64,000 nt of DNA from contig NZ_PKGB01000005.1 in the NCBI RefSeq assembly GCF_002848135.1, positions 62,001 through 126,000 on the forward strand, written 5' to 3'. The translations under genes were made by a program, and so were the position numbers. The notes below the pieces were generated by a model, which was not told the origin of the DNA, searched no databases, and worked only from the letters and a program-made list of their open reading frames with translations. This DNA is from Hydrogenovibrio sp. SC-1. GTDB lineage: Bacteria > Pseudomonadota > Gammaproteobacteria > Thiomicrospirales > Thiomicrospiraceae. Of this stretch, positions 1 through 64,000 are shown one piece after another (the first letter of the stretch is position 1; each line of letters starts with the position of its first letter).

Positions 1-659
1 ACGATCTGAATGTGGTCGCTCCTAGAACAATGGGGGTGGTTGATCCTGTTGAGCTTATTATTGAAAACTATCCTGAAGATCAGTTAGAAACCCTGTCAGC
101 GCCTTTACATCCCCAAAATGAGGCGATGGGACAAAGAACGATTCATTTTAGCCGTCGCCTTTATATTGACCAGGCCGATTTTGTGGAGGTTGCACCTAAT
201 AAAAAATGGAAGCGTTTAGCCCTCGATAAAGAAGTGCGTTTGAGAAATGCCTATGTCATTAAAGCGCACAAAATGGAAACGGATGATACTGGCAAAGTGA
301 CGAAAATTTATGCTACCTATGATCCAGAAACCTTGGGCAAAAACCCTGCAGATGGACGTAAGGTCAAAGGGGTGATTCATTTTGTCGAAGCAACCCAGGC
401 GTTATCCGCAGAATTTCGACTATATGATCGCTTGTTTAGTGTGCCAAACCCGGCAAAATCGGATGATTTTGAAGCGGTGATTAATCCCGAATCTTTGGTC
501 ATTAAGCAAGGATTTGTTGAAGCCAATATGGCTGATGCTCAGCCAGAAAAAGCTTATCAATTTGAACGTGAAGGGTATTTTTGCCGAGATAACCAAGCCA
601 AGCAAGCCTTAGTGTTTAATAAAACGGTTGGGCTTAGAGATACATGGAGTCAAGTTTAA
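1..659 (+). CDS. glnS: Glutaminyl-tRNA synthetase, C-terminal part (5' end outside window)
   Basis: The frame is open from the window edge to a TAA at 657-659, so this is the end of a longer gene. GlnRS charges tRNA-Gln with glutamine in the cytoplasm. The visible ~218 residues match the C-terminal anticodon-binding beta-barrels of the bacterial enzyme: [18 protein letters not shown], the [13 protein letters not shown] strand, [36 protein letters not shown] and the terminal GLRDTW. The catalytic Rossmann domain is not in the window. The GTG at 12 is an internal codon and not a start. The end of the gene runs into cysS with a TAATG junction, so the two synthetases are probably co-transcribed and translationally coupled. 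Confidence 0.95.
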
Positions 660-2062
660 TGGAGAACTTATCTTCTGGTTCAGAACCGTTAAAATTTTAT
701 AATACGGAAACACGAAAAAAAGAAACTTTTAAGCCGATAAAGCCGAATCAGGTTGGACTTTATGTCTGTGGCGTGACGGTCTATGATTTTTGTCATGTAG
801 GACATGCCAGAGTGATGGTGGTGTTTGATACCCTCGTACGTCATTTGCGACAACAGGGGTATGAGGTGACTTATGTTAGAAATATCACCGATATTGATGA
901 CAAGATTATTAAGCGAGCCCTCGAAAATCAAGAATCCATTCAATCGTTAACACAGCGTTTTATTGAGGCAATGCACGAAGACGAAGCTGCATTAAATGTG
1001 TTGCGTCCGGATATTGAGCCAAAAGCAACGGATTATATGCCGAAAATTGAGCAAATGATTGCGAAGCTGGTGGATAAGGGATTTGCTTATGCCGCAGACA
1101 ATGGCGATGTCTATTTTCATGTTAAAGCCGATGAAGATTATGGCCGTTTATCGGGCAAAACGCTTGCCGATTTAGAATCCGGTGCGCGGGTTGAAATCAA
1201 TACCGCAAAAAAGGATCCATTAGATTTTGTATTGTGGAAGGCCTCTAAAGAAAATGAACCTGCCTGGCCTTCTCCGTGGGGAGACGGGCGTCCTGGATGG
1301 CATATTGAATGTTCTGCTATGTCAACAGACTGTTTAGGGAGCCATTTTGATATTCATGGCGGTGGTATGGATTTAAGTTTTCCACATCATGAAAATGAAA
1401 TTGCCCAATCAGAATGTGCCACTGGTGAAACCTATGTCAACTTATGGATGCACTGTGGGTTTGTGCGCATTGATGACGAAAAGATGTCGAAGTCCTTGGG
1501 TAACTTTTTTACCATTCGAGAAGTGCTAAAGCAGTATCATCCTGAAGTGATTCGTTATTTTTTATTGGCCAGTCATTATCGTAGCCCAGTTAATTATTCT
1601 GAAGAAAACTTAAATAATGCCAAAGCCAGTGTTGGACGTCTCTATTCTGCATTAGAAGCTATTCCGACGGATGACTTGGCCTCCGCATCAGTCGCTCAGT
1701 CAGAGCTAGAAGTAGAATTTATGGCTGCAATGAATGATGACTTAAATACCCCGCAAGCGTTGGCGGTGTTATTTGAATTGGCGAAGCAGATTAATATTCA
1801 AAAACAACCAGGCCTGGCTGTTTTACTGAAGAAATTGGCCAATCAATTGGGGTTGTTGCAACAGACGCCAGAGCAGTTTTTTAAATCACAACCTTCTGTA
1901 TCAAGCCTTGATGATCAAGCGATAGAGTCATTAATCGCTGAGCGGGCTGCTGCACGTCAAGCTAAAGATTTTGCTCGGTCAGATGCGATTCGAGATGAAT
2001 TATTGGCGCAAGGCATTGAGCTGTTGGATAGCGCCACCGGCACCACTTGGCGGAAAATATAA
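659..2062 (+). CDS. cysS: Cysteinyl-tRNA synthetase
   Basis: Class I aminoacyl-tRNA synthetase that charges tRNA-Cys. The HIGH-type motif HVGH is at about residues 46-49 and KMSKS at about 275-279. Likely zinc ligands are visible: Cys37 in YVCGVTVYD, the Cys in WHIECSAMS, and the His/Glu pair in HHENEIAQSE. Length (467 aa) is normal for the family. I chose ATG 659 over the in-frame ATG 644 because GGAG at 646-649 lies nine bases upstream of 659 and the start overlaps the glnS stop. Codons near residue 385 contain a copy of the dispersed CCAGGCCTGG palindrome, read as QPGLAV, in the linker/C-terminal region beyond the catalytic core. Confidence 0.96.
   Translation: MENLSSGSEPLKFYNTETRKKETFKPIKPNQVGLYVCGVTVYDFCHVGHARVMVVFDTLVRHLRQQGYEVTYVRNITDIDDKIIKRALENQESIQSLTQRFIEAMHEDEAALNVLRPDIEPKATDYMPKIEQMIAKLVDKGFAYAADNGDVYFHVKADEDYGRLSGKTLADLESGARVEINTAKKDPLDFVLWKASKENEPAWPSPWGDGRPGWHIECSAMSTDCLGSHFDIHGGGMDLSFPHHENEIAQSECATGETYVNLWMHCGFVRIDDEKMSKSLGNFFTIREVLKQYHPEVIRYFLLASHYRSPVNYSEENLNNAKASVGRLYSALEAIPTDDLASASVAQSELEVEFMAAMNDDLNTPQALAVLFELAKQINIQKQPGLAVLLKKLANQLGLLQQTPEQFFKSQPSVSSLDDQAIESLIAERAAARQAKDFARSDAIRDELLAQGIELLDSATGTTWRKI
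1801..1824. repeat. Dispersed palindrome, copy 1 (inside cysS)
   Basis: Exact core CCAGGCCTGG at 1808-1817 with arms AAAACAA and CTGTTTT. The 24-bp inverted repeat has a single mismatch. It lies in the 3' quarter of cysS and keeps the reading frame. Confidence 0.85.
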
Positions 2063-2104
2063 GGATAGCTTATGAAGTTTTTATGGAATTTTTAATATTA
2101 GGAT

Positions 2105-2133
2105 TTGACAATATAAATTTTTTCTATTAAACT
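2105..2133 (+). promoter_or_regulatory. Candidate sigma-70 promoter after cysS
   Basis: TTGACA at 2105-2110 is a perfect -35. A 17-bp spacer leads to TAAACT at 2128-2133 (4/6 to the -10 consensus). No coding gene begins within 100 bp downstream on this strand, but a strong terminator does follow, so the promoter may drive a short non-coding transcript. Confidence 0.5.
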
Positions 2134-2139
2134 GTGCTC

Positions 2140-2233
2140 AATTCATGGTTTTTTCATGAGTATCCTCCTCTGATTATTTCTCGAAAGGGAATTAATGCAT
2201 TTCAAGCCTCAGGTGTCCCTGGGGCTTTTTTTT
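2140..2233 (+). ncRNA. Candidate small RNA between cysS and slt
   Basis: A predicted promoter (2105-2133) and an intrinsic terminator (2204-2233) bracket about 94 nt with no ORF. The segment starts with a short hairpin (TCATG, T-rich loop, CATGA), followed by an unpaired-looking CCUCCUCU tract near 2164-2171 that could pair with Shine-Dalgarno sequences, then an A/U-rich stretch and the terminator stem with eight U. This layout is typical of Hfq-type small RNAs. I recognise no named family. The alternative is simply the cysS terminator with a chance promoter. Confidence 0.35.
2204..2233 (+). terminator. Intrinsic terminator downstream of cysS
   Basis: A ten-pair stem, AAGCCTCAGG against CCTGGGGCTT (one G-U pair), closes a TGTC loop and runs into eight T. 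It ends glnS-cysS transcription and/or the candidate small RNA before the convergent slt gene. Confidence 0.85.
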
Positions 2234-2318
2234 ATCTCAATTTTCTAATAGATGTGCTCGTTATGGAGAAAAGGCGATGCTTTTTAGGCTAGCTGCTGTC
2301 TGTCGAAAAGGGGGGAGG

Positions 2319-4280
2319 CTATTGGCCACCGATAGGGTGCATAAAGTTTTCTAAACGATCATACTTTTTATTGAGGATTGATTTAAAGATGGTGGTGTAT
2401 TCTAGAACCGCTTTGACATAGCCGCGGGTTTCAGAAAAAGGGATGGTATCAATCCATTGGTCTGCCGCCATAGTTTGGTGTTTTGGGATCCATTGATCAA
2501 CTCGTTTGGGTCCCGCATTGTAAGCAGCGGTAGCGAGAATACGACTACCATTATATTTTTGGTGTAAATAACTGAGATACGCACTGCCCAGTTGAATGTT
2601 ATCTTGTGCGTGCGTAAGTCGATTATAACGCCATTTCGGTAGCCCTATCTTTTTGCCTATATAACGCGCCGTATTGGGCATCAGTTGCATCAGCCCAATC
2701 GCACCTGCAGATGAACTGATATTATTGGCAAAAGCGCTTTCTCGACGCATGACACCATAAACCCAAGCGGGATCAATGGTGTTTTTGTTAGCCGCCTGCA
2801 TGACGGGCTCTTTATAGGGGGTTGGGAAGCGCAATGATAAGTCATCCCATTTTTTGACTTTAGAGATGGTTTGAATGGCAAGATGGTGTTGATTCCAATC
2901 CGACATTAGATTGGCAATGGCTTCAAAGTCGTTCGCATCTGTATGCTCTAACAAATGATACCATTCCCTTTTTAAACTGATTTTCCAGTCGATGGCGATC
3001 AATTCTTCAATAATGCGAAGCTGTGGGTATTTTTTCTGTAAGCTGGCTTTACTTTGAGATTGACTGGTTGCTGGGTTGAACCGATAAGGTTGGTTTAACC
3101 AATCGGCAGCCAAAAAACCATAAAAATTGCGTTGTTGAGCAAGACGTTGATAGATGCTTTTTGCTTCATTTGCTCGGTTGAGTTTTGACAGGGAGCGGGC
3201 GAGCCAGTATTGCCAGCGATTCTTGTTCTGATAGTCACTGGGCATTCGGTCATATAAGTCCATATATCGCAGCCAATCGCTATTGCGAATAGTGAGTTGT
3301 AACTCCCATTCTAGGGTTTTATTGTCTTTGCTCGCTTGGTCAATTTGAGCCAAAGTTTCACTGGCAGAAGGGTCATAACGATATGCCATTCGCAGGCCAA
3401 TGGTCTTGGTAATCGCACTGACTTCTTCAATGTTTAAACCGTATTGGGTCGCGCGTTTTTCGAGTAAAGACAATGCCTTATGAGGCTTGCTATAGGCATA
3501 CCGTAAGATGCCTTGTTTGAAAATTTGCTGTCGAATAACGGGCGAAATCCCTGCGGGCATTGCTCGAGTGACTAACTCAGGGGTTCGGTAGACTTTTAGC
3601 CAGTAGGCTAACGCTTTCTGTTCAATCTTTGAAAGATCTCGGCCAACTTTTTTGGCAATATGAATCTTGCCTTTTTGCATGGACAGCTGAATTTTCTGCC
3701 AAACCATAGAGCCAGTGAGAGCCTTTTTTTGACGTAAATACCGATCAAGCGGCTTGCAGGCAGACGGTATGACCAATGACTCCACCCATAGCTGCTTAGC
3801 TTGGGTCAGAACTGAATCAGGTGACTGTTGGGCAATGGTTGCGCGAAGCGCATAGCAACTTAGACTGGTTGAGTTAATTTGTGACCCTGGGTAATGTTTA
3901 AGAAACAGGGACCATTGTTGTGTTTTGCCTAGATGATAAAGCCATTTTCGTTTTAAAAAGAAGGGCAAAGGGCTTTGTTGGGTGTTAGCCAGATAGGTTT
4001 CAATTAGTGGCGCAGGCGTTTCCTCTAAATGGTACATATAGTCTAAATAGGGAAGATAGTGATATAGACTGTAATTGACTAATTGCTGTTTATATTTGGC
4101 TATCAGTGGTCGATCATTGGCTTTAATTGCTTCATAAGCTTTTAAAAAAGTTTGTTGCTTGGCCGTGAGTTGGCTGCGATCCACTGCAGCCAAACTATAA
4201 AGGGGTATTGACAGCAGTAGAAGCGTGAGTATTAAAGACTGAAGCTGGGTGCCAAACAAAGATTGAGCGGGGTGTTGCAT
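2319..4280 (-). CDS. slt: Soluble lytic murein transglycosylase (Slt70-like)
   Basis: Periplasmic muramidase-like enzyme that cleaves the MurNAc-GlcNAc bond of peptidoglycan to give 1,6-anhydro products. An N-terminal signal peptide (hydrophobic run about residues 14-32) precedes a long all-helical superhelix (about 33-480), as in the doughnut-shaped Slt70. The catalytic SLT domain occupies about 495-640: catalytic Glu514 in MRRESAF, GLMQLMP (529-535), AYNAG (586-590) and the SETRGYV motif near 616. Length (653 aa) fits the family. It lies only 3 bp from mltD on the same strand, behind gloB, so two lytic transglycosylases with different locations (soluble and lipid-anchored) are probably made from one transcript. 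Confidence 0.94.
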   Translation of the reverse strand: MQHPAQSLFGTQLQSLILTLLLLSIPLYSLAAVDRSQLTAKQQTFLKAYEAIKANDRPLIAKYKQQLVNYSLYHYLPYLDYMYHLEETPAPLIETYLANTQQSPLPFFLKRKWLYHLGKTQQWSLFLKHYPGSQINSTSLSCYALRATIAQQSPDSVLTQAKQLWVESLVIPSACKPLDRYLRQKKALTGSMVWQKIQLSMQKGKIHIAKKVGRDLSKIEQKALAYWLKVYRTPELVTRAMPAGISPVIRQQIFKQGILRYAYSKPHKALSLLEKRATQYGLNIEEVSAITKTIGLRMAYRYDPSASETLAQIDQASKDNKTLEWELQLTIRNSDWLRYMDLYDRMPSDYQNKNRWQYWLARSLSKLNRANEAKSIYQRLAQQRNFYGFLAADWLNQPYRFNPATSQSQSKASLQKKYPQLRIIEELIAIDWKISLKREWYHLLEHTDANDFEAIANLMSDWNQHHLAIQTISKVKKWDDLSLRFPTPYKEPVMQAANKNTIDPAWVYGVMRRESAFANNISSSAGAIGLMQLMPNTARYIGKKIGLPKWRYNRLTHAQDNIQLGSAYLSYLHQKYNGSRILATAAYNAGPKRVDQWIPKHQTMAADQWIDTIPFSETRGYVKAVLEYTTIFKSILNKKYDRLENFMHPIGGQ

Positions 4281-4283
4281 ACG

Positions 4284-5990
4284 TTAGCTTTTGACCCAAA
4301 CAGTAATTTTAGTTCCAGGTTGAAGAATATCTGAACGCTTTATACCATTCCAATTGCAGAGTTCTTGGGTTGTGACGCGATATTTTTGAGCAACAATCCA
4401 CAGGCTCTCACCATTTTTTAGGGTATGAGATAACTCCTTGCCATAACGGTCTGATCGAATGACTAATTTTTGCCCCTTGCGAATGGGCTTACGAATGCTA
4501 ATGCGATTCCATTCACAAAGCTTTCTCGGGGTGGTGTTATAGTAGCGCGCAATGGTCCAAAGGCTTTCACCTGACTGTACCTTATGAATGTGTTGTTGCC
4601 CTTGATATCGCCGAGATTTTTTTAAAGGTTGCTCGGCAATTGTATGGCTTTTAGGGAGAGGGATGAGTAATGTTTTCCCAGCTCGTAAGAAGCTGGTTCT
4701 CATGCCATTGAGCCTTTTGATTTCCTTACTTGAGGTATGGTAGCGATAGGCGATAACACTTAGGCTTTCGCCTGACTTGATTTTATGTTGTACCCAGTTG
4801 ACGGCGAAGTTCTGAGGGGCTTTTTGGTAGGCTTTTTTAAAAGTCGCCATTTTATCAATAGGCAATAATAGCGCATAGTTTTTAGACGGCGTCGGAGGGG
4901 TTGCCAGTCTTAGATAGCCAGGGTTTAACGTTTTTAAGGTGTCGACTTGTGTATCCAATTCTTGAGCGACTTTGGTTAAGCTGATTTGATTGGATAAAGG
5001 CACTTTGGCAAAATAGGGCTTATTGGGTATCGGCTCTAAATCAATACCGACTTGACGTCGGTGTCGAATTAGATACGAGATGGCGAGTAGTTGTGGCACA
5101 TAGTGTTGCGTTTCCTTGGGTAAATAGTCCCGAATATTCCAAAAACTGGCCAAACCATTAGGGTGTTTTTTCAAATAACGTTTTTTGGCCTTCAGAATAT
5201 TGCCATAGCCACTGTTGTATGCGGCTAAAGCCAATAGCCAATCATAATCATTTTGCTTATAAAGTGCTTGTAAATAATCGAGAGCAGCCAAGGTGCTTTT
5301 TTCAACATCTTGACGGCCGTCATACCACCAGTTCTTGTGCAATCCATACATATAGCCAGTTGCGGGCATGAACTGCCAAAGGCCGGCCGCATCGACATAG
5401 GAACGGGCATAAGGGTAATAGCCACTTTCAACGATTGGTAAAAGAGCGATTTCGTAAGGCATTTGGCGGCGTTTCACTTCACTTAAAATAAAGTGTAAAT
5501 AGGGTTTAGCCCGTAATGAAACTCGCTTAAAGTAACTAGGTCTTTTTTGGTAGTAATTAAGGTAGTCTTCAAAATGGGTGATGTGTGCCGGTTCAATAAA
5601 AAAATGGTCCGTCAATTCGTTCCAAAGGTTTTGGTAAGGCTTAGTGCCGGGTGCGAACACATTTTCAGTATCATCACTTGGCTTTTCAATGGCAGTTGAT
5701 GTGAATTGGTTTTTTACTTGAATAACCGCCAGTTTAAATGGGTCGATAAAAGCTTCATCGTGTGGAATATGTGGTTCATTGACGGGGAGCGCAGGCAAAG
5801 GGGGACGGGTTTCTAATGTAGTACTTTCATCTTCTATAGTGGCTGCTGCAGGTTGGCTGGCGATGATTTTAGGTTGGCTTAACGACGTCAGACTGGGTAA
5901 TTCTGGTAATTGAGCGCAACCCGTTAAGCTGAGTAATAAGGCTAGGCTGATTAATGAGAGGGGAGAACGATAAGTTTTAATCATTGTCAT
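4284..5990 (-). CDS. mltD: Membrane-bound lytic murein transglycosylase D with three LysM domains
   Basis: Lipoprotein lytic transglycosylase. The signal peptide ends in the lipobox SLTGC with lipid-modified Cys25. A proline/threonine-rich linker follows, then the SLT domain at about 115-290 with catalytic Glu188 in PIVESGYYP, GLWQFMPAT (about 203-211) and AAYNSGYGN. Three C-terminal LysM peptidoglycan-binding repeats lie at about 401-444, 468-511 and 521-566, each with a GESL-type opening. The start overlaps the last 14 bases of gloB; an ATG two codons later (5984) is an equally possible start. Next to slt it forms a cell-wall turnover pair. Confidence 0.94.
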   Translation of the reverse strand: MTMIKTYRSPLSLISLALLLSLTGCAQLPELPSLTSLSQPKIIASQPAAATIEDESTTLETRPPLPALPVNEPHIPHDEAFIDPFKLAVIQVKNQFTSTAIEKPSDDTENVFAPGTKPYQNLWNELTDHFFIEPAHITHFEDYLNYYQKRPSYFKRVSLRAKPYLHFILSEVKRRQMPYEIALLPIVESGYYPYARSYVDAAGLWQFMPATGYMYGLHKNWWYDGRQDVEKSTLAALDYLQALYKQNDYDWLLALAAYNSGYGNILKAKKRYLKKHPNGLASFWNIRDYLPKETQHYVPQLLAISYLIRHRRQVGIDLEPIPNKPYFAKVPLSNQISLTKVAQELDTQVDTLKTLNPGYLRLATPPTPSKNYALLLPIDKMATFKKAYQKAPQNFAVNWVQHKIKSGESLSVIAYRYHTSSKEIKRLNGMRTSFLRAGKTLLIPLPKSHTIAEQPLKKSRRYQGQQHIHKVQSGESLWTIARYYNTTPRKLCEWNRISIRKPIRKGQKLVIRSDRYGKELSHTLKNGESLWIVAQKYRVTTQELCNWNGIKRSDILQPGTKITVWVKS

Positions 5991-6777
5991 TTAATTCCAG
6001 AATGCCAGAGGCATCGCATGCATCTTTCCAGGCCCTTAAGGTTGCAAATAAACTGGCTGGTGAGTCGGCGTTCGCACCACGGTCAACTAGGGTGTTTTTT
6101 AAAGGGGGTTGGTCAAATCTCAAAAAAGGGTTGGTCTGTTTTTCAATACCTAAGGACGCAGGGACGCAAGGTTGTTGCATTAGGGTTCTTTGGGTTACGC
6201 TATTCAGGCGCATTTGGGTTGTGAGGTTATCCGGTTCAGCGATAGTCGCAAACTTTAAGTTGGCATAGGTGTACTCATGGCCACAGTAAACACCACAAGT
6301 GTCTGGTAACGTACGAAGAGTTAGGAGTGATTGAGCCATCAGCTCAGGCGGATAGTCCCATATTTTGCCACATCCTCCTGTGAACAACACATCCCCGCAA
6401 AAAAGTGCTTGAGGATTGAAATAAGATAAATGCTCTGGGCAGTGTCCGGGGGTCGAGAGGACGTTAAAAATCTCTCCTGATAGTGTCACAGTATCGCCAT
6501 GTTTGAGTGGGTGACTGATCCCTTTAAAAGGCCCCTCTTTATTGCCGTAAACAGGCACTTCACCAAAGAGATCGAGTAATCCTTGAACGCCATCAACATG
6601 ATCATAATGATGGTGGGTAATTAAAATGCCAGCTAACTGGCATTGCTGGGTTTGTAAGTATTGAATAACGGCGTTGGCTTCTCCTGGGTCAACCACCCAA
6701 GCTTCTGTTGCGTCGTTGGCGTTATGGATAACCCAAGTATAATTGTCCGATAAAGTCGGTATCCCAACGATTTTCAT
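5977..6777 (-). CDS. gloB: Hydroxyacylglutathione hydrolase (glyoxalase II)
   Basis: Cytoplasmic metallo-beta-lactamase-fold enzyme that hydrolyses S-D-lactoylglutathione to D-lactate and glutathione, the second step of methylglyoxal detoxification. The binuclear metal motif THHHYDH is at residues 54-60, followed by GHCPEHLSYF and the CGDVLFTGGCGK and CGHEYT metal ligands. Length (266 aa) is typical. It is divergent from yafS-rnhA with 57 bp between the starts; I recall the same gloB/yafS/rnhA neighbourhood in E. coli. The glutathione synthesis genes gshA and gshB are also in this window, consistent with a glutathione-using cell. Confidence 0.95.
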   Translation of the reverse strand: MKIVGIPTLSDNYTWVIHNANDATEAWVVDPGEANAVIQYLQTQQCQLAGILITHHHYDHVDGVQGLLDLFGEVPVYGNKEGPFKGISHPLKHGDTVTLSGEIFNVLSTPGHCPEHLSYFNPQALFCGDVLFTGGCGKIWDYPPELMAQSLLTLRTLPDTCGVYCGHEYTYANLKFATIAEPDNLTTQMRLNSVTQRTLMQQPCVPASLGIEKQTNPFLRFDQPPLKNTLVDRGANADSPASLFATLRAWKDACDASGILELNDND

Positions 6778-6834
6778 GTCTGCCCTGTTAATTGCTATAA
6801 TGCCAGTATTCTAACAAATCTGACCTAATAGAGC

Positions 6835-7611
6835 ATGACGAATCAGCAATTTCAAAGCTTTTTAACAGAGTTCTTTCGTTCTCCACAAGGGCATGCTTTG
6901 TTAAAAGGGGAACAAACGATTATTGACCGAACGCTCAGTCAAGTTTTTGGGCTCTATTTAATTCAATTAGGGCAAATCTGCGAAACGGATTTGCTAGTGA
7001 ATTCACGTGTCAGTCACAAAATCTTAGTCGATGATCATCTGCCCGTTTCTCCACCAGCCTGTTTTATACAAGCTGATATTGATTATTTGCCGATTCAGCC
7101 GGATTCGGTGGATGTGTTTTTACTACCCCATACCCTTGAATCGGTGGTGGATCCATACCATCTGTTGCGCCAAGTCGACCAAATGTTAATTGCAGAAGGT
7201 CACTTGTTAATTACCGGCTTTAACCCTTTAGGGTGTCGGACCATAATCAATCGGATTCAGAATACAGGAGGGGGCTTCAAACAGGCACATTTTATTCGAG
7301 TTCATCGTCTCGTTGATTGGCTGAGTTTGCTGGGTTATGACATTCAATTGATCAACTACAGTGCCAGTAATTGTTTCAGCCCAAAACCTAATGGTCGTTG
7401 GTGGCATTCATTTGAACGTGGCTTAGGACGCGCAGGCTTACATTTTGGAAATGTTTATGCTATTTTGGCAAAAAAACGGATTTTTTCACCAACGCCAGTG
7501 GGTCTAAACTGGCGACTAAAAAATTGGTTAACTGTCACCAAAGGGCAAAGACCCATGGCGACTAACCGAAGTCATAGACAGGCATCAGAAACAATAAGGA
7601 AAAGAAAGTAG
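6835..7611 (+). CDS. yafS: YafS-like class I SAM-dependent methyltransferase
   Basis: The protein (258 aa) resembles E. coli YafS along its length: LIQLGQ near residue 43, [24 protein letters not shown] (a methyltransferase acidic loop, here split as [10 protein letters not shown]), [17 protein letters not shown] and ITGFNPLG. The glycine-rich SAM motif I is degenerate, as I recall it is in this family, so activity is uncertain. The substrate is unknown. It lies between divergent gloB and downstream rnhA, which starts one base after its stop. Its C-terminal tail is basic. Confidence 0.8.
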
Positions 7612-7612
7612 T

Positions 7613-8053
7613 ATGCAAGTTGTTGAAATATTTACGGATGGCGGTTGTCGAGGGAATCCCGGTATTGGTGGCTGGGGGGCGTTATTGCGTTTTGGTGAGG
7701 TAGAAAAAGAATTAAGTGGTTCCGCAATGGATACCACGAATAATCGTATGGAACTGACAGCTGCGATTGAAGCACTCAAGGCGTTAACTCGTCCATGTAA
7801 AGTGGTGCTGACCACCGATTCACAATATGTTAAAAATGGCATTAACCAATGGATGCCGAATTGGAAGCGCAATAATTGGAAAACGGCCGCAAAGAAACCC
7901 GTTAAAAATCAAGACTTGTGGCAAGCGCTTGATGCGGCGTTATCAACCCATGAAGTTGATTGGCAGTGGGTTAAAGGACATTCAGGGCATGCAGAAAATG
8001 AGCGAGTAGATGCATTGGCAAATGCAGCAATGGATGCATTGAAAACCCGCTAA
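7613..8053 (+). CDS. rnhA: Ribonuclease HI
   Basis: Degrades the RNA strand of RNA-DNA hybrids (R-loops, Okazaki primers). Catalytic carboxylates are all visible: Asp9 in [11 protein letters not shown], Glu47 in NRMELTA, Asp69 in TTDSQYV, and the C-terminal Asp in [18 protein letters not shown] supplies the mobile histidine loop. Length (146 aa) is normal. It follows yafS by one base, so the two form an operon. The stop codon lies inside a long hairpin (8046-8080) that contains a dispersed palindrome copy. Confidence 0.97.
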
Positions 8054-8080
8054 ACGACCAGGCCTGGCCATTTTAGCGGG
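8046..8080. terminator. Hairpin built around dispersed palindrome copy 2, rnhA/flagellin junction
   Basis: CCCGCTAAA on the left pairs with TTTAGCGGG on the right, and the exact core CCAGGCCTGG (8058-8067) forms the centre, giving about 17 pairs with one bulge. The left arm covers the rnhA stop codon and the right arm ends 8 bp from the flagellin stop codon, so it probably separates two convergent transcripts. No T-run follows on either strand. Confidence 0.65.
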
Positions 8081-8087
8081 AGGAGAA

Positions 8088-8879
8088 CTAGCTTAGGAGC
8101 GAGAGAACGTTACTGTAGTTTTGGTTGTTTTGAGCCTGCATTGCCAAAGACGCTTGGTTCAAAATTTGAAGTCTTGATTGATCCAATACCGCACTGGCAT
8201 AATTTGTATCATTAATTTGGCTACGCGTTGCCTGGGCATTAACATTTTGATTGGCAAGATTGGAAGCAGAGGCAGTTAAGCCATTCTGTTCAGCACCAAA
8301 TTGAGCGCGATTTTCAGAAATGACGCCCAAGGCATTGGTGAGTTGAGATTGCGCTGCTAGGGCATTATTTGGATCACTAATATCTAACCCGTTTAACCCA
8401 AGCGAATTGGTGGTTAAGTCTGGTAAGGTTAAACTTGCTGAATTATCACTGCCAAGCGCGATATCCACAGATGCAGTGTCCGAATTTAACAGTTTCATAC
8501 CATTAAAAGAGGTGGACTCAGCAAAGTCGTTAATGCTTTTTAACCCTTGTTGAAATTCAGCATTGAGCGCTGCTCTTTGAGCGCTGTTATAAGTCCCGTT
8601 TAATGACTGTATGCTCAGTTCATTTAAGCGTTGAAGTTGGTCTGTTATCTGACCCGCAGCGCTATCCGCAGTTTGTAGCAAATTGCCACCAGTCGTGGCA
8701 TTTTGAATGCCAATGTCTTGCGTATTGATTTTAGTGCTTAGGGAAGCGACGATTGCACTACCAGCTGCATTATCAGCCGCACTATTAATTTGTGAACCGG
8801 ACGTTAAGCTTTGGTTGGTCTTATTTAAGCCGTTCATTATTGAGCTGTTGTCAACGACATTTAAAGATTCGATAGCCAT
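8088..8879 (-). CDS. Compact flagellin-like protein
   Basis: The protein (263 aa) has the N-terminal D0/D1 helices of flagellin (INSAADNAAGSAI at about 31-43, LQRLNELSIQSLNGT and FNGMKLLN) and the C-terminal D1/D0 helices (ISENRAQFGAEQNGL and the end motif NVLSLLS). Almost nothing lies between them, so the surface D2/D3 domains are absent. The usual basic residue before INSA is Gln here. I chose the MAIESL start at 8879 because AGGAG lies just upstream on this strand; a longer reading to 8921 has no support. No other flagellar gene is in the window, and I found no convincing sigma-28 box upstream. It may be a minor filament protein or a secreted flagellin homologue. Confidence 0.82.
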   Translation of the reverse strand: MAIESLNVVDNSSIMNGLNKTNQSLTSGSQINSAADNAAGSAIVASLSTKINTQDIGIQNATTGGNLLQTADSAAGQITDQLQRLNELSIQSLNGTYNSAQRAALNAEFQQGLKSINDFAESTSFNGMKLLNSDTASVDIALGSDNSASLTLPDLTTNSLGLNGLDISDPNNALAAQSQLTNALGVISENRAQFGAEQNGLTASASNLANQNVNAQATRSQINDTNYASAVLDQSRLQILNQASLAMQAQNNQNYSNVLSLLS

Positions 8880-9113
8880 GTTATGACTCCTTTTCTGGGC
8901 TTTGGGGGAGTGATAAGTCACAAGTTGATCATTTGTGCTTTCATCTTTTATAAATTTTATTTTACGCCTTTCAATTGAAATTAAAAGAAAAATTTAACAT
9001 GGCCTGGGTTTTATTTTGCTATTTCTGGATGGGATTGCCTTCTTTAATGCGCAAAATCGATTAAAATGCGAAATCATTAAAATTACAAAAAGTACCGTTT
9101 TGAAAGGAGCCGC

Positions 9114-9542
9114 ATGTCTTGTTGTTCAGGTCGTTATTGTCAGTTTGAGTTTCCAGAAGGGCCGCCATTAACAGATTATCCGGTCAGTCAATTGTCGGCA
9201 AATTATCAATTTTTACCGTATGGCACTTTGTTGGCTGAAGAAGAAGTGATTCGAATTTGGACCGAATCGGGAAAAACTGAAACGGTGATTTTAGAACGTA
9301 AAATTCCGTTGACGATTCTTGAAGAGGGGCCTGTCGCAAAATATGGTGAACCATTTTTACCCTGGCAATTGATTGCGTTGGATTCTGGAATGGAATTAGA
9401 GACTATTGAAAACTGGGCAACTCATCCTTTATATAACCCCGATGCAGAGGCAGTGGTTTTAAAATTTCGCCACCCTATTGTGACAAAACCCAGTTGGAAG
9501 AGTCGTTGGTTACAGCTGCTTTATAAAATTCGTAACCTTTGA
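9114..9542 (+). CDS. Hypothetical protein, 142 aa
   Basis: Not recognised. AGGAG lies 6 bases upstream of the ATG, and codon use and A/T-ending codons resemble the neighbours, so it is probably real. It starts MSCCSGRYCQ, a cysteine cluster (Cys3, Cys4, Cys9) that could bind a metal, followed by an acidic body rich in E and P with no membrane segment or signal peptide, and it ends in a basic tail KSRWLQLLYKIRNL. It stands alone between divergent flagellin and convergent amtB, followed by a strong terminator. Confidence 0.65.
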   Translation: MSCCSGRYCQFEFPEGPPLTDYPVSQLSANYQFLPYGTLLAEEEVIRIWTESGKTETVILERKIPLTILEEGPVAKYGEPFLPWQLIALDSGMELETIENWATHPLYNPDAEAVVLKFRHPIVTKPSWKSRWLQLLYKIRNL

Positions 9543-9568
9543 GTTTTTTAAGGGCTTCACTTAGACGT

Positions 9569-9597
9569 AAAAAACCCTGCATAGCAGGGTTTTTTTA
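9569..9597. terminator. Bidirectional intrinsic terminator between orf142 and amtB
   Basis: AACCCTGC, an ATA loop and GCAGGGTT form the stem. A-run on the left and T-run on the right make it usable on both strands, fitting the convergent genes. Confidence 0.9.
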
Positions 9598-9614
9598 TTG
9601 ACTGAGTATTGCGC

Positions 9615-10859
9615 TTATTTTGAAAATTCAGGATAAGCTTCCATACCACACTCAGATTGGTCTGCACCTTCGAACTCTTCTTCTTCAGAGATTCGAATGC
9701 CCATCACCGCTTTAACAATACTCCAGACAATCAAGCTTGCAATGAATACCCAAGCAAAGATTGAAACAATACCGATCAACTGAGCCACTAAGCTAGCATC
9801 TGGGTTAGTGAAGGTAACGGCGATTAGACCATAGATACCAACAACCCCGTGCACAGAGATAGCACCAACTGGATCATCAATTTTAAACTTAGTATCCAAT
9901 ACTAGGATTGCGAATACAACCAGGATACCACCGACCAAACCAATTAAGGTTGCTTCTAAAGCACTTGGTGTTAAAGGTTCCGCTGTGATAGCAACTAGCC
10001 CGGCTAAAGCACCGTTAAGCATCATTGTTAAATCCGCTTTACCAAACTTCATTTTTGAAGCGATTAGCGCACCAACAACACCCGCAGCAGCTGCAAGAAG
10101 CGTGTTAACGAAGATCATAGCAACCGCATTGGCTTCATCTACGTTTGAGATTTTTAGCTCAGAACCACCGTTGAAACCAAACCAGCCTAACCATAGGATA
10201 AATGTCCCTAAAGTAGCTAAAGGTAGGTTTGCACCTGGAATCGCACGTGACTCTCCGTCAGGACCATATTTTCCTTTACGAGCACCTAGCAATAACACAC
10301 CTGCTAAAGCAGCAGCTGCACCAGCCATGTGAACAATCCCTGAACCGGCAAAGTCTAAGAAACCAAGACCGTCTAGGAAACCGCCACCCCATTTCCAAAA
10401 ACCTTGGACAGGATAGATAACAGAGGTAAAGACAATGGCAAATACAAAGAATGACATTAACTTCATACGCTCAGCCACCGCACCTGAAACAACTGACATC
10501 GCTGTTGCAACAAATACGACTTGGAAGAAGAAGTCAGACATGTTTGAGTAGTAAGGTGCATCATCGCCACCGGCAATAACCGCAGCTGTAGCATTGTCAC
10601 CACTGATTAAAAAGCTTAAACCAGGGATAACTGAGTTGATTGAATCGCCATACATAATGTTATAACCGACTAACATATACATAATACAAGCGATGGCAAA
10701 TAAACCGATGTTTTTCGCTAAAATTTCAGTGGTGTTCTTGGAGCGAACCAATCCCGCTTCCAGCATGGCAAAACCAGCTGCCATCCACATGACCAGTGCG
10801 CCAGACATTAGAAAATAAAAGGTATCTAATGCGTAGCTTAATTCTAATATTTGTTCCAT
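9615..10859 (-). CDS. amtB: Ammonium transporter, Amt family
   Basis: Inner-membrane ammonium channel with about eleven hydrophobic segments. Family signatures are present: the N-terminal WMAAGFAMLEAGLVRSKN, DFAGSGIVHMAGAAAAL (first pore His), FNGGSE and DDPVGAISVHGVVGIYG (second pore His). The C-terminal cytoplasmic tail is acidic (EEEEFEGADQSECG). At 414 aa and without a cleavable signal peptide it is of the shorter Amt type. It follows glnK by 50 bp on the same strand, the usual arrangement in which GlnK blocks the channel when nitrogen is sufficient. Transcription probably comes from the sigma-54 type promoter upstream of glnK. Confidence 0.96.
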   Translation of the reverse strand: MEQILELSYALDTFYFLMSGALVMWMAAGFAMLEAGLVRSKNTTEILAKNIGLFAIACIMYMLVGYNIMYGDSINSVIPGLSFLISGDNATAAVIAGGDDAPYYSNMSDFFFQVVFVATAMSVVSGAVAERMKLMSFFVFAIVFTSVIYPVQGFWKWGGGFLDGLGFLDFAGSGIVHMAGAAAALAGVLLLGARKGKYGPDGESRAIPGANLPLATLGTFILWLGWFGFNGGSELKISNVDEANAVAMIFVNTLLAAAAGVVGALIASKMKFGKADLTMMLNGALAGLVAITAEPLTPSALEATLIGLVGGILVVFAILVLDTKFKIDDPVGAISVHGVVGIYGLIAVTFTNPDASLVAQLIGIVSIFAWVFIASLIVWSIVKAVMGIRISEEEEFEGADQSECGMEAYPEFSK

Positions 10860-10909
10860 AATTAAAGTTCCTTATCGTTTAACAAAAGATGCGTGGAGAA
10901 AGTCGTTTT

Positions 10910-11263
<354 letters not shown>

Positions 11264-11292
11264 TTAATTGAAGAAATGTTCAACCGCTATAT

Positions 11293-11308
11293 AGCTTTGG
11301 TCGTGCCA
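11293..11308 (-). promoter_or_regulatory. Sigma-54 type promoter for glnK-amtB
   Basis: Read on the minus strand: TGGCACGACCAAAGCT. The -24 element TGGCAC is perfect and GG-N10-GC spacing is kept; the -12 element has AAGC in place of TTGC. It lies about 45 bp before the glnK ATG. Confidence 0.6.
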
Positions 11309-11381
11309 CTTAATAAAAATAACTATTAAACAATAGGTTATGGCTATGTAGAGTGTAATTTTAAGTTTCAATTATTTGTTA

Positions 11382-11411
11382 GTGGTGCAATAGTGATAAT
11401 TTGTGGTGCAA
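11382..11411. promoter_or_regulatory. Paired TGGTGCA half-sites, possible NtrC enhancer
   Basis: GTGGTGCAA occurs at 11382-11390 and again at 11403-11411, exactly 21 bp apart (two helical turns, same orientation). TGGTGCA is a half of the NtrC consensus. They lie about 75-115 bp upstream of the glnK sigma-54 promoter, a normal enhancer distance, and just before the divergent methyltransferase start. The opposite half-sites are weak, so NtrC binding is an inference. Confidence 0.35.
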
Positions 11412-11424
11412 AATTGAGGTGATA

Positions 11425-12201
11425 ATGAAAAGACTTCCCAAAATCGTACTGGCATTATTGATTCAAGGGTTGGCGTTGTTGATTTTAGCGGGTGTGGTGC
11501 AGATTTTGTCCCTTTGGGTTGCGCCGCCGTATCCGTTTTGGGCGCTCGCAGTTGCACAAGGGGTTCTAGCTGCGTTTTTAAGTTGCCGATTGGGCTTACC
11601 TTGTTGGTGGCGATTGATCCAGTTTAGCTTGCCGGTGGGTCTGTATTTAGGGTTGCATTTTCAAATTAATCCTTGGTGGGCTTTGTTGATTTTTGTGGTG
11701 CTTTGGATGATTTTCTTTAATGCGATTAAAGAGCGTGTACCGCTATATTTAACGAATGGCACAACGCGTCAGGCCCTTAAAAAGCTGATCAAAAGGCAAC
11801 AACAGGTTCGTTTTTTGGATTTGGGGTGTGGTTTAGGGGGAAATGTCGTGTTCATGAGCCAACTGGTGAATGTTGAGCGGTCAGATGGTGTTGAAACGGC
11901 TCCTATCCCGTATTTAATTGCGAAGCTGTTTACGTTGGTTCGGGGTGGCAATGTTTTTGCGATGGATCTGTGGAAATCACAGTTGGCCTATTATGATGTG
12001 GTCTATGCTTTTCTGTCGCCAGAACCTATGCCAAAGCTTTGGCAAAAGCTGGTGAATGAAATGCATTCGGATGCGATTTTCGTATCGAACAGTTTTGCTG
12101 TGCCAGAGGTTGAACCTTCCGAAATATGGGAGCTGGATGACCGTCGAAAAACCAAATTATATCTGTATCGAATGCAAGATTTTCAGCCTAAAGCAGCTTG
12201 A
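11425..12201 (+). CDS. Membrane-anchored class I SAM-dependent methyltransferase
   Basis: The first ~105 residues hold three to four hydrophobic segments (ALLIQGLALLILAGVVQIL, the FWALAVAQGVLAAFL region, and WWALLIFVVLWMIFF). A cytoplasmic methyltransferase domain follows, with SAM motif I FLDLGCGLGG at about residue 130 and an acidic residue ending the next strand (SDGVET). The substrate is unknown. ATG 11425 is preceded by GAGGT at 11416-11420; the upstream TTG at 11401 has no ribosome site. The gene is divergent from glnK-amtB and its promoter region shares the TGGTGCA repeats, so nitrogen control is possible but unproven. Its stop overlaps a dispersed palindrome copy. Confidence 0.72.
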   Translation: MKRLPKIVLALLIQGLALLILAGVVQILSLWVAPPYPFWALAVAQGVLAAFLSCRLGLPCWWRLIQFSLPVGLYLGLHFQINPWWALLIFVVLWMIFFNAIKERVPLYLTNGTTRQALKKLIKRQQQVRFLDLGCGLGGNVVFMSQLVNVERSDGVETAPIPYLIAKLFTLVRGGNVFAMDLWKSQLAYYDVVYAFLSPEPMPKLWQKLVNEMHSDAIFVSNSFAVPEVEPSEIWELDDRRKTKLYLYRMQDFQPKAA

Positions 12202-12222
12202 AATAACTAGGCCTGGTTATTT
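12201..12222. repeat. Dispersed palindrome, variant copy 3 (after methyltransferase)
   Basis: Core CTAGGCCTGG with arms AAATAA and TTATTT; a 22-bp inverted repeat with one mismatch that begins on the last base of the methyltransferase stop codon. Confidence 0.8.
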
Positions 12223-12269
12223 TGAGTGCGCTTTCAGTCGTGCTTAATTGTTAATAGAGAGAGAAGTGA

Positions 12270-15035
12270 ATGACAACACCGGTATCCATCGAAAAAATTC
12301 AGTCCTGGAGTTTATTTGTTGAGCGAGAGGGGCGTCGTTTCCCTGAACTTTTGACATCTGAACATTGGCAAAGAGCCTATCAGTCTGGAGAACTTCAATC
12401 CCAGATTGCCCAATTGATCGGAGCCAGTGAGAGTTTGGCAGCATTAAATCAGCAATTACGCCATATTCGACGGACAGAAATGGTACGCATTGCGATTCGA
12501 GATTTAAACGGCTTGGCAATCGTAAATGAAACCTTGCAAGATTTGTCCGATCTAGCGGATGGTTTGGTTGCTTCAACCGTTGAATGGCATTATCAGCAAA
12601 TGGTTGTCAAGTCGGGCACGCCGATTGGTGCTGAATCAGGTGAACCGCAAACCTTGCTGGTGCTGGGGATGGGCAAGCTAGGTGGACAGGAACTCAATTT
12701 TTCGTCGGACATAGATCTAATCTTTGTCTACCCCGAAAAAGGCCAAACGCAAGGGGGGGCGAGAAGCATTCCGAATGATCAGTTTTTCACGCGTTTAGGT
12801 CAAGCCGTCAATAAGTCTTTAACGGAGTTAACCCATGATGGCATGGTTTACCGAGTGGATATGCGGTTACGACCCTTTGGACAGTCAGGTCCGTTGGCGG
12901 TCAGCTTTACAGAGATGGAAAATTATTACCAAATTCATGGCCGGGCCTGGGAGCGTTATGCGTTGGTCAAGGCGCGAGTGATTGCTGGCGACCCAGAGAA
13001 GGGGGTGGAGTTGTTTGACATCCTGGGGCCGTTTGTTTATCGAAAATATGTTGATTTCTCGGCGATTGAATCGCTACGGGAATTAAAAATGATGATTAAT
13101 GCCGAGGTTAAGAAAAAGGATAAGCATCGCAATATCAAGTTAGGCCCTGGTGGTATTCGTGAGATTGAATTTATTGTTCAGGCATTTCAATTGGTGCATG
13201 GTGGGCGAGATCCTTTGTTACAAGGCCGTCAATTAATGCCTATGTTACAAACTTTATCGGAAAGGCAGTATATCGATGCTGTTCCGCAGAAGGGGTTATT
13301 GGAAGCCTATTGCTTTTTACGGCGTGCTGAAAATCGTCTTCAAGAGTGGAATGACCAACAAACCCACGACTTACCGACCGAAGCCAATCAGCAAATGGCT
13401 TTGGCAAACTCGATGGGATTTGACAGTTATGACGCATTTTTTGAAGTCTTGACTGAGCATTTGCAGTTTGTGCAATCTGAATTTGATACGGTTTTTGCTG
13501 AAGCAGCTTCTTCTGAGGCTGTAGAGGATGCTAGCTTGAAGGAAGCTTGTCTGGGAAGTCAGATTGATGTAGATATGTTGGATGATGTTGGGCTAGATTC
13601 TAGTGAAAAGTTGGTGGCTGTCTTGGATCAATTTTTCAACTCGCGTGCCTACACTCATGCTAGTGCTGATGCAGTGAACCGATTTAGAGCGGTGTTGCCC
13701 GCAATTTTGCTGGGGCTTAAGCTGGTGGAAGATCCGGTCGTTGCACTCGAACGCGTTTTAAAAGTGATTAGTAGTGTCATGAATCGCAGTGTTTATTTGG
13801 TTCTGCTGAAAGAAAATGCACAAGCGGTTCCCCATTTACTACAACTGTGTTCTCTGAGTGCCTGGACTGCAGAAATGCTGGTGAAATACCCGGCACTGTT
13901 GGATCAATTGCTCGATGAGCGCATTTTGTATGAACCATTGAAGCTGACCGAACTCAAAGCCGAAGCGATGGCGATTTTAGACGAAAACGCATTAGATGAC
14001 GAAGCTTTTATGAATCAGTTGCGACAATGGAAGCATGCTCAGGTGTTTCGAGTTGCTGCAGCCGATATTACCGGTCATCTCCCTATTATGAAGGTGAGTG
14101 ATTATCTAACTTGGATCGCGGAAGCCGTATTAGAGGTGACGACTCAATATGCTTGGCAATTTATGCAAAAACGAAATGGGCTACCTGGCGGTGTCACCTC
14201 GTCAGAAGATCTGCCATTAATGATTATCGGTTATGGCAAATTGGGTGGTATCGAGTTAGGCTATGGCTCAGATTTGGATATTGTTTTCCTTTATGATGGT
14301 GTCCAAGCTTCTGATCAAAGTCAGGGTGCTAAACCGCTTGAAAATAATTTGTATTTTATGCGAATGACCCAAAAAATTATTTCCTTGCTAACCACCTTTA
14401 TGCCCACAGGTACTTTGTATGAAGTGGATACACGACTAAGACCCAACGGCAATAGCGGCATGATTGTCACAGATCTAGCCTCATTCGAAGCTTATCAGCG
14501 CAATAAGGCCTGGGTTTGGGAGCACCAAGCATTGGTTCGGACTCGCGCGGTGGTGGGCTCAGAAGCAGTGAAATCCAATTATGAAAAATTTAAATCAAAA
14601 TTTATAACTCAAGAACGCCAATTATCGGATTTATGTGAAGAAGTGGTGTCAATGCGACAGAAGATGCAGTCATCGCTCGATAAGACGGATGAACAGTTAT
14701 TTGATTTAAAGCAAGGATCGGGGGGCATTGTCGATATTGAATTTATGGTGCAATATTTAGTGTTAGGTTATGCGCATCGCTTTCAGTGTTTAACGGCTTG
14801 GTCTGATAATATTCGGTTATTAGAAGAAATTAAAACACTCAATATTCTGCCTGAGTCAGATGTAGAAGCGTTGGAAGAAGTTTACCGTCAGTATCGTGCG
14901 ACTTATCATCGGTTGGCATTGCAAAATGAAAAAGCGTTGGTTCCGGCAAGTTGGTTTTTAGCTGAGAAATCTTTGGTGAAGGGGGCTTGGCAAAAAGTTA
15001 TGTTGTCAGAAGTGGAAGCGGAGTCGGGAAGCTAA
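12270..15035 (+). CDS. glnE: Bifunctional glutamine synthetase adenylyltransferase/deadenylase
   Basis: Adenylates glutamine synthetase when nitrogen is plentiful and removes AMP by phosphorolysis when it is scarce. Both nucleotidyltransferase domains are intact: the first (deadenylase) near residue 133 with GMGKLGGQELNFSSDIDL, the second (adenylylase) near residue 654 with GYGKLGGIELGYGSDLDI. Each is followed by a helical PII-uridylyltransferase-like domain (GPGGIREIEFIVQ; GSGGIVDIEFMVQ). At 921 aa it is close to the E. coli enzyme in length. GAGAGAAG lies before the ATG. Its position beside glnK-amtB groups three nitrogen-control genes. Confidence 0.96.
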   Translation: MTTPVSIEKIQSWSLFVEREGRRFPELLTSEHWQRAYQSGELQSQIAQLIGASESLAALNQQLRHIRRTEMVRIAIRDLNGLAIVNETLQDLSDLADGLVASTVEWHYQQMVVKSGTPIGAESGEPQTLLVLGMGKLGGQELNFSSDIDLIFVYPEKGQTQGGARSIPNDQFFTRLGQAVNKSLTELTHDGMVYRVDMRLRPFGQSGPLAVSFTEMENYYQIHGRAWERYALVKARVIAGDPEKGVELFDILGPFVYRKYVDFSAIESLRELKMMINAEVKKKDKHRNIKLGPGGIREIEFIVQAFQLVHGGRDPLLQGRQLMPMLQTLSERQYIDAVPQKGLLEAYCFLRRAENRLQEWNDQQTHDLPTEANQQMALANSMGFDSYDAFFEVLTEHLQFVQSEFDTVFAEAASSEAVEDASLKEACLGSQIDVDMLDDVGLDSSEKLVAVLDQFFNSRAYTHASADAVNRFRAVLPAILLGLKLVEDPVVALERVLKVISSVMNRSVYLVLLKENAQAVPHLLQLCSLSAWTAEMLVKYPALLDQLLDERILYEPLKLTELKAEAMAILDENALDDEAFMNQLRQWKHAQVFRVAAADITGHLPIMKVSDYLTWIAEAVLEVTTQYAWQFMQKRNGLPGGVTSSEDLPLMIIGYGKLGGIELGYGSDLDIVFLYDGVQASDQSQGAKPLENNLYFMRMTQKIISLLTTFMPTGTLYEVDTRLRPNGNSGMIVTDLASFEAYQRNKAWVWEHQALVRTRAVVGSEAVKSNYEKFKSKFITQERQLSDLCEEVVSMRQKMQSSLDKTDEQLFDLKQGSGGIVDIEFMVQYLVLGYAHRFQCLTAWSDNIRLLEEIKTLNILPESDVEALEEVYRQYRATYHRLALQNEKALVPASWFLAEKSLVKGAWQKVMLSEVEAESGS

Positions 15036-15053
15036 AACAACGGTTTTTTGAAG

Positions 15054-15090
15054 AAAAATGACCAGGCCTGGCAGAAAACCAGGTCTGGTT
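15054..15090. repeat. Dispersed palindrome, tandem copy 4 (glnE/ppa junction)
   Basis: An exact core CCAGGCCTGG (15062-15071) with left arm AAAAATGA is followed six bases later by a second, diverged palindrome AACCAGGTCTGGTT (15077-15090). It is the only place in the window with two adjacent units. It lies between two convergent genes. Confidence 0.8.
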
Positions 15091-15104
15091 GAGCGCTTTA
15101 ACGC

Positions 15105-15638
15105 TTATTTCTTGGAAGCATTATATTGTGCGATGCCGTCAAGAATTTCTTTTCTGGCAGCTTCAACATCTCCCCAGCCGTCAACTTTCACCCATTTTCC
15201 AGGTTCAATGTCTTTGTAGTGGCTAAAGAAGAGTTCAACCTGTTCTTTGAGTAATGGAATATCTTCAACTTTTTCTACATTTTGATAAATTGGGGTCAAT
15301 TTATCAATTGGCACCGCAATGACTTTAGCGTCTTCACCACCATCGTCGGTCATGTGAAAAATGCCAATCGGACGACAACGAATGACAGAACCAATCATGA
15401 GTGGGTGGGGTGTTACGACTAACACGTCAACCGGATCGCCATCATTCGATAGGGTGTCGTTGACATAGCCATAGTTGGCCGGATATTGCATGGTAGCGCC
15501 TTGAAGGCGGTCTACCCAAACTAAGTCCGTGTCTTTGTCGACTTCATATTTAATCGGTGGAGCAAAAGCCGGAATTTCAATGATGACGTTAATGTCATTT
15601 GGTACATCTTTACCAGCAGGAACAGCAGAATAACCCAT
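15105..15638 (-). CDS. ppa: Inorganic pyrophosphatase (family I)
   Basis: Cytoplasmic Mg-dependent enzyme that hydrolyses pyrophosphate and so pulls biosynthetic reactions forward. The metal-binding signature DGDPVDVLV is at about residues 66-74; [16 protein letters not shown] at the N-terminus and [17 protein letters not shown] near the C-terminus are typical. Length 177 aa. AAAGGA precedes the ATG. It lies 79 bp downstream of fbp on the same strand, with an intrinsic terminator between, so expression may be partly separate. Confidence 0.96.
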
Positions 15639-15675
15639 GAGTATATCCTTTAAAAAGTTTGTATTAAACGAAAAA

Positions 15676-15694
15676 CACCCGCATTAAGCGGGTG
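15676..15694 (-). terminator. Intrinsic terminator after fbp
   Basis: On the minus strand CACCCGC, a five-base loop and GCGGGTG are followed at once by TTTTT. It lies between fbp and ppa. Confidence 0.85.
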
Positions 15695-15717
15695 AGTTTA
15701 TGAAGGTTCGGGATAGA

Positions 15718-16692
15718 TTACTTGGTGTGGTAAGCAACAACTTTCGCCACTTCGTTTTTAGAACCTAGAACAACCGGTACACGGTCATGAATCCCTTTAG
15801 GTTCAACATCCATAATATCCATGCGACCAGTCGAAGATGCACCACCAGCTTGTTCAACTAGCATTGACATAGGATTTCCTTCATACATTAGGCGTAATTT
15901 ACCTGCTTTTGAAGGGTCACGGTTGTCATAAGGGTACATAAAGATCCCACCGCGAACCAAAATACGGTGAACTTCAGCAACCATTGATGCAACCCAACGC
16001 ATGTTGTAACGCTTAGCAAGAGGGCCTTCTTCACCTTGTAAACAATCGTCAATATATTGCTTCATTTCTGGTTCCCAGAAACGTTGGTTTGACATGTTGA
16101 TCGCAAATTCTGAAGTATCTTCAGGAATGGTTACGCCGCGTTTAGTCAAAGTGAATTCGCCAATAGTGGTGTCTAGGGTAAAGAAGTTAACGCCGTTCCC
16201 TGTTGTCATCACCAAAATAACAGAAGGGCCATAAAGCACGTAGCCAGCAGCAACTTGCTTGCGACCTGTTTGCAAAAAGACTTCTTGCTGATCGCCAGAA
16301 CGATTATCGGCAGGTGCTTCTAGGATAGAGAAGATGGTACCGACAGAAAGGTTAACGTCAATGTTAGAAGACCCATCTAACGGATCAAATGTGACAAGGA
16401 ATTTGCCATCGTTATTCCCAGCAATGGTGTAATCTTCTTCTTCAGAACCAACACCCTTTACATAAGGGTTACTGACTAGAATATCTTTTAATAAATCATT
16501 TGAGATAACATCTAATTTTTTCTGGGTTTCACCTTGGACGTTTTCATCTTCAGTTGAGCCTAAGATGCCGGCTAATTCGCCTTGTCTTAGTTTGAAAGCG
16601 ATGTCTTTACAAGCGAACATAATATGGTCAATAACCAGTTCTAAATCTGCTGGAACACCATCGTTAGCCAACACTTGGTCTAATCTTTTCAT
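15718..16692 (-). CDS. fbp: Fructose-1,6-bisphosphatase, class I
   Basis: Hydrolyses fructose 1,6-bisphosphate to fructose 6-phosphate, used in gluconeogenesis and in regeneration of ribulose bisphosphate in the Calvin cycle. Metal and substrate motifs are clear: GSEEEDY, DPLDGSSNIDVN (about 103-114), and RWVASMVAEVHRIL with GGIFMYPYD. Length 324 aa. A strong promoter lies just upstream, a terminator just downstream, and an alpha-carbonic anhydrase gene is immediately upstream on the same strand. That neighbour suggests, but does not prove, a role in carbon fixation. Confidence 0.96.
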   Translation of the reverse strand: MKRLDQVLANDGVPADLELVIDHIMFACKDIAFKLRQGELAGILGSTEDENVQGETQKKLDVISNDLLKDILVSNPYVKGVGSEEEDYTIAGNNDGKFLVTFDPLDGSSNIDVNLSVGTIFSILEAPADNRSGDQQEVFLQTGRKQVAAGYVLYGPSVILVMTTGNGVNFFTLDTTIGEFTLTKRGVTIPEDTSEFAINMSNQRFWEPEMKQYIDDCLQGEEGPLAKRYNMRWVASMVAEVHRILVRGGIFMYPYDNRDPSKAGKLRLMYEGNPMSMLVEQAGGASSTGRMDIMDVEPKGIHDRVPVVLGSKNEVAKVVAYHTK

Positions 16693-16731
16693 GAGTAGTC
16701 TCTCTTTAATTTAAGGTCAAAAATTTGCGCC

Positions 16732-16760
16732 ATCATAGCAGTGAAACGCAAAAAATTCAA
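16732..16760 (-). promoter_or_regulatory. Sigma-70 promoter for fbp
   Basis: On the minus strand TTGAAT, 17 bp, TATGAT, with an extended TG one base before the -10. The predicted start leaves a leader of about 33 nt before the fbp ATG. Confidence 0.7.
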
Positions 16761-16808
16761 GTTGAACAATGCCGGATTGGCTGTATTAGCGCGTTACTGT
16801 TCATGATG

Positions 16809-17624
16809 CTAGATGGAAGGGGTATTATCCGCTTGGATGATCCGGTCATTTATCGGTTGGGTTGGGCGGGTATTGCCGTCAAATAGGGTTTGAAACACCT
16901 CAAGCTGATCTTGTGACAGCTCAAGCGGGGTTTGCATAATGATCCATTTTACATTCTCAGTACAGGGTGGTACCGTGAAAGAGCCCGTATAGCGGTAGGT
17001 AGCTCTTTCAGATTCTATGGGTAACAGAGTGGTAATATCAAAATTAAAGGTGGGTACATTTTCCAATAGTACTGAATCTGGAAGATGTTCAATCAGAGTG
17101 GCGATATTGGAATTTCTTTCCCCGACTTGCAGTAATACCGCAACAAAGGTATAGACACCATTAGCGTCTTTATGAACAAAGTGCATGGAGCCATCAAACA
17201 GTTTGCCATCAATTCTATGTTCGCTTGGCGTATGTAAATGAATTTGTTCTAGTTCAGACGCCGTGCCATTCACGACAATTTGATTGGTGGCAGTTTGATT
17301 TTGGCTGTTAGGGTCTGTCTGGATATTAAATCCATAAATGCTATAGCCTAGATTCGTGCTTTTTACATCGGTTGTCTGATATTGAAAATCCACATTTGTC
17401 AGATTGGTGGTCGCGAGTGAGGCTGCTGGAATATCGATGGGCGATTGCGTTTGGCTGTATTTACAGGTGGAATAAGGTTCGCCATTGGTATCCACGACCA
17501 AGTGCCAAAATTCTGGGCCATTACTTCCTGAAAAGCTCCAAGTGGTCATTGGTGCAGTACCATTATTATCGCAGCCTGACAAGATGAACCAACAGGCAAG
17601 TATCAATAGAATTTTGTGTTTCAA
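16809..17624 (-). CDS. Alpha-carbonic anhydrase, lipoprotein
   Basis: Interconverts CO2 and bicarbonate. The signal peptide ends in a lipobox LSGC with Cys18, so the mature enzyme is probably lipid-anchored in the periplasm. The three zinc ligands are His129 and His131 (IHLHTPSEH) and His148 (SMHFVH). QSPIDI at about 60-65 and GSFTVPPCTE near 214-223 are family signatures; Cys54 and Cys221 are placed for the disulfide of bacterial alpha-class enzymes. Length 271 aa. It lies 116 bp upstream of fbp on the same strand. In autotrophs such an enzyme would supply inorganic carbon, which is an inference here. Confidence 0.93.
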   Translation of the reverse strand: MKHKILLILACWFILSGCDNNGTAPMTTWSFSGSNGPEFWHLVVDTNGEPYSTCKYSQTQSPIDIPAASLATTNLTNVDFQYQTTDVKSTNLGYSIYGFNIQTDPNSQNQTATNQIVVNGTASELEQIHLHTPSEHRIDGKLFDGSMHFVHKDANGVYTFVAVLLQVGERNSNIATLIEHLPDSVLLENVPTFNFDITTLLPIESERATYRYTGSFTVPPCTENVKWIIMQTPLELSQDQLEVFQTLFDGNTRPTQPINDRIIQADNTPSI

Positions 17625-17827
17625 AAGTAGATGATTCTCGATTAATGGGCAAGGGTTTTATTATAGACAAGCAACGCTTTTTATTAAAGTGTTTAATCCG
17701 GAGGTATGACGGAAACTCTAGATAGGGATTGAGTCGAACGTAATGCGACAAACTTATTATGTTATAGTCATTTTTAGATAAAATATGAAATTATTCGGTT
17801 ATAAAACAGTCACATTTGGGGGTGGCC

Positions 17828-18973
17828 ATGAAAATTTCGACATTTGAATATTTAGATCAACAATGGTCACATGATTTAACAACCCTAACCGCAATGAATA
17901 CGCCTAACACGCTAGGGTTGGTTTTTGCAGATAACCAGCTTGATGGCATTCCTGATATTTTAAAGACGCTTTTTCGATCTTTTCCTGACGTGACTTTTGT
18001 CGGAGGGTCAAGCGCGGGAGAAGTTTTGGGGTCAGAGGTAAAGGATGGTTCTGTTGTCGTGGCATTGTTGCAATTAGAAAAAACGCGTTTTGAAGTGGCG
18101 ATCACCAATGTGGATGATTATGCGGACAGTTATGCGTTGGGTACGAGCTTGTCTATGCAGTTGACTGACAAGTCATCTGAAGAGTTCCCGCTCAAAGGCG
18201 TATTTGTGTTGTCGGATGGCTTGAATGTCAATGGCACTCAGCTTTCAAAGGGGCTGGTTGAGCAGGCGCCAAATGTCTTAATAACGGGTGGATTAATGGG
18301 AGACGGACCGCGATTTGAAACAACACATGTATTGGCTAATCATAAATGGCGGTCAGGCCAGGTGATTGCGATCGGCTTTTATGGTGATGCTTTTCAAATG
18401 GGCTATGGCTCCCAAGGCGGCTGGGATGTATTTGGCCCAGAGCGGTTGGTAACAAAGTCCGTTGAAAATGAGGTGTTTGAGTTTGATGGAACGCCAGCGT
18501 TAGACTTATATAAAACCTATTTAGGCGATTTAGCCGAGGGGTTACCGAGTACTGCTTTACTTTATCCACTTTCCCTCGTCGGGGATGATGGGGCTTTTTT
18601 GGTAAGAACCATTGTTCAAATCGACGAGGACAAAAAGAGCTTGATCTTTGCTGGAGATGTGCCAGAGGGCGCTCGAGTTCAATTAATGAAAGCAAACTTT
18701 GATCGATTGATTGATGGAGCTTTTTCAGCCGCAGAGTCGGTTGGATGGTCTGAATCTGATGAGCCAGTGTTATCTATTGCGATTAGTTGTGTTGGCCGTC
18801 GCTTGATCTTAAAGGGACGAGTTGAAGAAGAGGTTGAGGTGGTTTTAGAGGCGCTACCTGACAATACACAACAGATTGGTTTCTATTCTTATGGTGAGTT
18901 ATCACCATTATCCAATGGTCGTTGTAGTTTGCATAATCAAACGATGACATTGACAACCTTCCGGGAAGTGTAA
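17828..18973 (+). CDS. FIST-domain sensor protein (NosP-like)
   Basis: A 381-aa cytoplasmic protein with an N-terminal FIST domain (GLVFADNQLDGIP, FVGGSSAGEVLG, ALLQLEKTRFEVAI, GGLMGDGPRFE) and a C-terminal FIST_C domain (CVGRRLILKGRVEEEVE, IGFYSYGELSP). FIST proteins are sensory; the characterised NosP members bind haem and nitric oxide and control a kinase encoded beside them. That fits here, since a hybrid histidine kinase starts 6 bp downstream. I chose ATG 17828, preceded by GGGGGTGG, over the TTG at 17816. Haem binding cannot be read from the sequence with certainty. It is divergent from the carbonic anhydrase gene with about 200 bp between them. Confidence 0.85.
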   Translation: MKISTFEYLDQQWSHDLTTLTAMNTPNTLGLVFADNQLDGIPDILKTLFRSFPDVTFVGGSSAGEVLGSEVKDGSVVVALLQLEKTRFEVAITNVDDYADSYALGTSLSMQLTDKSSEEFPLKGVFVLSDGLNVNGTQLSKGLVEQAPNVLITGGLMGDGPRFETTHVLANHKWRSGQVIAIGFYGDAFQMGYGSQGGWDVFGPERLVTKSVENEVFEFDGTPALDLYKTYLGDLAEGLPSTALLYPLSLVGDDGAFLVRTIVQIDEDKKSLIFAGDVPEGARVQLMKANFDRLIDGAFSAAESVGWSESDEPVLSIAISCVGRRLILKGRVEEEVEVVLEALPDNTQQIGFYSYGELSPLSNGRCSLHNQTMTLTTFREV

Positions 18974-18979
18974 TTTATT

Positions 18980-21178
18980 ATGCTAGAGACGTCCAAAAGG
19001 CACAGTGCTTTGGCTCGATTACTAAAGCGCCTTAAAATTACTGAAACAGAAGCGCCATCTGATGTAGTCTGGCAAAAATTGCTAGAGCGCATTAATCAAA
19101 TGTTTCATGATTACGATCAAGATCGTTATATGATGGAGCGTTCTTTACAAATATCCTCCGATGAAATGCGCCAATTGCATGATGAAATTCGCCGCCATAG
19201 TGCTGTTGAATTGCAGGCGCAAGAGAAAAAGTTTAAAGCCATTTTAGAGTCGCTCAATGATGGTGTGTGCGAGTTGGATTTGGCCTGTCAGTTTCAATAT
19301 GCCAATGATGCCGCCTTATCCTTGTTTGGTGTTCAACAAAATCAACTTTCTCAGGTCAATATTTTTGAAACGTTTGCCATTTCGGGCTACGAGCAAAATC
19401 CAGAAAGGCTAAAAGCCGAATTAATAGCGGGTCAAGCGGTGGTGTCTGAATCAGCTCAATTATTAGGCCAAAAGGGTGCAAAAATTCCAGTTTCGATTGT
19501 GCTTTCGCCCATCAAACAAAACGATAATGTTTCGTCGATTGCGTTGTTATTCCGAGATATTTCTTCTCAAAAAGCTTACGAACGTGAATTAGCCCAAGCC
19601 AAACAACAAGCCGAGGCCGGTTCAAAAGCCAAATCAGAATTTCTGGCGACTATGAGTCATGAAATTCGGACCCCTTTGAACGGCATTATTGGGGTGTCCA
19701 GTTTATTGAGTGATGAAGATTTAACGACAGAACAACATGAGCTGGCAGGAACGATTAAGCGTTCGGGTGAGGCTTTGTTGGCGATTATCAATGACATCTT
19801 AGACTTTTCAAAAATTGAAGCAGGTCAGATGGAAACTGAAAAAGTCAGCTTTGATTTGTATGAACTGTTTGAAGATGTTTCTGAAATTTTTGGTATGCAA
19901 TTTAGCCAAAAAGACCTTGAGTTTATTGTGGCTCCCTCTCCGGAAGTGCCCCGTTGGGTGGTAGGAGATCCGATACGGATTCGCCAGATACTTATTAACC
20001 TGATTGGAAATGCCATTAAATTTACTGAAACAGGCGAAGTCTCAGTCATTGCAAAAAAATTGAGTGTGTCTTCACAGGTTAATCGTGTTCGATTTGAGAT
20101 AAGAGATACCGGAATAGGGGTCAGCCAAGATCAACAGCAGAAGCTTTTTCAACCCTTTTCTCAAGCAGATGGTTCTACCACTCGCCGTTATGGCGGAACT
20201 GGCCTAGGCTTAAGTATTACCAAACAGCTGATTGAACTGATGGGCGGTCAGATTGGAGTGGAAAGTAAGCTGAATGAAGGAAGTTTATTCTGGTTTGAAC
20301 TCCCTCTAGAAGAAACGAATCTCGAAAAAATACAGCAAGACCAACAATTACAGGCCGAGACATTTCAGCAGCAACGTGTGATGATTGTCGATGATAATCA
20401 GACCAACTGCCAAGTTTTGGAAAAGCAGCTTAGGGCGTGGGGTTTAAGACCTGTCATAGCGCATTCGGGCGCGGATGCTTTAAAACTCATTAATGCTTAC
20501 CATGCTAAAGGAGAACGGTTTGATTTGGGGGTTCTGGATATGCAAATGCCTGGTATGAATGGTATTGAGTTGGCTCAACTAATGCGACAGTTAAGTAGCT
20601 GTACCGATATAAAACTAATTATGGCTTCGTCACATTATTCCAATCATTGGAGTGAAGAATCGAAGGAGTTGTTTGATTATTGTTTACGGAAACCATTGCG
20701 CCAAAGTATTTTACGTGAAGTGGTTTCTAGAGTGTTAAACAACGGGACTGTTCAGCAGAATGCTGGTTCTTTAACTTCGCAGCCAAGTCCAGTTCGTCTT
20801 CAACAGGAGTCACAGCATAAGCATATTTTAGTGGTGGAAGATAACCATGTGAATCAAGTGGTTGCGACTAAAATTCTTGAAAAACTAGGGTATCAGGTCG
20901 ATATCGCTCAAAATGGACAGGAAGGGGTGGACGTCTTTGAGACGGGACATTACGATTTGGTATTGATGGACTGTCAAATGCCCATAATGGATGGCTATAT
21001 TGCAACCCATCAGATTCGAGAAGGGGGAGATAAAGGTCAAAAAGTGCCCATTATTGGCCTGACGGCTAATGCCATGGAAGGGGATCGAGAAAAATGTATC
21101 CAGGCCGGCATGAATGATTATTTAACCAAGCCCATTAATCTTAGCAAGTTAACTGCGGCATTAGAGCATTGGATTTAA
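18980..21178 (+). CDS. PAS hybrid sensor histidine kinase with two receiver domains
   Basis: A 732-aa soluble kinase with no membrane segment. Order: N-terminal coiled region (about 1-80), PAS (about 82-200), HisKA with phospho-accepting His227 in MSHEIRTPLNG, HATPase (about 325-445; N344, DTGIG, GGTGLGL), receiver 1 (about 466-590, Asp520) and receiver 2 (about 614-732, Asp664). The receivers carry VDDNQTN and VEDNHVN acidic pockets. There is no Hpt domain, so phosphate is likely passed to a separate protein. It starts 6 bp after the FIST gene, the arrangement seen for NosP-regulated kinases, and is followed by folM with no gap. Confidence 0.93.
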   Translation: MLETSKRHSALARLLKRLKITETEAPSDVVWQKLLERINQMFHDYDQDRYMMERSLQISSDEMRQLHDEIRRHSAVELQAQEKKFKAILESLNDGVCELDLACQFQYANDAALSLFGVQQNQLSQVNIFETFAISGYEQNPERLKAELIAGQAVVSESAQLLGQKGAKIPVSIVLSPIKQNDNVSSIALLFRDISSQKAYERELAQAKQQAEAGSKAKSEFLATMSHEIRTPLNGIIGVSSLLSDEDLTTEQHELAGTIKRSGEALLAIINDILDFSKIEAGQMETEKVSFDLYELFEDVSEIFGMQFSQKDLEFIVAPSPEVPRWVVGDPIRIRQILINLIGNAIKFTETGEVSVIAKKLSVSSQVNRVRFEIRDTGIGVSQDQQQKLFQPFSQADGSTTRRYGGTGLGLSITKQLIELMGGQIGVESKLNEGSLFWFELPLEETNLEKIQQDQQLQAETFQQQRVMIVDDNQTNCQVLEKQLRAWGLRPVIAHSGADALKLINAYHAKGERFDLGVLDMQMPGMNGIELAQLMRQLSSCTDIKLIMASSHYSNHWSEESKELFDYCLRKPLRQSILREVVSRVLNNGTVQQNAGSLTSQPSPVRLQQESQHKHILVVEDNHVNQVVATKILEKLGYQVDIAQNGQEGVDVFETGHYDLVLMDCQMPIMDGYIATHQIREGGDKGQKVPIIGLTANAMEGDREKCIQAGMNDYLTKPINLSKLTAALEHWI

Positions 21179-21189
21179 GGGGAGATTTG

Positions 21190-21897
21190 GTGCAAGAGGC
21201 CATTTTAATTACAGGAGCAGGTCAGCGTATCGGACTATATTTGGCCGAGCAATTTCTGGAACAGGGTCAACCCGTGGTGTTTACTTATCGCCAATATCGA
21301 CCCTCTGTCGATGTACTAAAATCCAAAGGCGCTTTAGGGTTTCAGGTTGATTTTAACGATACGGACAGCTTGGATGCTTTTTTAAAAGCACTTCCTCGTC
21401 AAGTGCAAAGTCTGAGAGCGGTGATTCATAATGCATCGATTTGGGTTACTGATTCGCAAATAGCGGAAGTTCCTACTTTGCTGGAGGATTTATTAAGAGT
21501 ACATGTTTCTGCCCCTTATCAAATTAATATGGCGTGTTATCCGTTATTGTGTGCCAGTCAGGCGCAATCATCTGATGTGATTGCCCTTTCCGATGCACGA
21601 GTGTCAACAGGCCATTCAGAATACAGCGGCTATTTGGCGTCCAAATCCGCTTTAGAAACCATGACGAAAAGCTTGGCTAAAGCTTGGGCGCCCAAGGTGA
21701 AATTAAATGTATTAGCACCAGGCCTGGTTATTTTTAATGACCGAGATACCGAAATTCAAAGGGCGGCACGTTTAGCAGAAAGTGCCATTCCTCAACAAAT
21801 TGGTTTGGAGGGTATTTGGCAGTCGGTGCAATATCTTTTAAATAGTCAAACCTCAACCGCCACACGGTTAGAGTTGGGTCAGTGTTTAAACCATTAA
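21190..21897 (+). CDS. folM: Dihydromonapterin reductase FolM-like short-chain dehydrogenase
   Basis: NADPH-dependent pteridine reductase of the SDR family; the E. coli homologue reduces dihydromonapterin and has weak dihydrofolate reductase activity. The variant nucleotide motif GAGQRIGLYLA, HNASIW, the catalytic Tyr and Lys in SGYLASKSALETM and the LNVLAPGLVIFND stretch all match FolM. The GTG at 21190 is favoured over an in-frame ATG at 21169, which lies inside the kinase gene, because AAGGGGAG lies just before it. A dispersed palindrome copy (21717-21735) encodes PGLVIF, a position where E. coli FolM has a similar sequence, so the palindrome fits an existing motif rather than adding residues. 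Confidence 0.85.
   Translation: MQEAILITGAGQRIGLYLAEQFLEQGQPVVFTYRQYRPSVDVLKSKGALGFQVDFNDTDSLDAFLKALPRQVQSLRAVIHNASIWVTDSQIAEVPTLLEDLLRVHVSAPYQINMACYPLLCASQAQSSDVIALSDARVSTGHSEYSGYLASKSALETMTKSLAKAWAPKVKLNVLAPGLVIFNDRDTEIQRAARLAESAIPQQIGLEGIWQSVQYLLNSQTSTATRLELGQCLNH
21717..21735. repeat. Dispersed palindrome, copy 5 (inside folM)
   Basis: Exact ACCAGGCCTGGT (21717-21728) with right arm TATTTTT; the left arm is not A-rich. It lies within the conserved APGL motif of folM. Confidence 0.7.
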
Positions 21898-21909
21898 ACT
21901 CTCTTGCTG

Positions 21910-22896
21910 CTAATGTCGAGTTGGCTGTCTAGCTATTTTTGTGTCTTGAATCATTTTCTGTTGAGCCTGTATTTTTTGACGTTGAAGAGCCTTTTGTTGT
22001 TGGTGGATTACATTGTGTTCATGTTGCATTTGCTTCAGTTGTCTGGTCTGGTTTTGTAATGCGGAAAGCCTTTGTTGGTGAGGTAACAAAGTCGGATCTG
22101 TGGCAGGCTTTGGGGTGCGGTGAATGGGGTTGTTAAATTGATAAAATTTGTGTTTTGAGCTAGATTTTTGCATTTTGTGGCTGCCCTGAATATTTTCTTG
22201 GGTTGCACTGCGTTTTAGAGACCGCAGTATTGACCAAGGGTTGTGCTGGATAAGGTTTGGTTCAACAATCCAGCGTGACACGGTTTGACTCAACGATAAT
22301 TGGGGTTCGGGTTGATAGAAGGACTTTTGCAGCGGGTTATGGTTCAATCGAGTTGCTGTCCAGCTTTGATCTGAATTTTTGAAGCCGTTGATCGCAATAT
22401 AGTTTCCTGTGGTCAGTTTAAGCCCTTTATCTTGATGTCCTTGTTGAGTAAAGTGAATTTGATGCTGATGGTTCACAATAATGGTGTTGTCAGAGATTGC
22501 AGTAATTTGACCCGCGATTGGATAGTGGATATAAATTTCGCCTGTCAAGGTTTTATCTTCAAGGGGCAAAGTTTCTAAAATAACTTGTTGTCCCAATTTC
22601 AAGGTGTCGGTTGAAGATAAGTTAGAAACGATGCGGGTTTGATCCCCATAACCGATTTCAATGCCATTGACCCAGATGCTGCCAAATGCTTCAACTGTGC
22701 CAATAATACCGGTTCCGCCAAAGCCAGAAGAACTGTGACCGGTGCCTCCAAATCCGCTGGTATCGTCAAGCTGAGCGATCACGGGTGAGCCAGTGCCACC
22801 AAACCCAGATTCACTGAGTGTTTGGGCTGATTGACAGGCGGTTAGCTGAAGTACGATTAGCCAAAATGCTAGGTTGCAGAAGCTAGATATTTTCAT
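21910..22896 (-). CDS. DUF5666-type lipoprotein with GFGGTG repeats
   Basis: Starts at the MKISSF codon (22896), overlapping the end of the upstream DUF6502 gene by 14 bp; a longer frame to 22986 lies within that gene and is not favoured. The signal peptide ends in LTAC with lipid-modifiable Cys21. Three SGFGGTG repeats follow in the first 65 mature residues, then a DUF5666 beta-rich domain (VEAFGSIWVNGIEI, GQVILETLP, AGQITAISDNTIIV). The C-terminal ~150 residues are Gln/His/Lys-rich and of low complexity, probably coiled (LQNQTRQLKQMQHEHN). The function is unknown. It is the last gene of a three-gene minus-strand operon. Confidence 0.75.
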   Translation of the reverse strand: MKISSFCNLAFWLIVLQLTACQSAQTLSESGFGGTGSPVIAQLDDTSGFGGTGHSSSGFGGTGIIGTVEAFGSIWVNGIEIGYGDQTRIVSNLSSTDTLKLGQQVILETLPLEDKTLTGEIYIHYPIAGQITAISDNTIIVNHQHQIHFTQQGHQDKGLKLTTGNYIAINGFKNSDQSWTATRLNHNPLQKSFYQPEPQLSLSQTVSRWIVEPNLIQHNPWSILRSLKRSATQENIQGSHKMQKSSSKHKFYQFNNPIHRTPKPATDPTLLPHQQRLSALQNQTRQLKQMQHEHNVIHQQQKALQRQKIQAQQKMIQDTKIARQPTRH

Positions 22897-23734
22897 GATT
22901 AGGGTCTTGGTGTTTGTTGAAATATGCTCCCAAATGAAACGCATGCAAGGCTTCGGGCTTTGATTTTTCAGCTGTTTGTAAGGCATTGGCTTTTTGATTA
23001 ATTTCCATCAACACCTGCAATAGTTTTTCTTTAGCCAGCGCCTCCAATTCGTCTAGGCTTTGTTGCGTTAAGTGATCGTAGTAAACCGCGCGATCAAATA
23101 ACGGTTGAGCATTGTTTGACAAGTTGTTGGCAATGACCTCTAGATGTTCCCCGATATTCTTTCCTGCAAAAAACAATTTTTCTTCAAGATCAGCTTCGGG
23201 GACATAGCCTTTCTCTGTGAGAAAAATCCACTCCTGATTTTGTTCGTTTTTCATTTCGATAATACCTTGATTAAGCCATTCGTCCATCAGTGATCGAGGA
23301 TGCTTATCTTTGGAAACCGACAGCACTAGGTCCTCAAAGTTGGCTATATTTTTTTCTGTTGATCTCGATTTTAATAGTGGTTTGGGGAGTTGATTAGAAT
23401 CAAGATAATCTGGGTCACCAGTCCATTTTGCAATAATTTGAGCGCTTAACCCAGCCTTGATTTCCTTTTCCGTAATTTGATCAGTATCCTCGTTGCGAAT
23501 GCGTTTTACATCAGCACGATGAATACCCGTGAGCAAGCTAATACGACTATCGGTGAGTTTTTTGTTTTTTAAGCAAAAGGATTTTTCGGCGACTTCAATA
23601 TAGGTGCGCTTTAATAAATTTTGCAAGCCAACAAAAGTGATATTTTGTTGAATTAATAGCCGCACTAATGGCTTCAGCATTTTTCTAACGGCTTTAATTA
23701 AGGCTGTTTCTTGTGTTTCAAAATCCGTAGTCAT
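22883..23734 (-). CDS. DUF6502-type protein (possible HTH regulator)
   Basis: A 283-aa soluble protein starting at MTTDFE; the frame extends further upstream but those codons overlap the preceding gene. The N-terminal ~100 residues look helix-turn-helix-like: MLKPLVRLLIQQNITFVGL, a YIEVAEKSF helix, then RISLLTGIHRADVKRIR. This resembles DUF6502, found in many proteobacteria and of unknown function. The C-terminal half is helical and acidic. It lies between an outer-membrane protein and a DUF5666 lipoprotein. A role as the regulator acting on the nearby ATGTAA-N5-TTACAT operators is a guess from position only. Confidence 0.7.
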   Translation of the reverse strand: MTTDFETQETALIKAVRKMLKPLVRLLIQQNITFVGLQNLLKRTYIEVAEKSFCLKNKKLTDSRISLLTGIHRADVKRIRNEDTDQITEKEIKAGLSAQIIAKWTGDPDYLDSNQLPKPLLKSRSTEKNIANFEDLVLSVSKDKHPRSLMDEWLNQGIIEMKNEQNQEWIFLTEKGYVPEADLEEKLFFAGKNIGEHLEVIANNLSNNAQPLFDRAVYYDHLTQQSLDELEALAKEKLLQVLMEINQKANALQTAEKSKPEALHAFHLGAYFNKHQDPNHENI

Positions 23735-23750
23735 CAATAGGTCTCTTAAG

Positions 23751-24476
23751 TTAAAAGGTTCTGACGATTGAAGCGCCGATGCCATAGGTATTGCTAGTAT
23801 CGTAACTGCTAAATCCAGAGATCGACCAGCTTGAATTAAAGGCGTAATTAGCTGATAGGGATAAGTTAAAAGTATCATCCAGTTCGGTATAACGGCTCTG
23901 AAAATAGTCAAATGACAGGCTAAGTGTGGTCGCCGATGTGAGGACTTGACCAAGTCCTATTGAGCTATACAGGCTGTTTTGCATGTTTAAAGCTTGGACT
24001 TTGCCAATCCATTCGTAGCCAAGTGTGTAAAACATAAAACGCTGTGGATGCGGGCTGGAAAAATAATCAAGTTGAAATGCGGTATCATTTTTTCCAGAGC
24101 TAAATTCGCTATCGTCCGTTGCGAATTTCTCTTTTACTTGAAAACGCCAGCTGCCATCTTTCGTCAGGTTATAGCCAATAGCGAGCGATAAATCGCCCAG
24201 GCCTGCTGAGTTTTCAAAGGTATTATCTGTCAAAGTTGGGGCTCTGAGTTGCGCCCAATAGCTACTGATCGCGGTATAAAAACGTTGGTGTTGGATTGAA
24301 ATTAAATAGGGAATTGCAAAACTAGTGGTGTGTGACAAGGCTGTTTCTTGGCTTTGTCCCTGACTATAAAATATGCCCGTTGAGATACGGGATATGGTTT
24401 GATCTGCGGATTGAGCATTGGGTGTCCATAGCAAGCTGCTCAGCAGCAGATAAAGTTTTGGTTGATGAGTGGGCAT
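23751..24476 (-). CDS. Putative outer-membrane beta-barrel protein
   Basis: 241 aa with a signal peptide (hydrophobic core about residues 8-18, cleavage likely after AQS-A). The rest is alternating short amphipathic strands rich in aromatic, Ser and Thr residues, ending IGASIVRTF with a C-terminal Phe, the classical outer-membrane insertion signal. GLGDLSLAIGYNLTKDGSWRF resembles barrel proteins of the phenol-degradation MetA-pathway/transporter type. The substrate is unknown. It heads the operon with DUF6502 and DUF5666 genes; a palindromic operator and a long hairpin lie in its upstream region. Confidence 0.75.
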   Translation of the reverse strand: MPTHQPKLYLLLSSLLWTPNAQSADQTISRISTGIFYSQGQSQETALSHTTSFAIPYLISIQHQRFYTAISSYWAQLRAPTLTDNTFENSAGLGDLSLAIGYNLTKDGSWRFQVKEKFATDDSEFSSGKNDTAFQLDYFSSPHPQRFMFYTLGYEWIGKVQALNMQNSLYSSIGLGQVLTSATTLSLSFDYFQSRYTELDDTFNLSLSANYAFNSSWSISGFSSYDTSNTYGIGASIVRTF

Positions 24477-24516
24477 TTAATTTATCACTAACCTTGGCTT
24501 GGTAATCAGAGTAACC

Positions 24517-24553
24517 ACCGCCATTCTACCAATTTTTGGGTTGGAATGGCGGT
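24517..24553 (-). terminator. Long hairpin between DUF2202 gene and OMP operon
   Basis: ACCGCCATTC (24517-24526) pairs perfectly with GAATGGCGGT (24544-24553) around a 17-nt loop. There is no T-run on the minus strand, so it is a poor terminator; it may instead be a leader structure in the OMP operon mRNA. Confidence 0.45.
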
Positions 24554-24555
24554 TT

Positions 24556-24572
24556 ATGTAAATTATTTACAT
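24556..24572. promoter_or_regulatory. Operator ATGTAA-ATTAT-TTACAT upstream of OMP operon
   Basis: A perfect 17-bp inverted repeat. On the minus strand it overlaps the spacer of a possible promoter (CTGACA, 17 bp, TACATA). The same architecture occurs twice upstream of the adjacent DUF2202 gene. Confidence 0.6.
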
Positions 24573-24599
24573 CTTTTTGTCAGTAACCATATGCTGTAA

Positions 24600-25934
24600 T
24601 TAGTGTTTCCCTTTGCCATTACCACTCCTAATGGTCGGTTGGTCATTTTTTTGAATTGGATATTCAGGATGGCAGAAGTCAGTACCTAAAGAGCAACACC
24701 CATCGGTAACACCTTGTTTTTTTAGTGCATTATCAAAGGCCCAATAATGGTTGTAACTACCTCGACGTAGATTTTCAAATACCATTTTCAAATCTTGAGC
24801 ATCACCTGCAATTTCAATTTGTTGTGTTAGATCATCTATATCCGTGACTTCAACTTGACAACCTACTTCTAGGCTCGCTTGTGCGGAGCTTATCCCCGTT
24901 GCATAAAGGCTATCGTAGAGTGATTGGATGTCGGAAAGCGCGTAGTTGCCAGCGGCGTAATTGTCTAATACGCTTTGAGTGTATGAATAGTTTTCATCGT
25001 CATAATGTTCAATATCAATGTTGTACTTCTGCAACAAAGACTCCATGGTCAATTGGTGTTGAGATTCAGCATTGTTTGCAATGTTATTCAGAGTATTACT
25101 TGGGTATATCTGATTGAGCGCGAGATAGAGATCCTTCGCCATTTTTTCTTCATTCCATAAATAAGCCAGTGAACGTTTTTGTGTATTGTCTAGGGCATAA
25201 TTCGGCAAACTGGCTAAAGTTGTATCCAGGCTGGTTCCTTGTGAGGTTATGCCATTAAGGTAATCTGCATCGGATGGCAACAAGGGTAAAACCTGACCTG
25301 AAAGTTCATTAGTGACCAAGTCTTGTTCTAATTCAGATGCTGGTTGAGGTGAGAGGGTGTAGCGATCAATACGATTTTGAATCGGGATTAAAATCGTTTC
25401 CCATTGTGCTTCAGCAATCGTTGCTGCATCAGTAATATTATTTTCGATGCAATACTTAAAGACTTCGTCGCTCAAGGCTGCTATAGCTTTATCGGAAGAG
25501 GGCGTTTGACTAAAAATAGTGTCTTCAGATAAGTTGAGATCTGAAATTAATTTTTGTTTGAGGACTTCGTTTCCGGCTAAGGTAGTGGCGATTGTGACGA
25601 CTTTGCCACTATTGGCTTTTAGTTTAATGCCATTTGTTTTGAGATCGCCTTCATCAATAATACTATTGCGATTCAAGTCAATAATGCCACCGGTAGTTTC
25701 GATAGGGTATTGGATCTCGCCCGAAAAGCGGTATACACCCTGTCCGATCGCTTCCGCACGACTGCCTGTTGCGTCTTGTAATACCGCATTTAGTAACGGG
25801 CCTCTTTCTGCAACGATATCTGTTGTTGAAATATCAAGAGAACTGGATGAGCTATTCGGGTTGGTGCAGGCAGTTAGTAGCGCTAAGCTGATAATTGTAG
25901 GCATACCTAGGTGTTTTGATGGGTTGGAAAACAT
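24600..25934 (-). CDS. DUF2202 ferritin-like lipoprotein
   Basis: 444 aa. The signal peptide ends in LLTAC (Cys23), followed by a Ser-rich linker, so it is likely a lipoprotein. A beta-rich N-terminal region (about 35-120; GGIIDLNRNSIIDEGDL has a calcium-loop look) precedes a DUF2202 domain at about 255-410 with ferritin-like helices: LAYLWNEEKMAKDLYLAL (Glu-rich metal helix), NNAESQHQLTMESLL (E/H ligands) and VFENLRRGSYNHYWAF. The C-terminus has a Cys cluster (GCCSLGTDFC). AAGGAG precedes the ATG by nine bases. Metal binding or redox function is inferred. Two inverted-repeat operators flank its promoter. Confidence 0.78.
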   Translation of the reverse strand: MFSNPSKHLGMPTIISLALLTACTNPNSSSSSLDISTTDIVAERGPLLNAVLQDATGSRAEAIGQGVYRFSGEIQYPIETTGGIIDLNRNSIIDEGDLKTNGIKLKANSGKVVTIATTLAGNEVLKQKLISDLNLSEDTIFSQTPSSDKAIAALSDEVFKYCIENNITDAATIAEAQWETILIPIQNRIDRYTLSPQPASELEQDLVTNELSGQVLPLLPSDADYLNGITSQGTSLDTTLASLPNYALDNTQKRSLAYLWNEEKMAKDLYLALNQIYPSNTLNNIANNAESQHQLTMESLLQKYNIDIEHYDDENYSYTQSVLDNYAAGNYALSDIQSLYDSLYATGISSAQASLEVGCQVEVTDIDDLTQQIEIAGDAQDLKMVFENLRRGSYNHYWAFDNALKKQGVTDGCCSLGTDFCHPEYPIQKNDQPTIRSGNGKGKH

Positions 25935-25961
25935 GATGGAGTGCTCCTTGTTTTTGTATAA

Positions 25962-25978
25962 ATGTAAATATATTACAT
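25962..25978. promoter_or_regulatory. Operator 1, ATGTAA-ATATA-TTACAT, DUF2202 promoter
   Basis: Perfect inverted repeat lying at the predicted transcription start, just downstream of the -10 (25984-25989), which would suit repression. Confidence 0.6.
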
Positions 25979-25983
25979 TTCAT

Positions 25984-26011
25984 ATTGTAGTTGGATTAAT
26001 GAGCGAGTCAA
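25984..26011 (-). promoter_or_regulatory. Sigma-70 promoter of the DUF2202 gene
   Basis: On the minus strand TTGACT (26006-26011), 16 bp, TACAAT (25984-25989); each hexamer is 5/6 to consensus. Confidence 0.65.
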
Positions 26012-26016
26012 TAAAA

Positions 26017-26033
26017 AAGTAAAATATTTACAT
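26017..26033. promoter_or_regulatory. Operator 2, AAGTAA-AATAT-TTACAT, upstream of DUF2202 promoter
   Basis: Same half-sites as operator 1 with one mismatch, 55 bp away centre to centre (about five helical turns) and 5 bp beyond the -35. The two sites bracket the promoter on one face of the DNA. Confidence 0.5.
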
Positions 26034-26118
26034 TTTATGGATCGAGGTTGATCATTTTCAGAGAGTGGCTGTGCCTAGAGTGATGGATTAAATGTGGTAA
26101 ATAGAAGTTGTTGGCATG

Positions 26119-26144
26119 CAAAACAACCAGGCCTGGTTGTTTTG
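26119..26144. repeat. Dispersed palindrome, copy 6 (downstream of hemH)
   Basis: A perfect 26-bp palindrome centred on CCAGGCCTGG (26127-26136) with arms CAAAACAA and TTGTTTTG. It lies 58 bp beyond the hemH stop codon. Read on the minus strand the T-rich right arm could act as a hemH terminator. Confidence 0.9.
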
Positions 26145-26201
26145 TGCTTTGAAATGCTCTGGTTCTGTCTTGAAAAAAGCGAGTAGAATTTTGAGGAGGG
26201 G

Positions 26202-27362
26202 TTATTTCGTGTTTGGATAAATAATATCTTTACCAAATTCGGTGATAAGCGAGTGTTTTAGGCCTTCAGCTCGTTCTGCTTGAATTTTGCGTTCGGCTTC
26301 TGCCTGTGCAACGTCGAAGCCATCTCTTTCTGGCCAGCCTTGGCTATGTTGTAAAATTAACGCAGCCAACATGTCGGTGTGATCTTCTCTGGCGTTTAAA
26401 GCGGGAATATAACTGTATTGTTCGCCGCCTGCACTTTCAAAATAGCCACGATTTTCCTGGTCAATTTCTTCAATGGTTTCTAAACAGTCCGCCGAAAACC
26501 CAGGGCAAATGACTTGTACATGCTTAACGCCTTGGGCGGGTAGGCTTTTTAAGGTGGCATCTGTGTAAGGTTTAACCCATTCTTCTTTTCCAAACAGCGA
26601 TTGGAAAGTCACTTTATAGTCTTGATCAGATAGTCCCAGCTCTTCAGCGACCAAACGCGAAGTAGCATGGCATTCGCAAGGATAAGGGTCGCCATTGTTG
26701 TAATAACGCTGCGGAATACCATGATAAGACAGAATTAATAAATCTGGTTTGCCGTGTTCAGCTTGATGTTCACGAATGCTATTGGCCAGTGCTTTAATAT
26801 AGCCAGGATGTTTATGATAGTTTTTGATAAAACGGAAATCGGGCAACCAGCGCCAGTTTTGTAGCTCTGAGGTGACCGCATCAAATGTTGATGCCGTTGT
26901 GGCTGCGGCATATTGCGGATAAAGTGGTAATACCAGCAGTTTTTGTACATTGCGTTCTTGCAGAGATTTAAGTGCGTCAGCGATAGAAGGGTTGCCGTAA
27001 CGCATGCCCAGTGCAAATTCAACACGCCCATGAAAAGCGTTAGACACCTTTTGTTGAAGAGCACTTAATTGTTGATTGCCAATGTCTAATAGTGGTGATC
27101 CTTCGCCATAATGCCCCCAAACTTCTTGATAGGCTTCAGCGGATTTGGCGGGGCGCGTGTTTAAGATAATTAGATTTAGGATCGTTTTCCATAGCCAGCG
27201 TGCTGGTGGTGGTTCAACCACGCGAGGATCCATCAAAAACTCTTTTAAATAAGGCTTTAAGGCTTGTTTGGTTGGCGCATCGGGTGTGCCTAGGTTGGTA
27301 ATCAAAACCCCTACGGCAGGCTCGGTACCATGTTGATAAGCAGTATAATTTTTATAGGCCAT
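26202..27362 (-). CDS. hemH: Ferrochelatase
   Basis: Inserts Fe2+ into protoporphyrin IX, the last step of haem synthesis, at the inner face of the membrane. Signatures include VGVLITNLGTPDAPT at the N-terminus, MRYGNPSI, LPLYPQYAA, the catalytic-His motif LILSYHGIPQRYYNNGDPY and the FSADCLETIEEI acidic loop. Length is 386 aa, a little longer than the usual 320-370 because of a charged C-terminal tail (RDGFDVAQAEAERKIQAE). The gene is a single unit, divergent from the TudS-DUF1722 gene, with a palindrome copy downstream. Confidence 0.96.
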   Translation of the reverse strand: MAYKNYTAYQHGTEPAVGVLITNLGTPDAPTKQALKPYLKEFLMDPRVVEPPPARWLWKTILNLIILNTRPAKSAEAYQEVWGHYGEGSPLLDIGNQQLSALQQKVSNAFHGRVEFALGMRYGNPSIADALKSLQERNVQKLLVLPLYPQYAAATTASTFDAVTSELQNWRWLPDFRFIKNYHKHPGYIKALANSIREHQAEHGKPDLLILSYHGIPQRYYNNGDPYPCECHATSRLVAEELGLSDQDYKVTFQSLFGKEEWVKPYTDATLKSLPAQGVKHVQVICPGFSADCLETIEEIDQENRGYFESAGGEQYSYIPALNAREDHTDMLAALILQHSQGWPERDGFDVAQAEAERKIQAERAEGLKHSLITEFGKDIIYPNTK

Positions 27363-27427
27363 ATAAATGTCTCACTTAAATCCGCAAAAAAGAGGATGCC
27401 AATCATACCAAATATTGGTCAATATTG

Positions 27428-27435
27428 TTGTACAA
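27428..27435. promoter_or_regulatory. TTGTACAA palindrome in the hemH/TudS-DUF1722 gap
   Basis: An 8-bp perfect palindrome lies between a TTGGTC (27415-27420) and a TATAAC -10-like box (27442-27447) whose 21-bp spacing resembles the stretched promoters used by MerR-family regulators. Suggestive only. Confidence 0.25.
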
Positions 27436-27461
27436 TTGCTGTATAACATGAGGGGATAAAT

Positions 27462-28460
27462 ATGGTGCAGTATAGTTGGTCAAATGAAGCTTACCCGCAA
27501 TTAAGACTGGCTGTTTCAGATTGTCTGCGCGGTACGGAATGTCGATATAATGGCGGGCACGCTCAAGAAGACTTTATTAATCAATCATTAGAGTCTTATG
27601 CAAAATTTTTCCCATTTTGCCCTGAAGCCCCTGTATTGGGTGTTCCAAGAGAAACGATTCGGTTAGTGGATGTCGATGGTCAGATACGGGTTAGGGGAAC
27701 CCGCACTCAAGAAGATGTGACAGATGCTTTGCAACACTATATCGACAAGATTATTCCCAATCTTTTAAAACAAAATTTAGATGGTGTCATTGTTAAATCG
27801 CGCTCACCAACTTGTGGCTTGGAGCGAATTAAGCACTACCGACCCACTGGAGAGTGGTTTGGCTCTCAAGATAAAATGGGGCAGGGACTTTTTACGCAAA
27901 GCCTGGTTAAAGAAGCGCCTAGTTTAGCGATAGAGGATGAAGGTCGGTTGCAGGATGCTTGGTTAAGAGAAAATTTTATGTTACGTCTTTACACACTGGC
28001 ACGTTGGCGAAACTTTTTGCAGTCTGACCCCAGTATTGCCCAATTTCAAGCGTTTCATCGTGATCATAAATATTTGCTGCTTTCGAAATCAGAGGTAACA
28101 TATCGTGAAATGGGACCGCTAGTTGCTAATGCAACCGCTCAAAACCGAACTGAACAGTTAAAAGCCTATGAAAAAAAATTACAGGCAGCGTTAGCGTGTC
28201 GAACGCAAGTGGGTGGGATGATTAATGTGTTAGATCATATCTATGGCTATTTTAAAAAGTCGTTGTCAGACCAAGAAAAACACTTGTATATTGAATCCAG
28301 AGAAGAATTTCGTCAGCAAATTATTCCGTTAATCGCGGTGATTAAATTGTTGCAGCAGTTTCTACAGCACTATGGTTCAGATTATTTATCGACGCAAGTG
28401 ATTTTAGATCCATATCCCGCTGATCTCGCTTTACGTTCAAAAACCACAGCCTATCGATAG
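27462..28460 (+). CDS. DUF523 (TudS-like)-DUF1722 fusion protein, YbgA type
   Basis: 332 aa. The N-terminal DUF523 domain (about 14-155) has Cys21 (VSDCLRG), Cys53 (FPFCPE) and Cys118 (SPTCGLE), suitable for an iron-sulfur cluster as in the thiouracil desulfidase TudS. The C-terminal DUF1722 domain (about 185-310) carries FQAFHRDHKYLLLSKS and YGYFKKSLSDQEK, as in E. coli YbgA. The combined function is unknown; a tRNA or base sulfur-removal role would be inference from TudS. GAGGGG precedes ATG 27462. It stands alone between hemH and a cold-shock gene. Confidence 0.85.
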   Translation: MVQYSWSNEAYPQLRLAVSDCLRGTECRYNGGHAQEDFINQSLESYAKFFPFCPEAPVLGVPRETIRLVDVDGQIRVRGTRTQEDVTDALQHYIDKIIPNLLKQNLDGVIVKSRSPTCGLERIKHYRPTGEWFGSQDKMGQGLFTQSLVKEAPSLAIEDEGRLQDAWLRENFMLRLYTLARWRNFLQSDPSIAQFQAFHRDHKYLLLSKSEVTYREMGPLVANATAQNRTEQLKAYEKKLQAALACRTQVGGMINVLDHIYGYFKKSLSDQEKHLYIESREEFRQQIIPLIAVIKLLQQFLQHYGSDYLSTQVILDPYPADLALRSKTTAYR

Positions 28461-28536
28461 ATTTCGATAAGAAAAAGCCGGGTTAAATTTTTTTTAAAAA
28501 AAATGATAAATACTTATTTTTCTAACCTTTTTTCAT

Positions 28537-28542
28537 TATAAT
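28537..28542 (+). promoter_or_regulatory. -10 box of the cold-shock gene
   Basis: Perfect TATAAT with no clear -35. It would give a leader of about 85 nt before the csp ATG; cold-shock genes often have long structured leaders. Confidence 0.45.
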
Positions 28543-28633
28543 GAAATTGCTAAAGTCTATTTCTGAGAAAGTTCAGTAGAACATTTGACGAATGATGCTT
28601 TGGTTTTAATTATTTGTTATATAAGGAAAAAGC

Positions 28634-28843
28634 ATGTCAGAGTTAGTTACAGGTACAGTCAAATGGTTCAATGATGAAAAAGGTTTTGGATTCATCGAAC
28701 AAGAAGGTGGAAAAGATGTCTTTGTTCATTTTTCAGCCATAAACGGTACTGGTCGTAAGTCATTGATGGAAGGCCAAACAGTAACCATGGAAGTTACACA
28801 GGGTCAAAAAGGGCCTCAAGCAGAAAACGTTACTGCTCAGTAA
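28634..28843 (+). CDS. Cold-shock domain protein (CspA family)
   Basis: A single-domain nucleic-acid-binding protein of 69 aa that melts RNA structure. RNP1 KGFGFI is at residues 16-21 and RNP2 VFVHF at 29-33; [12 protein letters not shown] at the N-terminus is standard. AAGGAAA precedes the ATG. The paralogue (A, C, D and so on) cannot be assigned from sequence alone. It has its own promoter-like -10 box and terminator, so it is a one-gene unit. Confidence 0.95.
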
Positions 28844-28855
28844 AATCCTCTCAAG

Positions 28856-28886
28856 CCCTTTACTGAATCTTCATTGAAGGGTTTTT
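28856..28886 (+). terminator. Intrinsic terminator after csp
   Basis: CCCTT pairs with AAGGG around an inner TGAA/TTCA stem, then five T. Confidence 0.75.
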
Positions 28887-29117
28887 CTCTATTTTTCTCT
28901 CCAATTCTCATTAGTTTCTTCTAAATTTGGTTCAGTCCAATCGTTTTTGTCCGTTATGGCTTAGGATTGTTTGAATTTTCTGTAATGTCTAAGTGTTAGT
29001 GTAAATTTAGATTTCAAAAAATGTTTTTTTCTGATAAATTGTTCCTGTTTGATACAGTTTAGACAATATACTTAGTTTATTATGTAGTTGGACATTGCAG
29101 GTAGGAAAAAAAACAAA
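28887..29117. other. AT-rich gap between csp terminator and tRNA-Arg
   Basis: 231 bp with no convincing ORF, promoter or repeat. A run of eight A next to the tRNA end reads as a T-run on the minus strand and may help stop tRNA transcription. Confidence 0.5.
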
Positions 29118-29194
29118 TGGCGCGCCCGAGAGGATTCGAACCCCAGACCCCTGCCTCCGGAGGGCAGTGCTCTATCCAGCTGAGCTACGGGCGC
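29118..29194 (-). tRNA. tRNA-Arg (anticodon CCG)
   Basis: 77 nt on the minus strand. Acceptor stem GCGCCCG/CGGGCGC closes the cloverleaf, the anticodon stem CTGCC/GGCAG holds loop CTCCGGA (anticodon CCG, reading CGG), the T-loop is TTCGAAT, the discriminator is G and the CCA end is encoded. It is a single tRNA gene with no neighbour tRNAs. Confidence 0.96.
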
Positions 29195-29210
29195 ATGAAT
29201 TTGCGTTGCT

Positions 29211-29216
29211 ATTATA
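29211..29216 (-). promoter_or_regulatory. -10 box of tRNA-Arg
   Basis: Perfect TATAAT on the minus strand, about 17 bp before the mature 5' end. The best -35-like hexamer (TTGATA) is 20 bp away, so the -35 is unclear. Confidence 0.5.
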
Positions 29217-30270
29217 AAGCTTCTAAAGCTAATTTGTATCAAATTTTAAGTTGTTCTTTTAATTTGACAGCTAAACATTTTAGTGGGTGTTTTTAGTTAA
29301 AAATTGGTGGCGTTTTAATGGTTAACGACACTGAATTCAATAAGGTTATTTAATGGAAGAAGATAAACAAGTCGTGATTGCTATGGATAACAACCCTGAC
29401 AAACTTTATTGGGTCGTTATTGGAGCCTCAGCCGGTGGGTTAGAGGCTTTAAAGGAATTATTGGAAGTTCTGAATCCTAAAACGCCAGCTATATATATTA
29501 TTGCTCAGCACTTAGATCCAAAACACCCTACTATCCTCAAAGACTTATTGGAAAGAGTTTCTAATATGCCAGTGGAATTGGTAAATAAAGATATGCAGCC
29601 AGTTCCGAATACGATTTATATTATTTCTCCTGGGCACAATGCTCAAATTAAGCGGGGCAAAATTATGTTAACGCCCGCGGCCTTGATAGGCCCAAAGCCC
29701 TCAATTAATCTTTTACTAAATTCTTTGGCAGACGAAGTGGCAGAAAGATCTATTGCGGTGATATTGTCAGGGACTGGATCAGATGGCGCTCAGGGAGTAG
29801 CATCCATCAAAGCTAATGCAGGGCTAATTATTGTTCAGGATAATGAAACGGCTAAATATGCGAGCATGCCTAATTCAGCAATTGAAACTGGATTTGTTGA
29901 TTTGGTTCTCCCTCCTCAGAAAATAGCAGAGGAGCTAAAAAGTTTTATTCAATCTTCGGGTAAATTACTCACTCATTTATCGATGCCAAGATCATCAACA
30001 AATTTGCAGAAACTATTCAAATGTCTCTTGGATGAAACTGGTTATGACTTTAGTGGCTATAAACTTAAAACGGTTCAACGTCGAATTGCGCGTCGCATGG
30101 CAGTTCATAAGATATTAGTTTTAGAAGATTATGTTTCATTGCTAATGTCTTCTTCAATGGAAGTTGAAAACTTATTTAAAGATTTACTGATCTCAGTGAC
30201 AGATTTTTTTAGAGATACTGAAGCTTTTAATGCCTTGGGGAAGGTTGTATACGAGTTAGTTAAAAATCAC

Positions 30271-30294
30271 AATGACAATGACAATGACAACGAC
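30271..30294 (+). repeat. Hexanucleotide tandem repeat in the CheR region
   Basis: AATGAC three times then AACGAC, encoding alternating Asn-Asp. A six-base unit changes length without changing frame. It lies about 55 bp before the frameshift. Confidence 0.8.
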
Positions 30295-31382
30295 CAGATA
30301 CGCATTTGGGTTGCTGGTTGCGCGAATGGTGAAGAAGCTTATTCGATTCAATATTATTTCAAAAGGCGGCGGTTGCATTAAAAAAAGATGTCAATTATCA
30401 GATTTTTGCAACCGATATTGATGAATTTGCCCTGTCTCAGGCACGCAAAGCAACCTTTTCAGAACATCAAGTTAAAAATATTGATCCTCAATTACTGGAT
30501 ACTTATTTTTATGTGAAAGAAGGTGTTTACACGGTTAAGAAGCTGGTTCGAGATCATGTAGTTTTTGCGCGTCAAAATGTGGTGATGGATCCGCCATTTT
30601 CTCGATTAGATTTGGTCAGTTGCCGAAATGTGATGATTTATTTTTCAATCGATTTACAGCGGCAAGTCTTACAAACTTTTCATTTTGCATTAAAAACTAG
30701 AGGGTATTTGTTTTTGGGTAAGGCAGAGTCGGCTAATTCGGTGACGCCAGAATTGTTCGATTCCTACGACAAAACAAACCAGATTTTTCAACGAAAGCAA
30801 ACCAGTATCTCTCAACGGATAGACCATGTATCGAGTGCTGTATCTGTTTCGAAAGGTCGTAAGCGTCAAGAACAGGCAATGCCATTAATGTTGCAAGAGA
30901 AAAATAACTTGCTTGGGCTGCTTGACCAAGCGTTACTTGACCAGCTGATTCCAACGGCAGTCGTTATTGATGATCAAGGGCAAGTAATGCACATTCGTGG
31001 TGATGTGAGTGGCTATTTAAACTTTCCACAAGGTCGAATTGATACCAATATTTTAACCTTAGTTAGAGAGGATCTAAAAGTTGATGTCCGAGCATTAATG
31101 CAAAAGGCCAAACGAGATGGGAATGCGTCAACCCAGGCGCTTTTTTATGAAAATACCACTAAGAAGAATGCTTTGTTTTTATCTGTTCAAGGAATGTCCG
31201 TCGAGGGGATGCCGGAAGATGTTTTTGTGCTCAGCTTTACACAGGTCGATCTCAGTGAAGCCTTTATCAGTGGTACAGGTTTAATCGATGATAAAGAAGG
31301 TATTAGTAATGAAGCTCTACGGCAGGAAGTGTCCGTCTTTAAGGAACGTTTGCAAACAGCGGTAGAAGAGCTAGAAACAACC

Positions 31383-31529
31383 AATGAAGAATTACAGTCA
31401 ACTAATGAAGAGTTGCAATCTTCAAATGAAGAGTTGCAGTCCGCAAATGAAGAATTACAAACTTCTAATGAAGAAATGCAATCAACTAATGAAGAACTGT
31501 CAACGGTTAATGAAGAGTTAGAAGTCAAA
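31383..31529 (+). repeat. 21-bp tandem repeat encoding heptad coiled coil
   Basis: Seven units, each starting AATGAAGA, encode NEELQS-type heptads (STNEELQ, SSNEELQ, SANEELQ and so on). The protein is an acidic coiled coil that links the CheR and PAS parts; such linkers are common in this CheB-CheR family. Confidence 0.85.
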
Positions 31530-32265
31530 ACTTTTGAGTTAGAACAGGTTAATAATGATTTAGAAAATATGTTGGCGATGATGAAAGAACCAATCGTGAT
31601 GGTAGATAATCGATTGAGAGTGCAAAGGCTTACTCAAGCGGCGAGTCATGTTTTAAATTTAAGCATAAAGGATTTAGGTCAAATCATTACTACCTTGGAT
31701 TTAGGTGTAGAAATTTCAAATTTACGTCAGGAACTGTTAAATGTTATTGAATCAAATGCGGAGCATGATCTACCGATTAGAAAACGAGATCAAGAGTTTG
31801 TGATTCGCCTTTCCCCCTACAAAACTGATACGGTTTCACAAGTAGGGGTTATGATGTTTGTTGAAGAAACTATACCGTTTACATCCGAGACCGAATTGAT
31901 TCAACAAGAGTGGAAGAAAATTGAGCTGTTTGGGAAGGTTGTGCCTTTTGCTCAGATTGTGATTGATGAAAATGGCATTATAGTTGCAGTAAATGATAAA
32001 ACGGAGTTGTTACTAGGTTATCGTGAAGAGGATTTGATGTACCAAAATATCAAAATGCTCATGCCTAATCCATTCAGACAGCATCACGATGGTTATATTC
32101 AAGATTACCTTTCAGGGGCAAGTGATGGCAACTTAGGTGTATGGCGTGATGTTTCGGCTCTTACAAAACCAGGTGAGCGGGTATTGTTGAAATTGAATGT
32201 TGAATCAATTTCATTAAACTGCAAGCAGCATTTTATTGGTTATTTAACAAAACCGGAGATATTGG

Positions 32266-34466
32266 ATGCAGTTAAATGAAGATTTAATGCCCGAAGTTTG
32301 TCAGCATTTGCTCAGAGATATCGAAGCTTATAAAGATGAGAATGCGCGACTACTTGATCAGCATATTGCGTTAGAGCATCAGTTCAATCTGTTGGAGCAG
32401 CAGGTTTCTGAAATGGAAGCAGAGACCCAGTATAGATTTCAAACAGGTGATGACGATTGTGTAGATATTGATAAGTATGAACAGCTTTTTTTTCAAGCAC
32501 CGATGGCATTAATCTTAGTTAATGAACGAGGGGATATTATTGAAGTTAATGAGATAGCAGTTGAGTTGTTGCAAAAAGAGGTTGGGCAACTAAAGTCTAT
32601 TAATTTTAGAAAGCTATTGGTTGCTCAGAGTAGTGTTAATTTTTTAATGGCGCTACAAAAGCTGAATTCAAGTTTACAGCAGAAGCAATTGCACCAACTA
32701 GTCACCTTAAAGGATGGCAGTTTGGTTGATGCCTGGTTTCGGATGATCAATCCAGAGATAACTCAAAATTTCAGTGTTATGATTTCATTGAATTTAATTG
32801 ATGTTCAAGTTCCTTCTCCTCACTCTTTTCGATTGTTTTCGGTGATGTTTGAGCAGTCAAGAGAGGGTGTTATTATTACTGATACCGATGGAACCATTAT
32901 TAATGTTAATCACGCTTTTTGTGAAATTACCGGTTATGCAGAGAGTGAAGTTTTAGGTAAGAATCCTCGGTTGTTACACTCCGGCTATCATAATGAAGCC
33001 TTTTACAAGGAAATGTGGCAGCAGCTTTTTCATGCGGGCTGGTGGGTTGGTGAAGTTTGGAATCGTCGGAAAAATGGTGAAACTTATCCTGAATGGTTAA
33101 CCATTTATCGAGTGCATGACGATCAATTAGCGCAAAGCTTTTATGTTGCTAACTTCTCTGATTTAACTGAACGCAAACAACATCAACAGCAACTTGATCG
33201 GTTGGCCTTTTACGATATATTGACTGGATTGCCGAATCGTTCTATGTTAAATAATTTCATCGAAGAGAAGTTAACCAGTCCAAAAGCATCAGAAAAAATT
33301 GCTGTTTGTTTTCTAGATTTGGATAAGTTTAAAGATGTCAATGACAATTATGGTCATCCGGAAGGTGATCGAATACTAAGAGAGGCCTCACAAAGAATCT
33401 TATCTCGTATCCGAGAGGGTGATATGGCTTGTCGAGTGGGAGGGGATGAATTTGTAGTGGTATTAACTCGAATTCAAGTTGCTGAAGATGCAAAAGTCGT
33501 TGCTCAGGATTTACTTGAAGTCCTGTCTAACCCTTTTAAAACCAAACAAGCTCAGCACCGATTATCTGTCTCTATTGGCATTTCATTTTCAGCTGAACAT
33601 GGTAAAACAGTGAGTGACCTGATGCGTCGAGCCGATGCGGCGATGTATAAAGCTAAAAACCTAGGGCGGAATGGCTTCCAGGTTTTTGAATCAGAAGATG
33701 AGCAACAGTTGAGCGAAGCGAATACAGTTTTAAGTCATATATGGCAAGCTATAGACCATCCATTACAAACTATCGAAATGCACTATCAACCCGTTTATGC
33801 TAGAGAAGATACGAATATTCCTCGGCATTTTGAAGCTTTGGTTCGAATTCAAGTTGATGGTGAACAGCTGATATACCCTGGAAGTTTTATAGAGTTGGCA
33901 GAACAACAAGGGTTAATGGATAAATTGGGTATGGCGATTTTTGAATCTGTTTGTCGTGATATCGTTGAATGTTTGCTTCCGAGTGACTTTCGAGTGGCTG
34001 TCAATTTATCACAGCAGCAGTTTTACAACCAGAGATTGTTGGAGCAACTGGAATTAAAAGCAAAAGAGTATGGTCTAAGCCTTAGCCGCTTTCAGTTTGA
34101 GGTCACGGAAACCGCAACGATGGAAAACCTTCATTTGATGGGGGGGGGTTAGAGGCCTTAAAGGAAAAGCAAGCAGATATTTTATTGGATGACTTTGGAA
34201 CTGGTTACGCTTCATTATCTATCTTGAAAAGTTTACCAGTGAATATTCTTAAAATTGATCAAAGTTTTGTAAAAGACATTGGTAGTTCAGTTGAGGTAGA
34301 AACCATGATTATGGCGATTATTGCTATGGCCAAGGCATTGGGTTTAGAGTTGGTTGCTGAAGGGGTCGAAACAGAAAAACAACTGAAATGGTTAACTGAA
34401 CAAAGTGTGGATTACTTGCAGGGTTACTATTTAGCTAAACCAGAACGACCTTTTAAGTTGAGTTGA
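32266..34466 (+). pseudogene. PAS-PAS-GGDEF-EAL c-di-GMP protein, broken at a G9 tract
   Basis: Soluble c-di-GMP enzyme. Coiled N-terminus (about 1-55), PAS 1 (about 70-185), PAS 2 (about 192-305), then a GGDEF domain with VGGDEF and an upstream RxxD inhibitory site (REGD), and an EAL domain with FEALVR, VAVNLS, FEVTET, DDFGTG and AEGVE. The frame stops at 34150-34152 after a run of nine G (34140-34148). The rest of the EAL domain (LEALKEKQAD, LLDDFGTGYASL) continues from 34149 in another frame to 34466. A run of 7 or 10 G would restore one protein of about 730 aa. Both catalytic domains look otherwise intact. Confidence 0.85.
34140..34148 (+). repeat. Homopolymer of nine G inside the EAL domain
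   Basis: Longest G run seen in the window, at the exact point where the frame is lost. Confidence 0.95.
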
Positions 34467-34545
34467 TGATGGTGCATTATCCGAACTTCAAGGCAAAATA
34501 TGAATAGCGCTCAAGTTGCCAAAGCAGTTAATAATGATTTTAACC

Positions 34546-34571
34546 ATATTGGTATATTTTTTTACCAATAT
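34546..34571. repeat. Inverted repeat upstream of diguanylate cyclase
   Basis: ATATTGGTA (34546-34554) and TACCAATAT (34563-34571) with an AT-rich loop. It lies 80 bp after the EAL stop and 107 bp before the next start; it may be a weak terminator or a regulator site. Confidence 0.4.
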
Positions 34572-34677
34572 CCTGCCCAGTGCTATTGTAGATTGAAAAA
34601 AAACTGCTATATTACCGTTCCCTAATGTTTGTATGTTGTGCTATTGAGTGCAGTTTTTTGATATCTTTGGAAGTTTT

Positions 34678-36543
34678 ATGTTGTCACCTTCTTGGTTAAG
34701 TTATTTGGTTTCAAAACGGTTTTTATTCGCCATTGTCCTGTTTTGCAGTGGCGCTTTGGTCACGATTTATAGCGTTTATCAATGGAAAATTGAAAATACT
34801 CGCCAACAAGAGTTTCAGTTCTACAAAGCCCATTTAAATGATGAATTAGCCGTGCTCATTCAAGGTAAAGCAGAGATAACTCAGGCGATCGCGGTTTCCA
34901 TTACCACTTTACCGGTTTTGAAGCAAGCACTTCAAAGTCAGGACATTCCCATTCAACCTATTTTGGCAGCCTATAGTCAACGCCTTAAAGAGCAGACGCC
35001 CTACAAAGAAGTATGGATTCAACTGGTTGATGCAAAAGGGGTGAGCTTGGCTCGAAGTTGGACCCAGCGAAAAAATGATGATTTAAGTCAAATTCGTCGG
35101 GATATCGCCTCTTTGCTTCAGCAACCGCGCTATATGAATAACTTCAGTGTGGGTAAGTTTGCGTTGACCTTTAAGTCATTGGTCCCTCTTTATGATGATC
35201 GCAGGCAATTGATGGGGATCTTAGAGGTGATCTCCCATGTTAATTCGATTGACCGAATGTTAGCGGAAGCAAATGGAGTGCGTTCGGTAGTATTGGTAAA
35301 TCGCGATTATCGAGCACAGTTGACGCGCTCTAAAACGGGTAAATTTATTGGTGATTACTATGTCGCTAATGATGCTGTTTCAGAGTCAGATATGGCATTG
35401 ATTGATCGACTAGGCGTTGAAGCAATGTTTGAAGACAGTCAATATCGAATCTTTGATGGTCAATTGTTAATCAGTCATCCTATAGAAGACCTGCAAGGTC
35501 AAAGAATGGCAAACTGGGTCAGTGTTCTGCCTTTATCCGATTTTCAATTTGTTAATCTACAGCAAACTCAGCGTCAAATTGTTTTGATTTCGGCATTTAT
35601 AATTGTGCTGGTTTTGCTATTGGTAGCGGTGGTTCACTTTAAGCGTCAGACAGAATTTGAACGACGCTTTTTCTTTGAGGTGTTTGATACGGCAACGGAA
35701 ATGGTCTTTGTCGTAAAGTCCCAACGGATGTTGCTTGCTAATAGGCGCTTTTTTGAGTTTTTTAGTCAATTTAAAACGGTTGAAGATTTTCATCAGCACC
35801 ATGATTGTATCTGTGAGTTTTTTGTATCTGAAACGGGTTATTTATCGCAGTTTGTTAACGGAGATTTTTGGTTAGACTATTTAGTGAAGCATAAAGATCA
35901 AGTGCACTACGCAAAAGTAAAGCAGCAGGATGCCATCTATATCTTTTTAGTGAAGGCCACTGAGATTACCAATGTCCAAGGTGAGCGTTATATCAGTGTA
36001 TTAATGTCAGATGTCACTGAAGAATATCGCTATAAAAATAAATTAGAGCAGTTAATTATTCAAGATGAATTAACGGGTATTTACAACCGTCATTACTTTA
36101 ATCAAGTTTTAAACCAGGAAATTAAGCGCCATCAACGTTATCAGACGCCACTCTCAATGGCGTTTATTGATATCGATCATTTCAAAAACATAAATGACCA
36201 TTACGGGCATGATGTCGGTGATGAAGTCTTAAAAACCATGACAAATACTATTTGCAATGAGTTACGCGATACTGATGTGTTCTGTCGAGTGGGTGGTGAA
36301 GAATTTGTGGTGATGATGCCACAAACCACATTGCAAAATGCAATGGTCATTGCCGAGCGAATGCGTCAATCCGTTGAAATTTTGCACTTTGAACAGTTGC
36401 AGGAAACCGTGACTATCAGTATTGGTTTGGTTGAACTTTTTCAAACTGAATCCAGTACAGCCTTTTATAAGCGTGCCGATAATGCGCTCTATCAAGCCAA
36501 AGAGTCGGGTCGAAACCAAGTTAAATTTCAATCTGAAATCTAA
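34678..36543 (+). CDS. Membrane diguanylate cyclase with periplasmic sensor, PAS and GGDEF
   Basis: 621 aa from ATG 34678 (GGAAG just before it); the GTG at 34648 has no ribosome site. Transmembrane segment 1 is at about 15-35 (FLFAIVLFCSGALVTIYSVY), a ~270-residue periplasmic region of double-Cache type follows, then transmembrane segment 2 near 295-315 (IVLISAFIIVLVLLLVAVV), a PAS-like domain and a GGDEF domain at the C-terminus. The active site is VGGEEF and RDTD supplies the RxxD product-inhibition site five residues before it, so it should make c-di-GMP from GTP and be feedback controlled. It has no EAL domain. It is separate from the upstream broken c-di-GMP gene. Confidence 0.9.
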   Translation: MLSPSWLSYLVSKRFLFAIVLFCSGALVTIYSVYQWKIENTRQQEFQFYKAHLNDELAVLIQGKAEITQAIAVSITTLPVLKQALQSQDIPIQPILAAYSQRLKEQTPYKEVWIQLVDAKGVSLARSWTQRKNDDLSQIRRDIASLLQQPRYMNNFSVGKFALTFKSLVPLYDDRRQLMGILEVISHVNSIDRMLAEANGVRSVVLVNRDYRAQLTRSKTGKFIGDYYVANDAVSESDMALIDRLGVEAMFEDSQYRIFDGQLLISHPIEDLQGQRMANWVSVLPLSDFQFVNLQQTQRQIVLISAFIIVLVLLLVAVVHFKRQTEFERRFFFEVFDTATEMVFVVKSQRMLLANRRFFEFFSQFKTVEDFHQHHDCICEFFVSETGYLSQFVNGDFWLDYLVKHKDQVHYAKVKQQDAIYIFLVKATEITNVQGERYISVLMSDVTEEYRYKNKLEQLIIQDELTGIYNRHYFNQVLNQEIKRHQRYQTPLSMAFIDIDHFKNINDHYGHDVGDEVLKTMTNTICNELRDTDVFCRVGGEEFVVMMPQTTLQNAMVIAERMRQSVEILHFEQLQETVTISIGLVELFQTESSTAFYKRADNALYQAKESGRNQVKFQSEI

Positions 36544-36577
36544 GAACATAAGGGTTAACGGAGCTGATTCATCCTCT

Positions 36578-36602
36578 AAAATGCCCAGGCCTGGCTAATT
36601 TT
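36578..36602. repeat. Dispersed palindrome, copy 7 (before rlmI)
   Basis: Exact core CCAGGCCTGG (36585-36594) with arms AAAATGC and CTAATTTT. It lies 35 bp after the diguanylate cyclase stop. Confidence 0.8.
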
Positions 36603-36657
36603 GGTATGATGTTGCACACATTAACAGCAACACAGCACACAAAAAAGGAAGCAGGGC

Positions 36658-37851
36658 ATGACCGCCAGTATTCGATTAAAAAAAAATGAAGATAAGCGCT
36701 TAAAACAAGGGCATCTATGGATATTCAGTAATGAAATCGATACTCAGGCGACGCCACTGAAAGATAGGCAGCCGGGAGAAGTGGTCACGGTTGAGGCGGA
36801 CAGTGGTAAGCCGTTAGGTCTGGCGTATATTAATCCCAAAACGCTCATCTGTGGTCGGTTATTGTCTCGCAATCCAAAAGTTCAATTTAATCAAGCCTTC
36901 CTAAAAAAACGAATTCAAGCGGCTCAAACGCTAAGGGATATGAATTTTTCAACCCCGTATTATCGATTGGTCTTTGGTGAATCCGATGGGTTGCCAGGTT
37001 TGGTGATTGATCGTTTTGGCGATGTGTTTGTCGCACAAATTACCACTGCCGGTATGGAAAACTTAAAAGCTGAATTGATTCAGACAATCGAAAACTTATA
37101 TCACCCGAAAGCGTTGATGTTACGAAATGATAGTAAAAGTCGAGAACTAGAAGGCTTGCCGCTTTATACCGAGGTGGCGATTGGTCCGATGCCCGAGCAA
37201 ATTTTAATTGAAGAGAATGGTGCTCAATTTGCTATTCCTGCGGAACTCGGTCAGAAAACCGGTTGGTTTTATGATCATCGAATGGCGCGTCGACGCTTGC
37301 AAGATTTTGTCAAAGATAAAACCGTATTGGATGTTTTTAGTTATCTAGGTGGCTGGGGCATTGAAGCGGCTGTGGCAGGAGCAAAAGAAGTCACCTGTGT
37401 CGATGCTTCTAGTTTCGCATTAGATGGAGTGGATGCGAATGCGGTATTAAATGGTGTGGCTGAAAAAGTGATTACCATTGAAGGCAATGCCTTTGATGTG
37501 TTAAAGGCATTGGCGGCTGAATGTCATAAATATGATGTGGTCATTGTTGATCCGCCGGCTTTCGTTAAGCGTAAAAAAGATTTGAAAGCGGGGGCAGATG
37601 CCTATCGACGTATTAATGAATTGGCGATGCGTCTCCTCAATCCGGATGGCATTTTGGTCTCGGCTTCGTGTTCGCATCACATGAGTCGAGATGGGCTGTT
37701 AAAACAAGTTCAACTGGCGGCGCGTCATATCGATCGTTCGATACAATTATTTGACCAAGCACATCAATCACCTGATCATCCAGTTCATCCTGCTATTTCA
37801 GAAACCGAATATATTAAAACTTTCTTTTTTAGAGTCGCTAAGTCTTTGTAA
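36658..37851 (+). CDS. rlmI: 23S rRNA (cytosine-5) methyltransferase RlmI
   Basis: Methylates C1962 of 23S rRNA in E. coli. An N-terminal PUA domain (about 1-75; RLKQGHLWIFSNEI), the EEHE-like linker (FGESDGLPGLVIDRFGD) and a Rossmann methyltransferase domain with VLDVFSYLGGWGIEAA are present. DPPAF near residue 302 and the catalytic-Cys motif SASCSHHMS near 339 are intact. Length 397 aa. AAAGGAAG precedes the ATG. The next gene starts on the base after its stop, so the two are coupled. Confidence 0.93.
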   Translation: MTASIRLKKNEDKRLKQGHLWIFSNEIDTQATPLKDRQPGEVVTVEADSGKPLGLAYINPKTLICGRLLSRNPKVQFNQAFLKKRIQAAQTLRDMNFSTPYYRLVFGESDGLPGLVIDRFGDVFVAQITTAGMENLKAELIQTIENLYHPKALMLRNDSKSRELEGLPLYTEVAIGPMPEQILIEENGAQFAIPAELGQKTGWFYDHRMARRRLQDFVKDKTVLDVFSYLGGWGIEAAVAGAKEVTCVDASSFALDGVDANAVLNGVAEKVITIEGNAFDVLKALAAECHKYDVVIVDPPAFVKRKKDLKAGADAYRRINELAMRLLNPDGILVSASCSHHMSRDGLLKQVQLAARHIDRSIQLFDQAHQSPDHPVHPAISETEYIKTFFFRVAKSL

Positions 37852-38991
37852 ATGAAACCTACTTTATCGGTACCACAAAAACAATTAGCCAGACACTGTT
37901 ACTGGGATCCTGAAGCGCAGACGTTGTGGATTGATTGCCGACAGTGGATGCCGCAGTATGGTGTTGTTGCGATTCCGAGTTGGGATTCAATGATGCTATC
38001 AGCTGACCCCATCCCAAGTTATCCAGTCGACATACAAATCTTAAACTGGTCAAATCAACCGCAACTGGCCTTTTGGCGTAAACAAATACCCGCTTGGGTT
38101 CGGGAGAGTTGCGGGCTATTTCCTTCCCATCAGTTGCGGCTCCTACATTTTGTTGGACGCTATCCGCAATTGTTGGAGTTACTAGATCATTCACCCTTGT
38201 TGGCCTGGCGATTGGTGAGTTCATCGTTATCGGAAGACGAGATCGTTCAGTTGTTACAGGATAAACGGACCGACTTGGTGGCAAAGCTGGGGTGGCCAGG
38301 GAGTCAACAGGCGGTTGGCTTTTTGAGGAAGCTTCGATTGCGATTTGTTAACAGCGATATCGTCGAATCGGTTGAAACTTGTTTATTGGATGATGGTCGT
38401 TTGCAGGGCTTGCAACGTTTGCCAAGAGTCAATTCAATGGCCTTGTCATTAGCCGCGCGTTTCCCAGCGTTAATTGGCTCTCGGTTGCATCAGAGCTTGG
38501 CAAAATTACCTTGCCGTCCGCTACAGTGTCAAAAAATGATTGCGCTCTTGGAAGACGTCTATCGTGCTGCTGACATTTTACAACCGCCTGAACAGGACTT
38601 TACGCAAATCGCCTCAGCACGCTATTTGGTTGAAGTTGAGCAGATATACCAGGCCTGGTGGTTTTTAGCTGCACAGCAGGCTAGTTTGACAACGGATTTG
38701 GCCTTGACTAAACAACCCGTGCGTTTAACGTCGAAACAACAATGGCAAGCATTAAGTGTTTTGCAACACCATTATTGGTTAACCGATTGGTCGGATTTTG
38801 AAGCCGGTAACGTATCTTTATGGGCGAGATCAGCTGAGCAGGGCGTTGAAGCGATCTTATTGCCACACGCCGAGATTGATAACGGTGAAAACAATGCAAG
38901 TTGGACGATTACTAGAGGTCGTCAAGCCGATAATCAATTGCTCAACTCAGAGCAATTAAGTTATTGGCATTGTTGGTTGGCAGGCTGTTAG
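37852..38991 (+). CDS. Hypothetical protein coupled to rlmI
   Basis: Not recognised. A 379-aa soluble protein rich in Trp, Leu and Gln, with an all-helical middle (QLLELLDHSPLLAWRLVS, FLRKLRLRF) and a predicted beta-rich C-terminus. No signal peptide, membrane segment or catalytic motif is obvious. It starts immediately after the rlmI TAA without its own clear ribosome site, suggesting translational coupling. It ends 8 bp before convergent lysA. A dispersed palindrome copy at 38648-38666 encodes QAWWFL. Confidence 0.7.
   Translation: MKPTLSVPQKQLARHCYWDPEAQTLWIDCRQWMPQYGVVAIPSWDSMMLSADPIPSYPVDIQILNWSNQPQLAFWRKQIPAWVRESCGLFPSHQLRLLHFVGRYPQLLELLDHSPLLAWRLVSSSLSEDEIVQLLQDKRTDLVAKLGWPGSQQAVGFLRKLRLRFVNSDIVESVETCLLDDGRLQGLQRLPRVNSMALSLAARFPALIGSRLHQSLAKLPCRPLQCQKMIALLEDVYRAADILQPPEQDFTQIASARYLVEVEQIYQAWWFLAAQQASLTTDLALTKQPVRLTSKQQWQALSVLQHHYWLTDWSDFEAGNVSLWARSAEQGVEAILLPHAEIDNGENNASWTITRGRQADNQLLNSEQLSYWHCWLAGC
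38648..38666. repeat. Dispersed palindrome, copy 8 (inside orf379)
   Basis: Exact ACCAGGCCTGGT (38648-38659), right arm GGTTTTT. It is read as QAWWFL, the same hexapeptide as copy 11 encodes in another gene. Confidence 0.75.
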
Positions 38992-38999
38992 TCAACAGT

Positions 39000-40268
39000 C
39001 TAAGTTTCGGGTAAGAGTTTTTCTGAACCCATTAAGTCGTCTAAGGTTTCTCTCGGCCGAATTTCATAGGCCTGATCCCCATCCACCAATACTTCTGCTG
39101 CACGTGGACGACTGTTGTAGTTAGAGCTCATGGTGAAGCCATAAGCGCCAGATGACATGACTGCTAATAAGTCGCCAGCCTTGAGGTTCAATGAACGGTC
39201 TTTGCCGAGGAAGTCACCTGTTTCACAGACAGGGCCCACTAAATCCCAATTAGCCAATTGACCATCTTCTCGTGGCGTGACCGGTAGGATGGTTTGGTGT
39301 GATTGGTAGAGTGCTGGACGAATCAGATCATTCATTGCCGCATCAATAATGGCAAATTGTTTATGAGCCGTCGGTTTTAAATATTCCACCTCTGTGATTA
39401 AGGCACCCGCATTGCCAGCGATGGCGCGACCCGGTTCAATAATGATTTCTATGGTTGGGTCATTGAGTTGTGCTAGCAACGACTGAATATAGTTTTGAAT
39501 GTCAGGCGGCGTTTCTTCTGTGTATTGGATACCCAATCCACCGCCTAAATCCAAGTGGTGAATCTCAATGCCTTGATCCGCTAATTGTTGCTTTAGTTTT
39601 AGTACTCGTTGTAGCGCATCGACGAACGGCGAGAGTTCTGTTAATTGAGAGCCGATATGGCAATCAATTCCGAGTATTTGGATATGGGAGCAGGCTTGGG
39701 CATCGGCATAAAGTTGTGGCGCTGTCTCAATATCCACTCCAAACTTATTGTCCTTTAATCCCGTCGAAATATAGGGGTGGGTTTTGGCATCGACATCCGG
39801 GTTGACACGTATTGAAATGGGGGCAATCATGTCGCAGCGTTTGGCAATGGCTTGAATGCGATCCAATTCAGCATGGGATTCAATATTAAAACAGCGAATA
39901 CCGGCTTCAAGCGCCTGTTGGATTTCGGCTGATTTTTTGGCGACGCCAGAAAAAACCACTTTGCGCGGGTCACCGCCGGCGCGCACCACTCTTTCCAATT
40001 CACCACCGGAAACGATATCAAACCCTGAGCCTAAGCGCGCGAGTAGGTTTAGGATGGCAAGGTTAGAATTGGTTTTAACCGCATAACAGACCAAATGTGG
40101 TTGCTCACCAAAGGCTTGATCAAAAGCCTGCCACCGTTGCTCGAATTCGGCACGTGAGTAAACATAAAGCGGCGTGCCATATTGATTGGCAAGTTTGGCC
40201 AAAGCCATATTTTCTACATAAAGGGTGTGATGTTGCGGATGATAATGGAAGCTACCAAAGGCTGTCAT
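39000..40268 (-). CDS. lysA: Diaminopimelate decarboxylase
   Basis: PLP enzyme for the last step of lysine synthesis, meso-diaminopimelate to lysine. The PLP lysine is Lys65 in CYAVKTNSNLAIL; HIGSQ, the GGGLGI phosphate loop, EPGRAIAGNAG and the active-site Cys in GPVCETGD are intact. Length 422 aa. The start overlaps the end of lptM by 4 bp, the conserved lptM-lysA arrangement. Confidence 0.97.
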   Translation of the reverse strand: MTAFGSFHYHPQHHTLYVENMALAKLANQYGTPLYVYSRAEFEQRWQAFDQAFGEQPHLVCYAVKTNSNLAILNLLARLGSGFDIVSGGELERVVRAGGDPRKVVFSGVAKKSAEIQQALEAGIRCFNIESHAELDRIQAIAKRCDMIAPISIRVNPDVDAKTHPYISTGLKDNKFGVDIETAPQLYADAQACSHIQILGIDCHIGSQLTELSPFVDALQRVLKLKQQLADQGIEIHHLDLGGGLGIQYTEETPPDIQNYIQSLLAQLNDPTIEIIIEPGRAIAGNAGALITEVEYLKPTAHKQFAIIDAAMNDLIRPALYQSHQTILPVTPREDGQLANWDLVGPVCETGDFLGKDRSLNLKAGDLLAVMSSGAYGFTMSSNYNSRPRAAEVLVDGDQAYEIRPRETLDDLMGSEKLLPET

Positions 40269-40450
40269 GGGGTATCCTGTGTCGTCGATGAGTGGGTGTC
40301 ATTTGCGGGTGCAGTTGGCTTAGGGTCATCGGGTAAATAAAGTGGGCCTTTTTTTCCACAGCCACTGAGCGCAGATAGCAGAAAGCACAGTACGAATATG
40401 GTTAATTTTTGGCGAAATAAGCGGGCTTTGCCAGTGTGATAAATAGGCAT
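40265..40450 (-). CDS. lptM: LptM (YifL)-type small lipoprotein
   Basis: A 61-aa lipoprotein with signal peptide and lipobox ALSGC, then the family signature GKKGPLYLP and a Pro/Thr/Asp tail. In E. coli LptM assists disulfide maturation of the LPS translocon LptD at the outer membrane. ATG 40450 is preceded by AAGAGAG; the upstream TTG at 40471 is less likely. It is coupled to lysA. Confidence 0.88.
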   Translation of the reverse strand: MPIYHTGKARLFRQKLTIFVLCFLLSALSGCGKKGPLYLPDDPKPTAPANDTHSSTTQDTP

Positions 40451-40610
40451 GATGACTCTCTTTTTTAACAAGGCGTTATTTTATCGCAACTGGAGTGTAT
40501 TTTTGTAAACAATTGATTGCCTTTCACTGGCCGCTTTTGGTTAAAATGGTTCAATAGGATGGTGTCAATTTGATGGCGTCGAGTAAAAGTGCAAGAAATG
40601 AGGTTGGCTA

Positions 40611-41279
40611 ATGCAACAAGCGATTGACCCCCTAGTGATGGAACCGAATACTAAAGCCACGTCCGCTGTTATTTGGTTACATGGCTTAGGAGCGGATGGA
40701 CATGATTTTGAAGCGATTGTGCCACAATTGGCATTACCGGCGGACCATGGTATTCGTTTTATTTTTCCGCATGCCCCTATTCAAGCGGTGGCCGTGAATG
40801 GCGGGATGAAAATGCGCGCTTGGTATGATATTCGTCAAGCCGATTTAACTGAGCAAGTTGATTGGCAGGGCATTGATCAAAGTGTCGTCTTATTGGATCA
40901 GTGGATTGCACAACAGGTGTCAGATGGCATACCAATGGAACGCATCCTGGTGGCAGGTTTTTCGCAAGGCGGAGTGATTGCTTTGCATGCAGGGTTACAA
41001 ATGCAACAGCCTTTAGCTGGGATCATTGCCTTGTCGACTTATTTTCCTGAGCGTTCAACAAGCCTGTATCGACAACCGACGACCTGCCCGATTTTAATCG
41101 CGCATGGGTTAATGGATCCGATTTGCCCGTACACTGTTGCAAAGGCGGCATTGGCACAATTACGAGCACAAGGGTTTTCGCCCAGTTGGCATGAGTACCC
41201 AATGCAACATCAAGTTTGCATGGAAGAAATCAATGCCGTGTCACAATTTATTCAGCAACGATTGATTAACAACCATTAA
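40611..41279 (+). CDS. Alpha/beta-hydrolase, carboxylesterase/phospholipase family
   Basis: 222 aa, similar to bacterial EstB-type carboxylesterases and acyl-protein thioesterases. VIWLHGLGADGHDFEAIV holds the oxyanion loop; the nucleophile Ser is in GFSQGGVIALH, the Asp in AHGLMDPICPY and the His near the end in MQHQVCMEE. There is no signal peptide, so it is cytoplasmic. The natural substrate is unknown. GAGGT precedes the ATG, and a variant palindrome follows the stop. Confidence 0.9.
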   Translation: MQQAIDPLVMEPNTKATSAVIWLHGLGADGHDFEAIVPQLALPADHGIRFIFPHAPIQAVAVNGGMKMRAWYDIRQADLTEQVDWQGIDQSVVLLDQWIAQQVSDGIPMERILVAGFSQGGVIALHAGLQMQQPLAGIIALSTYFPERSTSLYRQPTTCPILIAHGLMDPICPYTVAKAALAQLRAQGFSPSWHEYPMQHQVCMEEINAVSQFIQQRLINNH

Positions 41280-41302
41280 AAATAACCAGGACTGGTCATT
41301 TT
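41280..41302. repeat. Dispersed palindrome, variant copy (after esterase)
   Basis: Core CCAGGACTGG, so the centre is GA instead of GC. Arms AAATAA and TCATTTT. It begins one base after the esterase stop codon and ends 18 bp before the next start. Confidence 0.75.
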
Positions 41303-41320
41303 AAATCGAAAAGGATGTTT

Positions 41321-42337
41321 ATGGGGAATGTAAGACGATATTTTCGGTATGATGTTGAAATTCCATTGTTTTTTGAAACAGCAGACGAGCAAGAAATCGA
41401 TCAACGGCAAACTTATGAGCATTTGATGACTGCTAAAGAAGCCGCTTATCTGCAAAAATTAAACCGAGATATTCAGATTCTATTTGGAGAAGCTTTTCCC
41501 GGCGCTTCTGAAACACTACACATTTTTCAAATGCTGGATCATCGTATTGATTTTATGGCCTGGTTATTAAAGTTGTTAATTCGGTCTGAAGACCCTCGAA
41601 AACAACCAGAGTATCGATTTAGAGTTCGCTCGGATATGAATACCCAGTTACCCAAGGCTCGCAAAAAAACCAAGATAATGCCCTTGATTGAAGGCATTTA
41701 TGTGCAGTTGGATGACCATCTTCACGAATTGATTGAGGTGGTGCAAAATAGTATTGCTGGCAAGCTATTTTTATATCCGCGCAAAATGCGGCCGATTTTC
41801 CAGGCAAAGGACTATGTAAAAAACCTTCAAGAATTGGCAGATAATGGATTTGCACCGGCCCAGGTATTGAGTTTATTAATTGAAAAACTGAATGCTTATG
41901 AACAATTATTGATTGAGTTGAAACAGGCCTACTTGGCAAAAATCAATAATGAAACCTGGCAGGTACAGAGGGTCAATCTCTCAGCAGGCGGTTTTAGTTT
42001 TAACACGCCTAATAAGTTTGCATTTTTTGCGAAGATGAATGTCTTTATGAAATTGGGCGATGATATTCTGGTGTGTCGAGGTCGGGTAGTGTTAAATAAG
42101 TTTCTGCCATCTCTCTCGGTGTATAAGGTGGGCGTTGAGTTTGAATCCATTTCAAAGCAGCATGCCCGTTTGATTACCCTGTATGTGCAACATCAAGAAT
42201 TACGTGATGCGATAGCCGAAGCACCGACGATTACGCTTCCAAGCGATAAGGCTTTACTTGATACCACTGAAATCCACCAAGATAAAAATGATGATGAAGA
42301 TAATGATAGTGAGATATTTGAATTAGAAGAAATCTAA
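41321..42337 (+). CDS. Split-PilZ protein 1 (c-di-GMP receptor-like)
   Basis: 338 aa. The N-terminal RRYFRYD (RxxxR) and the later VNLSAGGFSF (NxSxxG, near residue 220) are the two halves of a PilZ c-di-GMP site, here separated by about 210 mainly helical residues. The rest of the PilZ barrel follows (MNVFMKLGDDILVCRGRVV, YKVGVEFESI), then an acidic tail (DKNDDEDNDSEIFELEE). No signal peptide or membrane segment. I chose ATG 41321 (AAAAGG seven bases before) over 41315. Two related genes lie on the opposite strand 0.5 kb away, and diguanylate cyclase genes lie upstream in the window, so a role in c-di-GMP response is inferred. Confidence 0.75.
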   Translation: MGNVRRYFRYDVEIPLFFETADEQEIDQRQTYEHLMTAKEAAYLQKLNRDIQILFGEAFPGASETLHIFQMLDHRIDFMAWLLKLLIRSEDPRKQPEYRFRVRSDMNTQLPKARKKTKIMPLIEGIYVQLDDHLHELIEVVQNSIAGKLFLYPRKMRPIFQAKDYVKNLQELADNGFAPAQVLSLLIEKLNAYEQLLIELKQAYLAKINNETWQVQRVNLSAGGFSFNTPNKFAFFAKMNVFMKLGDDILVCRGRVVLNKFLPSLSVYKVGVEFESISKQHARLITLYVQHQELRDAIAEAPTITLPSDKALLDTTEIHQDKNDDEDNDSEIFELEEI

Positions 42338-42371
42338 TAATCAATGGTGAGCCATTTCCTTCTCAATGGCA

Positions 42372-42806
42372 TCAAGTTTTGGTTTTCATTCCTTTCGCTC
42401 TCGCCATTTTAAGAATGTCCTCTCGAACAGTCTGAATATTTTTAAGCCAAGAGGCAAAGTAGGGATAGTGGCGCTCGACTTGTTTGTAAAGTCCAGATAA
42501 AGTGGGTTTTGGTTCATGAAGGGCAAAGGCCGTAATTTCAATGAGACGATTGATATGCTTAGGGCTCATTTGTGGCGTCACTTCAAAGTAGCTGACTTTG
42601 GTTAGAATGACTGAATCCAATACCTTTTGCCATTCGGTGGGGGAGAGGGAGAATTGTTTTGATAAATAGTCATCAACACCGTTAAAGTGCATTTCAAGCA
42701 GCTGTTTTAACCGATAATAATGCAGCAAATCTGCGGCAGGTGCACGCAATGAAACGGGAAGTTCATCTAAAAATCCTGCTTCTATGGTATGGTTTCTTCC
42801 TGGCAT
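42372..42806 (-). CDS. Hypothetical protein downstream of split-PilZ genes
   Basis: 144 aa, not recognised. Mostly helical and soluble, with LLHYYRLKQLLEMHFNGVDDYL and a basic end (MARAKGMKTKT). It starts 8 bp after the split-PilZ 2 stop on the same strand, so the two are probably one transcript. Its stop is 35 bp from the convergent split-PilZ 1 stop. Confidence 0.65.
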   Translation of the reverse strand: MPGRNHTIEAGFLDELPVSLRAPAADLLHYYRLKQLLEMHFNGVDDYLSKQFSLSPTEWQKVLDSVILTKVSYFEVTPQMSPKHINRLIEITAFALHEPKPTLSGLYKQVERHYPYFASWLKNIQTVREDILKMARAKGMKTKT

Positions 42807-42813
42807 AGTTTTT

Positions 42814-43758
42814 TTATGAGAGCTTAATGCTCATACATTCCTCGATTTCAAAACGTTGAATTTCATTTTGCAATAGGTTTTGATTTTTACCATCCGGAAA
42901 ATCGAAATTAATTGCCACTCTTTCATGATTGTCTTTGTCCATTCGCCGAATGTCAACAATGGTGCCATTAAAAAAGAGCACTTCTTTATTCATTGGCAGT
43001 TGCATCAATACATCTACCTTTTCAAACATTTTAAATTGCTTATTAAAATAGAGAGCGATGCCTGAGGCACTGATATTCGTATTATGTGTTGTCCAGTCTT
43101 CAGGGTATTGTCTTAAGACGTTATCGTTATTAATTTGTCGGTAAATTTCTGTGTAGGCATTGAGTAGCCGGTTTAAGTTCAAAATGGCTTGAACCAATGG
43201 TACTTTTTCGACATCTTCTCCCTGAAATACTGTTTCGATCCGATCGCTTTTAAATTTTTTGGGTAAATTACGGTCACCATAAAACTTGTCTGGCGTTGAG
43301 TTCATGACTGCTTCGCCGACAGCGTGCATAAAGATCGTAAATTTTTCTTCAATCATTTTGAAGTAGTTGTATGTTTTGGGTGCCGAATCATGGATGGATT
43401 CAATGGTGGAGAAACCACGAAGGTGATGGTTTAGCGAGTCTTTAAAGCTCGGGTCTTTACGTGGATTTAACCCCCGAGTCATGGTTCTGATGCAATGTCC
43501 AAGAAATTCTATGTCATTGATACACTCATGAAATAATGCTGATGTGACTTGTTTGTGTTCTTGAATTCGTTCCATCCAATAGAGGGTTTTATCGGAGAAG
43601 GTTTCAATTTCCTTTTCAATATAACTTGGAAAATAGTTGATGCCGGAGGCATAGATTTCATAGTCTTGTATCGGTGCAGACGGAATAATAAAAACCTTTA
43701 TTGGCATATCTATGCGGAAAAATCGTCTAGAGTTACCTTTGTGAAACCATCTATTCAT
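42814..43758 (-). CDS. Split-PilZ protein 2
   Basis: 314 aa. MNRWFHKGNSRRFFR gives RxxxR at residues 11-15; NISASG at 228-233 gives NxSxxG. The ~210 residues between are helical and conserved with split-PilZ 3 (GFSTIE, APKTYNYFKMIEEK, YRQINNDN). The PilZ barrel ends with ERVAINFDFPDGKNQNLLQNEIQ. It is a tandem duplicate of the gene at 43872-44837, from which it has diverged. No membrane segment. c-di-GMP binding is inferred from the motifs. Confidence 0.75.
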   Translation of the reverse strand: MNRWFHKGNSRRFFRIDMPIKVFIIPSAPIQDYEIYASGINYFPSYIEKEIETFSDKTLYWMERIQEHKQVTSALFHECINDIEFLGHCIRTMTRGLNPRKDPSFKDSLNHHLRGFSTIESIHDSAPKTYNYFKMIEEKFTIFMHAVGEAVMNSTPDKFYGDRNLPKKFKSDRIETVFQGEDVEKVPLVQAILNLNRLLNAYTEIYRQINNDNVLRQYPEDWTTHNTNISASGIALYFNKQFKMFEKVDVLMQLPMNKEVLFFNGTIVDIRRMDKDNHERVAINFDFPDGKNQNLLQNEIQRFEIEECMSIKLS

Positions 43759-43871
43759 GAATATCTATGTCCAATTGGTAAGTGGTCAAAAGTAAGTGTC
43801 CTTGCAAATACAATGCCAAAAAAACAAGTGAACTGTTTTTGATGGATAATTGGTGTCGTGCACTTGGCCAT

Positions 43872-44837
43872 TTACGGTGTATTAGATTGTTCATGGTTCA
43901 GGTTGATACTCATGCTTTCTTCAATTTCAAAACGTTGGATTTCATTCTGTAATAAGTTTTGGTTTTTTGAATCAGGGAATTCAAAATTGATGGCTACTCG
44001 TTCTTTATGCTGGCTTTCTAAGGTTCGGATGTCGATCACCGTGCCGCTAAAAGTACTGACGACATTTCTCACGGGAATTAAGATAAAAACATCGACCTTT
44101 TCAAAGGGTCTAAAGCGTTTTGACATCACTAAAGCGACCCCCGAAGCACTGACATTTACTTGTTGTTGCTTCCAGTCTTCAGGAAAGTCTCGCAAAATAT
44201 TGTCATCGTTAATCTGGCGATAAGCTTCAATATAGGTGCCCAAATAACTGGCTAACGATAAAATTGCTTGAATCAATGGGATTTTTTGGAACTTTTCTGC
44301 TTTGAATTGTTCTAGTATCTCATCAATTTTAAAGCCATAAGATAACTCGCGCTTGGAAGCAAAAAGCGCTGGGGAAGACTTATCGATAGACTCAATGAGC
44401 GCATTGAGAAAATAGAGATACTTTTCTTCAATCAGTTTGAAATATCGATAGGTTTTAGGCGCTGTTTCACGTAGCGGTTCTATGGTAGAAAACCCTTGTT
44501 GATGTTGTTTGATAGTGACCCAATAGTTTGGATCTAATTTAGGATTAATTCCCCTGGAAACCGACTCTGCACATCGACCAAAAAACTCAATGGTATTGAT
44601 CGTTTCTTCAAATAAGTCAGTCATAATGACTTTCTGGTCTTGGATACGATCTATCCAATAGAAGGTATCATTTTTTTGCAGTTCCATTAATTGTTTGATG
44701 GTCGGTGGGAAATAGTCGATGCCCGTCGCAAAAATATCTCTGTCCCGGATCGGAGAGGCAGGCGATACGAAGATTTTAAGTGGCATATCCATTCGAAAAA
44801 AACGCCTGGAATTACCTTTATGGAACCATCTATTCAT
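43872..44837 (-). CDS. Split-PilZ protein 3
   Basis: 321 aa, tandem paralogue of the gene just downstream; the first 15 residues are identical and NVSASG falls at the same position (228-233). RRFFR at 11-15 is intact. The helical insert has the same landmarks (GFSTIE, APKTYRYFKLIEEK, YRQINDDN). The C-terminus has a short extra tail (NLNHEQSNTP). It lies 113 bp upstream of split-PilZ 2 and 83 bp downstream of feoC, on the same strand as both. Confidence 0.75.
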   Translation of the reverse strand: MNRWFHKGNSRRFFRMDMPLKIFVSPASPIRDRDIFATGIDYFPPTIKQLMELQKNDTFYWIDRIQDQKVIMTDLFEETINTIEFFGRCAESVSRGINPKLDPNYWVTIKQHQQGFSTIEPLRETAPKTYRYFKLIEEKYLYFLNALIESIDKSSPALFASKRELSYGFKIDEILEQFKAEKFQKIPLIQAILSLASYLGTYIEAYRQINDDNILRDFPEDWKQQQVNVSASGVALVMSKRFRPFEKVDVFILIPVRNVVSTFSGTVIDIRTLESQHKERVAINFEFPDSKNQNLLQNEIQRFEIEESMSINLNHEQSNTP

Positions 44838-44920
44838 TTATGACTCTGTGCGGGGTAATCAAGATTATGTAGCAGAGGCTCGCGGATTATTGTGTTGGGA
44901 GCCTTGTCAAAGACCTCATT

Positions 44921-45202
44921 TTAGTTGATTTGTATGCGAATAGGTAGAGGCTTTAAAGGTTTTTCACACCAGAGAATGAGCTTGGGGTCTGGCAGCTGAC
45001 AATGATCGCCACAAGTTCCTGATTGACAACTGCTGGAGGTCGAGTCTGCTTGCGACTGAGTCTCAATCACGTGACCTTGTTGAATTAATGGTCCCAAAAG
45101 GCCATCTAATGCTTCGGCATCTAAGTCAAAGTGATTTTGAAGTGCCTGACGACTGACGGCTTGGTGTTTGCGGATATAGTCCTTGATGGCTAATAGAATC
45201 AC
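44921..45202 (-). CDS. feoC: FeoC-like iron-sulfur regulator of the Feo system
   Basis: 93 aa: an N-terminal winged-helix (ILLAIKDYIRKHQAVSRQALQNHF) and a Cys-rich wing loop (SSSCQSGTCGDHC) that could hold an iron-sulfur cluster. The start overlaps the feoB stop by 4 bp (ATGA), so it is translationally coupled to feoB. FeoC proteins modulate FeoB stability or activity; its exact role here is inferred from context. Confidence 0.85.
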   Translation of the reverse strand: MILLAIKDYIRKHQAVSRQALQNHFDLDAEALDGLLGPLIQQGHVIETQSQADSTSSSCQSGTCGDHCQLPDPKLILWCEKPLKPLPIRIQIN

Positions 45203-47505
45203 GGAAAGCTCCGAACCGTGGAAATCGCTCCCAGGTGTCTAAGGCCAAAGTAGACGCTCGCATAAGCGATGATAATCGATACCAACCAAATGGATGCCGT
45301 TACGGGATTTTGGCTAAAGGTCATGGCCTGATAGAAGCCGACAGAAGTGGTGTAGCCTAAAAACAAGCTCCAGCCTGCACTGCTCAGCGCCCAGCGCCAG
45401 CCTAACTCAGAACGAATGGCGGCGAAGGTCGCAACACAAGGGAAATACAGCAAAATTAACAGTAGATAGGCATAGGCTCCAACGGTACCGTTAAAGTGAC
45501 CAATTAGTTTATCGATTGACCGGTCGCTGATATTTAATTCAGCCACCATCTGTTGCGCATTATCGATTTTATCCAGCTGGCCAAGGCCTAACGGATCCAG
45601 CAGATCATGAATAAACTGTTGGCCGTTATCGGAGATGGTGGTGAGCGCTTGCAGGAGCTTTTCGCTGAGAGGACGATCGTGTTGAGGAGAGGCTAATGCC
45701 TCTGGATTATCCATTGTGTGGTAGAGATTGTCTAAAGCACCCACCACGACTTCCTTGGCTAACACACCTGTCAAAATCCCAACAGTAGCTGGCCAGTTGT
45801 CTTCGGTAATCCCTAAGGGTTCGACCACAGGGGTGGCAAATTGAGCAGCTTGACTGAGGATAGAGTCATTCTGGTTTTGGTGGCCAAAGCTACCATCAGT
45901 ACCAAAGCTGTTCAATAGATTGATAATCAGAACAACGATGACGATAATTTTGCCCGCACCAAACAAAAAGCCTTTCATTTTATTGTGGGTATTGAGTGCA
46001 ATATTGGTCAAGGCAGGTTTGTGGTAAGTTGGTAGCTCCATCAGTAAGGACTGAGGTTCACCTTTTAATAGCGTATGTTTAAGCAATAAAGCCGTCAAGA
46101 TGGCTGCCAAAATGCCGATTAAATACAGCGAAAAAACCATTAAGGTCGCATGATCAGCAAAGAAAGCGGTGGCAAATAAGACATAAACCGTTAAGCGCGC
46201 GCTACAAGACATAAAAGGTGTCATCATAGTGGTCATTATGCGCACTTTCGGATCCGGTAGGGTTCGACTGGCGAGCACTGCAGGAATATTGCACCCTAGG
46301 CCCACCACCAGTGGAATAAAGGCTTGTCCTGATAGCCCTAATCTACGCATGCTTCTGTCCATAATAAAGGCGGCGCGCTGCATATAGCCGCTTTCTTCTA
46401 ATAATGATAAAACTAGAAATAAAGCACCAATGACAGGAATAAAGGTAGCAACGACTTGTAGGCCACTACCAATCCCATCCGCCAAAAGGGTGGTTAGCCA
46501 TGCGGGCGCATTTAGGTCAGTGAGTAAATTTGTCGGTAAGTCAACAAAGAGTGCTTGAGCGGTTTGGTCGAAAAAATCGATAAACAGATTTCCCAGCGTA
46601 ATAGAGGTGGCAAACATGAAATACATCACCAATAGAAAAATCGGCATACCAAACCAAGGATGTAGTACCCACTTGTCTATTTGATCAGTGGTACTGCGTT
46701 TTAAACTGTCTGTTCGAGTTAAGCTCAGATGAGTCGCTTCATGGGCAAATTGAAAATAGAGGTCGGCGGTAATTAATGCTAAGTCTTCTTGGTAGTGTGC
46801 TTCAAGTTGTTGTTTTTGCTGTTGCGCAAAGCTTTGTAACTCAGTTGGAGCGGCTTTGGGATTCATTAGAATGTGTAACGCTTTCCAACAGGTATCTTGC
46901 GCTTGATTATTTGGTAACTGGTCACGGATTTCATGCACTGAATTATGTAAAGTATCGGGTAAATCCAGGTGCAATGGTGGATGTTTTTCGACCAGGCCTG
47001 GTAGTTTTTGTTTGAACGCTGATACGCCTGCATTGGTATATGCCGATATTGGAAAAACGGGGCATCCTAGTTTTTCTGACAACTTTTCAATATCTACATC
47101 CAAGTGGTTTGCACTGAGTTGATCCGTGCGGTTTAAGGCAACCACCACTGGGAGTCCCATATGCAAAAGCTGTGCTGTCAAAAACAGTTGCCTTTCTAAA
47201 CAATTGGCATCCACCACATTGATTAACAGATCAACCGGCTGGCTTTGCAGGAAATCCCGTGCAACTTTCTCATCTAGCCCTGAGTGCGCATTGTCTTCCA
47301 AGCTATAAACCCCAGGTAAATCTGTCAGAATGGCAGGGTGTTTATTGACTTTTAATCGACCGACCTTCTTTTCAACGGTCACGCCCGGCCAATTCCCTGT
47401 TGTTTGGTTGGCACCTGTTAAACGGTTAAAGAGCGTTGTTTTACCCGCATTTGGACTGCCGATGAGCGCAATTTGAAGAGGGGTAGCTGGATGCTTTTTA
47501 CTCAT
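45199..47505 (-). CDS. feoB: Ferrous iron transporter FeoB
   Basis: 768-aa inner-membrane Fe2+ transporter. The N-terminal G-protein domain has G1 GSPNAGKTT (16-24), G3 DLPG and G4 NRTD. The C-terminal half has the multiple membrane segments and the Gate motifs with conserved Cys (GLGCNIPAVLASR, SCSARLTVYVLFATAFF). It is in a feoABC operon with 4-bp overlaps at both ends and a Fur box upstream of feoA. A dispersed palindrome copy (46991-47009) encodes LPGLVEK in the linker just after the G-domain. Confidence 0.96.
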   Translation of the reverse strand: MSKKHPATPLQIALIGSPNAGKTTLFNRLTGANQTTGNWPGVTVEKKVGRLKVNKHPAILTDLPGVYSLEDNAHSGLDEKVARDFLQSQPVDLLINVVDANCLERQLFLTAQLLHMGLPVVVALNRTDQLSANHLDVDIEKLSEKLGCPVFPISAYTNAGVSAFKQKLPGLVEKHPPLHLDLPDTLHNSVHEIRDQLPNNQAQDTCWKALHILMNPKAAPTELQSFAQQQKQQLEAHYQEDLALITADLYFQFAHEATHLSLTRTDSLKRSTTDQIDKWVLHPWFGMPIFLLVMYFMFATSITLGNLFIDFFDQTAQALFVDLPTNLLTDLNAPAWLTTLLADGIGSGLQVVATFIPVIGALFLVLSLLEESGYMQRAAFIMDRSMRRLGLSGQAFIPLVVGLGCNIPAVLASRTLPDPKVRIMTTMMTPFMSCSARLTVYVLFATAFFADHATLMVFSLYLIGILAAILTALLLKHTLLKGEPQSLLMELPTYHKPALTNIALNTHNKMKGFLFGAGKIIVIVVLIINLLNSFGTDGSFGHQNQNDSILSQAAQFATPVVEPLGITEDNWPATVGILTGVLAKEVVVGALDNLYHTMDNPEALASPQHDRPLSEKLLQALTTISDNGQQFIHDLLDPLGLGQLDKIDNAQQMVAELNISDRSIDKLIGHFNGTVGAYAYLLLILLYFPCVATFAAIRSELGWRWALSSAGWSLFLGYTTSVGFYQAMTFSQNPVTASIWLVSIIIAYASVYFGLRHLGAISTVRSFP
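46991..47009. repeat. Dispersed palindrome, copy 9 (inside feoB)
   Basis: Exact ACCAGGCCTGGT (46991-47002) with right arm AGTTTTT; the left arm is TTTTTCG, T-rich rather than A-rich. It lies between the G-domain and the membrane domain of FeoB. Confidence 0.7.
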
Positions 47506-47750
47506 ATTGCTGATTTGACTTCAATTTGTTGGGCGATATCTTGACCAATGGCAAAACGGCTGCCATCTACTGATACGACCCATTGTTGATGTCGCTTTAG
47601 AATCAGTTTGATAAAGCTATCTGTGTGAAACCCAAGGTTTACCAAGTGCAATTTGCAGGGTAAATCCCCATTTAATGCCGTAATTTGATAAGTTTCACCT
47701 GCTTGTCCTTCTGACAGGCGGTGATGGGTATGGTGAGGTAATTGTGTCAT
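47502..47750 (-). CDS. feoA: FeoA-type SH3-fold protein
   Basis: 82-aa cytoplasmic SH3-like protein that supports FeoB. RLSEGQAGETYQITALNGD and LVNLGFHTDSFIKLILKRHQQWVVSVDGSRFAIG match FeoA. The only methionine start supported is ATG 47750; the upstream extension (a run of Ile) comes from the AT-rich Fur box. No Shine-Dalgarno is visible, since the ATG is only 3 bp from the Fur box and about 7 bp from the -10, so the mRNA may be leaderless. It overlaps feoB by 4 bp. Confidence 0.88.
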   Translation of the reverse strand: MTQLPHHTHHRLSEGQAGETYQITALNGDLPCKLHLVNLGFHTDSFIKLILKRHQQWVVSVDGSRFAIGQDIAQQIEVKSAI

Positions 47751-47753
47751 AAC

Positions 47754-47772
47754 GATAATGATAATAATTATT
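47754..47772. promoter_or_regulatory. Fur box of feoABC
   Basis: GATAATGATAATAATTATT matches the 19-bp Fur consensus at 17 positions. It covers the predicted -10 and most of the spacer, so Fe-Fur would block transcription. Confidence 0.85.
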
Positions 47773-47786
47773 ATTAACAAATGCAA
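47758..47786 (-). promoter_or_regulatory. Promoter of feoABC
   Basis: On the minus strand TTGCAT (3/6), 17 bp, TATCAT (5/6). The start would be at about 47751, one base from the ATG. Confidence 0.5.
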
Positions 47787-47829
47787 CTAGCGTTAAGGGT
47801 TATTTCTTTATGGCATGCTTGAATGGTCG

Positions 47830-48465
47830 TCAATTGGATGATGAGGACTCTATTTTCGGTTTACGTTTAATACGATAAAGCGCGACTTCTCCCAATAAGT
47901 TGGGCGATAAATGGGTGATTAAGCTGGACTGATGTTGACTATTAACAACCTTGCGTTCAACAATGGCAACGTCCTTTTCCTCACACAGGTCCTCAAAGTC
48001 GCTGAAGGTGCAGAGGTGAATATTTGCCGTATTGTACCAAGGGTTGGGTAGGGTCGCATTTTGTGGCATACGCCCCTGGAAAAACAGTCTTGACAGATTG
48101 CGCCAATGTCCGAAGTTGGGGAACGTGATAATGCCTTCTTTTCCCACCGCCAGCATTTCATCAATCAGTAGGTCAGGGCGACTGACAACTTGAAGCGCCT
48201 GGGTCATAATGACATAGTCAAAAGAATCTTCATCAAAGTAACTGCAGATATCGTTGCTATTGAGGTTACTTTGAATAACATTAATGCCACGGGAAATTGC
48301 CACAATATTTTTTTCGGGATCAATTTCCATACCGTAACCCGTTGTTTGGCGCGTTTCCTTTAGGTGATGCAATAAAGTGCCATCACCACAACCTAAGTCA
48401 AGCACACGGCTATTGGGCAAAATCCATTCAGAAATCAGGTTAAACTCTGGCTGACGAGAACTCAT
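47830..48465 (-). CDS. metW: MetW, methionine biosynthesis partner of MetX
   Basis: 211-aa SAM-dependent-methyltransferase-fold protein with [15 protein letters not shown] (motif I, about 21-35), [36 protein letters not shown]-like block ([17 protein letters not shown]) and [21 protein letters not shown]. It overlaps the end of metX by 4 bp. In related bacteria MetW is encoded with MetX and is needed for full homoserine acyltransferase activity. Confidence 0.94.
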
Positions 48466-49613
48466 GATGAGGCTCCTTCCGCGCAGGTATCGGCTAAAAT
48501 TCTTTTCATATACGCTCTAAAAATACCTTCATAATGATCATTGGGCAATAAAAATGCATCGTGCCCGTGTTGTGAATTCACTTCCGCATAACTCACCTCA
48601 GCATCATTGTCGAGCAGGGCTTTGACAATTTCTCGGGAACGCTCCGGTGCAAATCGCCAGTCAGAGGTAAAAGAGATCACCAAAAACTGAGCCGTCGCTT
48701 TGGCTAAGGCATGGCTAAGGTTGTTATCAAATTCGGCGGCAGGATCAAAATAATCCAATGCTTTGGTCATTAATAGATAAGTATTTGCATCAAAATTTTG
48801 TTTGGTGGCAAATTTTTCACCTTGATATCGTAAGTAGCTTTCAACTTGAAACTCGACATCAAAGCTATAACTCAGCTTGCCTTCACGCAACTCACGACCA
48901 AATTTGGTGCCCATCATATCGTCCGATAAATAGGTCAAATGCCCCAACATCCGAGCCAGTGCCAACCCTTTTTTTGGGGTGGTGTTGGCCTCAATAAAAC
49001 GCCCATTGTGAAAGTCGGGATCTGTCATAATGGCACGCCGTGCCACTTCATTAAAGGCAATATTTTGTGCCGAGAGTTTTGGGGCGGCGGCAATTACGAT
49101 CGCATGTTGTAGCTGATCAGGGTAGTCGATGGCCCACTGTAGAACTTGCATGCCTCCCATAGAGCCGCCTATGACGGCTGCCCAACGGTCAATATTAAGA
49201 TGTTGGCGTAATTGATTTTGGCTATGCACCCAGTCCTTACATGTGACGATGGGAAAGTCGGGACCATAAACCTGTCCAGTACGCGGGTTAATGCTTGCTG
49301 GACCCGTTGAGCCGTGACAGCCGCCTAAATTATTGGAGCAAACCACAAAAAAATGGTCGGTATCAATCGGCTTGCCCGGGCCAATGTAAGCATGCCACCA
49401 ACCAGGATTTTTATCCCCTTCATAATAGCCAGCCACATGGTGGTTGCCGCTCAGGGCATGACAGATAAGCAGGGCATTGGATGCGGTGTCATTTAGCTGA
49501 CCATAGGTTTCATAGACTAGGTCATACTGTGGTAAAACCGAGCCTGAAACCATTTCAAGTGGTGTATCAATATGCAGTGTTTGCGGGCTAACCCATTCTT
49601 GATCCATTTTCAT
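48462..49613 (-). CDS. metX: Homoserine O-acyltransferase
   Basis: Activates homoserine for methionine synthesis by transferring an acyl group from acetyl- or succinyl-CoA. Alpha/beta-hydrolase fold, 383 aa: [12 protein letters not shown] (51-62), the NNLGG oxyanion region, nucleophile Ser151 in [12 protein letters not shown], and near the end the catalytic Asp ([10 protein letters not shown]) and His ([13 protein letters not shown]). MetX proteins paired with MetW often use succinyl-CoA; the donor here cannot be fixed by eye. No riboswitch fits in the 8 bp before yggT's stop. Confidence 0.93.
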
Positions 49614-49621
49614 AAGCTTTG

Positions 49622-50191
49622 CTATGACACCAGCCGTTGGCCATATTGAGCAAGGGATCCAACAACGACTATTTGCGTTAATTTAATCGCTAAAATGGCA
49701 ACAATCGGTGACAGATCAAGCCCCCCCATCGGCGGAATTAATCGTTGAAATGGCTTTAAAATAGGGCTAGCTAAAGCGTAAAAGATGGCCGTGTTCGGGT
49801 TGTAGCCAGGCGATACCCAGCTCAATATCACTTGGATAATGATTAACCAAAACATCATATCCAATAGCTGATTCATGATTTCGGTCACAGAAGAAATCAC
49901 GATTAAGGGAATACCAAATTGGCGTTCTGTCAGCCAGCCAATAACAACGACGACGAGTGCTTGAATAAGCGCTGCTGTGATTAAAGCACTCCAGTCCCAA
50001 CGATTTGGGCGCGGTAGAACTTGGTTGGTCGGAGCGCAAAGTGGATTGGTGATTTTGGCAATAAAATTGACAACCGGGTGCCGCCAGTCAATATGGGTAG
50101 CCCGCATAAAGAATCGTAATAATAAGGCAAAAATAACCAGGCCTGCTAGAAATTGTAAAAGAAATAAGCCTCCTTGACCTGCGGGTGACAT
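49622..50191 (-). CDS. yggT: YggT family integral membrane protein
   Basis: 189 aa with two YGGT repeats, each a pair of membrane segments ([36 protein letters not shown]). Each is followed by a conserved N-P-x-x-x-x-P turn ([25 protein letters not shown]). The function is unknown in most bacteria. It overlaps the end of proC by one base, the usual proC-yggT order. A variant dispersed palindrome (50129-50147) lies in the first membrane segment, read as LAGLVIF. Confidence 0.92.
50129..50147. repeat. Dispersed palindrome, variant copy 10 (inside yggT)
   Basis: Core CCAGGCCTGC (one change) with left arm AAAAATAA; the right arm is degraded (TAGAAA). Confidence 0.6.
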
Positions 50192-51027
50192 TATGGCGCT
50201 CCTTTATAATCGCCTAGTTCGTCGGCGAGTTGGGTGGCTCTATGCTTCGCAGCACGAATTGCCGTTTCAACGATGTTTTTAAAGTCATTCTCTTCAAAGC
50301 TTTCAATGGCTTTCTCAGTGGTTCCATTGGGAGACGTTACTTTGTGACGTAGGGCGGCACAATCTTCTCGGCTCTCCAATGCCATTTTGGCCGCACCAAA
50401 AGCCGTTTGGATCGTTAGCAGCCGTGCAGCGGTTTCATCTAATCCAAGGGTTTGCCCGGTTTGTTGCATAGCTTCCATCATTAAGAAAAAATAAGCCGGC
50501 CCACTGCCAGACAAGGCTGTGACCGTATCCAAGTCGGCTTCTTGCTTGAGCCAAAGTGTCAGTCCAGCCGCACGCAAAATATGCTCTGCTTGCTCTTTTT
50601 GGGCGAGCGTTACTTTGGCATTAGCGAATAAACCCGTTGCGCCACTTTGCACGAGCGCGGGGGTATTGGGCATCGCGCGGACAATCGCGTTTACGCCGCC
50701 TAACCAACGGTCAATGTCGGTTGAGCGAACGCCAGCCGCAATTGATATGATTAGCGAATCTTGTAAATTGGCAGCTTCACCCAGCTCAGTGCAGACCGTT
50801 TCCAGCAACTGGGGCTTGACAGCAAGCACGATGATATCAGCCTTTGAGGCGGCTTCTGCATTGTTGGCGTCGCAATGAATGCCCAGTTTTTCAGTTATGG
50901 TTCGTCGCTGGGCGTCACTTTTGTCGGTTGCCGTAATTAATGATTTGGGGTAACCACTGGCAATCAGACCGCCAATCAAGCTCAGTGACATATTTCCGGC
51001 ACCGATAAAACAAATGGTTGAATGCAT
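50191..51027 (-). CDS. proC: Pyrroline-5-carboxylate reductase
   Basis: NAD(P)H-dependent last step of proline synthesis. FIGAGNMSLSLIGGL (Rossmann loop at 7-21), VKPQ, MPNTPALV and ALSGSGPAYFFLMMEAM are diagnostic. 278 aa from ATG 51027, preceded by AGAGGT; the frame extends to 51066 but without a ribosome site. It is followed directly by yggT, and yggS lies 3.3 kb upstream on the same strand. Confidence 0.95.
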   Translation of the reverse strand: MHSTICFIGAGNMSLSLIGGLIASGYPKSLITATDKSDAQRRTITEKLGIHCDANNAEAASKADIIVLAVKPQLLETVCTELGEAANLQDSLIISIAAGVRSTDIDRWLGGVNAIVRAMPNTPALVQSGATGLFANAKVTLAQKEQAEHILRAAGLTLWLKQEADLDTVTALSGSGPAYFFLMMEAMQQTGQTLGLDETAARLLTIQTAFGAAKMALESREDCAALRHKVTSPNGTTEKAIESFEENDFKNIVETAIRAAKHRATQLADELGDYKGAP

Positions 51028-51111
51028 TTTAACCTCTTTAAGCAAATGGTTATAAAAACTGCTCAATATTATAACGGATTCTGTAGGGCGCTGTGAATGT
51101 GAAAGCGCGTT

Positions 51112-52386
51112 TCAGTTCTTTTTAAAGAGTTTACGATTTCCCCGTTCATTAATGGCACCTGCCAGCCGTTTAATTCCATGAATATACGCCGCCGTGCGCA
51201 TCGAAGATGCAAAGTGGTGAGCCATGTCATACACCTTATTTGCTTCTTTCTTCATCGTCTTTTCTAGTTGGGTTTGCACCTCTTTGGCATCCCAGTAAAA
51301 ACCAGCACGGTTTTGTACCCATTCAAAATAACTCACGGTGACACCGCCTGCGTTCGCTAGGACGTCGGGAATCACCTGGATGTTTTTAGCATAAAGAATT
51401 TCATCTGCTTGGGGGGAGATTGGACCATTGGCAATTTCTAAAATAGTATGCGCTTTAATCTGATCGACATTTTCTTGCGTAATTTGATTTTCCATTGCAG
51501 CCAATACTAAAACATCGACATCTAGCTCTAACAATTGTTGATTGGTTATGGTTTCATAGGTTTCAATGGCGCAGATTGATTCATCACAATAGGCAGACCC
51601 TAATTGGTGTGCTTTGTCCTTAAAAGCTTTGACATTGGCTATGTTTAGTCCAGAAGGGCATTTGATGGCGCCTTTCGAATCGGAGATGGCGACAACACGA
51701 AAGCCTTGCTGTTGTGCTAATTGAGCAAAGTGGTAACCGGCATTCCCAAAGCCTTGAACGGCAATGGTGATTTCATTGGGTTCCCAGTTTTGGCGATGGG
51801 CATAGACATCCAAGCAGAAAAGCGCACCCTGACCCGTGGCCTGTTCACGGCCTTCAGACCCATTAAGATGCACGGGTTTACCGGTAATAATGCCCGGAAT
51901 TTGGCGACGTGAAATCATCGCATATTCGTCTGCCATCCATCCCATAATGGTGGCATTGGTGTACATGTCTGGGGCAGGAATATCACGGCTCTCCCCAATA
52001 ATATCCGCAAAGGCTCGAATATAGCCTCGAGAGAGCCGCTCAATTTCAAGTAAAGAGAGCTCTTTGGGGTTAACTGTAATGCCACCTTTTGCGCCGCCAA
52101 AAGGTAACCCTGCAACAGCACATTTAACGGTCATCCAAAAACTGAGGGAAGTGACTTCATCAAGATTCACTCTTGGGTGATAGCGAATGCCGCCCTTGGT
52201 GGGGCCTCGGGTGTCATCATATTGAACGCGATAGCCGGTGAAGACTTGTAAACGCCCATCATCCATTCTGACGGGAATATTAACGATAATTGAGCGGTTA
52301 GGAACCGATAAGCGGGTCATAACCTCTTCTTCAACATCGATATAGTTAAAGACATCTTTTAGTCTTTGTTTTGCCATTTCAAACAT
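51112..52386 (-). CDS. Glutamate dehydrogenase
   Basis: Interconverts glutamate and 2-oxoglutarate plus ammonia. 424 aa, of the short hexameric type: VRMDDGRLQVFTGYRVQYDD and KGGIRYHP at the N-terminus, catalytic Lys in GLPFGGAKGGI, PAPDMYTN, the Rossmann loop VQGFGNAGYHFAQ, and NAGGVTVSYFEWVQN. NAD or NADP preference cannot be decided by eye. It is a single gene between proC and cmoM. With glnK, amtB and glnE it shows several routes of ammonia handling in this window. Confidence 0.94.
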   Translation of the reverse strand: MFEMAKQRLKDVFNYIDVEEEVMTRLSVPNRSIIVNIPVRMDDGRLQVFTGYRVQYDDTRGPTKGGIRYHPRVNLDEVTSLSFWMTVKCAVAGLPFGGAKGGITVNPKELSLLEIERLSRGYIRAFADIIGESRDIPAPDMYTNATIMGWMADEYAMISRRQIPGIITGKPVHLNGSEGREQATGQGALFCLDVYAHRQNWEPNEITIAVQGFGNAGYHFAQLAQQQGFRVVAISDSKGAIKCPSGLNIANVKAFKDKAHQLGSAYCDESICAIETYETITNQQLLELDVDVLVLAAMENQITQENVDQIKAHTILEIANGPISPQADEILYAKNIQVIPDVLANAGGVTVSYFEWVQNRAGFYWDAKEVQTQLEKTMKKEANKVYDMAHHFASSMRTAAYIHGIKRLAGAINERGNRKLFKKN

Positions 52387-52442
52387 GATTTGGCCTCCGT
52401 TTATAAGTTTAAAAAAGGGTGCCTGATTTTTGGTATCTTAAC

Positions 52443-53201
52443 TCAATGTCGTTGGGCAACCAGATGAATATAGCGCGCCATGTGTCGAAAATCGGGCGCG
52501 CGGCAATAGCGATATTCGAGTTCGGCCAGTTCTTGCGAGTCTGTTTTTTCAAACGCTGCGGGGGGGATATAGTCATGAAATACTCGAATGCCCGTTTCGA
52601 CCTTAACGCGAAACCCCCATTGTTGAAGCCAATCTAAAACCGCATGCGGAAATTGCGGGTTAGGGGGCGTTAACCTTTTCCCTTTGCCCATATAGTGATC
52701 GTTTAATAAAAATTGTAGTCGCCAATCCCCCTTAAGAGCATTGCTCATGACGATTGAATTACGATTGTAGTACAACAAAGAGAGATGGCCTTTGGGTGCG
52801 ACCTTGTCGGCAACGGCTTTCAATGTGGCCTTGGGGGATGCGAGCCATTCTAAAACGGCATGAAACAGCACGAGGTCAAACTGTGGTAAATCGGCTGCGA
52901 GATCTTGAGCGGCACCGTGTAAAAAAGTGGCGGATAGATTTTGATCCGTAAAGTGTTGTTGGGCGCGTTGTAACATCTTCGAGGATAAATCACAGAGGGT
53001 GAGGTCATGACCCCTTTCGGCAAACCAGGCGCTGATTTGGGCGAAGCCACAGCCAGCATCCCATATTGAAAGAGCGGAAGATTGCTGGAAGGTTTTCAGA
53101 TCCTCTTTGATAAGTTTGAGTCTCAGGCCGCCCTTTAAGGTGCCATAAACACGTTGTTCAAATTTTTCGACTAAATTATCAAAATTACGGTCAGTTTGCA
53201 T
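52443..53201 (-). CDS. cmoM: tRNA 5-carboxymethoxyuridine methyltransferase CmoM
   Basis: SAM-dependent enzyme (formerly SmtA) that methylates cmo5U at tRNA position 34. TDRNFDNLVEKFEQRVYGTLKGGLR-type N-terminus matches E. coli CmoM (DRNFD, YGT.KG.LR). Motif I is IWDAGCGFAQISAWFA near 46-61, followed by ERGHDLTLCDLS, and LFHAVLEWL. 252 aa. It is divergent from the gene at 53280. Confidence 0.9.
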   Translation of the reverse strand: MQTDRNFDNLVEKFEQRVYGTLKGGLRLKLIKEDLKTFQQSSALSIWDAGCGFAQISAWFAERGHDLTLCDLSSKMLQRAQQHFTDQNLSATFLHGAAQDLAADLPQFDLVLFHAVLEWLASPKATLKAVADKVAPKGHLSLLYYNRNSIVMSNALKGDWRLQFLLNDHYMGKGKRLTPPNPQFPHAVLDWLQQWGFRVKVETGIRVFHDYIPPAAFEKTDSQELAELEYRYCRAPDFRHMARYIHLVAQRH

Positions 53202-53279
53202 AAAATAAATAAATCTTAAAGTTAATGGATGATTGGCCGTTAATGTTTATTAAGAACAAGTGTTTAGAGGAATTTTGTT

Positions 53280-54302
53280 ATGGCTGCCATCTCTCCGAGC
53301 GAAGGATATACTTCCGCGATCAGCAACAAGTCTAATGGTCTTGAAGGTTTACTACAAGCAAAAAATAAAGCTGATCAATTGCAGATGACAGCGGGTCAAA
53401 ATATGGGTGCCGATACAAAGGATCGGTTTGATGGATCGGCGAAAGGCTTACAAGCGTATGCCGCAACTGAAAAATTTCAACAATCTTATGCCTATAGCCA
53501 AACCATGACACTGGCATTAACCACTCAGCAGGGCGATGAAGTTCGGGTCGACTTTCGACAACTCTATGTTCAGTATCAACAGACGCAACAATCTCAAGCA
53601 CAACAACAAGGCCCCGAGGGGGTTCGGTATTTTGAAAGCCGAGAAACACTGGAAGCAACGGCATTTGAAGAACGGTTTGGCTTTTCGATAGAAGGGGATT
53701 TAAATGAAGCTGAACTGAATGCAGTTTTTGATGTCTTTAAGCAAGTTGACCGTTTGGCGACCGAATTCTTTAATGGGGATATTGAGAAAGCCTTTGAAAA
53801 GGCCCAAGCGCTCAATGTGGATTTTGGTCAGCTCAGTAGCGTTAGTTTGGATCTCAATAAAAAAGAGAGTGCAGCCGTTAGTTATCAGCAAGCACAAGCC
53901 TATCAATCGGTTGAATCAAACCAAGCCAATGAGTCAGGCGCAAAAGGACAGATTTCCCAATTACCGCCTTACTTAAAAAATTGGCAAGAGGTCATTCAAC
54001 GCATGGACGAGCAATTTGCTGATGCGCGAGACAGTTTCGATAAGTTGATGGCTGGCAGTTTAACGCAAAGGAGCGAAGGAACGCCAGGACAAGACTTTTC
54101 AACTTGGTATGATCGTGTCAGTCGTTTTCATGACAAGTTGGCTGAAGTTGCCAACTTGGATAAGAAAACGTTAAAGCCCAGTAATCTTGAAGTGGAACCC
54201 TTGATTCAATCAGAAGAAGCACTCGCTGAAAAGGCAACAGAACAAATGGAATCCTCCAAAGAATCAGCAGATGAAAGTTTGTTAACGTCGAGCACCAAAT
54301 AA
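53280..54302 (+). CDS. Hypothetical protein, Gln/Ser-rich, 340 aa
   Basis: Not recognised with confidence. It starts MAAISPSEGYTSAI, and AGAGG precedes the ATG. The body is polar and rich in Gln, Glu and Ser, with a central folded-looking stretch (TAFEERFGFSIEGDLNEAELNAVFDVFKQVDRLATEFFNG) here cited as a region around residues 125-165. No signal peptide or membrane segment. The style resembles proteobacterial proteins exported or attached to cell-surface machines, but no family is claimed. Its 3' end overlaps the end of convergent yggS by 21 bp. Confidence 0.6.
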   Translation: MAAISPSEGYTSAISNKSNGLEGLLQAKNKADQLQMTAGQNMGADTKDRFDGSAKGLQAYAATEKFQQSYAYSQTMTLALTTQQGDEVRVDFRQLYVQYQQTQQSQAQQQGPEGVRYFESRETLEATAFEERFGFSIEGDLNEAELNAVFDVFKQVDRLATEFFNGDIEKAFEKAQALNVDFGQLSSVSLDLNKKESAAVSYQQAQAYQSVESNQANESGAKGQISQLPPYLKNWQEVIQRMDEQFADARDSFDKLMAGSLTQRSEGTPGQDFSTWYDRVSRFHDKLAEVANLDKKTLKPSNLEVEPLIQSEEALAEKATEQMESSKESADESLLTSSTK

Positions 54303-54983
54303 ATCGGTTCCAATTCTGACGAGGGTTGCCCCTTCAAGGATGGCGGCTTCTAAATCCGCTGACATGCCCATTGAGAGGGTATCTAACTCACTGTCTGGAC
54401 ATAACGCTTGTAATTGTTTGAGCAGCTGCTGCATTTGTTGAAACGGTTGGCGTTGTGCCTCTAATCCTTCTGACTTGGCTGGAATAGCCATCAGTCCTCT
54501 TAGCGATAGGTTAGGCATTGCGGCTATTTCGGCCGCTTGTGCGATTACTTCTGCTTGACTAAAACCCGCTTTTGAATCTTCTTCACTAATATTGACTTCC
54601 AGTAGTATATTTAAGGGCGGTAAGTCTTTTGGGCGTTGGTCAGACAGGCGGCGCGCAATTTTGTATCGATCCACACTGTGCACCCATTGAAAGAGCTCTG
54701 CAATTGGCCGTGTTTTATTTGACTGTATCGGCCCGATAAAATGCCATTCTAAATCTGGTCGCTGCTCAATCTTCGTTAAAGCTTCTTGTAAATAATTTTC
54801 ACCAAAAGCCTTCTGGCCTGCTTCGGCAAGGACTTCAATGGCTGATAGCGGCTTGGTTTTGCTGACGGCCAGTAGTTGGACACTCTGTTGTGGACGATTG
54901 GCCGCTGCCGTTGCAGTTTTAATGCGATTGAGTACGGTTTGGTAGTTTTGGATGAGTTCGGCGTTGGTTAAATTGTTTATCAT
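54282..54983 (-). CDS. yggS: PLP-binding homeostasis protein YggS
   Basis: 233-aa PLP-binding TIM barrel that affects vitamin B6 and amino acid balance; no catalytic activity is known. The PLP lysine is Lys42 in LLAVSKTKP; FGENYLQE, WHFIGPIQSNKT and LSMGMSADLEAAI are family motifs. Often next to proC-yggT; here separated from them by three genes. Its 3' end overlaps the neighbouring convergent gene. Confidence 0.95.
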   Translation of the reverse strand: MINNLTNAELIQNYQTVLNRIKTATAAANRPQQSVQLLAVSKTKPLSAIEVLAEAGQKAFGENYLQEALTKIEQRPDLEWHFIGPIQSNKTRPIAELFQWVHSVDRYKIARRLSDQRPKDLPPLNILLEVNISEEDSKAGFSQAEVIAQAAEIAAMPNLSLRGLMAIPAKSEGLEAQRQPFQQMQQLLKQLQALCPDSELDTLSMGMSADLEAAILEGATLVRIGTDLFGARR

Positions 54984-55088
54984 TTTAATTTTGAGCTCAT
55001 AAGAAATTTTGAAGCACTCATTATCGCTTGGTTATTGAAAGGTGTAAAATGAAAATTATGACAATGATGATTAATGAGGAGTGTGTGA

Positions 55089-55880
55089 ATGAAGAAGATT
55101 CAATCCAGTGATTTGAGCTATCCCTATGAAGAAAAACTCTCACGTTCAGAATATGAAGAAACCAAAGCATTATTACAAATTGAATTGCTAAAGTGCCAAA
55201 AATGGATTAAGCATCAAGGCGAGCGACTGGTGATTTTATTTGAAGGTCGTGATGCAGCTGGCAAAGGTGGCACCATTAAACGCATTATGGAACACTTGAA
55301 CCCGAGGGGAGCACGCGTGGTGGCCTTGGACAAGCCTTCCGAAACAGAAAAAGGCCAATGGTATTTTCAACGCTATATTAAGCACTTGCCGACAGCGGGC
55401 GAAATCGTTTTATTTGACCGTTCCTGGTATAACCGAGCGGGTGTTGAGCGGGTTATGGGGTTTTGTACCCCGCCTGAATACAATCAATTTATGCACCAGG
55501 CACCTGAATTGGAGCGCATGATTACGTCAAGCGGTATTCATTTGATGAAGTTTTGGTTTTCGGTTGGACGAGATGAACAGCTACGACGATTCAATAACCG
55601 CCAACATGATCCTTTAAAACAATGGAAACTCAGTCCAATGGATTTGGCATCTCTTGACCGATGGGATGAATATACCAAAGCCAAAGAAGATATGTTTTTT
55701 TACACCAATACCAAAGAAGCTCCTTGGACGGTGATTAAATCCAATGATAAGAAACGTGCTCGTTTAGAAGCGATTCGCTATGTGCTAAACGCTTTTCCTT
55801 ATGACAATAAGAATGATGAAATCCTACAACAGGATCCATTAATTATTAGTTCGGGTGAAGACGTTTTTAAAGAAGATTAA
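55089..55880 (+). CDS. ppk2: Polyphosphate kinase 2
   Basis: Uses polyphosphate to phosphorylate nucleoside diphosphates (or the reverse). P-loop kinase fold, 263 aa: Walker A GRDAAGKGG at 53-61, Walker B LFDRSWYNRAGVE, and the lid region (FNNRQHDPLKQWKLSPMD). The single-domain size fits PPK2 class I or III. GAGGAG precedes the ATG. A small gene follows 41 bp later on the same strand. Confidence 0.93.
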   Translation: MKKIQSSDLSYPYEEKLSRSEYEETKALLQIELLKCQKWIKHQGERLVILFEGRDAAGKGGTIKRIMEHLNPRGARVVALDKPSETEKGQWYFQRYIKHLPTAGEIVLFDRSWYNRAGVERVMGFCTPPEYNQFMHQAPELERMITSSGIHLMKFWFSVGRDEQLRRFNNRQHDPLKQWKLSPMDLASLDRWDEYTKAKEDMFFYTNTKEAPWTVIKSNDKKRARLEAIRYVLNAFPYDNKNDEILQQDPLIISSGEDVFKED

Positions 55881-55921
55881 CGCGCATTATTTTTATTTAT
55901 TTATAGTTAAGGAATAAAGCC

Positions 55922-56146
55922 ATGACCATGCATTATCAACAACACGCAAAAGAGGTGGTATCCCGCTTCGAAAGAATGTTATCGAAAGAACAAGTAGAAG
56001 GCATTACTCAAGAACACTTTGATGAGCTGGAAATTCTCATCACCGCGGCTTTGGGGGTGGTCTATTCTGAGGTATCACATAAAGCGGCAAAGTCTTTGGA
56101 AGAAATGGCCAGCGCACTTCGACATCAAGCCAATGAAGTGGATTAG
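55922..56146 (+). CDS. Small hypothetical protein downstream of ppk2
   Basis: 74 aa, not recognised. AAGGA lies before the ATG, and base composition matches its neighbours. The protein is acidic and probably all helical (VVSRFERMLSKEQVEGI; ITAALGVVYSEVSHKAAKSL). It may be co-transcribed with ppk2. No function is assigned. Confidence 0.6.
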   Translation: MTMHYQQHAKEVVSRFERMLSKEQVEGITQEHFDELEILITAALGVVYSEVSHKAAKSLEEMASALRHQANEVD

Positions 56147-56156
56147 CGATAGACGG

Positions 56157-56783
56157 CTAATACAAAAAACTATTGCAATGGATAATTTGATAATTTGGTT
56201 CGGGTTGCCACTCGGTCAAAAATCCTTCAAGTGATCCTTCATAACAGCCGGGCCGAAAAGGGGTGTGGCATAACCGGTTGGGAATTTGCCAGTCTTCCAA
56301 TAAGGTGGCCGCACCGATTGCTTCAGCTGGCGCACCTGGCCAAATAAAGTGTGCGGGTTTGACGATAAATGGGAAATCCGCATCACTGTGAAGTAGTACT
56401 TGAATTTGAAAGGTACTTTTTAACTGTTGACTGAGGTATAACGCAGTGGCGATGGCATGATTTGACGCAGTTATCAGTAAGGGTGCTTCAGTATTGAAAG
56501 GAGCAGAAAACTCCTCTAAAAACCACCAGGCCTGGTGGTTTTTAACGAAAACAAACGGGGTATCCGCCGGCAGCGAGATGGGCGCTTTTGCGAGAAACTG
56601 AAGGCGATTGCCTTGTTGTGACATGAGTTGAAATCGGGTTTGATTCCATTCAAAAACGGCATTTAATGGCAAAGCAACGGTTGAATCAAGATGGCTTTCA
56701 TCTCGGTGTAATTGCCAGTGACTTAGCCAAAATCCATTAGGCTGTTCTGTCTGTTGCTCAAAGTCCAGTTGGAAATCGATCAT
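56157..56783 (-). CDS. Hypothetical protein after pyrC'
   Basis: 208 aa. It starts 6 bp after the pyrC' stop, so it belongs to the pyr transcript. The C-terminal half has a nucleotide-binding-like strand-helix pattern (PLLITASNHAIATALYLSQ) and a conserved-looking CHTPFRPGCYEGSLEGFL. The latter resembles the end of flavoprotein reductase subunits, but I do not regard that as proof of function. A perfect palindrome copy (56517-56544) encodes HQAWWFLEE. Confidence 0.65.
   Translation of the reverse strand: MIDFQLDFEQQTEQPNGFWLSHWQLHRDESHLDSTVALPLNAVFEWNQTRFQLMSQQGNRLQFLAKAPISLPADTPFVFVKNHQAWWFLEEFSAPFNTEAPLLITASNHAIATALYLSQQLKSTFQIQVLLHSDADFPFIVKPAHFIWPGAPAEAIGAATLLEDWQIPNRLCHTPFRPGCYEGSLEGFLTEWQPEPNYQIIHCNSFLY
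56517..56544. repeat. Dispersed palindrome, copy 11 (inside orf208)
   Basis: The longest perfect copy: 28 bp, core CCAGGCCTGG at 56526-56535, arms TAAAAACCA and TGGTTTTTA. It sits in mid-gene. Confidence 0.9.
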
Positions 56784-56789
56784 AAGGGC

Positions 56790-58076
56790 CTAAATTGGGT
56801 TATTGCGATAGACAGGCCGTCCCTGGAAATAGGTCAGTTCAATTTGGCCGTTAAATTCCCAACCATCAAATGGTGAGTTATCGCCATGACTCACCATTTC
56901 TTTTCTGGAAAGCGTCCAATAAGCTTCCGGTTCAAAAAGACTGAAGTCAGCAAATAAGCCTGAGGTTAGACTGCCATTCTGAATGCCGAGTATTTTGGCA
57001 GGACCTTCCGTGAGTGCACGAATGGCTTTGCTTAAATCGAAGACACCTTCTTCAACCAATTTTAGGGTTAAAGGCAGTAGCGTTTCTAAGCCACTGATAC
57101 CGGGCTGGCTTTCACCAAAAGGTAACAGCTTTACATCCCGATCTAACGGGGTGTGGTCACTGACAATGGCATCGATAATGCCCATCTTAACGCCCATACG
57201 TAAAGCATCTTTATCTTCATGACGGCGAAGTGGTGGGGACACATGAAACAGTGAGTCAAAATCCAAGGTGTCGTATTCAGTCAAGTGCAACTGATGAATA
57301 GCCACATCGCACGTTACCGGCAAACCGCGTTTTTTGGCATCGGCAATCATCTCGACTGATTTGGCTGTGGAAATCTGTGAAAAGTGAACACGTACCCCTG
57401 TTTCTTCTGCCAAGATGAGGTCTCTGGCCAAGGCAACCGTCTCTGCTGAAGCGGTGATCTCTGCCAAACCTAAACGACTACTGATGACACCGCTATGGGC
57501 GACACCGTTATTTTTTAGCGTCGTATCTTCACAGCGTAACATTAATAATAAATCGTTGCTGGCAGCATACTGCATGGCATTTTTTAAAGTCAGTGGGTTT
57601 TGAATCGGCTGGTTGGCTTGGCTGAGCGCAATGCATCCTGCATTTTTGAGTGCCGCCATATTACTCAGCATTTTGCCTTCAAGGTTTTGACTAATCGCAC
57701 CAATAGGCAGTACAAAAGCCGTCGCCGCCTGACGTGCTCGACGTTGTATTAATTCCGTAACCGCCTGGTTGTCATTGACTGGTCGGGTGTCGGGCGGGCA
57801 ACAAATAGTGGTAATGCCACCGGACACTGCGGCTTTGGTTTCTGAGGCGATATTGCCTTCATAATGGCTGCCCGGTTCGCCTAAGCGTGCTTGTAAATCA
57901 ATCAGACCCGGTAATAACCATTTGCCTTGACCATCAATGGTTTGTGAGGCATTAAAGCCATCTGGCGTCGTATCACTAATCGCAAAAATGCGACCTCTCG
58001 CAATATAGAGGTTGGTGATTTTATCTAAGTTTTGGCTTGGGTCAATAATGCGAACCTGTTCAATGGCCAGTCTCAT
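56790..58076 (-). CDS. Dihydroorotase-like protein with lost active site (PyrC')
   Basis: 428 aa, amidohydrolase fold of the dihydroorotase family. Where active enzymes have the metal motif HxH (LIDLHVHLREPG) this protein has [12 protein letters not shown], with Gln62 and Arg64 replacing both His. The later DHAPH motif reads DHTPL. This is the pattern of the inactive pseudo-dihydroorotase that binds aspartate transcarbamoylase in Pseudomonas and relatives. The start at 58076 overlaps the pyrB stop by 4 bp (ATGA), which fits a structural partner of PyrB. A working PyrC must be elsewhere in the genome. Confidence 0.9.
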
Positions 58077-59086
58077 TTCGATTCCTCCAGACAAGATGCG
58101 GCTAAGTTGGTCTCTTGTAACTGTTTAGCATTATCAATAATAATGCTCATCACTGCCATTCGTACTGCAATACCGTAGGTGACTTGCTCTAGAATCACGG
58201 ATTGTTCGCCATCAGCAACTTCTGAATCAATTTCCACGCCGCGGTTCACCGGGCCAGGGTGCATAACAATGGCATCTGGCTTGGCATAGTTCAGACGTTC
58301 TTTGGTTAGACCATAGAGATTAAAAAACTCTTTTTCACTGGGAAGTAGGGCGCTTTTCATGCGCTCATTTTGCAAGCGAACATTAATAATGACGTCAACG
58401 CCATCCAGGCCTTCCTCAATGTTTTCATAGACGTGAACGCCTAAGGCTTCTGGATGCGATGGCATGAGTGTTCTTGGACCGATCACTCGAATTTCTCGTG
58501 CCTCTAAAATACTGAGAGCTTGAATCTGTGAGCGCACCACGCGTGAGTGTTGAATATCGCCGATAATGGCGACCTTAAGGTCAAAAATATCGCCTTTGTG
58601 TTTGCGAATGGTAAACATATCGAGCATAGCTTGTGTTGGATGTGCATGCTGTCCATCCCCCGCATTAATAACATGCACATGCGGAGCAACGTGTTTGGCA
58701 ATAAAGTGTGCCGCGCCGCTTTCACTGTGTCGTACCACAAATACATCGGCCATCATGGCTTGTAGGTTCCAAAGGGTATCGAGTAAGGTCTCACCCTTTT
58801 TGGTGGAAGAGGTGGCGATGTTTAAATTGACCACATCGGCCGATAATCGTTTTTCAGCAATTTCAAAAGTGGTCAGTGTGCGTGTACTTGGCTCAAAAAA
58901 CAGATTCATAATGGCTTTACCATGCAGGTTTGGCACTTTGCTAATCTGCTTGGTTTCAGAGTCAATAAAGGTGTTGGCGACGTCCAGAATTTCTGTGAGA
59001 TGATGGTGTTTTAAGCCTTCTAGGGTCAAAAAATGACGCAATTTGCCCTGGGTATTGAGTTGTAGATTCGGAGTTGTCAGTCTCAT
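58073..59086 (-). CDS. pyrB: Aspartate carbamoyltransferase, catalytic subunit
   Basis: Makes carbamoyl aspartate in pyrimidine synthesis. 337 aa from ATG 59086 (AAGGAA before it): the carbamoyl-phosphate loop [17 protein letters not shown], the HPTQ motif in [10 protein letters not shown], and MHPGPVNRG. The frame to 59116 overlaps ruvX and is not favoured. No regulatory subunit PyrI is nearby; PyrC' follows directly and is the likely partner. Confidence 0.95.
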
Positions 59087-59097
59087 GATGATTCCTT

Positions 59098-59520
59098 TTA
59101 GAGCGCGTTGAGCCAATTTTCTAAAATAATTTGGGCCGCATGGTCATCTATGGGTTGGTCGGATGATGTTTTTCGCTGTTCTGCTTCAATCGAACTGAGT
59201 TGTTCTTCGATAAAGAAGACCGGCGTTTGGTAGCGTCCGCTCAGGCGTTGTCCAAATTTACGTGCGGGTTGGGTGAGAGCCTGAGGTTCGCCGTTGAGCC
59301 GCATGGGCAACCCAACTACAATCGCAGTGGGTTGCCAGGCTTCAAATATCCGGCTGATATGTTGCCAGTCTGGTTGACCATCTCGGCTAGCAACAATCGC
59401 TTCGGGTGATGCTGTACGGCTAATGGTTTGACCAACGGCAACGCCAATACGTTTAAGACCAAAATCAAATCCTAATAAAACGCCTGAGACGCCTGCAGCG
59501 GATTGCGGCTGTTTAGCCAT
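59098..59520 (-). CDS. ruvX: RuvX/YqgF Holliday-junction resolvase-like nuclease
   Basis: 140 aa, RNase H-like fold: [16 protein letters not shown] with catalytic Asp near residue 19, [24 protein letters not shown] and [14 protein letters not shown]. In E. coli YqgF acts in pre-16S rRNA 5' processing. It overlaps algH by 8 bp and lies between algH and pyrB, the common order in gammaproteobacteria. Confidence 0.94.
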
Positions 59521-60088
59521 GTCCAGCTTCCATACTTAAGGATTCAGGCAAAATGCCCAAGGTGTTCAATGCCACCTGCCATTTTTGGTCAGGGTCAATA
59601 TCAAACAACAGGCTTTCGTTATATGGAATCGTTAGCCAGTTGTTTTGTTGAATTTCTTCATTTAATTGGCCTTTTTCCCAACCTGCAAAACCTAAACAAA
59701 CTAACATCTTTTCAGGCAGTTTCCCCTCAGAAATAGATTTTAAAAAGTCTTCGGAAACCGTCATCGCCAAATTGTCAGCTAAAGAGACACTCTTTTGCCA
59801 ATCGCCTGGGGGTTGGTGCAAAATAAAGCCATGTTCCATATCCACAGGCCCTCCCATCATAATGACTTGTTCTGATAGCGTTTCATTGGCTTCTAACTGT
59901 TCAGTCGGGAGTTGAAAGTGCTCAAGTAATTGGGTGAGGTTAAATTTATGTGGCAAGTTCACCACTAATCCCATGGTGCCGTGTTGATTATCTTCAACGA
60001 CATACACCAGCGTCTTTTCAAACCAGCTGTCCGCCAGATTGGGCATCGCGATTAAGAAATGATGTTCGAGTGACGTTAAGTTTTCCAT
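59513..60088 (-). CDS. algH: AlgH/YqgE family protein (UPF0301)
   Basis: 191 aa. FLIAMPNLADSWFEKTLVYVVE, GTMGLVVN, GGPVD.EHGFILH and LGFAGWEKGQLNEEI are typical of the family. Molecular function is not established; the Pseudomonas homologue AlgH affects alginate genes. It is coupled to ruvX. Confidence 0.94.
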   Translation of the reverse strand: MENLTSLEHHFLIAMPNLADSWFEKTLVYVVEDNQHGTMGLVVNLPHKFNLTQLLEHFQLPTEQLEANETLSEQVIMMGGPVDMEHGFILHQPPGDWQKSVSLADNLAMTVSEDFLKSISEGKLPEKMLVCLGFAGWEKGQLNEEIQQNNWLTIPYNESLLFDIDPDQKWQVALNTLGILPESLSMEAGHG

Positions 60089-60177
60089 AGCTTGGAATTA
60101 TATCAGCTTGCTTTCACATTCAGTTAAACAATTGTTAACACAACCACAACAATCCTGAAATGGTCGCTTGATTCAGT

Positions 60178-61251
60178 CTATTCAATAAAGTGAAGGCGCT
60201 CGCTCATGGCAGGGGTGATGTAAAATTGATTGGCTTGATCAATAAGGATGGCTTGGGTAATGCCCATGCGTTTGGCAATGGCTTGCCAGTTGTCTGGACC
60301 CGCAATCATTAAAGCAGTTGCCGCCGCATCTGCAGTGGTCGCATCGCGATGAATCACCGTCACCGATAAAAAAGCATCTGCAGGGGTACCGGTATTGGGG
60401 TTGATAATATGACTATAGCGCTTGCCTTGCCACTCAAAAAAGCGTTGGTAGCTGCCAGACGTAACAATGCTTTCATCCCCAGAAATTTCCAGCCAAGCAA
60501 TCGGTTTATTTGGGTTCGCTGGGGATTGAATGCCAATATGCCAAGCTTCCGTGTTGTCTTGGCTCACCGCATGACTGGGACGCTTTTGGCCAATAATGCG
60601 CATGTCCCCCCCGATATTGACAATCGCATTGCGAATCCCGGACTGCTTCAGGGTGTTAATGGCAATATCTAACGCCAAGCCTTTGGCATTGCCGCCAAAA
60701 TCTAATTGCACATCGCGATTGTTACTGATGAGTTGGTTGCCTTCAAAGTGAATCGCTATAATGGAAGGGCGGTTTTTTAACCAAGCGGCTATTTGGGCTT
60801 TGGACGGTGGAGGGCCTTGCCAGTCCTCAGAGTGGAAGCCCCAAAGATCGATGAGTTGGCCGATGCCGGGGTCAAATAAATAATCTGACTGAGCCGCCAA
60901 TTGCTGAGACTTGATAATGAATTCTTTAACGCCACTTGGGACTTCAATTGGGGTTTGTTGGGCGATCGCTTGATTGATTTTGCTTAGAATACCGCCTTTT
61001 TCCCAAGCGTGCCAGTCGCGATTAAATTGATGGAAGCGTTGTTCAATGTCGATAATCGCTTGTTGCGCAAGGGGCTTTGGCGTATCAACAATTTCGATAT
61101 TCACCTGAGTGCCAAACACATAAAAGCTTTGCTGAACAGGGGGCAAAGGCTTAGGCTCTGAGCAACCGATAAGTGCGGCAAGGGTATAAAAACACAGTAA
61201 AAATGACCAGGCCTGGTTGTTTTGAACGCTAAAAAAAGACTTTATTCGCAT
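60178..61251 (-). CDS. apbE: FAD:protein FMN transferase (ApbE), lipoprotein
   Basis: Attaches FMN covalently to Thr residues of target flavoproteins (such as Nqr/Rnf subunits) in the periplasm. Signal peptide with lipobox AALIGC (Cys30), then the ApbE fold: FGTQVNIEI, NRDWHAWEKGGILSKIN, DFGGNAKGLALD, IVNIGGDMRIIG and HIINPNTGTPAD. 357 aa. It overlaps gshB by 10 bp. A dispersed palindrome copy (61199-61223) lies inside the signal peptide, adding NNQAWSF just before the hydrophobic core. Confidence 0.92.
   Translation of the reverse strand: MRIKSFFSVQNNQAWSFLLCFYTLAALIGCSEPKPLPPVQQSFYVFGTQVNIEIVDTPKPLAQQAIIDIEQRFHQFNRDWHAWEKGGILSKINQAIAQQTPIEVPSGVKEFIIKSQQLAAQSDYLFDPGIGQLIDLWGFHSEDWQGPPPSKAQIAAWLKNRPSIIAIHFEGNQLISNNRDVQLDFGGNAKGLALDIAINTLKQSGIRNAIVNIGGDMRIIGQKRPSHAVSQDNTEAWHIGIQSPANPNKPIAWLEISGDESIVTSGSYQRFFEWQGKRYSHIINPNTGTPADAFLSVTVIHRDATTADAAATALMIAGPDNWQAIAKRMGITQAILIDQANQFYITPAMSERLHFIE
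61199..61223. repeat. Dispersed palindrome, copy 12 (in apbE signal peptide)
   Basis: Exact core CCAGGCCTGG (61207-61216) with arms AAAAATGA and TTGTTTT. It encodes QAW within the signal sequence. Confidence 0.85.
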
Positions 61252-62222
61252 GGTTTCCGATTGAGTGTGGATTCCAAATGATTAAATAACTGCCCTGCAA
61301 TATTGAGGTCAAACTGAGCATCCAGCTCCCGAATGCAGGTTGGGCTGGTCACATTAATCTCGGTGATATAGTCGCCAATCACATCTAAGCCTACAAAATG
61401 TAAACCTTTTTGGCGCAGAGTAGGGGCGACCTGTTCACACAGCCAACGATCTCGATCTGTTAGCGGTTGGCCGACACCGCGACCACCTGCGGCAATATTG
61501 CCACGAGTTTCTCCTTCAGCCGGAATGCGGGCTAAAGCATAATCAACGGGGGTTCCATTGATGAGTAAAATGCGTTTATCCCCTTGCGCGATTTCCGGTA
61601 AATAGCGTTGTGCCATAATCGCATGCTGCCCGTGATCAGTCATGGTTTCAAGTATGACATTAATATTCGGGTCGTTTTCACGAACTCGAAAAATGGAAGC
61701 GCCGCCCATCGCATCCAGGGGCTTTAAAATAGTATCTTGATGAGTGGTGATAAAGTGTTTAATCCGTTCACTATTTGCAGCGACAAGGGTGGGGGGGATA
61801 CAATGCGGAAACCAGCTGGCAAACAGCTTTTCATTACAATCTCTTAAGGACTGGGGTTTGTTTACCACCAACGTGCCTTGTGCTTCTGCCAATTCTAATA
61901 GATGAGTGCTATAAAGATAGTCGGCATCAAACGGTGGGTCTTGTCGAATAAATATGATATCCAACGTACTTAAATCACATGTTGATGTCGCGCCAAAACC
62001 GTAATACTGACTTGTGTGATCGTCGTGCGCTCTATCCCAGACTTTGAGTTCACTGACTGAAGCATAAGGTTGGGCATTGTCTAAAAACAGATCTTCAGGT
62101 TGCATATAGTAAAGCTGATGCCCTCGGCGTTGCGCCTCCAAGAGCATGGCGAAAGAGCTATCTTTGTATGGCTTGATTTTATCAATCGGATCCATGACCA
62201 TTCCGATTTTAAGCAGTTGCAT
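61242..62222 (-). CDS. gshB: Glutathione synthetase
   Basis: ATP-grasp enzyme that joins gamma-glutamylcysteine and glycine. 326 aa: N-terminal MVMDPIDKIKPYKDSSFAML, FIRQDPPFD, KPLDAMGGASIF (ATP-grasp), RYLPEI..GDKRILLINGTPVDYALARIP and DVIGDYITEINVTSPTCIREL. It follows gshA by 16 bp. Confidence 0.96.
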   Translation of the reverse strand: MQLLKIGMVMDPIDKIKPYKDSSFAMLLEAQRRGHQLYYMQPEDLFLDNAQPYASVSELKVWDRAHDDHTSQYYGFGATSTCDLSTLDIIFIRQDPPFDADYLYSTHLLELAEAQGTLVVNKPQSLRDCNEKLFASWFPHCIPPTLVAANSERIKHFITTHQDTILKPLDAMGGASIFRVRENDPNINVILETMTDHGQHAIMAQRYLPEIAQGDKRILLINGTPVDYALARIPAEGETRGNIAAGGRGVGQPLTDRDRWLCEQVAPTLRQKGLHFVGLDVIGDYITEINVTSPTCIRELDAQFDLNIAGQLFNHLESTLNRKPCE

Positions 62223-62238
62223 AGACAGTCCTTATTTT

Positions 62239-63528
62239 TTAGACGGATTGAGCTGCAGCAATTTCACGTGCTGCGGCAAGTAGAGCCAAGCGCGCAACCA
62301 CGCCATAAGCATAAAAGCGATTCGGACCAGCATCGGGGGATTGATTTTGATCTGGCATCACACAGGCATTTTCAAATGACAAAGGTTCGAAATGCATGCC
62401 GGGAGAATTGAGATTGTCAGTCGCCTCTTTCCCGGTATGGACTCGGTAAAATCCACCAATGACTTGGTTGTGCATCATATAAACGACTGGTTCGGCCACT
62501 GCATCATCAATAGTTTCATGCGTATAAACCCCTTCTTGAACCAACATCTGTTCGGCCACGAGTCCTTCCTTGGCGGAAGACATTTTATTGCGTTGTTTGC
62601 GGTTTAATTGCAAAACATCATCCGCGGTTTTGACCGACATAATGGCCATGCCATAGGTGCCACTGTCTGATTTGACAATGACAAACGGTTTGCAGTCAAT
62701 GTCATGTTGTTCATAGTAGTGTTGTGTTTTCTGTAACACCTGGTTTACGGTTTCGGCTAACTGGTCAATGCCAGTTCTGTCTTTAAAATTAATGGGTCCG
62801 CATTGCTCAGATAAAGGGTTAATTAACCAAGGATCGATCTGAATCATTTGCGAAAATTCATTGGTAACATCGGTGTAAAAATTAAAGTGTTCCGTCTTGA
62901 AGCGAGTTGCCCAGCCCAAATCTAATGGCGGCAGAAGCGTTTGTTCAATTTCTTCTAAAATCTCAGGACGACCACTGGATAAATCATTATTCAGCAGTAC
63001 TGCACAAGGGAAAAAATCATTGACACCCACCCGTGCTCCTTGGCGTTTAAGCGGATGTTGGGTGATGGTCTTGCCGGATGGTAGGGTTAAATGGGTGGTT
63101 TCAGTTAAGTCTGGATTTAAGCTGCCAATATGGACTTCATAACCAGCAGAAGTAATGATTTCTTGTAATATGGCTAAGTTTTCTAAATAAAACTGGTTAC
63201 GCGTATGATTTTCAGGAATCAGTAATACGCCATCGGCAATTGGGCAAGCCTGTGTAATGGCATTTTGCGCAGCCTGAATCGCCAGAGGGCGTAAATCAGA
63301 GTGCAGGTTATTAAAGCCAGCTGGAAATAAATTAGTATCCACCGGTGCCAGTTTATAGCCTGCATTGCGCAGGTCTACTGACGCATAAAATGGAGCAGGC
63401 GTTTGTTTGAATTGTTTTCTGAACCAGCCTTCAATTTCCGCTTGATGATTTAACAGGTGTTGTTCCAATTCAAGTAGCGGGCCAGTGAGTGCAGTTTGTA
63501 AATGTGGCACTTGATGCGTAGAGGGCAT
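62239..63528 (-). CDS. gshA: Glutamate-cysteine ligase, proteobacterial GshA type
   Basis: First step of glutathione synthesis. 429 aa, of the GshA type found in sulfur oxidisers and some other proteobacteria, unlike the E. coli enzyme: YASVDLRNAGYKLAPVDTNLFPAGFNNL at the N-terminus (about residues 50-80), FVIVKSDSGTYGMAIM, and QEGVYTHETIDDAVAEPVVYM. I chose ATG 63528 over the TTG at 63540. With gshB it makes a dedicated glutathione operon. Confidence 0.92.
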   Translation of the reverse strand: MPSTHQVPHLQTALTGPLLELEQHLLNHQAEIEGWFRKQFKQTPAPFYASVDLRNAGYKLAPVDTNLFPAGFNNLHSDLRPLAIQAAQNAITQACPIADGVLLIPENHTRNQFYLENLAILQEIITSAGYEVHIGSLNPDLTETTHLTLPSGKTITQHPLKRQGARVGVNDFFPCAVLLNNDLSSGRPEILEEIEQTLLPPLDLGWATRFKTEHFNFYTDVTNEFSQMIQIDPWLINPLSEQCGPINFKDRTGIDQLAETVNQVLQKTQHYYEQHDIDCKPFVIVKSDSGTYGMAIMSVKTADDVLQLNRKQRNKMSSAKEGLVAEQMLVQEGVYTHETIDDAVAEPVVYMMHNQVIGGFYRVHTGKEATDNLNSPGMHFEPLSFENACVMPDQNQSPDAGPNRFYAYGVVARLALLAAAREIAAAQSV

Positions 63529-63610
63529 ATTTTTTCTCAAAAGTTGAAATGATAATGGGGGTTAATCAATCGATGTCAATATTATACAGAAGTGTTGATT
63601 TGAACAAAGT

Positions 63611-64000
63611 TTAAAAGTCACCCCACAGGGTTTGTAGGGCCGATAAAATGACCAGTCCTGCGGTTTCTGTGCGGAGGATTCGTGGACCTAACCGTAGGGG
63701 TTGCAAGCCTTTTTGACACGCTAAAGCCACTTCTTCTTCACTTAGTCCGCCCTCAGGGCCAATTAAAATGGCAAGCGGGTCATTCGTGGGAGGAGGGAGC
63801 TGTTTAAGGCTGAGGGCTGCGCTTGGCTCTAATACCAGCCCCTGTGTGTGTTCAGCTGAGGTGAGCCAGTCGGTAAAGGGTATGGGTGGCAAAATGGTAG
63901 GTAGGTGGTTACGGTTACTTTGCTCACAAGCTGAAATGGCTATGTCTTGCCATTGTTGTTGACGTTTAAGCTGCTTATCTGCACTCAGCTTGACATCACA
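63611..64000 (-). CDS. rsmE: 16S rRNA m3U1498 methyltransferase RsmE (5' part outside window)
   Basis: SPOUT-class methyltransferase. The frame is open to the window edge, so only the C-terminal ~129 residues are visible. WQDIAISACEQSNRNHLP near the edge, then the knot region ILIGPEGGLSEEEVALA and LGPRILRTETAGLVILSALQ, are diagnostic. A degenerate palindrome-like sequence (63651-63661) falls in its last codons. It lies 70 bp upstream of gshA on the same strand. Confidence 0.93.
   Translation of the reverse strand, partial: CDVKLSADKQLKRQQQWQDIAISACEQSNRNHLPTILPPIPFTDWLTSAEHTQGLVLEPSAALSLKQLPPPTNDPLAILIGPEGGLSEEEVALACQKGLQPLRLGPRILRTETAGLVILSALQTLWGDF

Follow-up and report, generated by a model that had tools for sequence, protein, structure and literature searches.

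Adjacent frame breaks in a GGDEF-EAL gene and a cheB-cheR-PAS gene of Hydrogenovibrio sp. SC-1: a run of nine Gs and the possible recent loss of an operon

Phase variation caused by a homopolymer has been described for a two-component gene of Bordetella pertussis (Stibitz 1989, as cited in PMC8115180), and inlA of Listeria monocytogenes is a phase-variable gene switched by slipped-strand changes in a homopolymeric tract (PMC2831843). Length changes in such runs can occur at about 1,000 times the rate of point mutations, as shown for poly-A in inlA (PMC2831843). In evolved Pseudomonas aeruginosa, one-base deletions in a poly-G repeat of orfN were selected and led to loss of function (PMC3441735). 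An initial annotation of DNA from Hydrogenovibrio sp. SC-1 proposed that a run of nine Gs in a GGDEF-EAL gene is a phase switch of this kind. If true, a c-di-GMP enzyme of a chemoautotroph that is not a pathogen would be under direct control of homopolymer phase variation, a case of which no description was found in the part of the literature covered.

The SC-1 genome was sequenced by Illumina NextSeq and assembled from normalised reads with SPAdes 3.0.0 into 41 contigs (largest 263,867 bp, N50 131,404 bp, 2.45 Mb, 42.9% GC); motility genes are present, yet motility was unseen in culture (PMC5794960). The assembly contains 2,452,073 bases in total, and the window, meaning the whole 64-kb stretch of DNA that was analyzed, has a GC content of 42.9%. 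The features of the locus are listed in Table 1.

Table 1. Features of the locus, with positions counted from the first base of the window.
Feature	Position	Strand	Remarks
5' part of cheB-cheR-PAS	29353..30381	+	CheB complete, CheR SAM-binding domain cut; intact in relatives
3' part of cheB-cheR-PAS	30333..32279	+	other frame; first listed start GTG 30513
One-base deletion site in cheB-cheR	30346..30348	+	ATTC here, ATTTC in nearest ortholog; no long homopolymer
5' part of PAS-PAS-GGDEF-EAL gene	32266..34152	+	deposited length 628 aa; full GGDEF, EAL truncated after column 131 of 236
Run of nine G, frameshift site	34140..34148	+	in-frame ATG GGG GGG GGT TAG; absent from orthologs
3' EAL remnant (DDFGTG, ILKID, AEGVE, LQGY motifs)	34149..34466	+	-1 frame; no own upstream start codon
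Downstream dCache-GGDEF gene, intact	34648..36543	+	syntenic in G003

The run of nine Gs (G9) was the longest G/C run in the window, and it begins with the last base of an ATG codon. Frame 1 of the ORF ends at a TAG (34150-34152) right after the run, and the EAL-coding sequence resumes in the -1 frame up to a stop at 34466, which bears out the annotated loss of frame at G9. In the Pfam analysis, the ORF matched PAS, a complete GGDEF and columns 11-131 of EAL, and the remnant matched EAL columns 139-236. The homopolymer-associated frameshift had been correctly placed within the EAL domain. As deposited, the gene does not encode a bifunctional GGDEF-EAL protein with both domains complete in one frame, the EAL domain being split over two. 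The translated ORF keeps the GGDEF motif together with an RxxD motif (REGD) five residues before it, and the annotated dependence of a GGDEF-only or a GGDEF-EAL product on tract length also held. Separate translation of the remnant was rejected, as its frame is open only from 34101, with no ATG ahead of the conserved part.

An ortholog covering most of the protein was present in 12 genomes of the family besides SC-1, and none of the 12 contained an internal stop. The nearest ortholog (69% amino-acid identity to SC-1 as reported in the family comparison, 74% DNA identity) belongs to a MAG, G003 (record PEWX01000076). At the site of the tract it reads AGAAAATTA, with no G run; the codons of G003 there are ATG AGA AAA TTA CTT GAA, and SC-1 has ATG, eight more Gs and then TTAGAG. 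None of the orthologs read at the DNA level had a G run at this site, the longest being 3 G. The distance from the conserved E of EVTET to DDFGTG was 30 residues in all 12 orthologs, and the spacing predicted for SC-1 was 30 residues with ten Gs (G10) and 29 with seven (G7). Either length rejoins the two frames, as the initial annotation had stated, but the ortholog spacing is obtained from G10 only; G7 is therefore disfavoured as the original length, and the deposited G9 is a -1 form of a gene of G10 length. The three glycines of the G10 allele align with variable residues of the orthologs (the third is often hydrophobic, and is Gly in congeners G005 and G006), which makes the G10 protein plausible. 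G9 could also have come from some other one-base event, such as a T dropped from a GTG codon within the run, but slippage in G10 is much the likelier origin.

The initial annotation overlooked a second broken gene. Upstream, the 3' part of the cheB-cheR-PAS gene runs 14 bp into the GGDEF-EAL gene, over the ATG of the latter, and the CheR domain of the upstream gene is split at columns 55/59 across two frames. Alignment to G003 showed that one T of ATTTC is missing near 30347, outside any long run; the A7 at 30380-30386 was thereby rejected as the cause of the break. In G003, Thiomicrospira sp. ALE5, T. microaerophila, G005 and G006 the gene lies in one unbroken frame, and within the genus it is intact in every other genome that has it (G003, G005 and G006). 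G003 and the two Thiomicrospira genomes also have an unbroken GGDEF-EAL gene. Of the 12 genus genomes, eight gave no cheB-cheR match at E up to 1e-100, and the distribution of the operon is therefore patchy. Near the locus, the Rfam search detected only a tRNA, and scans for consensus promoters and terminators gave matches at chance level. The plasmid search gave no result.

We compared 849 kb of SC-1 with 792 kb of G003, which yielded 207 genes and 78,698 codons (about 236 kb of coding sequence). Three of the 207 genes were frameshifted, namely the GGDEF-EAL gene, cheB-cheR-PAS and a ligase-like gene on contig C1, so an assembly riddled with frameshifts in general was rejected. Each of the three had lost a single base, in two cases at a site with no long run. 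The probability that two of three frameshifts are adjacent by chance is, by rough estimate, about 3%; a stricter figure for this particular pair (0.0007) is post hoc and is not to be used. In the ligase-like gene (L140:13696-14474), one base is missing near 14223 in comparison with G003; its EKLDGVR motif suggests that the product may be an ATP-dependent DNA ligase.

The amount of G/C runs of at least nine bases was also determined. Two were observed in the 849-kb sample, where 1.8 were expected from independent bases and 2.3 from a dinucleotide model, so the length of the run does not by itself exceed what chance would give. Genome-wide, SC-1 had four such runs, and most congeners had none to five distinct ones. 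One congener, G008, gave about 300 overlapping G9 matches in an incomplete genome of 1.6 Mb, far above the others, which may reflect base composition or an artefact of its assembly. In SC-1, a G9 lies in the intact ilvC gene (ketol-acid reductoisomerase, L002:1501-1509) and a G8 in the intact RuBisCO large-chain gene (L013:1501-1508), and further G8/G9 runs lie in intact transglycosylase, SNF-family transporter and periplasmic binding protein genes. Another is in what is presumably an aconitase B gene, recognised from its start. Most identifiable G8/G9 runs were thus in intact housekeeping genes, with a few runs in short or unassigned ORFs left out of this count. Both mutS and mutL were intact, and a hypermutator background was rejected.

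The age of the breaks was estimated from pN/pS against G003. Downstream of the break, cheB-cheR had a ratio of 0.13, and the part of EAL that follows the tract had 0.11; both values indicate strong purifying selection and were inside the range of the intact neighbours (0.07-0.28); synonymous sites are near saturation in this comparison, and only the order of the ratios is meaningful. An old pseudogene was rejected because of the low pN/pS downstream of both breaks. The ratios suggest that the two breaks arose recently, unless they are errors or leave the function in place part of the time. The deposited sequence, which may hold an assembly error, has the features of a recent pseudogene: a disrupting mutation, intact orthologs and little decay elsewhere.

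Besides those of the broken gene, profile matches gave SC-1 about 30 EAL and 58 GGDEF domains, so the effect of the G9 allele may be small. With 59 GGDEF domains and 34 EAL matches, which correspond to about 31 domains, SC-1 has a large c-di-GMP set for a genome of 2.45 Mb; most congeners gave 23-27 EAL matches. In one congener with a single contig (G009:C1:2131996-2132703), an EAL gene has a 1296-codon frame with one TAA within the match, which could mark a pseudogene or the end of the domain.

Judged from the sequence, the chances are about even that a dispensable c-di-GMP/chemotaxis-type operon has recently been inactivated and that the tract was a mutational weak spot. Two independent one-base deletions would have recently inactivated the GGDEF-EAL gene and the overlapping cheB-cheR-PAS gene in SC-1, the former most likely by slipped-strand loss of one G from G10, the most mutable spot of the gene. 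This reading takes the deletions to be genuine, with G10 as the presumed ancestral length and a loss that would have been neutral or favoured. The deposited product would combine a complete diguanylate-cyclase domain with half an EAL domain and could have no active phosphodiesterase; lacking the second half of the EAL barrel, including DDFGTG, it would at most make c-di-GMP. The G9 tract could revert through slippage. The pair of genes is probably dispensable, because SC-1 has many other EAL and GGDEF domains and because eight of 12 genus genomes are without a close cheB-cheR homolog. Counting against loss of the operon, the evidence comes from one assembly of one isolate, in which the deletions may be errors; two frameshifts are few, and the good preservation of the rest of both genes would equally be expected of a switch or an error; and the downstream gene, having its own start, could be expressed and regulated separately.

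Genuine phase variation, in which slippage between G9 and G10 would toggle a cyclase-only form and the full GGDEF-EAL enzyme, is an unlikely explanation of the locus. G9 is long enough for slippage and is one base off the in-frame length that gives the ortholog spacing, selection still acts on the sequence beyond the tract, and a PAS-GGDEF-EAL protein, PdcB, is known to be phase-variable in Clostridioides difficile, via an invertible promoter element (PMC9286219). A frame-setting repeat does lie inside the coding sequence of SC-1, and G10 restores the spacing, as in a contingency locus. However, the tract is neither kept nor recurrent in the orthologs examined, long tracts in the 849-kb sample are neither in excess nor concentrated in switchable genes, other G8 or G9 runs occur in ilvC, RuBisCO and periplasmic-protein genes whose frames are unbroken, MutS and MutL are both intact, and a switch does not explain the non-repeat deletion in the partner gene. 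Loss of the operon or an assembly error is favoured over a dedicated switch because the upstream gene is broken outside a long run, G9 is at chance level and no ortholog read at the site has the run; on these grounds the reading of an evolved phase switch was not supported. Support for a switch is weak, with no sign that the tract is maintained as one. The lack of a G run in relatives, which the initial annotation had set against its own proposal, was found among the orthologs read, and it leaves room for a switch specific to this lineage. Such a G9/G10 homopolymer switch, by which a sulfur/iron-oxidising chemoautotroph would form mixed populations of attached and free-living cells, is a shade more doubtful again.

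An artefact of assembly or sequencing would mean that the true tract is G10, that cheB-cheR is intact and that a base went missing in the NextSeq/SPAdes 3.0.0 draft made from k-mer-normalised reads. This is possible but on balance improbable. The 41-contig draft status of the genome, the fact that all three frameshifts in about 236 kb are one-base deletions, with two of them outside long runs, and the purifying selection past the breaks in both genes are consistent with it, whereas 204 of the 207 compared genes had no frameshift and two of the three cases are adjacent. Illumina sequencing, moreover, rarely drops bases in runs of three to four, as at the cheB-cheR and ligase-like deletions. It is very improbable that recoding on the G run, through a -1 frameshift in translation or slippage in transcription, yields some full-length protein from G9. 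The shift needed is a -1 shift on G GGG GGG, with a stop codon directly after; however, the orthologs are without the slippery run, and no stimulatory structure was found downstream, the folding energy being weaker than that of most shuffles (z = +1.35). Programmed frameshifting was rejected, with neither a conserved slippery site nor a downstream structure. The sequence of the operon in SC-1 is flagged as needing a check against the reads.

The main lesson of the locus is that a homopolymer at the point where a frame breaks has to be judged along with its neighbours, the adjacent gene here being broken with no repeat involved. As in the B. pertussis gene and inlA, a one-base change in run length inside the coding sequence shifts the frame; unlike them, the SC-1 tract is known from one genome, is unconserved and has a neighbour gene that is also broken. 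The likeness to pdcB of C. difficile is that the output of a PAS-GGDEF-EAL protein would be switched, but pdcB is switched by inversion of an upstream promoter element rather than through a homopolymer in the gene (PMC9286219). The changes in orfN of P. aeruginosa were seen in replicate evolving populations, whereas the SC-1 change is in a single genome (PMC3441735). Like the GGDEF-EAL gene, orfN is truncated by a one-base deletion in a G run, and no dedicated switch is needed for it (PMC3441735).
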